From NCBI GenBank assembly GCA_003670925.1, contig QWQG01000041.1, positions 1 to 36,591 of the forward strand: 36,591 bases of DNA, in the 5' to 3' direction. Below are positions 1 through 36,591 of this stretch, one piece after another; the first letter of the stretch is position 1; each line of letters opens with the position of its first letter. The notes beneath the pieces were generated by a model, which worked only from the letters and a program-made list of their open reading frames with translations, was not told where the DNA came from and ran no database searches. Position numbers and translations under genes: made by a program. This DNA comes from Planctomycetota bacterium. GTDB taxonomy: Bacteria; Planctomycetota; Planctomycetia; Planctomycetales; Planctomycetaceae.

Positions 1-927
1 ACGGAGAACAACCGGCTCTTCATCGCCGCCTACGGCCTCGACGGCGAGTTGCAGCCCGAAGTGCCCGAGGCGCAAATCACCCTCGCCCGCGCCGACGCCC
101 GCCGCGACATGGCCGCCTTCCTCTCCTATGCCGTCGGCTGCATGATGGGCCGCTATTCCCTGGACGCTCCCGGCTTGATCCTCGCGGATGCCGGTGCAAC
201 GGTGGAAGATTATCTAAAGAAGGTTTCGTCCTTCCGTAGCTTGGACATTCTTGTCCGAGATTCTTCCCGTAGCTTGGACATTCCTGTCCGAGCTTCTTCG
301 ACAATGAAGGAAGAAGCGACGGACAGGAATGTCCATCCTACGGAAGACAACGTGATTCCAATCCTCGACGGCGACTGGTTCCCCGACGACATCACCGAAC
401 GATTTAAAAAGTTCCTCAAGGTGACCTTCGGCGAAGAGCACTTCGATGAGAACATGCGGTTCCTTGAAGAATCACTCGGAAAAGACGTCCGCAAGTACTT
501 CCTGACGGACTTCTACAAGAACCATGTTCAGACCTACAAGAAGCGTCCGATCTACTGGCTGTTCAGCAGCCCGAAAGGTACGTTCAACGCACTGATCTAC
601 ATGCACCGCTACCGCCCGGACACAGTCAGCGTGGTGCTGAAGTACCTGCGTGACTTCCAGACCAAACTGCAGGCTCACAAGCAGCATCTGCAGTCCATCG
701 CCGACAGTGCCGACGCGAAGAAGGCCGACAAGACGAAGGCTCTGAAAGAGATCACTCAGTTGACGAAGGACCTGAAGGAACTGGAAGACTACGAACGCAA
801 AGTCATCTATCCTCTGGCCTCCGAACGCCGCGAAATCGATCTCGACGACGGCGTCAAACACAACTACCCACTCTTCGGCGAGGCTTTGAAAAAGATCGCC
901 GGGCTGGATGCTAAGGAGGATGAGTGA
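1..927 (+). CDS. pglX: BREX adenine-specific DNA methyltransferase PglX, C-terminal part (5' end outside window)
   Basis: The reading frame is open from base 1 to the TGA at 925-927, giving the last 308 residues of a protein that is normally about 1,200 aa. PglX methylates adenines in host DNA and marks self in BREX phage defence. The methylase motifs lie upstream of the window. The recognisable part is the conserved C-terminal end: a stretch ending in SLDAPGLILADAG (about 53-65), then IPILDGDWFPDD, the block TFGEEHFDENMRFLEESLGK, a DFYKNH/YKKRPIYWLFSSPKG segment, and a charged coiled coil (about 205-260). Between the first two blocks about 38 codons are contributed by palindromic repeats (234-343), including a tandem 33-bp unit read as SLDILVRDSSR then SLDIPVRASS. 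Homologues as I recall them have only a short linker there. The frame stays open, so the protein may be functional. pglZ and brxL follow on the same strand, as in type 1 BREX. Confidence 0.9.
   Translation, partial: TENNRLFIAAYGLDGELQPEVPEAQITLARADARRDMAAFLSYAVGCMMGRYSLDAPGLILADAGATVEDYLKKVSSFRSLDILVRDSSRSLDIPVRASSTMKEEATDRNVHPTEDNVIPILDGDWFPDDITERFKKFLKVTFGEEHFDENMRFLEESLGKDVRKYFLTDFYKNHVQTYKKRPIYWLFSSPKGTFNALIYMHRYRPDTVSVVLKYLRDFQTKLQAHKQHLQSIADSADAKKADKTKALKEITQLTKDLKELEDYERKVIYPLASERREIDLDDGVKHNYPLFGEALKKIAGLDAKEDE
234..343 (-). repeat. Palindromic repeat cluster inserted in frame within pglX (copies A, B, C)
   Basis: Copies A (from 234) and B (from 267) are direct repeats with a period of exactly 33 bp (30 of 33 bases equal between 235-267 and 268-300). 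Copy C (about 318-343) is inverted. Each has a 14-base core, GGACATTCTTGTCC or GGACATTCCTGTCC, flanked by CCGTAGCT on one subfamily and CCGTAGGA on the other. B and C share the same C/G variant in the core, so their arms still match and could form a hairpin. Read on the minus strand the order is CCGTAGGA-type arm, spacer, inverted CCGTAGCT-type arms, the same arrangement as at 963-1095 and 15889-16020. Because the unit is a multiple of three and has no stop in this frame, it is translated inside PglX. Confidence 0.85.
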
Positions 928-930
928 AGA

Positions 931-955
931 TCTCGGACAAGAATGTCCAAGCTAC
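931..955 (-). repeat. Single palindromic repeat copy (D) just after pglX
   Basis: This is a CCGTAGCT-subfamily copy in inverted orientation, starting four bases after the pglX stop and lacking the final GG. The segment 935-949 is perfectly complementary to 971-985 in the next element, so the transcript could form a 15-bp stem with a 21-nt loop between pglX and pglZ. Confidence 0.8.
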
Positions 956-962
956 AAAATTC

Positions 963-1095
963 CCGTAGGATGGACATTCTTGTCCGTCGCCTGACCAATA
1001 ACCTCGCGTCTATGCCAGCAGTTTTGTCCAGCGTACATCGTGCACAGTGTGGAATCATTTGGTGAACATCTCGGACAAGAATGTCCAAGCTACGG
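963..1095 (+). repeat. 133-bp REPIN/MITE-like doublet (copies E and F) between pglX and pglZ
   Basis: The left arm begins CCGTAGGATGGACATTC and the right arm is an inverted CCGTAGCT-type copy ending CCAAGCTACGG. They form imperfect terminal inverted repeats of about 24 bases around roughly 80 bp of non-coding DNA. A 132-bp element with the same arm order lies at 15889-16020, and both carry TTTGGTGAA shortly before the right arm. I see no transposase. The right arm ends 13 bases before the pglZ start codon, so the element forms the pglZ leader. Confidence 0.75.
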
Positions 1096-1108
1096 AAAAA
1101 CAAGAACA

Positions 1109-3625
1109 ATGAAAAGCCAGATCAACGATGTCCTGTCCCGCATGTTTCAAAAGCATCGGATCATCTTTTGGTACGACGATGAGAAATCTCTGCGGAAGGA
1201 TTTTGAATCGGTCGAGCTGGATGGTGTCGAACGCGTCGAGGTGCAGAACAACGAGTTCATGCTGAAGTACCGCATGTTGCGGGAACAGCCGGAGCAGCAG
1301 TTTTTGGTGTATCACGAAGGGCCGCAGCCAGAGGATCTGCAGAACTGGCTGCTGGATGTCCTGCTGGCTCACGATCAGGTGCGTGTGAATCAGGTGTCCC
1401 TGTATATGCACGAAGTCGGACTGCCATTTGATTTCAGCGACGTGGCAGCTCAGCATTCTGAGTTCTTCAAAGCGGCCAAACGACGGCAGGCTCTGCAGAA
1501 ACTGGTGACCGTTGATGAAACGAAGACTCGCTTAAGGCAGAAACTAATGGCCGTCTGTGTGGCGGCAGAAGCAAAACTCGAGGCGATCCTGGAAGCTCTG
1601 ATGAGCGAGTTGGCTGATGGTCGCGAGGACAAGTACCGATTGCTGGAGAAGTGTGATCTGACATCGACGCTATGGGAGCAGGCCCGACGAGTCTACGGCT
1701 ACCGGTCCGAATCCGCCGGTGTTCTGGATTTCGTCATTGAACTGTTTAAGTCCTGCTTTGCTCAGGGGCTCGGTGAGTCGTCAAAGCTGAACCCAGAGGC
1801 CATGGTGTTTCTGAAACGCTGGAAGGACAGCAGGATCCATGAAGAAGCGTTTGAAAAGCTGTCCGACCAGTGTGCTGACGTGTTGGGGATTCAGCAGCAA
1901 CTGGAGACGATGGAAGTCAGGAATATTGCGGAGATCGACTACTTCCGGCGAGTCGATCAGAAGATCCTAAGCGATCTGGTTCGCCTGGTGGGCGAGCGAT
2001 TGATCACTGCGGGCGAAAGCACAAAGCTGATCCGGCAGCGTCGAATCGGACATTGGTACCGCAATTTCCAACACGAATACGAAGCGGTGGAACTGGCTGG
2101 ACGCCTGATTGAGCTGATCAGCGATGTGTGCAATCTGCAGATGCAGTCCCCGGAGGAGGGTTTCAGTCGCTACACGGAGAGTTGGTATCAGGTCGATCAG
2201 CTGTATCGGCAGTTCTGCTTCAATCTGCGACGGTCGACTCACAATTCCTTGCTGCAGCCCTTGTCAGAAAAGGTGGAGCAGCTGTATTCGAACAAGTTCC
2301 TGCTGCCACTGGGAGATCGCTGGCAGGCGGTTGTCGATCAGCAGGAGACCTGGTCAACTGGAGGCTTGTTGCCCCAGAGAGGTTTCTACGAACAGTTTGT
2401 GCTGCCGTTTTTGTCTCAGGGGAAAAAAGTCTGTGTCATCATTTCCGATGGCCTGCGGTACGAGATCGCCCACGAACTGGCATCCACCATTCGCCAGGAG
2501 GACCGGTATTCGGCCGAAGTCAAAGCGATGGTGACGGGCTTGCCCAGCTACACACAACTCGGCATGGCAGCGCTGCTGCCGAATCAGGAATTGAAGATCA
2601 GTGACGTCTCAAAGGGCGAAGTCCAGGTGGACGGGAAACCGTCAGGTGGGCTGGAGAATCGTCGCAAGATTCTGGTGTCGGCGGTGACCGCTGCGGAAAA
2701 GAACTGGAAGGCCGACGCACGCGGCGCTACTGAGATTCTCGACATGCACAAAGATGCGGTTCGAGAGTTGTTTCGTGACAACAATGTGATTTACATCTAT
2801 CAGGACATCATCGACAGCACGGCTCATTCCACCAAGTCCGAAGATCGGGCGTTCGAAGCCGTGCAGGAAGCCATGGACGAACTGGTGAAGCTGGTCAAGA
2901 AACTGACGTCGGCCAATGCCAGCAATCTGCTGGTGACTGCAGATCATGGCTTCATCTTCCAGAACGGGGTCCAGGAAAGTGACTTCGTAAGTTCGGAAGC
3001 GAATGAGGCAGAATCAGAATATCGCGACCGCCGTTTTCTGCTGGGCACGAATATGCCGAAACGCGACGGCCTGAGGCACTATCGAGCCGAGCAGGTGGGA
3101 TTGGCCGGATCGGCAGAGATGCTGATTCCCAAGTCGATCAATCGCCTGCGTCTGAGCGGATCCTGCTTTCGATACGTTCACGGCGGTGCGTCGCTGCAGG
3201 AAGTCGTTGTGCCGGTGATCAGCATCAACAAAAGTCGTCAAAGCGATGTGGCACAAGTCGATGTCGAGCTGATCCGCGGATCGGTCAGTACGATCTCCAC
3301 CGGACAACTGGCAATTCAGCTTTATCAGATGCAGCCGGTTGACGACAAGCTGAAGGCTCGGACAATCCGCGTGGGGATCTATGCTCAAAATGGCGAATTG
3401 GTCAGTGATGAGCAGGAAATTCCATTTAACCTGACATCTGACAACCCGCGAGATCGGGAGATGAAGACTCAGTTGGTTCTTTCCGGTGCTGCCGACGCGT
3501 ACAACAACCAGCAGGTCGTTCTGAAACTCATGTGTCGTGTTCAGGACACCGGACATTTCCAGGACTACAAATCTCAGCAGTACACATTGCGACGTTCTTT
3601 CACCTCAGATTTCGACTTTGAATGA
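1109..3625 (+). CDS. pglZ: BREX alkaline-phosphatase-like protein PglZ (type A)
   Basis: The product is 838 aa. PglZ is a core BREX component with an alkaline-phosphatase superfamily fold. It is required for defence and probably works in a complex with PglX. The N-terminus (INDVLSRMFQKHRIIFWYDD) is typical of BREX-1 PglZ. The metal-binding core shows VIISDGLRYEIAHEL at about 442-456 and LLVTADHGFIF at about 607-617, followed by HGGASLQEVVVPV near the end of the domain and a beta-rich C-terminus. The frame is open further upstream to a GTG at 1040, but those 23 codons are translated palindromic repeat (they read as GEHLGQECPSYGK), so I chose the ATG at 1109. No strong Shine-Dalgarno is visible. 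The stop overlaps the brxL start by four bases (ATGA), which implies translational coupling. Confidence 0.95.
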   Translation: MKSQINDVLSRMFQKHRIIFWYDDEKSLRKDFESVELDGVERVEVQNNEFMLKYRMLREQPEQQFLVYHEGPQPEDLQNWLLDVLLAHDQVRVNQVSLYMHEVGLPFDFSDVAAQHSEFFKAAKRRQALQKLVTVDETKTRLRQKLMAVCVAAEAKLEAILEALMSELADGREDKYRLLEKCDLTSTLWEQARRVYGYRSESAGVLDFVIELFKSCFAQGLGESSKLNPEAMVFLKRWKDSRIHEEAFEKLSDQCADVLGIQQQLETMEVRNIAEIDYFRRVDQKILSDLVRLVGERLITAGESTKLIRQRRIGHWYRNFQHEYEAVELAGRLIELISDVCNLQMQSPEEGFSRYTESWYQVDQLYRQFCFNLRRSTHNSLLQPLSEKVEQLYSNKFLLPLGDRWQAVVDQQETWSTGGLLPQRGFYEQFVLPFLSQGKKVCVIISDGLRYEIAHELASTIRQEDRYSAEVKAMVTGLPSYTQLGMAALLPNQELKISDVSKGEVQVDGKPSGGLENRRKILVSAVTAAEKNWKADARGATEILDMHKDAVRELFRDNNVIYIYQDIIDSTAHSTKSEDRAFEAVQEAMDELVKLVKKLTSANASNLLVTADHGFIFQNGVQESDFVSSEANEAESEYRDRRFLLGTNMPKRDGLRHYRAEQVGLAGSAEMLIPKSINRLRLSGSCFRYVHGGASLQEVVVPVISINKSRQSDVAQVDVELIRGSVSTISTGQLAIQLYQMQPVDDKLKARTIRVGIYAQNGELVSDEQEIPFNLTSDNPRDREMKTQLVLSGAADAYNNQQVVLKLMCRVQDTGHFQDYKSQQYTLRRSFTSDFDFE

Positions 3626-5703
3626 TGCCTGACGAAACCAAAATCAAGATGAGTCCTCTGGATGAGAAGCTGACGGGCCTCGTGCAGCATCTGGTCGTCC
3701 GGAAGGATCTGATCCGCAAGGTCAAAGGCAACGCCATTGTTCCCAGCTACGTGCTGGAATACCTGTTGTCTCAGTACTGCACGGTTTCCGATGAAGCCCA
3801 GATTGCGGCGGGCATTGAACGAGTTCTGAGCATCCTGAAGGAGCACTACGTTCATCGCAGCGAGGCGGGCCTGATCCGATCGATGATTCGCGAGAAGCGC
3901 AGGCCGCACAAGGTCATCGACCGTGTGAGTGTCAGCCTGAATGACAAGAACGACGTGTACGAAGCGACGTTTTCGAATCTGGGGATCAGCAAAGTTGTTG
4001 TGCCATCAGAGACGGTGAAGCTGCATCAGAAACTGCTGACCGGCGGCGTGTGGTGTCTGGCGGATATTTCGTATGAACATGCCGAGGGCCGGGAGACGCC
4101 CTGGACGCTGGAAGCCCTGAAGCCGATCCAGAAGTCATCATTCAACTTTGACGAGTACGTGGAAGCTCGCCGACATTTCAGCACCGACGAATGGATCGAT
4201 GTGCTGATGCAGAGTATCGGCCTGAACCCCGAAGCCTTCAGCCGTCGCAAAAAATTCAATCAACTGACACGCCTGATCGCATTTTGTGAACGCAACTACA
4301 ACCTGATGGAACTGGGTTCGAAAGGAACCGGCAAGTCGCACGTGTTTTCCGAGCTGTCTCCGCATGGCATGTTGATTTCCGGCGGCGAGATCACGGTGCC
4401 CAAGCTCTTCGTGGAAAACCGACGTCCCTACAACCTCGGCCTTGTCGGTCACTGGAGCTGCGTCGCGTTCGATGAGTTTGCGGGCAAGGGGAAACGAGTC
4501 GATAAGGCTCTTGTCGACATCATGAAGAACTATATGGCGAATAAGACGTTTTCACGCGGCGTGGAAACTCTGGGAGCCGAAGCGTCCATGGTGTTCATCG
4601 GCAACACGCGGCATTCGGTGGCTCACATGCTGAAGCACGCGGACCTGTTCGACGAACTGCCGACGCAGTACCACGACCCCGCATTCCTTGACCGTCTGCA
4701 TTTCTACATTCCCGGCTGGGAAGTGGACATTGTGCGGTCGGAGCTGTTTTCCTCCGGCTTCGGCTTCGTGATTGACTACTTCGCGGAGATTCTGAAGAAG
4801 CAGCGAGACGACGACTTTTCACAGTTGTTCGCTCCGCACTTCAAGCTGTCGGACGATCTGTCGACTCGCGATCGTGAGTCGATCAATAAGACGTTTTCTG
4901 GTATGATGAAACTTCTGTACCCGCATCGCGAAGCGGCAGTCGAAGAGATCGAGGAAGTGCTGGTCTGGGCCATCGAAGGTCGAAAACGCGTGAAGGACCA
5001 GTTGTTGCGAATCGACGAAACCTTTGAGCCCGTGACGTTTTCTTTCACAAGAATGACAACGGGTGAGGTTGTTCGTGTCTCAACGCTGGAAGAACAGCAA
5101 TACCCGGCGATCTATTGGCCTGATCAACTTCGCGATGCAGCCCCGGTGGATGCGTCCGAGACCGCTACCACAATGCCGTCGGACGCGGACGTTTCAGGTG
5201 ATGCAAAGCGGGATGAACTGCCGCAGATTCGGCGGGTGATACGGGAGAATCAGACAGGGATCGACTTTGATATGCTGTTCGGTCCGTATCTGAAGGGAGC
5301 CAAAGAAATCACGATCACGGACACTTATCTCCGCAAGTTCCATCAGGCGCGCAATCTGATGGAGTTTCTGGAAACGATCGCGCGGCTGAAGTCGGACTTC
5401 GAAGATATCCACGTGCACCTGATTGTCTCGCCGGATGATATTGGCACGGTTTATCAGGAGGAGTACTTCTCAAAGATCCAAGAAAACGTCGGCCCGATCG
5501 GCATGATCTTCGACTGGGAATTCCGTAACGACCTCCACGCCCGCCACATCATCACCGACCACGGCTGGGAAATCCTCCTCGACCGAGGCCTCGACGTATT
5601 TCAGCCCTACGACATGAAAGATGCGTTCAGTCCGGCAAATCGACTTCAAAAGTTCCGGCAGTGTAAGAAATTCGAAGTGACGTTCCGCAGGAAAGATGGC
5701 TGA
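3622..5703 (+). CDS. brxL: BREX AAA+ protein BrxL with a MITD1-like C-terminal domain in place of Lon protease
   Basis: The product is 693 aa. Residues about 10-480 follow the BrxL pattern: an N-terminal region (VRKDLIRKVKGNAIVPSYVL), a middle region (LLTGGVWCLADI, EARRHFSTDEWIDVLM), then the AAA+ ATPase with Walker A ELGSKGTGKSHV at about 231-242, Walker B VAFDEFAG near 282 and SMVFIGN near 325. Known BREX-1 BrxL proteins end in a Lon-type protease domain. Here I see no Lon Ser/Lys region. After a linker at about 495-540, residues about 545-685 read ITITDTYLRKFHQARNLMEF, IHVHLIVSPDD, and DLHARHIITDHGWEI leading into LDRGLDVF. I recognise this as the phospholipase-D-like MIT C-terminal (MIT_C) domain described in human MITD1. 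The final gene of the locus, it ends 19 bp from the convergent DUF1501 gene. The BrxL call is firm. The C-terminal assignment is by eye. Confidence 0.92.
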   Translation: MMPDETKIKMSPLDEKLTGLVQHLVVRKDLIRKVKGNAIVPSYVLEYLLSQYCTVSDEAQIAAGIERVLSILKEHYVHRSEAGLIRSMIREKRRPHKVIDRVSVSLNDKNDVYEATFSNLGISKVVVPSETVKLHQKLLTGGVWCLADISYEHAEGRETPWTLEALKPIQKSSFNFDEYVEARRHFSTDEWIDVLMQSIGLNPEAFSRRKKFNQLTRLIAFCERNYNLMELGSKGTGKSHVFSELSPHGMLISGGEITVPKLFVENRRPYNLGLVGHWSCVAFDEFAGKGKRVDKALVDIMKNYMANKTFSRGVETLGAEASMVFIGNTRHSVAHMLKHADLFDELPTQYHDPAFLDRLHFYIPGWEVDIVRSELFSSGFGFVIDYFAEILKKQRDDDFSQLFAPHFKLSDDLSTRDRESINKTFSGMMKLLYPHREAAVEEIEEVLVWAIEGRKRVKDQLLRIDETFEPVTFSFTRMTTGEVVRVSTLEEQQYPAIYWPDQLRDAAPVDASETATTMPSDADVSGDAKRDELPQIRRVIRENQTGIDFDMLFGPYLKGAKEITITDTYLRKFHQARNLMEFLETIARLKSDFEDIHVHLIVSPDDIGTVYQEEYFSKIQENVGPIGMIFDWEFRNDLHARHIITDHGWEILLDRGLDVFQPYDMKDAFSPANRLQKFRQCKKFEVTFRRKDG

Positions 5704-5722
5704 GTAGGACGTTGCAACGGCC

Positions 5723-7189
5723 TTAGCGGTAAATCTCGCGGACCACATGGCCCTCCACGTCGGTGAGGCGAAAATCCCGACCGGCGTAGGCGTAGGTGAG
5801 TCGTTCGTGGTCGAGGCCGAGCAGGTCGAGGATTGTGGCATGGAGGTCGTGGATATGAACTTTGTTCTCCGCCGCGAAGTAGCCATAGTCATCGGTGGTG
5901 CCATAGCGGAATCCGCCTTTGACGCCGCCGCCGGCCAGCCACATCGTGAATCCTTCCTGATTATGGTCACGGCCTGCACCGGGACCTGAGCCTTCGGCAG
6001 TGGGTGTGCGTCCGAATTCGCCGCCCCACCAGATCAGCGTGTCTTCGAGCAACCCGCGTGCCTTGAGATCATAGAGCAACGCCGCAATTGGCTGATCGAC
6101 CTCCATGGCGTTCTTTTCATGCGTTGGCTTGAGATCTGAATGCTGGTCCCACTGGACCTTATCATCGTTATGCGTCACCTGAATAAATCGCACGCCTGCT
6201 TCGGCAAATCGTCGTGCCATGAGACACATGCGGGCGAAGTTGGCGGTGACGGGATTGTCCAGTCCATACATCCGCTGAGTTGCTTCGGACTCAGTAGATA
6301 GATCTTCTACTTTCGGCACTTCAGACTGCATCCGAAACGCTAGCTCGAACGACGCGAGGCGGGCCTCGAGGGAGGCATCGACACCGGATCGCGCCAGATG
6401 ATCCCGGTTCATTTTCTCCAGCCGCTCCAGTTGTAATTGCTGAATGTCACGCGGCAGACGAGCATTGTGAATGTACTTCACATGGGCCTTGTCGGAAGAA
6501 ATACTCGCATTCCCGAGAGCCGTGCCCTGATAGATGGCGGGCAGAAACGCCGAACTCCAATTGTTGATGCCGCCAAAGGCCAGCGTGGGACAAATCGTGA
6601 CGAAGGCTGGAAGATTTTCGTTCTCAGTGCCAAGTCCATAGTTCACCCAAGAACCAATGCTCGGTCGCACAAAGCTGTCACTGCCGGTATGCAATTTCAT
6701 CACGGCCCCACCATGAGCCGGGTTGGTGCCATGGACGGAGTGCAGCATGCACAGGTCGTCAGCATGCGCCGCAAGCTTCGGAAACAGCTCGCTGAACCAT
6801 AAGCCACTCGCGCCATATTGGCGAAATCTCCATGGTGATTTCAGCAGATTGCTGGTCGCGTTGAACTGAATTTCCGGCTTGGCGAAGGGCAGCGGCTTCC
6901 CGTCATCTCTCGTCAGAAGCGGTTTAGGATCGAAGGTATCCACCTGCGATGGCCCGCCACTCATAAACAAAAAGATGACGCGTTTGGCTCGCGCGGGAAA
7001 ATGCGGAAGCCGGACCGCATGCGGGCTAGGGGTGCCCACATCCGTGGCCTGCCCAGATCCTGTTAACAGGGAAGCCAGCGCCAGCGAACCGAAGCCGACC
7101 GCAGATTGCTGCAAGGCCGTTCTGCGGGAAAGTGGTTGCGAAGCCGGCATGTGATGAGCCTTGGAGTTTGTGACATTTTTATTGGACAT
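5723..7189 (-). CDS. DUF1501 protein, Tat-exported sulfatase-like
   Basis: The product is 488 aa from the ATG at 7187-7189. An alternative ATG at 7150 gives a shorter leader. The N-terminus carries a twin-arginine-type signal, LSRRTALQQSAVGFGS, followed by a hydrophobic stretch. The body is typical of DUF1501, a large planctomycete family of alkaline-phosphatase/sulfatase fold: KRVIFLFMSGGPSQVDTFDP early on, NPAHGGAVMKLHTGSD in the middle, GVRFIQVTHNDDKVQWDQHSD, then WWGGEFGRTPTAEGSGPGAGRDHN and a C-terminal LDLLGLDHERLTY. Substrates are unknown. Genes of this family usually sit with a PSD1 cytochrome, as here. Its start overlaps the end of the upstream PSD1 gene by 11 bp, so the two are probably one operon acting outside the cytoplasm. 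Confidence 0.9.
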   Translation of the reverse strand: MSNKNVTNSKAHHMPASQPLSRRTALQQSAVGFGSLALASLLTGSGQATDVGTPSPHAVRLPHFPARAKRVIFLFMSGGPSQVDTFDPKPLLTRDDGKPLPFAKPEIQFNATSNLLKSPWRFRQYGASGLWFSELFPKLAAHADDLCMLHSVHGTNPAHGGAVMKLHTGSDSFVRPSIGSWVNYGLGTENENLPAFVTICPTLAFGGINNWSSAFLPAIYQGTALGNASISSDKAHVKYIHNARLPRDIQQLQLERLEKMNRDHLARSGVDASLEARLASFELAFRMQSEVPKVEDLSTESEATQRMYGLDNPVTANFARMCLMARRFAEAGVRFIQVTHNDDKVQWDQHSDLKPTHEKNAMEVDQPIAALLYDLKARGLLEDTLIWWGGEFGRTPTAEGSGPGAGRDHNQEGFTMWLAGGGVKGGFRYGTTDDYGYFAAENKVHIHDLHATILDLLGLDHERLTYAYAGRDFRLTDVEGHVVREIYR

Positions 7190-9587
7190 ACATAAACTCA
7201 CTGGATGCCATGACGACATGACAGAGAACACGCCACGATTCCAAACTTCGCTGCTGAGCGTCGAGTTCGCTTCCGTGGAGGGATTGACTGACTTGCTGGA
7301 GGAACGCTAAGTCCTGGATTTGCTCCTGTTCCGATGGCTCACGCCCGAGCGCAAGTTGGTACAGTTTCGCCAGTCGCGCGGAAGTGTCATCTGTTCCTGC
7401 ACAAATTTGTCCGGCAAGATCGGCAGCCGCCTGCATGACGAAGTCGCTGTTCATCATCAACAGCGCCTGCGTAGCCACGGTTGTTGTCGAGCGGTCGCCC
7501 GTCGGAACGGCGGGGTCGGGAAAGTCCAAGAGCTGAAACACGTCATAGACGTTGTTACGAATGACGGGCAAATACAACGATCGGCGGCGGCTGCTGTAGT
7601 CCGACTTATCAATGGAGGTATGGTCGAACAGGTAGCCACGGTTCTTGACCTGCAGCAGTGATCCGCCCATCGTTCGGTCTAACGTTGCGCTGATCTGCAG
7701 GATGGTATCCCGGACTTCTTCGGCATCCAGTCGTCGTACGCGGAAACGGCCCAAGAGTCGATTTTCTGGATCTCGCTCAACTGTTTCCGCAGCCACAACA
7801 CTGCTCTGCCGATAAGTGCGGGAGTTCAGCAGCAATCGATGAAATGCCTTCAGTGACCAGCCATCAGCCATGAATCGTCGCGCCAGCCAGTCGAGCAGTT
7901 CCGGGTGAGTGGGCTCTTCGCCAAGAATGCCAAAATTTTCGGTGGTGCGGACAAGCCCCTCGCCAAAGTGCCATCGCCAAAACCGATTGACGAGGACGCG
8001 CGCAGTTAGCGGATTCTGAGCGTCCGTCAGCCACTGTGCCAGTTCCCGCCGCCCACTTTGCGTGGAGCTAAACGTTGGGGCCCTTGGGCCCTGCATCACC
8101 GGTGGAAGGTGTCGGACAACCACATCTCCCAGTTGCGATGGATTCCCGCGGACATGCACGGCTACGTCCGCAATCTGATCTTCCATGACACCCATCGTCG
8201 ATGGTAAATCGGGCAGCGTTTTTTCCAGCGTCGCCAGTTCGTCTCGGAGCTTGACAAGGGCGGTTTTAGTGACTTCCGGGTAGCGCGACGCCAGCGACTC
8301 CGGTGGTGCCTGAAGGTCCGGCAAACTGCTGCGCGCCAATTTGTCCGCCTCGGCAACTAGCGTTTCAATTTCCTGCTTCTTCGCGGCCAATTGCGCGTCG
8401 TATGCCGTCTGCATGGCGGCGGCTTCAGGAGTCTGCAGCAGATGCTCATGCCAGCGGGCCACCTTGGTGTAGGTGTCCATCGTGCGCGTGCTTTTGAAAA
8501 TGCCCGCCAGCCCGTAGTAATCCGCCGCATCGATCGGGTCGAATTTATGGTCATGACACCGAGCACACCCAAATGTCATTCCGAGGAAAGTCCGGCCTAA
8601 CGTATCGATCTGCTCGTCCACGATGTCCATGCGCATTTTTGGCTGATTCACTTCCGCCAGAACCTTGGGGCCGATGGACAGAAAACCCGTGGCAATCAAG
8701 AACTGGTGCCGCTCGTCGTCAGACGTGAACTCGAGCAGATCGCCGGCGATTTGTTCGGTGATGAAGCGGTCAAATGGTTTGTCGGCATTGATGGAGGACA
8801 CGACGTAGTCACGGTAACGCCACGCAGTGCCGTGTGCGATATTTTCATCCAGCCCATTGGAATCTGCGTAGCGGGCCACATCCAGCCAATGACGTCCCCA
8901 GCGCTCGCCATAAGTCGGCGATGCCAGCAGTCGATCGACAAGGTGGGCGTAAGCATCCGGGCGTTCGTCAGTTAAAAATGCGGCTATCTCGTCCGGCGTT
9001 GGCGGCAGACCTGTCAGATCAAATGTCACGCGACGAATGAGTGTTCGCTGGTCAGCCATTGGTGCCGGAATCAGATGTTCGGCTTCCAGTCTGGCCAAGA
9101 TAAATCGATCTACGTCTGACTGGACCCAGGTCGTGTCTTGAACTTCAGGCACTTGCCCGGACACCGGTGGCTGGAAGGCCCAATGTCCCGGATCACGAAA
9201 GCGTTTTTTGGTGAGAGGCGTCTCCGGATACGGCGCCCCCAACGCGACCCACTGAACCAAAGTCTCAATCTGTCGCTCGGTCAATTTTTTATCCTGGGGC
9301 ATCTTCAGATCTTCGTCTTCATGACGAATCGCCCGGATCAGCAGACTGGCATCCGGCTGCAGCGGAATCACGGCCGGCCCGGAATCGCCCCCCTGAAGCA
9401 GCGCAGCGCGAGAATCCAGCCGGAGTCCGGCCCATTGTTTTTTTTCGCCATGACAGTTCAAACACTGATCGGTCAGCAGCGGGCGAACATCTGTTTCGAA
9501 GAACTTCAGATGTTCATCTGAAAACGTCTGCTGCGGCAGGGACGGAGATTCATCAATCCACAGGGAGAGCAGCAGGAGAATTAGCAC
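7179..9587 (-). CDS. PSD1 cytochrome c / DUF1549 / DUF1553 protein
   Basis: The product is 802 aa from a GTG at 9587, which is preceded by GAAAGGTGGT as a ribosome binding site. A short hydrophobic leader (LILLLLSLW) suggests export. The planctomycete cytochrome domain follows with one haem c motif CLNCH at 42-46 and KMPQDKKLTERQIETLVQW near 95-112. DUF1549 follows (FILARLEAEHLIPAP, RRVTFDLTGLPPTPDEI, YGERWGRHWLDVARYADSNG, FGCARCHDHKFDPI). Between the domains there is a coiled-coil-like stretch near 400-460. DUF1553 makes up the last third (ELAQWLTDAQNPLTARVLVNR, HPELLDWLARRFM, RRLDAEEVRDTIL, LLMMNSDFV). A second CxxCH (CARCH) lies inside DUF1549. The family is very abundant in planctomycetes but its biochemical role is not established. 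It is coupled to the DUF1501 gene downstream. Confidence 0.9.
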   Translation of the reverse strand: MLILLLLSLWIDESPSLPQQTFSDEHLKFFETDVRPLLTDQCLNCHGEKKQWAGLRLDSRAALLQGGDSGPAVIPLQPDASLLIRAIRHEDEDLKMPQDKKLTERQIETLVQWVALGAPYPETPLTKKRFRDPGHWAFQPPVSGQVPEVQDTTWVQSDVDRFILARLEAEHLIPAPMADQRTLIRRVTFDLTGLPPTPDEIAAFLTDERPDAYAHLVDRLLASPTYGERWGRHWLDVARYADSNGLDENIAHGTAWRYRDYVVSSINADKPFDRFITEQIAGDLLEFTSDDERHQFLIATGFLSIGPKVLAEVNQPKMRMDIVDEQIDTLGRTFLGMTFGCARCHDHKFDPIDAADYYGLAGIFKSTRTMDTYTKVARWHEHLLQTPEAAAMQTAYDAQLAAKKQEIETLVAEADKLARSSLPDLQAPPESLASRYPEVTKTALVKLRDELATLEKTLPDLPSTMGVMEDQIADVAVHVRGNPSQLGDVVVRHLPPVMQGPRAPTFSSTQSGRRELAQWLTDAQNPLTARVLVNRFWRWHFGEGLVRTTENFGILGEEPTHPELLDWLARRFMADGWSLKAFHRLLLNSRTYRQSSVVAAETVERDPENRLLGRFRVRRLDAEEVRDTILQISATLDRTMGGSLLQVKNRGYLFDHTSIDKSDYSSRRRSLYLPVIRNNVYDVFQLLDFPDPAVPTGDRSTTTVATQALLMMNSDFVMQAAADLAGQICAGTDDTSARLAKLYQLALGREPSEQEQIQDLAFLQQVSQSLHGSELDAQQRSLESWRVLCHVVMASSEFMYVQ

Positions 9588-9925
9588 CGGACCACCTTTC
9601 TGCCTTGCACGCCCTTGCCGCTGTTCGTGAGCAAGCCTCGTTCTGGAGGTCTCTGTAATTTGGGGAGCGTAACCGGCTGCCTTCTATTTTGTCAGAGGAT
9701 CGCCTGCAAGGCGAGTGATCACTTCGATGAACCCTCTTTCGCAGCTACCAGTTTGAGACTGGCTTAAATTGCTAAAATCACACGCATCGGAGTCCGTCGC
9801 GAACCAGCGTGATAGCGTGGCGAACTAATGATGTCATCTGCCTGCTCATTGAAACGGCCCATTCTTCGAACCTATTGATCGAGTTTCTGCGTCCCACGCC
9901 GGGCCCAACGCCCAATCCCAATCAC

Positions 9926-9954
9926 TTTGGTTCCGGACTCAACAACCCGAAGCG
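9926..9954 (-). repeat. Partial copy of a CCCGAAGCGTCAG dispersed repeat
   Basis: The segment contains AACCCGAAGCGTCAG. The same sequence in inverted form, CTGACGCTTCGGGTT, occurs at 10244-10258, so at least two copies lie within this intergenic region. The similarity stops after CGTCAG, where the other copy continues GCGAGGG. Confidence 0.6.
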
Positions 9955-9999
9955 TCAGTTTTAATGTTGCGTATTTGGCAACGTGTCGTCGTGTTGCGT

Positions 10000-10172
10000 C
10001 CCCTCTCCCCCAAGTCGTTTGCGGGGGTTGACGTTGTATTCCCATGCCGCGTAGCCGCAAGCGACTTCGGGGAAGGCTAGGGTGAGGGGGATGTTTTCTC
10101 ACCCAAAACTGATTGGAAGCCCCCTCATCCGGCCTCGCGGCCACCTTCTCCCCTGACGACAGGGGAGAAGGA
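10000..10172 (+). repeat. C-rich composite intergenic repeat with hairpins
   Basis: The block starts CCCCTCTCCCCCAAGTCG and its middle returns as CGACTTCGGGGAAGG and GGTGAGGGGG (10062-10090), so its two ends are roughly complementary. A second block contains CCCCTCATCCGGCCTCGCGG and then a perfect hairpin: CCTTCTCCCCT (10144-10154), a 6-nt loop, and AGGGGAGAAGG (10161-10171). The hairpin has no T-run on either strand and is 180 bp from the nearest gene end, so it looks like a dispersed repeat and not a terminator. Similar C-rich elements are common in planctomycete and proteobacterial intergenic DNA, as I recall. Confidence 0.65.
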
Positions 10173-10193
10173 ACTGAACAGCGCAACTTCAAA

Positions 10194-10252
10194 AAGCGTC
10201 AGCGAGGGAATTCTCAGTGAACATAAACAGCCGCAGCCCCTCGCTGACGCTT
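10194..10252. repeat. Inverted repeat, 15-bp arms (AAGCGTCAGCGAGGG)
   Basis: The arms AAGCGTCAGCGAGGG (10194-10208) and CCCTCGCTGACGCTT (10238-10252) are perfectly complementary around a 29-nt loop. The right arm extends into TCGGGTT, matching the partial copy at 9926-9954. Confidence 0.8.
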
Positions 10253-10354
10253 CGGGTTACAAAGTGGAGTGTTGTTGGGCCACTCATGCGGTACAAATTT
10301 TGGATCACGCAGCCACGTCGCTGATCCCCGATTTTTCCAGAGCCCGAGGGCCCT

Positions 10355-10915
10355 CTACTTCACCGCCTGTAACTCAACGATAAAATGCAAGGTTGCGTTA
10401 GGAGGCACTGACGGTGGTGAGCCAGCAGCGCCGTAGCCGAGATCTGACGGAATCCAGAGTTCAATCATGCCGCCGTTGCCGACCAATTGCATGCCTTCTG
10501 TCCAGCCGGCAATCACGCCTCCCAGAGGAAACGAAATGGGTTCGCCGCGCTTGTAAGAACTGTCAAATTCACGTCCATTGTCCAGCCAACCGCGATAGTT
10601 TACGGTGACCGTGTTATGGGCTAGGGGCTTCTTCTCGTCCGAATTTCGCAGCACGCGATACTTCAGTCCAGAACGGGTAGTCGTAAATTCCAGCGGAGCG
10701 TCATCGTCCATGACACCAGTGCCACTTTGCAGCGAATCCTTGTCAGTGTAAAGCACCGGCAGCGCGGAAACCGACGTGTCCGCAGATGTGGTTTCTGGAG
10801 ATGTGGTTTCTGTCTTCGCGCGTGACTTTAACAACTTCAGGGGTGCTGAACACCCGTTGAAGTAACCGAGCAATCCGAGTACTGTGCTGGCAAGAATGAC
10901 TCGTTTGAAATTCAT
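10355..10915 (-). CDS. FKBP-type peptidyl-prolyl cis-trans isomerase, probable lipoprotein
   Basis: The product is 186 aa. It begins with a charged-hydrophobic signal (MNFKRVILASTVLGLLGYF) and a possible lipobox ending at Cys22 (FNGC), although Asn at -2 and Phe at -3 make the lipobox non-standard. A Ser/Thr-rich linker covers about 35-75. The FKBP domain runs from about 84 to 186 with the hallmarks VTVNYRGWLDNGREFDSSY, ISFPLGGVIAGWTEGM, LWIPSDLGYGAAG and a C-terminal LHFIVELQAV. The active-site residues expected from the family (Tyr in NYRGWL, Phe/Asp in EFDSS, Trp in GWTEG, Tyr in LGYG) are all present. It probably assists folding of proteins outside the cytoplasmic membrane. It stands alone, with a repeat-rich spacer downstream and a divergent thiS upstream. 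Confidence 0.92.
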   Translation of the reverse strand: MNFKRVILASTVLGLLGYFNGCSAPLKLLKSRAKTETTSPETTSADTSVSALPVLYTDKDSLQSGTGVMDDDAPLEFTTTRSGLKYRVLRNSDEKKPLAHNTVTVNYRGWLDNGREFDSSYKRGEPISFPLGGVIAGWTEGMQLVGNGGMIELWIPSDLGYGAAGSPPSVPPNATLHFIVELQAVK

Positions 10916-11207
10916 GTCTCAGTCCGTTGTTACGCTTTAAATGTCTCACGAAAGCCGCAAATTCAGCAAAAACCCCGAGTTCCGGTAAAGGGAAATGTAA
11001 CGTTTCTCACATTTTGTCGTAAGCACAATTTCTGACACTTGACGGAGCGGGTGCTTTTGCTTGACGCCCTGACATAACCAAGCCAAAGGCTCTCGTCCTG
11101 CGAAAAAACAGGCCTTCCAGCGGATTCACATCTCGCGGCGTCCGGATACAATGAACTGTGCGGCTTTTGCCGCAGAACAGCAAAAATTGCCTCGGAAATC
11201 TTCGCAC

Positions 11208-11408
11208 ATGGAAATTCAGCTCAACGGTGAACCGCGCACGATCGAAGCGTCATGGACGATTGCCGATCTGCTCCATGATCTTAAGATCGAAAATCGTTAT
11301 TGTGCGGTGGAACGCAACAGCCATGTCGTCCCGCGCGAAGAGCATTCGAATTGCCGATTACTACCGGGTGATACAATCGAGATCGTAACGCTCGTGGGTG
11401 GAGGTTGA
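11208..11408 (+). CDS. thiS: Sulfur carrier protein ThiS
   Basis: The product is 66 aa. It begins MEIQLNGEPRTIEASWTIADL and ends VTLVGGG. The terminal Gly-Gly is the residue pair that is adenylated and then thiocarboxylated to deliver sulfur to thiazole synthase in thiamine biosynthesis. The beta-grasp pattern is complete and the length is standard. The frame is open back to an ATG at 11151, but that adds 19 residues absent from the family, so I chose 11208. A weak GGA lies upstream. thiG follows 191 bp downstream on the same strand, which supports the assignment. No TPP riboswitch was recognised upstream. Confidence 0.93.
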   Translation: MEIQLNGEPRTIEASWTIADLLHDLKIENRYCAVERNSHVVPREEHSNCRLLPGDTIEIVTLVGGG

Positions 11409-11599
11409 AAGAGGCCGCCTTGTCTTTGGTCTTTGGAGTGCGGTGAATTGGCCGCGCTTGCCTGTTCACCGATTTTTTTGCGTAATTCCGTTGACCTCCA
11501 TGTGTGGAAACTCCTGTTGGGAATTCATTCGTTTGTGTCATTCATTTCCAAACCTGTTTTCAATCCCGCATTTCCTGAAAAAGAAAGCCGTTAACGACC

Positions 11600-12433
11600 A
11601 TGACCGTTCTTCCTCCCGACAAGCCGCTTGTCCTAGGAACTCACACGCTCAATTCCCGACTGATCGTCGGCACGGGAAAATACAGCACCTTTGAACTCAT
11701 GCAGGAATGCTTGGAAGCTAGCGGTTCGGACGTGATCACGGTCGCCGTGCGTCGGGAGCGACTGGTCGATGCTTCGGGTCGCAACATCCTTGAGTTCATT
11801 GATCTCAAGCGTTACACGATCCTGCCGAATACCGCCGGTTGCTTCAACACGGAGGACGCGATTCGCGTTGCACGCCTCGGTCGCGAAATTCTGCGGGGAC
11901 TGGAAAACCCTGGCGCGGATTGGGTGAAATTGGAAGTTTTGGCTGATACCCGCACATTACTGCCAGATCCGGTCGCCACGGTCGAAGCCTGCAAGCAACT
12001 GGTCGATGAAGGATTTCAGGTTCTCTGTTATACGTCCGACGATCCAATCACAGCCCGCCGCCTCAAATCCGCCGGAGCTACATCGGTCATGCCGGCGGGA
12101 AGTCCGATCGGCAGCGGTCAGGGAGTCCTGAATCCCAACAACATCCGCATCTGTCTGGAGTATCTGAAGGAGAATGATCCCGACTATCCGGTGATCATCG
12201 ATGCCGGCGTCGGCACTGCTAGCGACGTCGCATTTGCGATGGAACTCGGTTGCGACGGAGTGCTGCTGAACACCGCCATCGCCAGTGCCCGCGATCCGTT
12301 ACGAATGGCCGTCGCCATGAAGCAGGCCTGCGACGCCGGCCGCCATGCAGCCCTGTCTGGTCGGATTCCGCGGAAGCTTTACGCCACCGCCTCAAGCCCA
12401 ACAGAGGGTGTGATCAGCCGCCCGTTGGGGTGA
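11600..12433 (+). CDS. thiG: Thiazole synthase ThiG
   Basis: The product is 277 aa. ThiG condenses deoxyxylulose phosphate, dehydroglycine and ThiS-thiocarboxylate into the thiazole phosphate of thiamine. Motifs include [20 protein letters not shown] near the N-terminus, [11 protein letters not shown], and [17 protein letters not shown], whose Lys110 fits the Schiff-base lysine of the family. Others are [37 protein letters not shown] and [18 protein letters not shown], phosphate-binding parts of the TIM barrel. The length is normal and the C-terminus is slightly extended ([10 protein letters not shown]). No thiH, thiO or thiE is present in the window, so the glycine-oxidising step must be encoded elsewhere. 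It converges with the DegT gene. Confidence 0.95.
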
Positions 12434-12501
12434 AGGACAGACTTCAGGCATTGTTTTCGGTGGGTGCGCAGACAGGAGTGCAAGTCGCTGCGCGAAGTTG
12501 C

Positions 12502-13674
12502 CTACGCAGCTGCTCGGCGACGACCAAATTTAGCGCGGATGTCCAAGACCGCATCGATCACGTCAGCGACGTCCTGATGCGACATGGATGGCGACAGCGG
12601 CAAGCTGAGCATTTGTTGAAAGGCAGCATGCGCCACCGGAAAATCGTCTGGCGCGTAGTTGTATTTGTTTCTGTAGAACGAATGCATATGAATCGGGATG
12701 AAGTGCACCGAAGTGCCGATATTGCGGGCCGTCATTTCCTGAATGAATTGATCGCGCCCGATTGTGAGTTCCGATGATCGCAGACGCAGCACGTACAGGT
12801 GCCATGCATTTGTCACATGCTCGCGTGTGGTCGGCGTCAGAAACGCAGCGCTCGAACCAAACGCGGTGTTGTAAGTTTCCACAATCTCACGACGGCGTTC
12901 CTGCATGCGGTCGAAGCGTTTCAACTGCTGCAAACCCAACGCAGCTTGGATATCGGTCATGTTGTATTTGAAACCCGGTTCGACGATATCGTAAGCCCAC
13001 TTACCGCCAGCGGAATAACGACTCCATGCTTCACGATTCATCCCGTGCAGACTCACAACCCGCGCGCGGTCGAGCAGGTCTGCCGCACCAGTCAGCATCC
13101 CTCCTTCGCCGGTGGTCAAGTTCTTCGTCGCGTAAAAGCTGAAGGCTGTCAGATTCGGTCCGGAACCTATCGGCTGGCCTTCAAAACTTGCGCCGACCGC
13201 ATGCGCCGCGTCTTCAATCAGGTGCAGCTGGTATTCCTCCGCGATCGCCCGCAATGCGTTGAGTTCCACCGGATGGCCAGCGTAGTGGACGGCGATAATT
13301 GCCTTCGTATTCTGCGTGATGGCTCGCTCAACAGCATCCGGCTGGAGATTGAGCGTGTCCGGTTCGACATCCACCAGCACCGGCGTTGCGCCGACATGTT
13401 CAATGACGTTAACGGAAGCCGCAAAAGTCATCGGTGTCGTGATGACTTCGTCGCCGGGACCTATGTTGAGCACCTTCAACGCGACATGCAGTCCAGCAGT
13501 GCAAGAATTTAACGCCAGTGCTGCAGGAGCCTGCACGGCCGCACAAAAATCCTGCTCAAACTGTTTCGTCCGCGGCCCTGAGGTCAGCCACCCCGACTTC
13601 AGTGCCTCGATGACTTCGTCGATCTCTTCTTGGCCAATCAGCGGAAGCGAAAATGACAAAAATGAATTGCGCAC
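12502..13674 (-). CDS. DegT/DnrJ/EryC1/StrS-family PLP aminotransferase
   Basis: The product is 390 aa from a GTG at 13672-13674. The frame is open to an ATG at 13692, but a strong GGAGG (13681-13685) lies six bases before the GTG and would fall inside the longer version, so the GTG is preferred. The family transfers an amino group, usually from glutamate, to keto-sugars for cell-surface polysaccharides or antibiotics. Motifs include SGWLTSGPRTKQFE, a SCTAGLHVALKVLNI pocket, TTPMTFAASVNVIEH, LIEDAAHAVGASFEG with the PLP-binding Asp near 155, and FSFYATKNLTTGEGGML with the PLP lysine near 184. The C-terminal half has GFKYNMTDIQAALG and the GTSVHFIPIHMHSFY signature. No other sugar-nucleotide gene adjoins it, so the substrate is unknown. 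Confidence 0.93.
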   Translation of the reverse strand: MRNSFLSFSLPLIGQEEIDEVIEALKSGWLTSGPRTKQFEQDFCAAVQAPAALALNSCTAGLHVALKVLNIGPGDEVITTPMTFAASVNVIEHVGATPVLVDVEPDTLNLQPDAVERAITQNTKAIIAVHYAGHPVELNALRAIAEEYQLHLIEDAAHAVGASFEGQPIGSGPNLTAFSFYATKNLTTGEGGMLTGAADLLDRARVVSLHGMNREAWSRYSAGGKWAYDIVEPGFKYNMTDIQAALGLQQLKRFDRMQERRREIVETYNTAFGSSAAFLTPTTREHVTNAWHLYVLRLRSSELTIGRDQFIQEMTARNIGTSVHFIPIHMHSFYRNKYNYAPDDFPVAHAAFQQMLSLPLSPSMSHQDVADVIDAVLDIRAKFGRRRAAA

Positions 13675-13680
13675 AGGTGA

Positions 13681-13685
13681 CCTCC
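13681..13685 (-). promoter_or_regulatory. Shine-Dalgarno GGAGG that sets the DegT start
   Basis: GGAGG on the minus strand with a 6-nt spacer to the GTG at 13674. This is the best ribosome binding site in the region and argues against the longer ATG start at 13692. Confidence 0.7.
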
Positions 13686-14134
13686 ATGTCATTCCGCCCG
13701 AGAAACTGAAAAGTATGCTGGCTATCTAGCGATTTTTTAGAATTGTTGCCAGAGGAAGGCAAAAAACCAGAATTCAGCAATGCGTTTGACCCAAAACAAA
13801 GGAGCGGTCAACTTAAATAAAAACAATGGGCAATATGCAAAGGCTAGTAAAATCAGTTCGGCAGATCCTGCATGTTCCCCTGTTTAACTGTTGTGCACAA
13901 ACGTTGCGTGCCTCGTGCGAAGTTTCGGATGCACGGGATTACATGTTGCCTCAGCGACGGCGGATGAAATGATGGGAGTTGTTCGGCTTGCGGGGTTCAT
14001 GGATGAGCTACGTGGCTGGTTTGGGAAGTTGGATTGCGAACGAGCGTTTGGTTTGTGGCCAAGGTTTTGACCAATCGACGAAGACTATCGTCGGCCCGTT
14101 TGCAAGTGACATTTCACGATCAGTGACTAATACC
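13686..14134. other. Intergenic stretch between divergent DegT and TPR-like protein genes
   Basis: About 450 bp without a credible gene. A locally AT-rich section (about 13730-13860) contrasts with the GC-rich surroundings and may hold promoters for the two divergent genes, but I cannot point to specific -35/-10 boxes. The frame of the downstream gene is open back to 13979, but that part lacks family or signal features. Confidence 0.5.
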
Positions 14135-15850
14135 ATGAAACACCTTCATTTTTACATGGCGATCCTGCTGACTGTCGTCCCGATTTCTTCGGGGATGGCG
14201 CAGGTACCTCCAGTGCCTGTTCCAATTTTACCCATGAAGCCGGTGACGGAAATCAGTCGGCGCAACACAGCCGTAACGCTCAATTACTGCCGCGCTGCGT
14301 TGCATCGAATTCGCCGCGCGCCGTCGAAGAAGGTATTGCTGGAGGAGCAGCAGCGGATTCTGAACAATCTGGATTTGAATCAGATCGATGATCCGGAAGT
14401 GATTACGCTGTATCGATCCATCCTTGACGAAATTGGGCAGGTGGAAATCAGTGAGCGTGAGCGGACGGTGATTGGCGAGCAATTCACGCGCAGTGTGCAG
14501 CGAAAAATGAGCACGGATTTTTTCGTCATTGGCGCACAAGCGGCAACTGGCCAAATTGGGTCGGTCATCCAGTCTGGTGCGAGCAGCTGGTGGGACTATC
14601 GTTCGACAGCGATCAAACGTGATACAGACATCTGGCAGGTTGAAAAAACTCAATTTACAACGTTGATGACGAGATCATCGACGTTTATGGACAGCTTCTG
14701 GAAGCTCAGTCGTAAAAACGAAATCCCGGACCGATGGTTGCTGCGGGATCAAGATCTGGATCAGTTGTCTGATACGCTGGAGGAGCAGGATCCAGACCGG
14801 CGGTTGCGGATGCTCGTCAGAATTGAGCGATTTATGGAATGTTATCCGCCGTACTGGTATTACGTCGCACGAACTCAGCAGCAGCTGGGAAAAACGGAAG
14901 ATGCGGCAAAGACGTTTCGACATTTAACGGAAATCGGCAGCGGCCACTTTCGTCAGGATGATATGCTCGCCAGCAGCATGGCCAATCTAGCACTAATTCA
15001 GGAAAGCCAGCACGATTCAGAGGCACCGCGGACAGCCGCGCGAGCCGCTGAGTTTTCCACGAGGAACTGGGAATCAAATCTCGTCTGTGCTTGGGTGCTT
15101 GGTCGGCATGAAGAGTATCGCGATGCGGAAGATTTAATTTTGTGTAATATGGATGAACAGCTTGAAACTGAACAAAGCACCGTCGCGCTGGTGTCGTTGT
15201 ATTTTCATTCGGCAGACAAAGGGAAGCTGAAGTCGTTGCTGGACGATGAGCAGATTGTCCGTCGGATTCCGATTCCCGGCTTGCTGCTGTGCGCCAAGCT
15301 CTTGGGGCCGGAAGACATTCCGGCGCGGGCGAGCACGTATTTGGCGTCGACACTGACTGCCGTCCCACGACCTTCCGGTCGGATGAATGCGATTTCTGTC
15401 GCAGCAGCTCGTGGCTGGAAGCTGAACGATGCCGAGACCACGATTTCCGATGGCAGTCGGACGTTTCAGTACGCTGGGCATCGCGCGGTTGAAGAGGGAA
15501 TGGAAGTGAGTTTCACGCCGTCGCTAAATTCTCGGACGGACGGCGATCTGGGAAAGACCCTGCGGATGACGTTGCAGTATCCGGCAACTCCCGCGATTCG
15601 TGTTGTGCTCGCTCAGGACGAAGAAGATGACGATACGGCGAACGATCAACGCGGCTCCGGGAGATTCCCGTTGTTCGGGGGCGCGTTGCCGGGAGCCAAT
15701 CGCCCGCGCGATGCACAGCGCACCTATCGCGTGCAGGAAATCGAAGTTGACGGTCTGCGTCTGTCGCTCCGCCCAACACCTGATGGCGATGTTGACATCC
15801 GCGTGCTTAAGCCGGAATTTTCCGGGGCCGATGAATCGACACGCGGTTAA
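14135..15850 (+). CDS. Secreted protein of unknown function with TPR-like helices
   Basis: The product is 571 aa from the ATG at 14135, chosen because it begins a clear signal peptide (MKHLHFYMAILLTVVPISS, likely cleavage after GMAQ). The frame continues 52 codons upstream without any such signal. The mature N-terminus is Pro-rich (VPPVPVPILPMKP). Residues about 45-190 are helical and charged. Residues about 225-400 look like degenerate tetratricopeptide helices (YYVARTQQQLGKTEDAAKTF, ACAW-like and RHEEYRDAEDLIL stretches). The C-terminus is beta-like with an acidic patch (QDEEDDDTAND) and a Gly/Arg-rich stretch (GRFPLFGGALPGANRPR). I do not recognise the family. It is monocistronic and converges with the lipid operon across a repeat doublet. 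Confidence 0.75.
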   Translation: MKHLHFYMAILLTVVPISSGMAQVPPVPVPILPMKPVTEISRRNTAVTLNYCRAALHRIRRAPSKKVLLEEQQRILNNLDLNQIDDPEVITLYRSILDEIGQVEISERERTVIGEQFTRSVQRKMSTDFFVIGAQAATGQIGSVIQSGASSWWDYRSTAIKRDTDIWQVEKTQFTTLMTRSSTFMDSFWKLSRKNEIPDRWLLRDQDLDQLSDTLEEQDPDRRLRMLVRIERFMECYPPYWYYVARTQQQLGKTEDAAKTFRHLTEIGSGHFRQDDMLASSMANLALIQESQHDSEAPRTAARAAEFSTRNWESNLVCAWVLGRHEEYRDAEDLILCNMDEQLETEQSTVALVSLYFHSADKGKLKSLLDDEQIVRRIPIPGLLLCAKLLGPEDIPARASTYLASTLTAVPRPSGRMNAISVAAARGWKLNDAETTISDGSRTFQYAGHRAVEEGMEVSFTPSLNSRTDGDLGKTLRMTLQYPATPAIRVVLAQDEEDDDTANDQRGSGRFPLFGGALPGANRPRDAQRTYRVQEIEVDGLRLSLRPTPDGDVDIRVLKPEFSGADESTRG

Positions 15851-15888
15851 GTTGATCAGAAGGGCAGGAAATTCCCCCCGCAAGCAAA

Positions 15889-16020
15889 CCGCAGGATGGA
15901 CATTCATGTCCGTCGCATGTCCATGGATTGCCATCGCAACAGAGATCATTGTGTCACAGGGGTCCATGGCTCATGGGAAGCTGTTTGGTGAAGTCTCAGA
16001 CCAGAATGTCCAAGGTCCGG
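15889..16020 (+). repeat. 132-bp REPIN/MITE-like doublet (copies G and H)
   Basis: The left arm (15889-15916) reads CCGCAGGATGGACATTCATG and on to GTCCGTCGC. The right arm (15993-16020) is an inverted, degraded copy with AGAATGTCCAAGGTCCGG. Arm order, total length and the internal TTTGGTGAA match the element at 963-1095, although most of the interior differs. It fills the space between two convergent genes. The mismatches in both arms suggest an older copy than the one in the BREX locus. Confidence 0.72.
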
Positions 16021-16055
16021 GAATGACATTGACTCCTCCGTCAGCACACCTGTAC

Positions 16056-16712
16056 CTAAGACGCATAACCGGTCATCAGCACGTGCCTGTCGCCGGACAG
16101 GGTCACGTCGAGATTGAGGGCGGCGGCCTGCAACTGTTTGCGAATTTCCTCCGGCGTAAACGCGGCGAGCAGCGAATTGTAGAAATCGATTTTCAGCACT
16201 TCTGCTTCGTCAGAGGTGACAGCATCCACGATCTTTTGCGCAGCTTGAGGGGAATCCGGACGACGCAGATCCATCACGCAGATGAAACCGCCCGGCTTGA
16301 TGAGTCTCCGCACTTCGTGCCACAGCGCCATCGGGTCCGGGAGGTGATGCAGGAAGTCTTTGGACAGCACGGCATCGAAATGGCCGACTAGCAATGGCAG
16401 TCCTGGCACATAGCCCTGCAAGGCACTGATTGCCATCGACAGACCACATTCTTCGATCGCCGTCTGTGCCAGTTGAATCATGGCCGGTGAACCATCGACA
16501 GCTATGATCTTCAGTGACGGACATGCGCGGGCGAGGCGGATCATCACATCCCCCGGCCCGCAGCCTAGGTCCAGCACGTTCACGACATGCTCCGGAATCC
16601 GGTTCCGCACGATATCGACAAACGCCTGATTGGAGACACTAAAATCTGCTGACGCATAGGCCTGACATTGTGCGTCGTCAGTCATGAGTTCTGGTTCAGG
16701 TATTCGCTGCAT
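16056..16712 (-). CDS. Class I SAM-dependent methyltransferase
   Basis: The product is 218 aa from the ATG at 16710-16712. This start leaves 5 bp after the stop of the upstream lipid kinase gene. The Rossmann-type SAM pocket is clear: NVLDLGCGPGD (about 45-55), IIAVDGSPAMIQLAQTAIE (motif II), FDAVLSKDFLHHLPDP (motif IV region) and LIKPGGFICVMDLRRPDS. The C-terminal part (FTPEEIRKQLQAAAL, LSGDRHVLMTGY) resembles the Methyltransf_11/25 type that acts on small molecules or lipids. It is the last gene of a compact cluster with a lipid kinase, a fatty-acid hydroxylase-like protein and a CarF-like desaturase, so a lipid head group or isoprenoid substrate is possible. That substrate is inferred from position only. 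Confidence 0.88.
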   Translation of the reverse strand: MQRIPEPELMTDDAQCQAYASADFSVSNQAFVDIVRNRIPEHVVNVLDLGCGPGDVMIRLARACPSLKIIAVDGSPAMIQLAQTAIEECGLSMAISALQGYVPGLPLLVGHFDAVLSKDFLHHLPDPMALWHEVRRLIKPGGFICVMDLRRPDSPQAAQKIVDAVTSDEAEVLKIDFYNSLLAAFTPEEIRKQLQAAALNLDVTLSGDRHVLMTGYAS

Positions 16713-16717
16713 CTGGA

Positions 16718-17662
16718 TTACTTTCGGGAAGTCGGACAGGTTGCGAAACTGAAAGGCAAGCGACAGCATACATTGAGGGCCTGCGGGATCAGACGGATCG
16801 TGATCCGCTGCTGCTCGTCTTCGGGCCGGATGAAGGGTTCTCCATCGAGATGCACGACTAGCGGCAGATCTGACTCCAAAACCATGGTCCGACAGCGAAA
16901 ACTCCGGATGCTCGGATGCACCGGGATCACGCCCCGGATCAGACCGGGCAGAGAACGAAGAATCGCTACGACACTGAGGTCACTCACATGCAGGCAATCA
17001 AACCAGCCGTCGTCGATTTCAGCCTGAGGAGCGACTACAAACCCACCACCTTCACGCTGTCCGAGCGCCACAAACAGACACATCGTTCTGAAGGAGTGGC
17101 GGATGTCATCGAGCATGATGGTGGTGTTCAGAATACGCCGGCGACGGGCGACTACTTTCAATGTTGCAAGACCATATTTCAGCACGCCGCGAAATCGGCG
17201 GACCGAGCGTGCCTCAATCGCAACTTCGCCGCTCAGGCCAAGTCCGAGGGTGTTGACGAAAAACTGACGACGACCATTCGCATCACAGATTTCTCCGACA
17301 TCCACGCCATGGGTTTCGCCGGATCGCAGAAAGTCGAGGGCAGGCTGCCAGTTGCGAGGGATTCCGCAAGCGGCAGCGTAATCATTGCCTGAGCCCAAGG
17401 GCAACAGGCCTAGGCGGATCTGTGGATTTCCAGCTTGCAAAATTCCGTTGGCGATCTCATGAATCGTGCCATCGCCGCCTGCCGCGACAATGGTTCCATA
17501 GCCTCCGCAGGCCGCAGCATAAGCCAGTTGTTCCGCATGTCCGCCTTCTTGCGTTTCCACAAACTCCGCATCGCCGGAAAATCGTTGCCGAAGTTCCGAC
17601 TGAAGGCGACCCGTGCGACCCTGAGCTGCCTTTGAATTAATGATCACAAGCGTTTTGTGCAT
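16718..17662 (-). CDS. Diacylglycerol kinase-like lipid kinase (DAGK catalytic domain)
   Basis: The product is 314 aa from the ATG at 17660-17662. Upstream codons in the open frame overlap the preceding gene and lack family similarity. The catalytic domain shows LVIINSKAAQGRTGR at the N-terminus, the nucleotide-binding GGDGTIHEIANGI at about 62-74, and PLGSGNDYAAACGIP at about 88-102. These are the signature motifs of the soluble DgkB/YegS kinase family, which phosphorylates diacylglycerol or related lipids. The later beta-sandwich part has FFVNTLGLGLSGEVAIEA, a basic stretch, and VVHLDGEPF near the end. It lies 38 bp after the hydroxylase gene and 5 bp before the methyltransferase gene, so it is probably co-transcribed with them and supplies or recycles phosphatidate-type lipids. 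Confidence 0.92.
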   Translation of the reverse strand: MHKTLVIINSKAAQGRTGRLQSELRQRFSGDAEFVETQEGGHAEQLAYAAACGGYGTIVAAGGDGTIHEIANGILQAGNPQIRLGLLPLGSGNDYAAACGIPRNWQPALDFLRSGETHGVDVGEICDANGRRQFFVNTLGLGLSGEVAIEARSVRRFRGVLKYGLATLKVVARRRRILNTTIMLDDIRHSFRTMCLFVALGQREGGGFVVAPQAEIDDGWFDCLHVSDLSVVAILRSLPGLIRGVIPVHPSIRSFRCRTMVLESDLPLVVHLDGEPFIRPEDEQQRITIRLIPQALNVCCRLPFSFATCPTSRK

Positions 17663-17700
17663 ACCGTGAGATACCGATGGAATTAGGCTCACCAAGCGGA

Positions 17701-18915
17701 TCAGTCGCGTCGGACCGCTTCGGTTTCTGCCGCGTCTGGCGTGGCAACTGCTGCCGCAGACTTCGCCTGCGAAGCAAAGGGGATAATGAACTGCCGCAGG
17801 TAGCCAAGCGGTACCCGTCGACCGCTCGCAAGGCCATAAGCCGTAGGCCAAGCGTCGGGCAGGTGGTAAGTGCCAAAGACGCGATCGATCAGCGACAGGT
17901 GAACTGAAAAATTTCGATCAATCGCTTCGGGCGCAGAACTGTGGTGCCAATGATGAAATGCCGGCGTCGCAATCAGCCATCGAATCGGTCGAAACTCCCA
18001 AGACACATTGGCATGAATAAACGTCGCCTGAATCACCACCCAGACAACGTAGGTATACAACGCCGGTCCCGAGAACCCCATCAAGTAAATAGGGATGTAA
18101 GTGGTCGCGCGAGTCGTAATGGCATCCACGAGATGCAGGCGGGAGCCTGCAATCCAGTCCATTGCCTCGGCAGAATGGTGGATCGCATGAAATCGCCACA
18201 GGAACGGAATCTTATGAAACGCGCGATGAACCCAATACTGTGTCAGATCAGAAATCAACAGGACACAGGCGAACTGGACGACAAACGGCAGGCTGATGAC
18301 GATCTTCTGAATTGCCGAGATGCGCGCCCAGTCAAAGAAGATCATCGCAGGCTGCATCGTCATCAGAGTCGTAAACTGCACCAGAAAATTTGTGACAAAG
18401 AAGTACGTCAGATCGGTCCTCCAACCGTAACGAAACACAGGCTGTTCCGGATGCTTCGCGAACAGTCGTTCCAGCGGGATATACATGGCAGAGTATCCCA
18501 TCAGGTTGAGCAGGAACCAATCCAGACCCAAAAATGGCCCATCGGTCAACTCACCGTCAATCTTCACTGCCGCGCCACCAAGCAGTGCGGCCAGCAATGT
18601 CTGGATGATACCGGCAAGACCCAAGGCTTTATTGTATCGCAGGCAGACACTCATTGTGCCCAGCAGAAAACTGGCCACAAGCACGAGGTGCAACAGGGCG
18701 CGAATGTATGGAACCGGGTAATACTCCCGGATCGCAGGCATGGTCAGATACTGCGGAAAGTGGAAGCACACGACCGCACTGAGTCCGATAAATCCCAGTA
18801 ACGCGGAAAGGACACCGCTGATCCATCCGTTACCAAACGCCGTCGCCTGAGTTGTTTCGAGCGACATGTGCGCGCTTGAATGCGGGTCGGGGCCATGGTC
18901 ATTGAAGTCAGCCAT
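17701..18915 (-). CDS. Fatty acid hydroxylase / sterol desaturase family membrane protein
   Basis: The product is 404 aa from the ATG at 18913-18915, which has GGAGG five bases upstream (18921-18925). A GTG at 18921 would place that GGAGG at the start codon itself. The di-iron histidine motifs are intact: HRAFH (about 230-234), HAIHH (about 243-247) and HHWHH (about 321-325), set among hydrophobic segments. An additional N-terminal part of about 150 residues carries four likely membrane helices. The superfamily includes sterol desaturases, fatty acid 2-hydroxylases and alkylglycerol monooxygenase. The specific reaction cannot be read from the motifs. The start overlaps the end of the CarF/PEDS1-like gene by 8 bp, so the two are translationally coupled, which makes an ether-lipid or plasmalogen role worth testing. 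Confidence 0.9.
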   Translation of the reverse strand: MADFNDHGPDPHSSAHMSLETTQATAFGNGWISGVLSALLGFIGLSAVVCFHFPQYLTMPAIREYYPVPYIRALLHLVLVASFLLGTMSVCLRYNKALGLAGIIQTLLAALLGGAAVKIDGELTDGPFLGLDWFLLNLMGYSAMYIPLERLFAKHPEQPVFRYGWRTDLTYFFVTNFLVQFTTLMTMQPAMIFFDWARISAIQKIVISLPFVVQFACVLLISDLTQYWVHRAFHKIPFLWRFHAIHHSAEAMDWIAGSRLHLVDAITTRATTYIPIYLMGFSGPALYTYVVWVVIQATFIHANVSWEFRPIRWLIATPAFHHWHHSSAPEAIDRNFSVHLSLIDRVFGTYHLPDAWPTAYGLASGRRVPLGYLRQFIIPFASQAKSAAAVATPDAAETEAVRRD

Positions 18916-19763
18916 CAACACCTCCGCTTTCGACTAGAATAGGCTTTGACACTGAATCCACATGCGTGCTCACGTCTGACTGAACGGCACAGACAGATGC
19001 AGACCCGAGACGAATACCGGCTCGCAATGCGGCATAATATTTCTTGTCATCATTGCGAGGCTGTAGTCCCGTAAGCCGCGTCACCATTCGCTCTAAACGC
19101 GGAAAGAAATCGATCGCCGTCAACACAGGATTGCACCAGCCCAAGGTAATACAGTAGTTGTTGGTATGGGGAGCCTTATGATGCTGCAGATGGGCCCTTC
19201 GGGTAATTATCAGCCGACTGGAATGCAGCCAACGAATGATAGTCGGCGGATTTTTCAGGTGAGACCACTGATGAAACTGATTTGTCGGCAGCCCTGCCGC
19301 ACAAAGTGAGACCACATAGACGGCCACCGGCTGCCGACCACGGCTCCTTCGTCGAAATCCAGAAGACCGCGATTAGAAACGGGATGACAAGCACCGCAAC
19401 GTCTCCATTCGTGTCCAGAAAGTTACGCCGCAGAAAATCATCCGGGTTGACGTGGTGGACTCGAAACGGCTTAAGAACTCTCTGGCCGAGAATCGGCATC
19501 GTATCACTGAACCAAGTGTCTGCGGTCCAATGGATCATTCCTGACAGAAAATCCGCCGTAAAGAAACCTGCCAGCACCACGAACAGGATCCACGAAGACC
19601 TCAAGCTGGGCGTCGAGACGAGATTCACCATGTGATACCCAATCAAAGTCAACGCGGTGCCAATCCAGAGTGATTCTAGCAACCTCCGAAACAAATAAAT
19701 CTCATCGTGTTGCGGGAGCAACTCTGCTGTGCTGGCAAAGTCGTGTCCATCAGATTTCGGCAT
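18908..19763 (-). pseudogene. CarF/TMEM189 (PEDS1) plasmanylethanolamine desaturase homologue, split by a one-base frameshift
   Basis: Two overlapping frames together make one protein. The first (19763 down to the shift) has two membrane helices and HWTADTWFSDTMPILG, PFRVHHVNPDDF and FLDTNGD. The second (from about 19327 to 18908) has TNQFHQWSH, RRAHLQHHKAPHTNNYCITL and a C-terminal FFPRLERMVTRLTG. These blocks in this order match the Kua/CarF/TMEM189 family, which introduces the vinyl-ether double bond of plasmalogens. The frames change near 19328, where removing one base would join them into 284 aa, close to the human protein's length. The gene is therefore inactivated, or the base is an assembly error, or the frame is corrected by slippage. 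I favour one of the first two. The family motif RHDF appears here as RRNF. The 3' end overlaps the hydroxylase gene start. Confidence 0.85.
18921..18925 (-). promoter_or_regulatory. Shine-Dalgarno GGAGG for the hydroxylase gene
   Basis: GGAGG with a 5-nt spacer to the ATG at 18915. It lies inside the last codons of the upstream CarF-like frame, consistent with coupled translation. Confidence 0.65.
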
Positions 19764-19891
19764 TTTTTACGCGATTTTGAAAGGTAACGAGGTCCCGAGC
19801 GGTTACGCTGTGAGTCCAGAATAGGCGTACGTTACCGTGCCATCCACAAAGCTGCCAGCCGGGGCCATGGATCCCCGATCGAGGGTCAATT

Positions 19892-21175
19892 ATGAATCAC
19901 CCCCGTTTTCTCTCCGAGCATTTTAAACTTACACGCCGGTACTTTCTCCGCGCCGGTGTCATGGGAATTACGGCCTCACAGCTCACCGTAAATGCCGCGG
20001 CATTTGCCGCGGCGGACGAGTCGGCTCAAGCTTCGCCAAAGGCACATGTCAAACCCGATAAGGGGGGGGTCCGACCAGATCCCTATTTCACTCCTGCGGA
20101 AGATTTTCGCGACGTGTCGCGTGGTACGCCGCTGCCGCACACATTATCGGATGCTCAGAAAACCGCAGGAGGGCTGACCCGCGAAACGTGGCAACTCGAA
20201 GTGATCTCGGACCCCGACAATCCAGCCAAGTTGGGCAAACCACTGACCAAGGCCGATGGTACGGCACTCGATTTCGAAGCGTTGTTGAAACTTGGTGAAA
20301 CACATGCTGTCCGATTTCCAAAAGTCATGACGTGCCTGAATTTGGGTTGCCCGCTCGGCATGGGATTGTGGGAAGGGGTGCCGCTGCGTGAAGTCATCTG
20401 GCTGACGAAACCGCGTGAAGATCTGCGGCGCATTTTCTACTACGGCTACCACAACGATGATCCGACGCAGATGTTTCGCAGTTCGCTGCCGATCGGGCGA
20501 GTTCTGGAAGATCCGTTCGATCTGCCGCCCGTGATTCTGTGTTACAAACTGAATGGTGAGTGGCTGGATTCCGAACGTGGAGGTCCGGTGCGGGTCGTTG
20601 TGCCGGAAGCATACGGTTTTAAATCCATTAAATGGCTGTCACATGTCGTGCTGACCAATCTAGCGCATGCGAATGATACGTACGCCGCACAGAACAACGA
20701 CGTCGATAGTCCCCTAAAAACGTTCGCCGCCACGATCTCCATCCCCAATGAAGTGAAAGCTGGTGCAGCCATCGCCGTTTCGGGTTACGCCCAAGTAGGC
20801 ATTTCAGGGCTGGCGAAAGTTCAAGTGTCGATGGAATCGAGCAGTCCTGAACGACCTGAGAACGATCCTTATTTTACAACCGCACCGTGGGTCGATGCGG
20901 AATTGTTAGCGGCACCTCTGAGCTGGGCAGCCTTGAGCGCTGGTCAGATCCCGCAATCCACGCATGGCTTCGATGCAGCCGGTGTTCCGAAGACATGGCC
21001 CATGCGACTCACCAATGCTCACTGGGCGGCAGTCATGCGAGGCTTGCCCGTCGGTGAGTACACGTTTCGCTGTCGCACGATTGACAAACAAGGTCACGCA
21101 CAGCCCATGCCACGTCCCTTCCGGAAGTCAGGCCACGCTGCTCTTGAATCGATAGGGATCACGGTTACAGATTGA
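19892..21175 (+). CDS. Sulfite oxidase family molybdopterin enzyme, Tat-exported
   Basis: The product is 427 aa. A twin-arginine signal, LTRRYFLRAGVMGITAS (about 13-29), is followed by an Ala-rich region, so the protein is probably exported folded with its cofactor. The molybdopterin domain spans about 95-270. Its presumed molybdenum-ligand cysteine is Cys148 in KVMTCLNLGCPLGMG, followed by LWEGVPLREVIW. A second cysteine, Cys153, lies five residues on. GGPVRVVVPEAYGFKSIKWL (about 231-250) is the conserved cofactor-contact segment. The C-terminal 150 residues form a Mo-co dimerisation-type beta domain (VSGYAQVGISGLAKVQVS, GEYTFRCRTIDKQGHAQP). Sulfite or another small oxyanion could be the substrate. 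No cytochrome partner gene adjoins it. It is divergent from the lipid operon and converges with the DUF952 gene 6 bp away. Confidence 0.88.
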   Translation: MNHPRFLSEHFKLTRRYFLRAGVMGITASQLTVNAAAFAAADESAQASPKAHVKPDKGGVRPDPYFTPAEDFRDVSRGTPLPHTLSDAQKTAGGLTRETWQLEVISDPDNPAKLGKPLTKADGTALDFEALLKLGETHAVRFPKVMTCLNLGCPLGMGLWEGVPLREVIWLTKPREDLRRIFYYGYHNDDPTQMFRSSLPIGRVLEDPFDLPPVILCYKLNGEWLDSERGGPVRVVVPEAYGFKSIKWLSHVVLTNLAHANDTYAAQNNDVDSPLKTFAATISIPNEVKAGAAIAVSGYAQVGISGLAKVQVSMESSSPERPENDPYFTTAPWVDAELLAAPLSWAALSAGQIPQSTHGFDAAGVPKTWPMRLTNAHWAAVMRGLPVGEYTFRCRTIDKQGHAQPMPRPFRKSGHAALESIGITVTD

Positions 21176-21181
21176 CGAAGT

Positions 21182-21526
21182 CTATTCGGCAGGCAGCAGC
21201 CGCTGGGAGTCGATCGTCCCGTCTGGTAACACTGCTAAATCCTGAGCCGACAGGACCGTCGAGATCGGCAACGGGCCGTACAGATGCGGAAACAAGTCCC
21301 CGCCGCGCGAGGTCTCCCACTTCAGTGCATCACCAAGGCGATCCGCATCGATCGCCAGCAGTTTCAGATCCGGCTGTCCAACATAGTGTTTCCGCACGGT
21401 GCCTTCCAACTGAGCCTCTGTTGAGAAATGAATGAACCCGTCGCGCAGGTCGGCCGCTGATCCGTTCCAAGAGGCGAGCTGTCTCATCTCTTCCCAGACC
21501 CCTTTTGAACAAACTTTGTAGATCAT
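21182..21526 (-). CDS. DUF952 family protein
   Basis: The product is 114 aa and starts MIYKVCSKGVWEEM. The pattern DGFIHFSTEAQLEGTVRKHY followed by LLAIDADRLGDALKWE and FPHLYGPLPISTV is that of DUF952, a small cytoplasmic family of unknown function related in fold to glutathione-binding and ADP-ribosyl-type pockets as far as I recall. The length is typical. It starts 21 bp after the yraN stop on the same strand and is probably co-transcribed with it. Nothing indicates a substrate. Confidence 0.85.
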   Translation of the reverse strand: MIYKVCSKGVWEEMRQLASWNGSAADLRDGFIHFSTEAQLEGTVRKHYVGQPDLKLLAIDADRLGDALKWETSRGGDLFPHLYGPLPISTVLSAQDLAVLPDGTIDSQRLLPAE

Positions 21527-21547
21527 GATCGTCTCGAACTTTCACGG

Positions 21548-21967
21548 TCAGCTAAAAAACTGGCCATGGCCAGTGGCTTCAAACGCATTTCGAAAATGCT
21601 GGATCTGTGGCGCGCCCCACTTGTCAGGCCAAAGAATAGAAACGATGTCAAACCGGGCGGGTTGTTCGAGGCGACCGTGCTTCTTGAGCCACGCCAGCGC
21701 AATACGGGTGATCTTCTGCTGCTTGCGGAGATCGACCGCTTCAAACGGTTGACCATCTTTGGTTGATGTCCGCGTCTTTACTTCCACAAAAACAGTCGTC
21801 TTGCCGTCCTGCCCAATAATATCCACTTCGCCATAACTGTTACGGTACTGCTTCGCGATGATCCGAAAGCCCTGTTTCTTCAAATACTTGACCGCCGCCC
21901 GTTCACCACGATCCCCGAGGAGTAAGCGAAACAGGTTTTTCATATCCCCGTGCTCCAACTGACTCAT
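21548..21967 (-). CDS. YraN/UPF0102 family endonuclease-like protein
   Basis: The product is 139 aa from the ATG at 21965-21967, which has GGGAGG about eight bases upstream. Another ATG at 21943 would give 131 aa. The restriction-endonuclease-like core is visible: LGDRGERAAVKYLKKQGF, YRNSYGEVDIIGQDG with the catalytic Asp, VFVEVKTRTS with the E-x-K pair, and a C-terminal RFDIVSILW. The family (UPF0102) is thought to process Holliday-junction or damaged DNA, but its role is poorly defined. It commonly sits downstream of rplS and rnhB. Here rnhB is absent and a terminator lies between rplS and this gene. Confidence 0.88.
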   Translation of the reverse strand: MSQLEHGDMKNLFRLLLGDRGERAAVKYLKKQGFRIIAKQYRNSYGEVDIIGQDGKTTVFVEVKTRTSTKDGQPFEAVDLRKQQKITRIALAWLKKHGRLEQPARFDIVSILWPDKWGAPQIQHFRNAFEATGHGQFFS

Positions 21968-22151
21968 GTGCACCCACCTCCCATGGCGAGAGCTGAGACT
22001 CCGCGCGGTCATGCAGGAGACAATTGGCGAGCGGCATGCGTCAGCTTGCCGGTACGAAAACGAGGTACCGGAGGGCTCACGCCGCTCCGCTCGCCGGACT
22101 CATTTCCGACCGCGTGGAGCATGATGAGCGCATGATACCACATCGCGCAGC

Positions 22152-22195
22152 GAAAAGGCGACAGCCGGAGGAACCCGAAGTTCAGGCTGTCGCCT
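22152..22195 (-). terminator. Rho-independent terminator after rplS
   Basis: The arms AGGCGACAGCC (22156-22166) and GGCTGTCGCCT (22185-22195) pair perfectly. On the minus strand the hairpin is followed by TTTTCG. The loop contains a nested GAAC-TTCGG-GTTC stem with a UUCG-like tip, which would extend the structure. It lies about 60 bp beyond the rplS stop and separates rplS from yraN. Confidence 0.75.
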
Positions 22196-22255
22196 ACGCG
22201 AATCAGGGTCTAGCATTAAGCAAGTGAATCTGAAGCTGTCCTAGCCTCAGACAAC

Positions 22256-22642
22256 TCATTTGCCTGAATCGCTGACCTGGACTTCCCATGGCTTAGCCTT
22301 GCGTTCTTTCAGGCGAGTTGCCTTGCCTGTGCGTTCGCGCAGATAAAACAGTTTCGCGCGGCGAACACGAGCGTGGCGTTTGACTTCAATATGCGAGATC
22401 TTCGGGGAGTTAACGGGGAATTTCCGCTCTACACCTTCACCCTGCACAATTCGGCGAACCGTGAACAATTCACCGGTTCCGGAGCCGCTGCGAGCAATAA
22501 CGACACCACTGAAAATCTGGATGCGTTCTTTCGTGCCTTCCAGAATTCGAGTGTGAACGTCAACTGTATCACCTACAGCAAACTTCAGTTGCTGCTCCCG
22601 TAGGCTGGATTTTTCGACAATGTCTAAAAGCTTGTTCCGCAT
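22256..22642 (-). CDS. rplS: 50S ribosomal protein L19
   Basis: The product is 128 aa from the ATG at 22640-22642. An AAAGGGA ribosome binding site lies about seven bases upstream. The frame is open ten codons further but those are not family sequence. Recognised by FAVGDTVDVHTRILEGTKER, IQIFSGVVIARSGSGTGELFTVRRI, and the C-terminal KISHIEVKRHARVRRAKLFYLRER. L19 sits at the 30S-50S interface. It follows trmD by 32 bp, as in most bacteria. The C-terminal tail after LRER (TGKATRLKERKAKPWEVQ) is somewhat long and basic. Confidence 0.97.
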   Translation of the reverse strand: MRNKLLDIVEKSSLREQQLKFAVGDTVDVHTRILEGTKERIQIFSGVVIARSGSGTGELFTVRRIVQGEGVERKFPVNSPKISHIEVKRHARVRRAKLFYLRERTGKATRLKERKAKPWEVQVSDSGK

Positions 22643-22674
22643 GACTAGGTCCCTTTTTTCAACACACTTCAAAA

Positions 22675-23385
22675 CTATTCAATCTGAGCGGCATCCGCAT
22701 CAGAATTCGCCAGCAGATCCCGGCGGCGTTCCGCTGTTCTCTGCAGGCTCTGAGCTTGCTGCCACCCGTTAATTTTCTTGTGATCACCACTCATCAGCAC
22801 GTCCGGCACTGTCATGCCCCGAAACTCACGAGGCCTCGTAAATTGCGGATGCTCCAACAAACCTGACTGGCTAAACGAATCATATCGACTGCTGGTTTCA
22901 TCACCCAACACACCCGGGATGAGCCGGATCACGGTGTCTATAATCAGCATCGCTGGCACCTCTCCACCATTGCAGATGAAGTCACCTACCGAGACCTCAG
23001 TTGGCTGCAACCCTTGGCGTATCCGGTCATCAAAACCTTCGTATCGACCACAGAGTAACAACAGTCGAGGTTCCTGAGCGAGTTCCTCAACCAATCTCTG
23101 ATCCATTTTTCGACCTTGGGGGGTCATCATCAACAACCGACCTGGAGCATTTCCCTGTGACTGCACGGCCTCGACACAGTCGAACACCGGCTGACACATG
23201 AGCAACATTCCCGGACCACCACCAAACGGCTTGTCGTCAACCTGCCTTCGAACTCCGGGAGCGAACTCCCGAAAATTATGCCGCCAGATATCCACCAGCC
23301 CGCGCTCAATCGCGAGTTTCAGGTGCCCCTGTCCGAGATAGCTTTCGAACATCTCTGGAAACAAGGTCAGGATATCAAACCGCAT
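22675..23385 (-). CDS. trmD: tRNA (guanine-N1-)-methyltransferase TrmD
   Basis: The product is 236 aa. TrmD methylates G37 next to the anticodon and prevents frameshifting. It begins MRFDILTLFPEMFESYL. Signature elements include VDDKPFGGGPGMLLM, LLLLCGRYEGFDDRI, which forms part of the SPOUT trefoil knot, VSVGDFICNGGEVPAMLIID and HPQFTRPREFRGMTVPDVLMSGDHKKINGW (positions about 178-207). The length is normal. It starts 4 bp after the rpsP stop, with no rimM between, so the genes are tightly linked and probably co-transcribed. Confidence 0.97.
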   Translation of the reverse strand: MRFDILTLFPEMFESYLGQGHLKLAIERGLVDIWRHNFREFAPGVRRQVDDKPFGGGPGMLLMCQPVFDCVEAVQSQGNAPGRLLMMTPQGRKMDQRLVEELAQEPRLLLLCGRYEGFDDRIRQGLQPTEVSVGDFICNGGEVPAMLIIDTVIRLIPGVLGDETSSRYDSFSQSGLLEHPQFTRPREFRGMTVPDVLMSGDHKKINGWQQAQSLQRTAERRRDLLANSDADAAQIE

Positions 23386-23389
23386 GACC

Positions 23390-23731
23390 CTATTCCGCAG
23401 GTTCGGCTGACACTTCTTCCGCAGGAGCCACTTCCTTGACCTTTGGGGCGATCAACGGAGGAGGTGCCAGAGCTCTGCCGAACTTGTTCAGCTTCACCTT
23501 GCGGATCAGGGCGTTGACTTTTTCGCTGGGCTGAGCGCCGACCGACATCCAGTAATCAACACGCTCCATGTTCAACTTGACACGCGCGGCTTTATCTTGA
23601 ACCATCGGGTCATAAAACCCAACTTCTTCAATTGCCTTGCCATCACGCTGAACACGCGAGTCCATCACACAAATACGGAAGAACGCGCGGTGCTTGCGTC
23701 CCATCTTCTTCATTCGAATTCGAACTGCCAT
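23390..23731 (-). CDS. rpsP: 30S ribosomal protein S16
   Basis: The product is 113 aa. It begins MAVRIRMKKMGRKHRAFFRI, continues MDSRVQRDGKAIEEVGFYDP, and has the VDYWMSVGAQPSEKV segment expected of S16. The C-terminus has an extra acidic/Ala-rich tail (KEVAPAEEVSAEPAE) beyond the usual end near 85. It lies 41 bp downstream of ffh and 4 bp before trmD. Confidence 0.96.
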   Translation of the reverse strand: MAVRIRMKKMGRKHRAFFRICVMDSRVQRDGKAIEEVGFYDPMVQDKAARVKLNMERVDYWMSVGAQPSEKVNALIRKVKLNKFGRALAPPPLIAPKVKEVAPAEEVSAEPAE

Positions 23732-23772
23732 TGGTACTCCTGAACTAACAAAAACGACTGACTCACTCGGGT

Positions 23773-25257
23773 TTATTTTTTACGATTTCGCTTCTTCGCC
23801 TTTTGCGATTCTTTCTTCTGCTTCTTCTTTTTGTCGCGCGCCTCATCTTTATCGAGCGGCCCACGCTGGCTTCTCATCTTTTTTTCTAATAACTCCGCAC
23901 CCGGATTCATAAAGCCACCGTCTGCCAGACCCTTCACGGTCTTCATTCGGTCACGCAGCCCCATGTTCGACATGCCTTGCATCATCTTTCCCATCGCGGA
24001 AAAGTCTTTGAGCAGCTTATTGACATCCGCCGCCTGAACTCCGCTGCCTTTCGCAATTCGATGCCGACGCCCACGATCGATCACGTCCGAATTTTGACGC
24101 TCTTGGGGTGTCATCGAATTGATGATCCCCTCAATCCGCCGCATATCATCTTCCGGGTTCATGTCACCCAATTGATCGACGACAGTTCCCATGCCGGGAA
24201 TCATTTTCATGATTTCCCGCATCGAACCTAACTTTTTAATCTGCCGCATCTGCATGCGGAAGTCATCCAGCGTGAACTTACCCTGCTGCATCTTTTCCTG
24301 TTGACGCAGCATGTCCTCTTCATCAAATTCCTTCTGGGCTTTTTCAAACAGCGACACAATGTCGCCCATGCCCAGAATTCGTCCGGCCATGCGGTCCGGA
24401 TGGAATTCTTCCAGTCGGTCGAGCTGTTCGCCCACCCCGATGAATTTGATCGGGACACCAGTGACAGCTTTGATACTCAACGCAGCTCCGCCACGCGTAT
24501 CACCATCCAACTTGGTGAGAATCACCCCGTCTAGTTCCAGCGCTTCATTGAAGGCCTTGGCACTGTTAACAGCGTCCTGCCCAGTCATCGCATCACAGAC
24601 CAGAAATGCTTGGTCCGGCGCAACGCTGCTGTCGATTTGCTGCAACTCCTTCATCAATGCCGCGTCAACGTGCAATCGACCGGCGGTGTCAAGGATCACC
24701 ACTTTCGCGCCGACACGCTTGGCCTCTTTAACCCCGTTGCGACAGACCTGAACAGGGGTGCTCGTCTTCGGGTCTTCCGCGTAGACGGGACAACCGACTT
24801 GGCTGCCGATCACCTTGAGCTGCTCAATCGCCGCCGGACGCTGCAAGTCAGCTGCCACCAGAAACGGCGCATGCCCGGCTTCCTTCAGACGGCGGGCTAA
24901 CTTACCGCAGGTGGTCGTTTTGCCAGACCCCTGCAGACCGCACATCATGATAATACTGACGCCGTCACGCTTTAACGTGAGCGAATGATCAACCGGCCCC
25001 ATCAGTTCGATCAACTGCTGATGCACAATCCCGACGATTTGCTCTTCCGGACGCAGCGATTTCAGAACTTTTTCGCCAATCGCCAGTTCGGTCACGTTTT
25101 TCACAAAGTCCGTGACGACATCGTACGCGACGTCGGCCTCCAACAGAGCCTTGCGGACCTGCTGCATCCCGTCGCGGATGTTCCCTTCGGTGATCTTTCC
25201 GGTTCCCCGGAAAGCCGAGAAGGCTTTACCTAGACTTTGTGAAATAGTTTCAAACAC
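23773..25257 (-). CDS. ffh: Signal recognition particle GTPase Ffh (SRP54)
   Basis: The product is 494 aa when started at the GTG at 25255-25257, chosen because the family begins M-FE-IS-L. The frame is open to 25335, and an ATG at 25314 is possible, so the start is uncertain. No strong ribosome binding site is seen. Ffh binds the SRP RNA and signal peptides and targets nascent chains to FtsY. The N domain is followed by the G domain with [20 protein letters not shown] (P-loop near 107-114), [28 protein letters not shown] and [17 protein letters not shown]. The methionine-rich M domain includes IPGMG, a [10 protein letters not shown] segment and several Met clusters ([17 protein letters not shown]). 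The C-terminus is strongly basic. It is the first gene of the rpsP-trmD-rplS cluster. Confidence 0.96.
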
Positions 25258-25689
25258 GACGAACGCATGCTTTTCGGGAAAAAGGTCGACAAATCTGTCA
25301 TGGATTCCGGACATTGCCACGCAAGCAAAAACCACAAGTCCCTGATAGTCATGGACTTACGCAATTTGCCAGCGCGCAAACATGGAGGCAGTAGACTCTG
25401 CGCGCACAAACAGCCGGAAAAATCGAAACGCGGATCATATCGCCACCCCAGTTCACAGACAAGCCGTTCATCCCGTTTGCCCACGTTTGGTGCGATTTCG
25501 AGGTGCGACACTTGTTCGGACGCCTGCCGTGATCCCACATCTCGTGGCGGCTAGCAGTTTCTCCCCCCCTTGAATCAAGAGACGGCTAATGTCATTGGAT
25601 AACCTGTCACTATTTTTCCGCGGCTCGTCGAAAACCTCTGATTTGGTGCCGACCCTTCGGATTGCCAGTTACTCGTCTCACGCTAGGAT
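25258..25689. other. Intergenic stretch between divergent ffh and adaptor genes
   Basis: About 430 bp with no convincing gene, tRNA or SRP RNA. Frames reaching into it (for example 25267-25554) have no family features. It must contain the promoters of both divergent operons, but I cannot identify boxes. Confidence 0.5.
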
Positions 25690-27027
25690 ATGCCGAACGG
25701 CAATGAATTTTCGGTGTTTACTCTGCAGAGTTTTATGACAGTCGCCAGCCCAAATGCTTCGTCTGATGCGTTGACAAGACTTCGAATTCCACGCGGGGGA
25801 GGGGTGCCTCGTCGGTCTTTTTTTGGCGGCCTGATGCGCTTCTTTTGCTTCTTGGTTGTGGTCTGCGGAGTGTTGACCGGAGGGGCATTCCTCGCTCAAT
25901 CCAAAGGTTGGCTGCCTAACATGGATCGTGTGTTTGAGTCTGTCCGTCCGCAACTTGAGGTACGAGTTTCCACCGTCAGTATCGAAACCGGGCGTTCCGC
26001 GGATGCGACTGTGGTGGCGACGGGTTATCTGACATCTCGTCAGCAGGCCCGGATTGGCGCGCGGGCGACAGGGCGGATCGAGCAAGTCAACGTGGAGGAA
26101 GGCAGCAAGGTCGCTGCAAATGATGTCTTGGCTGTGCTTGAACATGCAGATCTTGATGCATCTCTGGCGGCCGTCAAAGCTATGGCCGCTCGATCCCGCA
26201 GTGAGTTGCTGGAGCAGGACGTGGAAATCCAGCGGACTCAAAAAGTGCTCGAACGGGCGCAAAAATCCCTCGCCGCAAAGACCATCGCTGCTGCCGAACA
26301 TGAGGCAAACGAGTTTCAGCGTGACGCCGCCGTGGCTCGCAAGATTTCGCTGGAAGCGGCTCTTCAACTCGCGGAGGCACGTGTGGAGGAGGCGGAGCAG
26401 GTTGTCGAAAATATGTTCGTACGTGCCCCGTTTGCAGGGACTGTCATTTCTAAAGATGCGGAATTGGGCGAATCGATTATGCCCGGCGGGATGGGGGAAG
26501 CTTCGGGACGTGGTTCCGTTGTCACCATTGCGGACCTCGACCATCTAGAAGTGGAATGTGATGTCAAGGAAGACTTTATTGGTCGCGTCACTGCCGGGCA
26601 GCAAGCTGAAGTTGCGGTGGACGCTGTGCCGAATCGCCGTTATCAAGGCACGGTTCGTAAAATAATTCCGATGGGTGATCGGGCGCGAGCCACCGTGAAG
26701 GTGTTGGTTGAGATTTTAGATGCAGACGAACGGCTGTTTCCCGACATGAGCAGCACAGTCTACTTCCTGTCGGCCTCAACCGAAGAGGAGCAGCAGCATG
26801 AAAAACCGCGAATTTTCTGCCCGAACGATGCCTTGCAAACTGCGGGAGTCGAACGATTTGTCTGGATCGTCACCAGCGACGATCGCCTCAAGCAGATGAT
26901 CGTCGAAGTTGGGGAGGCAAAACAAGATCGCACTGAAATCGTGAGTGGTCTGAGCGGCGGTGAAAAAGTGGTGGTGAGTCTGCCGCAGGAATTCAAAGAA
27001 GGGATGCTGGTGAAGACAGCGCAGTAG
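25690..27027 (+). CDS. Membrane fusion / periplasmic adaptor subunit (MacA/HlyD type)
   Basis: The product is 445 aa from the ATG at 25690. An ATG at 25735 is an equally plausible start because neither has a strong ribosome binding site. One N-terminal membrane helix (MRFFCFLVVVCGVLTGGAFL, about 49-68) anchors the protein. The biotinyl-lipoyl half-motifs ARATGRIEQVNVEEGSKVAAND and VRAPFAGTVISKDAELGESI flank an alpha-helical hairpin (about 150-235) rich in Glu, Ala and Gln. Beta-barrel and membrane-proximal domains follow (DLDHLEVECDVKEDFIGRV, RRYQGTVRKIIP). In the family this subunit bridges an inner-membrane exporter and an outer channel. The following ATPase and two permease genes indicate an ABC-type tripartite exporter or lipoprotein-transport system. 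Confidence 0.9.
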   Translation: MPNGNEFSVFTLQSFMTVASPNASSDALTRLRIPRGGGVPRRSFFGGLMRFFCFLVVVCGVLTGGAFLAQSKGWLPNMDRVFESVRPQLEVRVSTVSIETGRSADATVVATGYLTSRQQARIGARATGRIEQVNVEEGSKVAANDVLAVLEHADLDASLAAVKAMAARSRSELLEQDVEIQRTQKVLERAQKSLAAKTIAAAEHEANEFQRDAAVARKISLEAALQLAEARVEEAEQVVENMFVRAPFAGTVISKDAELGESIMPGGMGEASGRGSVVTIADLDHLEVECDVKEDFIGRVTAGQQAEVAVDAVPNRRYQGTVRKIIPMGDRARATVKVLVEILDADERLFPDMSSTVYFLSASTEEEQQHEKPRIFCPNDALQTAGVERFVWIVTSDDRLKQMIVEVGEAKQDRTEIVSGLSGGEKVVVSLPQEFKEGMLVKTAQ

Positions 27028-27186
27028 TTTGCCAAATTTGCTCCGCATCGATATTTGGCCGGCTCTATCATCAGCGAGGGGACGACGGGCGGGAGTCGTC
27101 AGATTTATTGCTCGTGATTGTGAATGGCAGTACGGGATTCACGTCGTGTGCTGCACCCTGAAATTTATTAGAACGGGAGTTATTGC

Positions 27187-27915
27187 GTGTCGAATTCGAA
27201 TGCTGGTGAAACAGTTGTTGTGGTGCGCGAAGTGTGCAAGGAATTTCGCCGTGATCAGCTCACGATCCCGGTGTTAAGCGGAATCAATCTCCAATTGTCA
27301 GAAGGAGACTATCTGGCGCTCATGGGGCCTTCGGGATCCGGCAAGACGACGCTCCTGAATCTCATTGCAGGACTCGATCGCCCGACTGCGGGTGACGTGA
27401 TTGTCTGCGGTCAGAACCTTGGTCAGTCTTCCGAAGGCGAACTGGCAAAGTGGCGCTCACGGCACGTGGGATTCATCTTTCAAATGTACAATCTCATCCC
27501 CGTGTTGACGGCCTACGAGAATGTCGAACTCCCCCTGACGCTGACATCGTTGTCGCGTCGTCAACGCGACGACCACGTCAAAGCGGCCCTCGAGGTTGTC
27601 GGCCTGCAGGACCGGATGGATCACTACCCCCGGCAACTGTCGGGCGGTCAGGAACAGCGCGTGGCGATCGCGCGGGCCATCGTGACAGATCCAACACTGC
27701 TTGTCGCTGACGAACCTACGGGCGACCTCGACGCAAAGTCTGCGGGTGAAATTTTGGAATTGCTGCACCGACTGAATACCGAGTTTCGCAAGACCATCGT
27801 CATGGTCACTCATGATCCGAACGCGGCGGCCCGTGCGCGGCGGATTTTGCATCTGGAAAAAGGTCTGCTGGTCTCCGAGGTTGTCAGCAGCCGAGCCAAG
27901 GAATCTGTGCAATGA
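27187..27915 (+). CDS. ABC transporter ATP-binding protein (MacB/LolD family)
   Basis: The product is 242 aa from a GTG at 27187, preceded by GGGAG with a 7-nt spacer. It has all nucleotide-binding motifs: Walker [13 protein letters not shown] (about 47-58), Q-loop [10 protein letters not shown], signature [14 protein letters not shown] (about 152-165), Walker [13 protein letters not shown] and the switch His in VMVTHDP. The sequence ANL-type helical part ([13 protein letters not shown]) is typical of the LolD/MacB/FtsE group, which drives conformational work on extracytoplasmic substrates. Its last codons overlap the first permease gene by four bases (ATGA), so they are coupled. Confidence 0.95.
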
Positions 27916-29069
27916 AGACATTCAAATATATCTGGCGAAACATTCGGCGAAATCCAATTCGGAGTCTCCTGACCATCCTGTCCGTTGGTTTCAGTCTCGC
28001 GCTGATGACGGTGCTTTATGGTTTCCTCGCATCTCAGGAAACATGGAAGAACGGCGCGGCCCAAGCAAATCGCATCGTCGTCATGAACATTCAGGGATTC
28101 AGTGGGGCACTTCCCATTTCTGCTGTCGATGATGTGCGTGCGACACAATCTGTGGCGGCGGCCGTCCCATTTGCATGGTTCGGAGGTTCCTACCAAGATG
28201 AACAAATGCCGTTTGCGCAATTTGCCACAGATCCGAACTCCGTATTTGACGTCTGGCCTGAGTACTCGATCCCGCCCGGCGAGCTGACGGCGTTCAAGAC
28301 GAATCGGCAGGGATGCGTGTTAGACCGACGGATCGCCGCACGGCGTGGCTGGAAAGTCGGCGATCGAGTTCAGTTGAAGGGTGCGATCTATCCATTTGAC
28401 TTAGACCTCGAGATCAGCGGGATCTTCGATTCTCCGAAGAATACAGATTCGCTCTACTTTCACTGGAATTATCTGAACGAGGGATTGAAACAGCAAAGCT
28501 ACCCGAACATCGACAACGCCGGAACAATCTTCGCTCGCATCTCCAGTTCAGACTCGATTCCCACCGTCATTAAATCCATCGACGACAAGTTTGGCAGCTC
28601 TGACACACCGACTCGAAGTCAAACGGAGGCCGCCTTCGCGCAAATGTTTGTGGACATGTTGGGCAACGTTCAAGTGCTCATTCGAAACATCGGACTGGCA
28701 GTCGTGTTTTCACTTTCACTGGTGACGGCAAACTCCATGGCCATGGCGATCCGGGAACGCGTCACCGAGATTGCGGTGCTGAAGGCAATCGGTTTTCCAC
28801 GATCGCGGGTGCTGTTCATGGTTCTGGGAGAGGCCTGCACCATTTCGATGCTAGGGGGATTCCTCGGGGTGGGGATGGGCTGCCTATTTCTGCAGGGCAT
28901 GAACAGGCTGCTGCCGCAGTTCTTTCCGTTTACGGTCATGGAAATGCTGGGCCCATGGATCAGCTATGGCCTGATAGCCGCCGCGCTGCTGGGTCTGATT
29001 AGCGGAATCGTGCCGGCGATTCGCGCCGCCCAGATGTCCGTCATTGATGGTCTTCGACGCATTGCCTGA
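27912..29069 (+). CDS. ABC transporter permease, MacB/FtsX type (first)
   Basis: The product is 385 aa. It shows the MacB-like arrangement: a cytoplasmic start ([24 protein letters not shown]), one membrane helix (about 18-40), a periplasmic MacB-PCD-type domain (about 45-260), then three helices in the FtsX domain (near 255-285, 300-335 and 345-375). The FtsX signature region [26 protein letters not shown] is well preserved, and the protein ends [19 protein letters not shown]. It overlaps the ATPase gene and is followed 28 bp later by a second permease, so the pair probably forms a heterodimer. Confidence 0.92.
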
Positions 29070-29097
29070 TTTTTCCTTTGACCAAAGTCACTGAGTC

Positions 29098-30255
29098 ATG
29101 ATTCCTGCCAAATACAATCTTCGCAATCTCCGGGTCCGCTGGATGACAACGCTGCTGACCGTGGTCAGTACTGGGCTGGTCGTCTGGGCCTCCGTCCTCT
29201 GCTTTGGACTGACGGACGGCCTGCAATACGCGTTGAAAGTCACCGGGCATGAACTCGACTTGATCGTGCTGCGAAAAGGTGCTACCGACGAGATTGGCAG
29301 CGGTATCGAACAGAAAGTGGCACGTGAAATTGCCTCGTTGCCGGGGATTGCAAAAAATGAACAAGGGCAGCCGCAGTGCTCCGTGGAATTCGTCACCATT
29401 CTCACAAAGCCGCGGCGCAACAGTGGCGGAACCGTCAATCTGATTGTGCGGGGACTGGAAAGTATTGGTCGCACATTGAGGCCCGGTTTCCGCATTGTCC
29501 AAGGACGTGACATCGAGCCTGGAAAGTTCGAGGCGATGACTAGCCGCAGTATGGCGGCCCGCTTTGAGAACCTTGCAATCGGAGAGAAAATTGAAGTCAA
29601 TCGCCAATACTTTGAAATCGTGGGCTATTACGAAGCTGCTGGAAGTGCAGCAGAATCAGAAGTTTGGACGGACCTGAGAGATCTAACAATCGCGCGAAAA
29701 ACACCGGCCGCGGTCAGTGCCGTTTGCCTGCGCGCAGAATCGCCAGAACAGCGGGACGCTCTCACTACCGTTTTGGCCAAAGACAAACGGTTTCAACTCA
29801 ATGCCATTCGCGAAACCAAGTATTTTGAAGATCAAATGAACCAAGCCAATGCCGTCCAGTACATCGGCTATATTATCGCGGGGTTCCTAATTTTTGGCGC
29901 TATGTTTGCAGCCGCCAACACGATGTACGCCGCCGTGGCAAGTCGTGCGCGGGAAATCGGAACGCTGCGTGCCCTAGGCTTTCCCCAAGGCAGTATTTTA
30001 TTGTCATTTCTCTTCGAATCGGTCGTGCTGTGTTCTCTGGGTGGTCTCATTGGTTGCCTCGGAACTCTGCCATTCAATGGACTCTCGACAGGCACCGCCA
30101 ATCAGTTCAGCGAAATCACATTCTCATTCCGCTTCGGCCCCCGCGTCCTCGCGCAAGGCGTGATGCTCGCCCTTGTCATGGGCCTGCTTGGCGGTCTCCT
30201 GCCCGCCATCCGCGCCGTGCGCCTAAATATCATCACTGCGTTGCGCGAACGCTAA
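29098..30255 (+). CDS. ABC transporter permease, MacB/FtsX type (second)
   Basis: The product is 385 aa, the same length as the preceding permease but clearly diverged. It has an N-terminal helix (WMTTLLTVVSTGLVVWASVL), a periplasmic domain of about 220 residues, and an FtsX domain with three helices. The motif VASRAREIGTLRALGFPQGSILL corresponds to the coupling region, and the protein ends LLPAIRAVRLNIITALRER. Together with the adaptor, ATPase and first permease it completes a four-gene operon. No outer-membrane channel gene is present here. The substrate is unknown. Confidence 0.92.
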   Translation: MIPAKYNLRNLRVRWMTTLLTVVSTGLVVWASVLCFGLTDGLQYALKVTGHELDLIVLRKGATDEIGSGIEQKVAREIASLPGIAKNEQGQPQCSVEFVTILTKPRRNSGGTVNLIVRGLESIGRTLRPGFRIVQGRDIEPGKFEAMTSRSMAARFENLAIGEKIEVNRQYFEIVGYYEAAGSAAESEVWTDLRDLTIARKTPAAVSAVCLRAESPEQRDALTTVLAKDKRFQLNAIRETKYFEDQMNQANAVQYIGYIIAGFLIFGAMFAAANTMYAAVASRAREIGTLRALGFPQGSILLSFLFESVVLCSLGGLIGCLGTLPFNGLSTGTANQFSEITFSFRFGPRVLAQGVMLALVMGLLGGLLPAIRAVRLNIITALRER

Positions 30256-30309
30256 ATACCCGAGATTATCGACAGCGGATTTTGAGCCAGACCTCAGGAA
30301 TGGTGGATT

Positions 30310-30666
30310 TCAGCTTCCCATCAGCTTTGAGCGGAACACAAAGAAGGCAGCTGCCAGCAAGCAGAGACTGGCCCACAGGTAATCGAGTGTCAGTTTTTCT
30401 TTGGAATACAGCACGACAAACGGAATAAATACGGTGAGGGCGATGACTTCCTGAAGAATCTTGAGCTGCCCCAGATTCATCACTCCATTCCCGATGCGAT
30501 TGGCGGGAACCTGAATCATATATTCGAAAAACGCGATACCCCAACTCACCAATGCGGCCACCAACCATGGTCGGTCCTTTAGATCTTTCAGATGTCCGTA
30601 CCATGCATACGTCATGAAGATGTTACTCAGGATCAGCAGGCCAATCGTGGTCCAGACACGAGCCAT
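30310..30666 (-). CDS. DUF486 family small membrane protein (DMT-like)
   Basis: The product is 118 aa from the ATG at 30664-30666, which has GGAG six bases upstream. The frame is open further, to 30795, but that part overlaps tgt and lacks family features. Four hydrophobic segments are visible (LLILSNIFMTYAWY, WLVAALVSWGIAFFEY, VIALTVFIPFVVLY, LWASLCLLAAAFFVF), with the family-type motif IQVPANRIG between helices 2 and 3. DUF486 belongs to the drug/metabolite transporter-like small proteins. No substrate is known. It starts 37 bp beyond the tgt stop and may be co-transcribed with tgt. Confidence 0.9.
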   Translation of the reverse strand: MARVWTTIGLLILSNIFMTYAWYGHLKDLKDRPWLVAALVSWGIAFFEYMIQVPANRIGNGVMNLGQLKILQEVIALTVFIPFVVLYSKEKLTLDYLWASLCLLAAAFFVFRSKLMGS

Positions 30667-30703
30667 AAATTTCTCCGTTGAAGGATCGTCCTGCGCAATT
30701 GCA

Positions 30704-31870
30704 TTAATTTGCCGCGCCCTTTGGCAAGTGGCGTTCAAGGAATGTGGCTGACCATGCGGCGTAGCGGTTGTCTTCGATCGCCTTGCGAATCGCACGCATC
30801 AGATCCTGATAAAAGTGCAGATTATGGAGCGTCGCGAGCGTGCCATACAGAGGTTCATCCGCAAACAGCAAGTGCCGCAGGTAAGCGCGACTGAATCCGC
30901 CTGCACAACTGGGACATTCACAGGAGGTATCGATTGGATAGCGGTCCTTGCGAAACTTCTTGTCCTGCAGGCGCATCTTTCCATCCCACGTAAAGACGGT
31001 TCCTTCGCGGGCGTAGCGCGTGGGGATAATACAGTCAAAAATATCCATGCCACATTCGACTGCTGCGACAAGGTCTTCCGGCAGACCAACACCCATCAGA
31101 TAACGCACCTGATCGGATGGCATCAGCGGTGCCGTATGGCGCACGATCCGCACCATCGCGTCGTGCCCTTCGCCAACCGATACACCGCCAATCGCGTACC
31201 CAGGCAGATTGAGTGACGTGACCTGACGCACGGCCTTCGCACGCAGATCCAGTTCCATTCCGCCCTGAATGATGCCGAACAAATGCTGATGTTCCTGCAG
31301 GGGCGCGGCGGCACAGCGTTTCAGCCAACGGTACGTGCGGTCAAGAGATTCCGACATGTATTTCGGGGGCATGCGATGATCGACGCATTCATCAAACGCC
31401 ATCACGATGTCAGCGCCCAGCCGCCGCTGAATATCCATCGCGCTTTCTGGAGACAGCGTCATCGGGGTTGTGTCGCCGTCCTTCTTCCCCGATCGAAACT
31501 GAAAGCTGACACCTTCTTCGGTGATCTCGCGATCCGGCAAGCTGAAAACTTGGAACCCGCCAGAATCGGTCAGGATCGTTTGATTCCATCGCATCATCGA
31601 ATGCAGACCACCCAAACGTTCGACAACCTGCGTGCGATCCAAAATTCCAAGGTGGTACGTGTTGGCCAGCACCACCTGAGCCCCCGTGGCGGCCACCTGA
31701 TCGGGCATCACGCACTTGACCGTTGCCTGCGTGCCGACGGGCATGAATGCCGGCGTTTCTACGACACCATGCGCAGTCACAAACCTGCCGCGCCGCGCGC
31801 GCGCGCTTTGAGACAGGAGCTGATAATGAAGGCCATTGCCTGGTGTCCAGGCCGGCATGGAGATGGTCAT
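30704..31870 (-). CDS. tgt: tRNA-guanine transglycosylase (queuine tRNA-ribosyltransferase)
   Basis: The product is 388 aa from the ATG at 31868-31870. A second ATG four codons in (31858) is possible. The enzyme exchanges guanine at tRNA position 34 for preQ1. Motifs include RRGRFVTAHGVVETPAFMPVGT at the N-terminus, NTYHLGILD, ILTDSGGFQVFSL with the general-acid Asp near 102, FDECVDH, YAIGGVSVGEG, and DIFDCIIPTRYAREG containing the nucleophile Asp. Zinc ligands appear in CECPSCAGG with the following His in TLHNLHFYQDLM. The length is standard. No other queuosine gene is in the window. Confidence 0.95.
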   Translation of the reverse strand: MTISMPAWTPGNGLHYQLLSQSARARRGRFVTAHGVVETPAFMPVGTQATVKCVMPDQVAATGAQVVLANTYHLGILDRTQVVERLGGLHSMMRWNQTILTDSGGFQVFSLPDREITEEGVSFQFRSGKKDGDTTPMTLSPESAMDIQRRLGADIVMAFDECVDHRMPPKYMSESLDRTYRWLKRCAAAPLQEHQHLFGIIQGGMELDLRAKAVRQVTSLNLPGYAIGGVSVGEGHDAMVRIVRHTAPLMPSDQVRYLMGVGLPEDLVAAVECGMDIFDCIIPTRYAREGTVFTWDGKMRLQDKKFRKDRYPIDTSCECPSCAGGFSRAYLRHLLFADEPLYGTLATLHNLHFYQDLMRAIRKAIEDNRYAAWSATFLERHLPKGAAN

Positions 31871-32089
31871 GGGGTCAACAATTCAAGCGAGTGCATGGAT
31901 CTCGAGGCAGCAAACAAAAAAACGACGCTCACCGCTGCTTGAAACGCACCGGGTCGCGTAGCGTAGCCACCGGGAACGGTCGGACGAAACAGTTTAGCAT
32001 GGAATCGGCTGATTTGAGGGATTGAGAATTGAACCCTAAGTGGTCATGTTTCCTTAAAATCGCTCTAAATCCTTCGTGTCGCGGCCCTG

Positions 32090-33865
32090 TCAGTGGAGAC
32101 TTGACGCCAACTGCTGGTGACGCATTCGCCCCACAGGGAGGGCTGGCCACGAGACGCTCCCGGTCTGCAGGTCATCGGTGACGTGGCGGTATGATGCGGC
32201 CAGAAATTGCGACGATGTGCGGACATTATAAATTGACTGGCGTCCCCAAAGCTGAGCCATGGAATCCTGATACAACAGGACCCAGTCGTCGGAATGTCGC
32301 TGCATTTCTCGGACGGACGGCCCTTGGCCACGCGAAAGCAGGATTAGATCCGGAGCGTGAAACTCGAGCGCTCTTGCTGGGTCAAAGGCCGGCGTCTGCG
32401 GACTGCGATAACGTTGCTTGGGGTCGTTGGTGCCGAGCCAAAAATCAAAATAGATGTCCGTAATTTCACGGGGATAACAGGTTTCAAATCGTCCATCAAC
32501 GGCGACGCGAGATTGTCGCGCGAAGTCATGTTCCTCAGCGAAACATCCAATGGCATATTGCGCCCAGTTGAATGTTACCACGACTTTTCCGTGCAGGTTC
32601 TGGTCGTGCATAAACTGCATCGCGGCTACAGGAAACTCAGCGCGATCGACTGACACATCGGTCAGTTGGGGAGCCAGTCGCACGACGTTGAAGATCAGGA
32701 TCGTGGTGAGGACTCCGGATACCAGAAACGGATATCGCCCATGAGTTGCGGCGTTTGTCTGGACCAAGTCGGCTGCTCGTCGCTGAAATCCGGCGGTGGC
32801 AAAAGTTAGCAGAGGCTGCAACGCCGTTGGTACGAAGAATCCGCAAACGATTGCCACGATCGCCAAATGGCGGCAGTGGGAAATACCCTGCCACAGGAGC
32901 AGCATCATCAGGATTGCTTGAGACAAAAATTGTGATGTTAGAATTGTGCGACGCTGCTGTCGCATCACAAAGGTGAATCCACCGATGGCCGTAATGAGCA
33001 ACATCCAAAAGCGAAGCGATTCATACGTCCAGAGTTCTAGCGGTCCCCAATCCGCGATTTCAGGACGCGGTAGCATCAAGGCAGCGAGCATAAATTTCCA
33101 CAATGTCAGGCCGTACGGATTCACCAAGGTCGCCATCCCTGAGGCGATCGTCACCAGCAACAGCAATCCGACCAGTCCAGCAGCTCGCCGACCATGTGCC
33201 AGCAACAACTGCAGCGACACGAGGCCATGGTACGCGATCAGCATGGCCATGCCTGCAGCGAATCCACCGTGTGAATTTGTCCAGAAGCAGAGCAATGGCG
33301 GAAGCAACCAGAGGCTTCGCATCTGACGTCCAAAAACGGGAAGTTCGATCGCCGCAAATGAGGCACCCGGACAGTGAAACGCGTGCTGCCAAATTGCCAG
33401 CATCATCGCCAGACTTACGTAGCTGAGAATCTGCGGCCGAAAATGCCAATGGAATTGCAGGTTGCTTGCTCCCAGCAGGACGGTGATTCCAATCGCCAGC
33501 CAGCCACATGCCCCACGCCGCGCGGTCCATATCATCAGTCCCAGAATGACGATCGCCAATATCAACTTTATCGCAGGCAGACCGCGCACGCCATACGTAT
33601 TAACGGTCCACGCCAGCAGAAGTTCTGCAATGTTCTCATGATTGACCCACTGAGCACCCTCAGCCGCAAACGACCATGTCGTGGTCTGCGGCAGTGCCCC
33701 GTCGCGCAGCACTTCCCGACCGTACTGGACATGCCCCCAAAGATCTGGGTCGGCACAGTTGGTCGTCATCGCCCCAACTCCAACCGACAGTATCGCAGCG
33801 ATGATCAGGGCCGTGCGCAGCTTGAAAGTGCTTGCGGAATTGGCGGGATCAGATTGCAGAGTCAT
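32090..33865 (-). CDS. Polytopic membrane protein, GT-C glycosyltransferase-like
   Basis: The product is 591 aa. It begins with a helix (ALIIAAILSVGVGAM) followed by a loop with NCADPDLWGHVQYGREVL (about 36-53). An acidic Asp-x-Asp-like first loop of this kind is typical of GT-C polyprenyl-phosphate-sugar transferases. About ten hydrophobic segments run to residue 400 (among them LAIVILGLMIW, GLVGLLLLVTIASGM, FWMLLITAIGGFTFV). The last about 180 residues are soluble and probably outside the membrane, with VVVTFNWAQYAIGCF, VAVDGRFETCYPREITDIYFDF and PDLILLSRGQG. Similar proteins are frequent in planctomycetes, as I recall. The donor and acceptor are unknown. It is not closely linked to tgt (220 bp, no visible gene in between). 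Confidence 0.75.
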   Translation of the reverse strand: MTLQSDPANSASTFKLRTALIIAAILSVGVGAMTTNCADPDLWGHVQYGREVLRDGALPQTTTWSFAAEGAQWVNHENIAELLLAWTVNTYGVRGLPAIKLILAIVILGLMIWTARRGACGWLAIGITVLLGASNLQFHWHFRPQILSYVSLAMMLAIWQHAFHCPGASFAAIELPVFGRQMRSLWLLPPLLCFWTNSHGGFAAGMAMLIAYHGLVSLQLLLAHGRRAAGLVGLLLLVTIASGMATLVNPYGLTLWKFMLAALMLPRPEIADWGPLELWTYESLRFWMLLITAIGGFTFVMRQQRRTILTSQFLSQAILMMLLLWQGISHCRHLAIVAIVCGFFVPTALQPLLTFATAGFQRRAADLVQTNAATHGRYPFLVSGVLTTILIFNVVRLAPQLTDVSVDRAEFPVAAMQFMHDQNLHGKVVVTFNWAQYAIGCFAEEHDFARQSRVAVDGRFETCYPREITDIYFDFWLGTNDPKQRYRSPQTPAFDPARALEFHAPDLILLSRGQGPSVREMQRHSDDWVLLYQDSMAQLWGRQSIYNVRTSSQFLAASYRHVTDDLQTGSVSWPALPVGRMRHQQLASSLH

Positions 33866-34073
33866 CTTCTGCGAAACTCCGGAAGAAGGGGGGGGACTTC
33901 CGATGAACGCGGAGTCGCCGAACTCAAAAACTTAGCTCACCGGCCATACCAAATGAAAGATTTGCCGTAAGTTGCTGGCGCACGATCTCGATGGTTCTAC
34001 CTGTCTTGTCGAATATGCCGGCTGTAGCAACTGCTGAATCCCGTAGTTCCACTCCGAAAAAGTGCTGCCACAC

Positions 34074-34105
34074 AAAAAAAGCCCGGCTCCTAGGGGAGCC
34101 GGGCT
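34074..34105 (-). terminator. Rho-independent terminator of the polysaccharide export gene
   Basis: The arms AGCCCGGCTCC (34080-34090) and GGAGCCGGGCT (34095-34105) pair perfectly across a 4-nt loop. On the minus strand the stem is followed by a run of seven T (34074-34080). It lies 31 bp after the stop at 34136. Confidence 0.93.
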
Positions 34106-34135
34106 TCAGCGCTAACTTGTCAACTTAGACGACGA

Positions 34136-35491
34136 TCATCGGCCCCCAAAGCCACCGCCTAAGAGGTAGTTGATCTGGAACATGTTGATGAACACATTCC
34201 CTAGCTCTTCTGCGAGGGTGTACCGGACGAGGACCACATCATTCGGCTGAATCAGAATGCGTTGAGCCGGATTCTCGAGAGCCTTATTCAGGTCGATCTT
34301 GATGGCGATCGAACTTCCACACGGCAGTTCCCGGATCACAATCGCTTCGGACGGCTGGCACGCTTGACTGCTACGACCACCGCCCCCGCCGCCGCCACTA
34401 TTGCCACCACCGCCGCCACCGCCGATCGCAGACACCCCTGTGCCAGACTGCCCCAGTGAACCATTAGCGAGGGCGACTGCCGCAATAATGTCGAGGTCTC
34501 TGTCGCGAGGCAACGGTATTTCGCCGCCACCTAGGACTCCGGCCGAGATGAAGGTCTCGCGGTCACGACTGCGGATGATGACAATGTCACCTTCATGGAG
34601 GATGATATCTTCTTCAGTGAAGGTCGGAGGATGTGCCGGATTGTATCGCAGTGGGATGCGAGTTATGTAGGGCGGGTCAGGGATCGGACGCTCGTCGCAG
34701 ATGCAAGGGTCGACGCACTGATCCTGACATTGCGAGTTGCACAGATTATCAAGGATGACATCGGCACTCTTCCCGTCGTCGTACATGCCGCGATAGATCA
34801 GCACTTCGTTCTTGGCGTCCAGTCCTGGCAACCCACCCGTCTCGCTCAACGCGTGTAACAGGTCGTTTTCATAGGCTGGCAAGTCAACCACTTTGCCTGT
34901 ACCGCGTTTGGTGACTCCTTCAACCCCTCCGCCTTCTTCACGAATCACCTGCACGCGAATTTTACGCTGCCGAATCAGCGTCACGATGATTTGTTCTTCG
35001 CCCTCTTTGACGATCACACGAGGATATGTATAAGCCTTGCGAACTACGTCCGTGGCTTCGACCAGAGACATGCCTTCGACTTGAATTGGATCAACGATCG
35101 GCAGGGCGAGCGTGCCATCTTCACGGATCGGAACAGGATATCCGATCGCTGGTGGCCGATTCGAGTCTTCCGGAAAGTGCACCGGTGGCAGTTCCTCTTC
35201 GTTACCAAGGACACCCTTGATGTACACACCCAAGACGTCGCCAGGCCCCAGCAGGTACACTTCCGGCGGATCTTGGCGAAGCCTGAGCATGGAGATATCG
35301 ACAAAATTGTCCTTCCGCTCAACGGCAAGGATTTCATTGGGCACACGCGAAACGGGGATAGCGCTGATGGTGTTGCATCCCGTGAGGTATGAACTCACCA
35401 TCGCCAGCGCGACCAGCGGGAGCGTCACCCCCGCAGTTCCCGAATTTAGGGTTCGACTTGAAACATCGGTGACTAACAAACTCTTGGACAT
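34136..35491 (-). CDS. Wza-type polysaccharide export lipoprotein (OPX) with SLBB domains
   Basis: The product is 451 aa from the ATG at 35489-35491, which has GGAGG eight bases upstream. The frame is open 40 codons further, without that support. The signal peptide ends in a lipobox, YLTGC, with Cys39. The Poly_export domain covers about 75-190 (YLLGPGDVLGVYIKG, VPIREDGTLALPIVDPIQV, MSLVEATDVVRKAY). SLBB-type segments follow at about 205-270 (HALSETGGLPGLDAKNEVLI) and 300-430 (LHEGDIVIIRSRDRETFISA, RILIQPNDVVLVRYT). Two insertions are unusual: a cysteine cluster at 251, 255, 259, 263 and 265, and a glycine-rich run at 357-372. It ends in GGGFGGR. The family forms the outer-membrane channel for capsule or exopolysaccharide. 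No polymerase or Wzc kinase is in the window. Confidence 0.9.
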   Translation of the reverse strand: MSKSLLVTDVSSRTLNSGTAGVTLPLVALAMVSSYLTGCNTISAIPVSRVPNEILAVERKDNFVDISMLRLRQDPPEVYLLGPGDVLGVYIKGVLGNEEELPPVHFPEDSNRPPAIGYPVPIREDGTLALPIVDPIQVEGMSLVEATDVVRKAYTYPRVIVKEGEEQIIVTLIRQRKIRVQVIREEGGGVEGVTKRGTGKVVDLPAYENDLLHALSETGGLPGLDAKNEVLIYRGMYDDGKSADVILDNLCNSQCQDQCVDPCICDERPIPDPPYITRIPLRYNPAHPPTFTEEDIILHEGDIVIIRSRDRETFISAGVLGGGEIPLPRDRDLDIIAAVALANGSLGQSGTGVSAIGGGGGGGNSGGGGGGGRSSQACQPSEAIVIRELPCGSSIAIKIDLNKALENPAQRILIQPNDVVLVRYTLAEELGNVFINMFQINYLLGGGFGGR

Positions 35492-35628
35492 TTTAGCATC
35501 CTCCGTGAGCCCGAAGCAGCAGTTTTCGCAACTGGTCTGCATTAGATCCTGACGAACATGTATAAGAAATGAGGACGATGGAAGCTTCCGTCTCGTGGTT
35601 GACTCAACCATGCAGCTTTGGTGACGGA

Positions 35629-36228
35629 TTACTTTTCTTCGTAGGGACGTGGAACCACTTCAAGTGTGGCAGGATCAGGAGTTTCGATCACCGGGCCGTC
35701 CTGCAGCACGTCTTCGATCTGCACAGGACCTGGCATTTCGAGTTGCTCGTCTGGGCCAAGTTCTGGTGCATCGCCAAGTTCAGCGAAGCACGCATTCGAG
35801 GCTGGAATCTTCGAGTTCAGGAAATTCTGCCGTGTCGTCGATGACAACGGAATTGTCTGAATGTCGCTGTAACCATCCTGTTGAGCAGCGAGTGCTCCGT
35901 GGGAATACCCGTCAAACCATGACTGTATTTTTCCATGCCCCTTTGGATTCTGGTAACACGGCTTCCAATAGTTACGAGGCGGGAGTGTTGGCTGACACCC
36001 CTTCCCACCCGCCAAGATGTTTTCATACCCGGCTCGAAAGCCGCTGGCAAAATCGTAATGATAATCTTGGTCGTCGTAGTACGATGACCATGCGGCCCAC
36101 CCTTTCATGGCAAGCACATGGTCGCGACATGCCATTTCTTTTTCGAGAACCATGTCTGAAATCGAATTGCAGCCCGCTGCAGAAAACAGCATCATGGCAA
36201 GGCTGGCAAGTGAAACTTTTTTGATCAT
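35629..36228 (-). CDS. Small lipoprotein of unknown function
   Basis: The product is 199 aa from the ATG at 36226-36228, with GGAG about ten bases upstream. The frame extends nine codons further. The signal (MIKKVSLASLAMMLFSAAGC) ends in a good lipobox with Cys20, followed by NSISDMV. The mature part is rich in Tyr, Trp and Asp: AWSSYYDDQDYHYDFASGF, AGYENILAGGKGCQPTLPP, NYWKPCYQNPKGHGKIQSWF, DGYSHGALAAQQDGY. The C-terminus is acidic and Pro-rich, ending PRPYEEK. I do not recognise a named family. It lies 137 bp upstream of the polysaccharide export gene on the same strand, and both mature N-termini read C-N-(S/T)-I-S, so a shared envelope role is possible. Confidence 0.8.
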   Translation of the reverse strand: MIKKVSLASLAMMLFSAAGCNSISDMVLEKEMACRDHVLAMKGWAAWSSYYDDQDYHYDFASGFRAGYENILAGGKGCQPTLPPRNYWKPCYQNPKGHGKIQSWFDGYSHGALAAQQDGYSDIQTIPLSSTTRQNFLNSKIPASNACFAELGDAPELGPDEQLEMPGPVQIEDVLQDGPVIETPDPATLEVVPRPYEEK

Positions 36229-36369
36229 GTTGGTCAGTCTCCGTACTGTCGTCATCTGATCTGAACGCTATCTATGCAGAATTAAAAAATTGAATTAGTG
36301 CCTCACCTACGCCGAGGCAATCGATCATTTTGATCCTTGGCTGAGTGCCGGAGCGCCCTTAAACCTGTC

Positions 36370-36591
36370 CTACTTCTGACGCGTCAAAGTAGACTGAGCT
36401 GCCTCACGCACATTCGGATCGGCATCCGTGTCGGCCAGTTCTTGAAGTCGAGTGAGCGTGCTACTTTCCAGGGAAACGAAATCCCCGAGTGTGACCGCTG
36501 CGGTCGCTCGGACGTTGGGCTCCGCACTTCCCAGAAGTTCGCTCAGAGCAGTCCGACAGGATAATTCCTGTTCCGTCCCCACAAATTTTCT
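36370..36591 (-). CDS. HEAT-repeat protein, C-terminal part (5' end outside window)
   Basis: The frame is open from the right edge of the window to the stop at 36370-36372, 73 codons. A GTG at 36582 is probably internal. The sequence has two HEAT/PBS-lyase-type helical repeats: TALSELLGSAEPNVRATAAV and RLQELADTDADPNVREAAQS, each with the PNVR-A hallmark. Such repeats serve as protein-binding scaffolds. The function of the whole protein cannot be judged from this end. It lies 141 bp upstream of the small lipoprotein gene on the same strand. Confidence 0.75.
   Translation of the reverse strand, partial: RKFVGTEQELSCRTALSELLGSAEPNVRATAAVTLGDFVSLESSTLTRLQELADTDADPNVREAAQSTLTRQK

What the first reader, a model, noticed from the sequence alone, without database searches (positions are those of the whole stretch)
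5221..5703. BrxL whose Lon protease domain seems replaced by a MITD1-like (MIT_C) domain
Seen: residues 1 to about 480 track known BREX-1 BrxL (Walker A and B intact), but the last about 150 residues carry ITITDTYLRKFHQARNLMEF, IHVHLIVSPDD and a DLHARHIITDHGW...RGLDVF pattern, with no recognisable Lon Ser-Lys region. Known: in human MITD1 such a C-terminal PLD-like domain binds membranes next to the ESCRT-III-interacting MIT domain. Inference: this BREX variant may use a membrane- or nucleic-acid-binding module in place of protease activity, notable in a phylum with complex membranes. Bacterial MIT_C proteins may already be known, so novelty lies in the fusion and its effect on defence.
Basis: partly seen in the sequence, partly recalled or inferred. 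Interest (0 to 1): 0.8.

Follow-up and report, generated by a model that had tools for sequence, protein, structure and literature searches.

The report
BrxL with phospholipase-D-fold tail domain
A bacterial anti-phage ring protein (BrxL) here ends in the same phospholipase-D-like domain that human MITD1 carries, in place of the usual Lon-like one; the swap is real, but it is common in bacteria and already published as a probable DNA-cutting variant.

Summary
The 693-aa BrxL at 3622-5703 has a normal BrxL N-terminus and ATPase, then a true MIT_C domain (PF16565, residues 546-688, E 7.9e-37; no Lon match). An AlphaFold model (pLDDT 95.4) superposes on human MITD1 at Z 23.0 and on PLD-fold nucleases and lipid enzymes at Z 8-10. 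The novelty claim fails: a 2026 NAR survey reports 1030 of 2913 BrxL-bearing type-1 BREX taxa with LonP replaced by an "HKD-endoDNase" with an HRD motif, and PADLOC has a full-length profile. The membrane reading is weak: the variant spans many phyla and is 2 of 25 classed BrxL loci in the window's own phylum. Added here: the window's tail, which fits that published description, is MIT_C with MITD1's polar signature; the catalytic Lys is Arg (84 of 85) and the Asp varies (73 D, 11 N, 1 S), so cleavage is unproven; MIT_C sits on three BrxL lineages, one BREX-4-like. Since the Lon-like domain of solved BrxL joins two rings tail to tail, I propose MIT_C replaces it as a pairing domain that forms composite PLD sites on DNA.

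The parts
3622..5703 (+). brxL, 693 aa, BrxL of the MIT_C type (fits the published 'HKD' type)
   Evidence: Pfam BrxL_N + BrxL_ATPase + MIT_C; PADLOC PDLC02508 997.7 bits over residues 10-691
3688..4074 (+). BrxL_N domain (residues 23-151)
   Evidence: PF20442, E 1.9e-42
4102..5040 (+). BrxL ATPase domain (residues 161-473)
   Evidence: PF13337, E 6e-120; full-length model superposes on BrxL 8emh, Z 42.9 over 8-511
4315..4338 (+). Walker A, GSKGTGKS (residues 232-239)
   Evidence: G235-S239 invariant in the 9 rows of A1
4471..4476 (+). Walker B Asp-Glu (residues 284-285)
   Evidence: invariant in A1 and A3
5128..5211 (+). flexible linker (residues 503-530) between ATPase and tail
   Evidence: pLDDT below 50 in the full-length model
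5257..5685 (+). MIT_C / PLD-fold tail domain (residues 546-688)
   Evidence: PF16565, E 7.9e-37 and 1.3e-37 in the genome search; model Z 23.0 to MITD1
5320..5355 (+). first conserved patch D567..R571..Q575..N578
   Evidence: D567, Q575, N578 invariant in 75 tails; D567 88 of 88
5536..5559 (+). HxR(x)4D motif, HARHIITD (H639, R641, D646)
   Evidence: H 85/85, R 84/85, position 646 D 73, N 11, S 1 of 85 rows ungapped there, among 88; in register with HxK(x)4D in hhalign (weak)
5584..5595 (+). RGLD (residues 655-658)
   Evidence: R655, G656, D658 invariant in 75 tails
1040..3625 (+). pglZ, BREX-1 PglZ type A, 861 aa
   Evidence: TIGR02687, 810.5 bits
1..927 (+). 3' end of pglX (BREX-1 adenine methyltransferase), cut by the contig end
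   Evidence: NF033452 profile positions 931-1209 of 1210 (346 bits, under the whole-protein cut-off of 500 as only the end is present); 68% identical to a plasmid pglX 3' end

Best explanation
This is the BrxL of a type-1 BREX anti-phage system, of the subtype in which the Lon-like tail is replaced by a single-motif phospholipase-D-fold domain (Pfam MIT_C, the domain of human MITD1). Shown here: the domain's identity, its predicted fold, its invariant residues (9 of 12 polar: D567, Q575, N578, H639, R641, R655, D658, Q661, R679), and that MIT_C tails stand on three separate BrxL lineages. Inferred mechanism: BrxL subunits form an ATP-driven ring on phage DNA. In solved Lon-type BrxL the C-terminal domains pair and hold two rings tail to tail. 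Single-motif PLD domains typically work as pairs (recall), so I propose that MIT_C takes over this pairing and thereby builds composite PLD sites at the ring-ring joint that grip DNA phosphates and may nick DNA. I put acting on DNA rather than membrane at about 0.8, pairing of rings at about 0.55, and true nuclease activity at about 0.5.
For: MIT_C match and no Lon match; 75 of 75 tails in A2 match MIT_C. Model pLDDT 95.4; Z 23.0 to MITD1, then, among others, SauUSI 10.0, NgoAVII 9.3, NucT 9.0, Nuc 8.7, BfiI 8.2. HxR(x)4D sits in register with HxK(x)4D of PLDc_2 domains (P 0.0025, probability only 11.8%). Invariant His and near-invariant Arg. MIT_C is mostly joined to this ring ATPase: the 5 over-cut-off hits in 299 genomes of the phylum of a Methylophaga all carry the BrxL ATPase in the same frame, and 17 of 25 plasmid records matching the tail are annotated brxL. 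C-terminal pairing of rings in solved BrxL: PMC10164562, passages. MIT_C on three lineages, one-clade test p 1.3e-47 for 25 rows and 6.7e-6 for 24, which fits an exchangeable module.
Against: The catalytic Lys of PLD enzymes is Arg in 84 of 85 rows; the same change, K898R in PLD1 and K758R in PLD2, is used to disable those enzymes (mutants named in PMC3648575, passages; that these are the inactive ones is partly recall). The third residue is Asn or Ser in 12 of 85 rows. The fold does not tell DNA from lipid: phosphatidylserine synthases (9.5, 8.9) and a bacterial phospholipase D (8.8) score like the nucleases, and human PLD2 leads the Foldseek list after MITD1. In DNA-bound BrxL the paired C-terminal domains lie far from the DNA in the pore, and type-1 BREX was said to act without cleaving the phage genome (PMC10164562, passages; Lon-type). 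MITD1 shares the patches and is described as membrane-binding (title of Hadders et al. 2012 in a reference list). Type-4 BrxLs lack any tail (PMC12839542; 10 of 11 rows of that branch here), so pairing by a tail is not universal. No oligomer was modelled.
Confidence: 0.7

Rival explanations
1. The tail is an active HKD-type DNase fused to the BrxL ring ATPase and cuts phage DNA directly (the published reading).
For: PMC12839542 (passages): HRD motif 'likely preserves its enzymatic activity'. Structural neighbours include restriction nucleases SauUSI, NgoAVII and BfiI. The His is invariant (85/85).
Against: Lys to Arg in 84 of 85, Asp not fixed; 47 of 47 PLDc_2 domains taken from relatives of the window's genome keep the Lys (a biased set: the profile was built from rows chosen for HxK). 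No activity assay is reported in the passages I read. Lipid enzymes of the fold score as well as nucleases.
Confidence: 0.45
2. The tail is a dead PLD fold used only for assembly and regulation: it couples two rings, as the dead Lon-like domain does, and the pocket is at most a phosphate sensor.
For: Both alternative tails look catalytically degenerate: Lon-like without a protease site (PMC10164562, passages), PLD with Lys to Arg. The Lon-like domain pairs rings. MITD1 keeps the same patches (alignment) without a known hydrolase role (recall).
Against: Twelve columns, nine of them polar, are invariant in 75 tails, more than a pure scaffold should need (inference).
Confidence: 0.35
3. The tail brings BREX to membranes, as MIT_C does in MITD1.
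For: Closest solved fold is MITD1; lipid enzymes are among the next matches; one bacterial MIT_C protein has a dynamin-like GTPase in front of it (L008).
Against: The usual partner is a DNA-binding ring ATPase; another MIT_C protein carries a DEAD helicase (L018); no tie to one phylum.
Confidence: 0.12

Closest known systems
BrxL with C-terminal HKD-endoDNase (Rakesh and Krishnan, NAR 2026, PMC12839542; they cite Li et al. 2025, the Menshen paper, not held, for the first report)
   Same: BrxL N-terminus and ATPase, Lon-like domain replaced by a PLD-superfamily domain with an HRD motif, in type-1 BREX
   Different: The paper does not hold the terms MITD1 or MIT_C (not among the papers), so that its HKD domain is MIT_C is my match of description, not of its sequences; it calls the variant specific to type-1 BREX, while here MIT_C also stands on a BREX-4-like BrxL (L017)
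PADLOC profile PDLC02508 (BrxL, 698 positions)
   Same: Matches the window protein over residues 10-691, tail included, 997.7 bits; matches 44 of 44 members of A3
   Different: Only a name; nothing said on the tail
Solved BrxL, PDB 8EMC/8EMH (Acinetobacter, organism by recall)
   Same: N-terminus and ATPase, 42% identical in the structural match, Z 42.9 over residues 8-511
   Different: Lon-like C-terminal domain instead of MIT_C
Human MITD1, PDB 4A5Z/2YMB
   Same: Tail fold and patches: E 7.3e-16 by sequence, Z 23.0
   Different: MITD1 has an ESCRT-III-binding MIT domain, not an ATPase; its motif ends in Asn (HDREIRFN) where the window has Asp
PLD-fold restriction nucleases SauUSI, NgoAVII R protein, BfiI; nucleases Nuc, NucT
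   Same: Fold, Z 8.2 to 10.0
   Different: HxK motif in those enzymes (recall), HxR here; sequence identity 9-11%

Membership tests
BrxL | BrxL_N and BrxL_ATPase domains | tested here: met
   both far over cut-off; TIGR02688 565.3 bits against 329.3
BrxL | Walker A and Walker B | tested here: met
BrxL, Lon type (TIGR02653) | Lon-like C-terminal domain | tested here: not met
   523.3 bits under the 628.25 cut-off, match ends at residue 484; no Lon match at E<=1
MIT_C (PF16565) | profile match over the gathering score | tested here: met
   126.8 bits against 25, profile 1-140 of 142
MIT_C (PF16565) | MITD1-type PLD fold | tested here: met
   predicted model: Z 23.0, rmsd 1.8, 152 residues aligned
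HKD/PLD nucleases | HxK(x)4D motif | tested here: not met
   HxR(x)4D in the window; Arg in 84 of 85 rows
HKD/PLD nucleases | phosphodiesterase activity | not testable with these tools
   needs a bench assay
Type-1 BREX | PglZ type A and PglX next to BrxL | tested here: met
   TIGR02687 810.5 bits; C-terminal part of PglX
Type-1 BREX | brxA, brxB, brxC upstream | tested here: inconclusive
   the contig starts inside pglX; no BrxC found in the assembly (the model rings in 2 of 14 control genomes); brxA and brxB not searched
MITD1-like ESCRT proteins | N-terminal MIT domain | tested here: not met
   no MIT match among Pfam hits at E<=1

The most novel reading that the evidence does not exclude
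MIT_C is an exchangeable ring-pairing cassette that BREX-like systems have picked up at least three times, including in a BREX-4-like branch whose ten other sampled rows lack any tail. Its shared H-R-(D/N) pocket is an ancient phosphate-gripping pseudo-PLD site, so human MITD1 and BrxL use one and the same pocket, and MITD1's domain may descend from the bacterial defence repertoire.
Probability: 0.3. Interest if true: 0.6.

Novelty: new member of a known kind. Interest (0 to 1): 0.38.

Why it matters
How BREX stops phage is unsettled; BrxL is reported as needed in the E. coli and Acinetobacter systems but not in Salmonella (PMC12839542, passage). Two unrelated folds swapping at the same place, one shown to pair rings, gives a direct way to separate 'assembly' from 'nuclease' roles of the BrxL tail. 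Recognising this tail as MIT_C also ties a bacterial defence domain to a human cytokinesis protein with a solved structure, which gives ready templates and mutants.

Tried and rejected
Chance resemblance: rejected, E 7.9e-37 and Z 23.0. A Lon-like domain hidden by divergence: rejected, no Lon hit at E<=1 and a different predicted fold. A novelty special to one phylum or to membranes: rejected. Weak MIT_C hits: L004, L005, L006 and L150-L153 are ABC-transporter ATPases, 7 of 7 with PF00005; one of them (G077) was over the Pfam MIT_C cut-off (26.9 bits). I dropped all seven. A MIT_C domain tree with the helicase, dynamin and IF2_N fusions was unresolved (2 of 26 inner branches starred), so the source of each tail is unknown. 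A tblastn search of the phage collection with the tail found nothing at 1e-5. Paper searches: BrxL with MIT_C gave 4 papers, three of them on plant BRX-like genes and one that lists PF16565 with BREX in passing; MITD1 with phospholipase D and bacterial gave 3, none on the link by title (passages of one read); MITD1/PLD/active site/HKD gave 51, of which the 20 listed hold no MITD1; MIT_C with phage and BREX gave 0; PF16565 gave 1; MITD1 with PLD-like gave 0; Menshen/NsnC/BrxL/HKD gave only PMC12839542. Li et al. 2025 and Hadders et al. 2012 are not held, so what they say on the active site is unread.

The Lon profile used for classing was built from six of the loci it then classed. Of 36 BrxL places, 30 became loci and 25 of these were classed. 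For the conservation count, 92 MIT_C loci became 88 by dropping four duplicates of the window and of G011; three rows are gapped at the motif. For the tree, 208 rows were cut to 86 by removing near-identical rows and one unclassed row, L100; rows not covering the ATPase were left out before. The tree was a quick search with SH-aLRT support only, and it warns that long branches meet where L017 joins. The group of 24 was named after seeing the tree. The organism of the window is not told by the tools: 'own phylum' is the group that the tool drew; Planctomycetota is an inference from the nearest BrxL by identity (Roseimaritima) and from the PSCyt and DUF1501 genes.

Full report
What was checked. 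The open frame 3622..5703 on the + strand encodes 693 aa. Pfam finds BrxL_N at residues 23-151, BrxL_ATPase at 161-473 and MIT_C (PF16565) at 546-688 with E 7.9e-37, 126.8 bits against a cut-off of 25, and no other family at E<=1.

Surroundings. In front of brxL lie pglZ (1040-3625, TIGR02687 type A, 810.5 bits) and the last 308 codons of pglX (1-927). The contig begins inside pglX. In the assembly (5.78 Mb, 259 contigs) no BrxC was found with a plasmid BrxC or with the NCBIfam model, which rings in 2 of 14 control genomes, and a plasmid PglX matches only at the start of this contig. So the upstream BREX genes are either missing from the assembly or absent; a complete system cannot be shown. 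Behind brxL, after 19 bases, a DUF1501 gene runs towards it.

Structure. The tail alone, folded with an alignment of 75 tails, gives pLDDT 95.4 and pTM 0.90. Foldseek puts MITD1 first (4a5z, E 4.2e-18, TM 0.86), then human PLD2 and other PLD-superfamily members. VIA-align gives MITD1 Z 23.0 (152 residues, 1.8 A), then SauUSI 10.0, E. coli phosphatidylserine synthase 9.5, NgoAVII 9.3, NucT 9.0, Haemophilus phosphatidylserine synthase 8.9, P. aeruginosa phospholipase D 8.8, Nuc 8.7, BfiI 8.2. The list mixes nucleases and lipid enzymes, so the fold does not choose between DNA and lipid; the tool also warns that Z under 8 can be a common arrangement only. The full-length model (pLDDT 83.2, linker 503-530 under 50) matches solved BrxL over residues 8-511 (Z 42.9) and MITD1 over 532-691 (Z 22.6).

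Conservation. In 88 BrxL-MIT_C rows (85 ungapped at the motif) H639 is present in 85 of 85, R641 in 84 of 85 (one Cys), and position 646 is Asp in 73, Asn in 11 and Ser in 1. Invariant in the 75 tails of A2: D567, Q575, N578, H639, R641, G648, W649, R655, G656, D658, Q661, R679. The phmmer alignment with MITD1 shows the same residue in human MITD1 for D567, Q575, N578, H639, R641, G648, W649, R655, G656 and D658; position 646 is Asn and 661 is Lys there, and 679 is outside the alignment. A profile comparison with 18 PLDc_2 domains from relatives of the window's genome put HxR(x)4D in register with HxK(x)4D, but weakly (P 0.0025, probability 11.8%). So the tail is a single-motif PLD fold whose catalytic Lys is Arg. 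In mammalian PLD1 and PLD2, K898R and K758R are standard mutants (named in PMC3648575, passages; that these are the inactive ones is partly recall; those enzymes have two motifs in one chain, recall). The published statement that HRD 'likely preserves' activity is therefore open.

Distribution. Of 392 genomes of the window's phylum, 31 have a BrxL ATPase, at 36 places. Of the 30 loci fetched, 23 have the Lon-like tail, 2 have MIT_C (the window and G011), and 5 were too short to class. One of these five (G378) belongs by its ATPase to the MIT_C clade but ends 27 residues after it, with no MIT_C found in the 11.5-kb stretch fetched around it. MIT_C itself was found at E<=0.001 in 6 of the 392 genomes: the two BrxLs, one DEAD-helicase protein (L018: DEAD, Helicase_C, MZB, MIT_C), and three that are ABC ATPases. 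In 299 genomes of the phylum of a Methylophaga genome, 9 have a match; the 5 over the cut-off carry the BrxL ATPase in the same frame (63.9-69.7% identical to the window over the part held), and the other four are ABC ATPases. Of 72,556 plasmid records 25 match the tail: 17 annotated brxL, 1 Lon protease, 2 'MIT C-terminal' (one a dynamin-like GTPase, L008; one a broken BREX locus, L009), 1 IF2_N protein (L011), 3 without a feature and 1 record without annotation. None of 50,697 phage records matches at 1e-5. A scan of one genome for each of 84,980 species returned BrxL-MIT_C from many phyla (best 80 kept of 577).

History of the swap. A tree of the N-terminal and ATPase parts (86 rows: 43 Lon, 25 MIT_C, 18 without tail) puts MIT_C in three places: a main clade of 20 rows with the window (plus the tail-less G378 row), a clade of four (L010 and three viral-contig loci) that joins eight Lon-type rows (support 94, not starred), and L017 alone among ten tail-less rows. 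Well-supported branches force at least 3 changes of the MIT_C label. Holding all 25 together is rejected (p 1.3e-47), and so is holding the 24 without L017 together (p 6.7e-6; this group was named after seeing the tree). Losses or exchanges from an early MIT_C ancestor are not excluded by this, and long branches meet near L017. L017 (G011) has an SspC/BrxC-like protein, a PglZ whose best BREX model is BREX-4 though far under its cut-off (31.7 bits against 140; a PorX model scores 39.5), BrxL-MIT_C, and upstream a protein with weak matches to adenine methyltransferases (best 60.5 bits, under the cut-off). Its BrxL ATPase is 54.5% identical to a tail-less BrxL on an Abditibacteriota plasmid, and the same tail-less branch holds L158, whose neighbour is a clear BREX-4 PglZ (533.5 bits). 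'BREX-4-like' rests on this. The 2026 survey calls HKD-fused BrxL specific to type-1 BREX, so this is a small extension.

What is known. Rakesh and Krishnan 2026 (PMC12839542; abstract, outline and passages seen) report 1030 of 2913 BrxL-bearing type-1 BREX taxa in which LonP is replaced by an HKD-endoDNase with an HRD motif, cite Li et al. 2025 for the first report, and propose an additional nuclease effector. PADLOC's PDLC02508 spans the architecture. One further paper lists PF16565 with BREX in passing (PMC12715929, passages). The fusion is thus known. That this HKD domain is MIT_C, with MITD1's signature, I did not find in print, within a library that lacks Li et al. and Hadders et al.; the identification itself rests on the matching description, not on that paper's sequences.

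Mechanism. In solved BrxL the C-terminal domains pair across two rings, about 600 square angstroms per pair in the heptameric form, and lie far from the DNA in the pore (PMC10164562, passages). The Lon-like domain has no conserved protease site, so no protease is lost by the swap. PLD domains with one motif work as pairs (recall). I infer that MIT_C takes over ring pairing and brings two HxR motifs together into a phosphate-binding, perhaps DNA-cutting, site; the distance from the pore DNA in the Lon-type structure speaks against contact unless the long flexible linker lets the tails move. Shown: identity, predicted fold, conservation, three lineages. Inferred: pairing, DNA contact, cleavage.

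Noticed in passing
window 1-927: The contig starts inside pglX and no brxC is found elsewhere in the assembly, so the BREX locus is incomplete as held.
   Followed up: partly
L155 (G378:C36), BrxL at about 7675-9144 of the locus: A BrxL from the window's phylum, 63% identical to the window over the ATPase and inside the MIT_C clade, ends 27 residues after the ATPase with no MIT_C found in the fetched stretch: natural tail loss or truncation.
   Followed up: partly
L017 and L154 (G011:C42): BREX-like locus with an SspC/BrxC-like ATPase, PglZ, BrxL-MIT_C, an SMC/RecF-like ATPase, an NsnA-like protein and a methyltransferase-like protein; fits no single BREX type that I tested.
   Followed up: partly
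L018:3663-9734: 2023-aa DEAD helicase with MZB domain and a C-terminal MIT_C with a degenerate motif, from the window's phylum; reminiscent of DISARM DrmA fused to a PLD (recall).
   Followed up: no
L008:6637-9480: Dynamin-like GTPase with a C-terminal MIT_C on a Thiodictyon plasmid, the one bacterial case seen that hints at membranes.
   Followed up: no
L011:5428-6477: IF2_N domain with a C-terminal MIT_C on a Paenarthrobacter plasmid.
   Followed up: no
L009:6180-9435: BREX remnants on a Hymenobacter plasmid: pglZ, brxL and MIT_C in separate annotated pieces.
   Followed up: no
L007:8690-9847: Methylomonas plasmid BREX of the same tail type carries an extra PDDEXK nuclease gene between pglX and pglZ.
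   Followed up: no
PF16565 model: The Pfam MIT_C model also picks up part of some ABC-transporter ATPases at 20-27 bits, once over its gathering score.
   Followed up: yes
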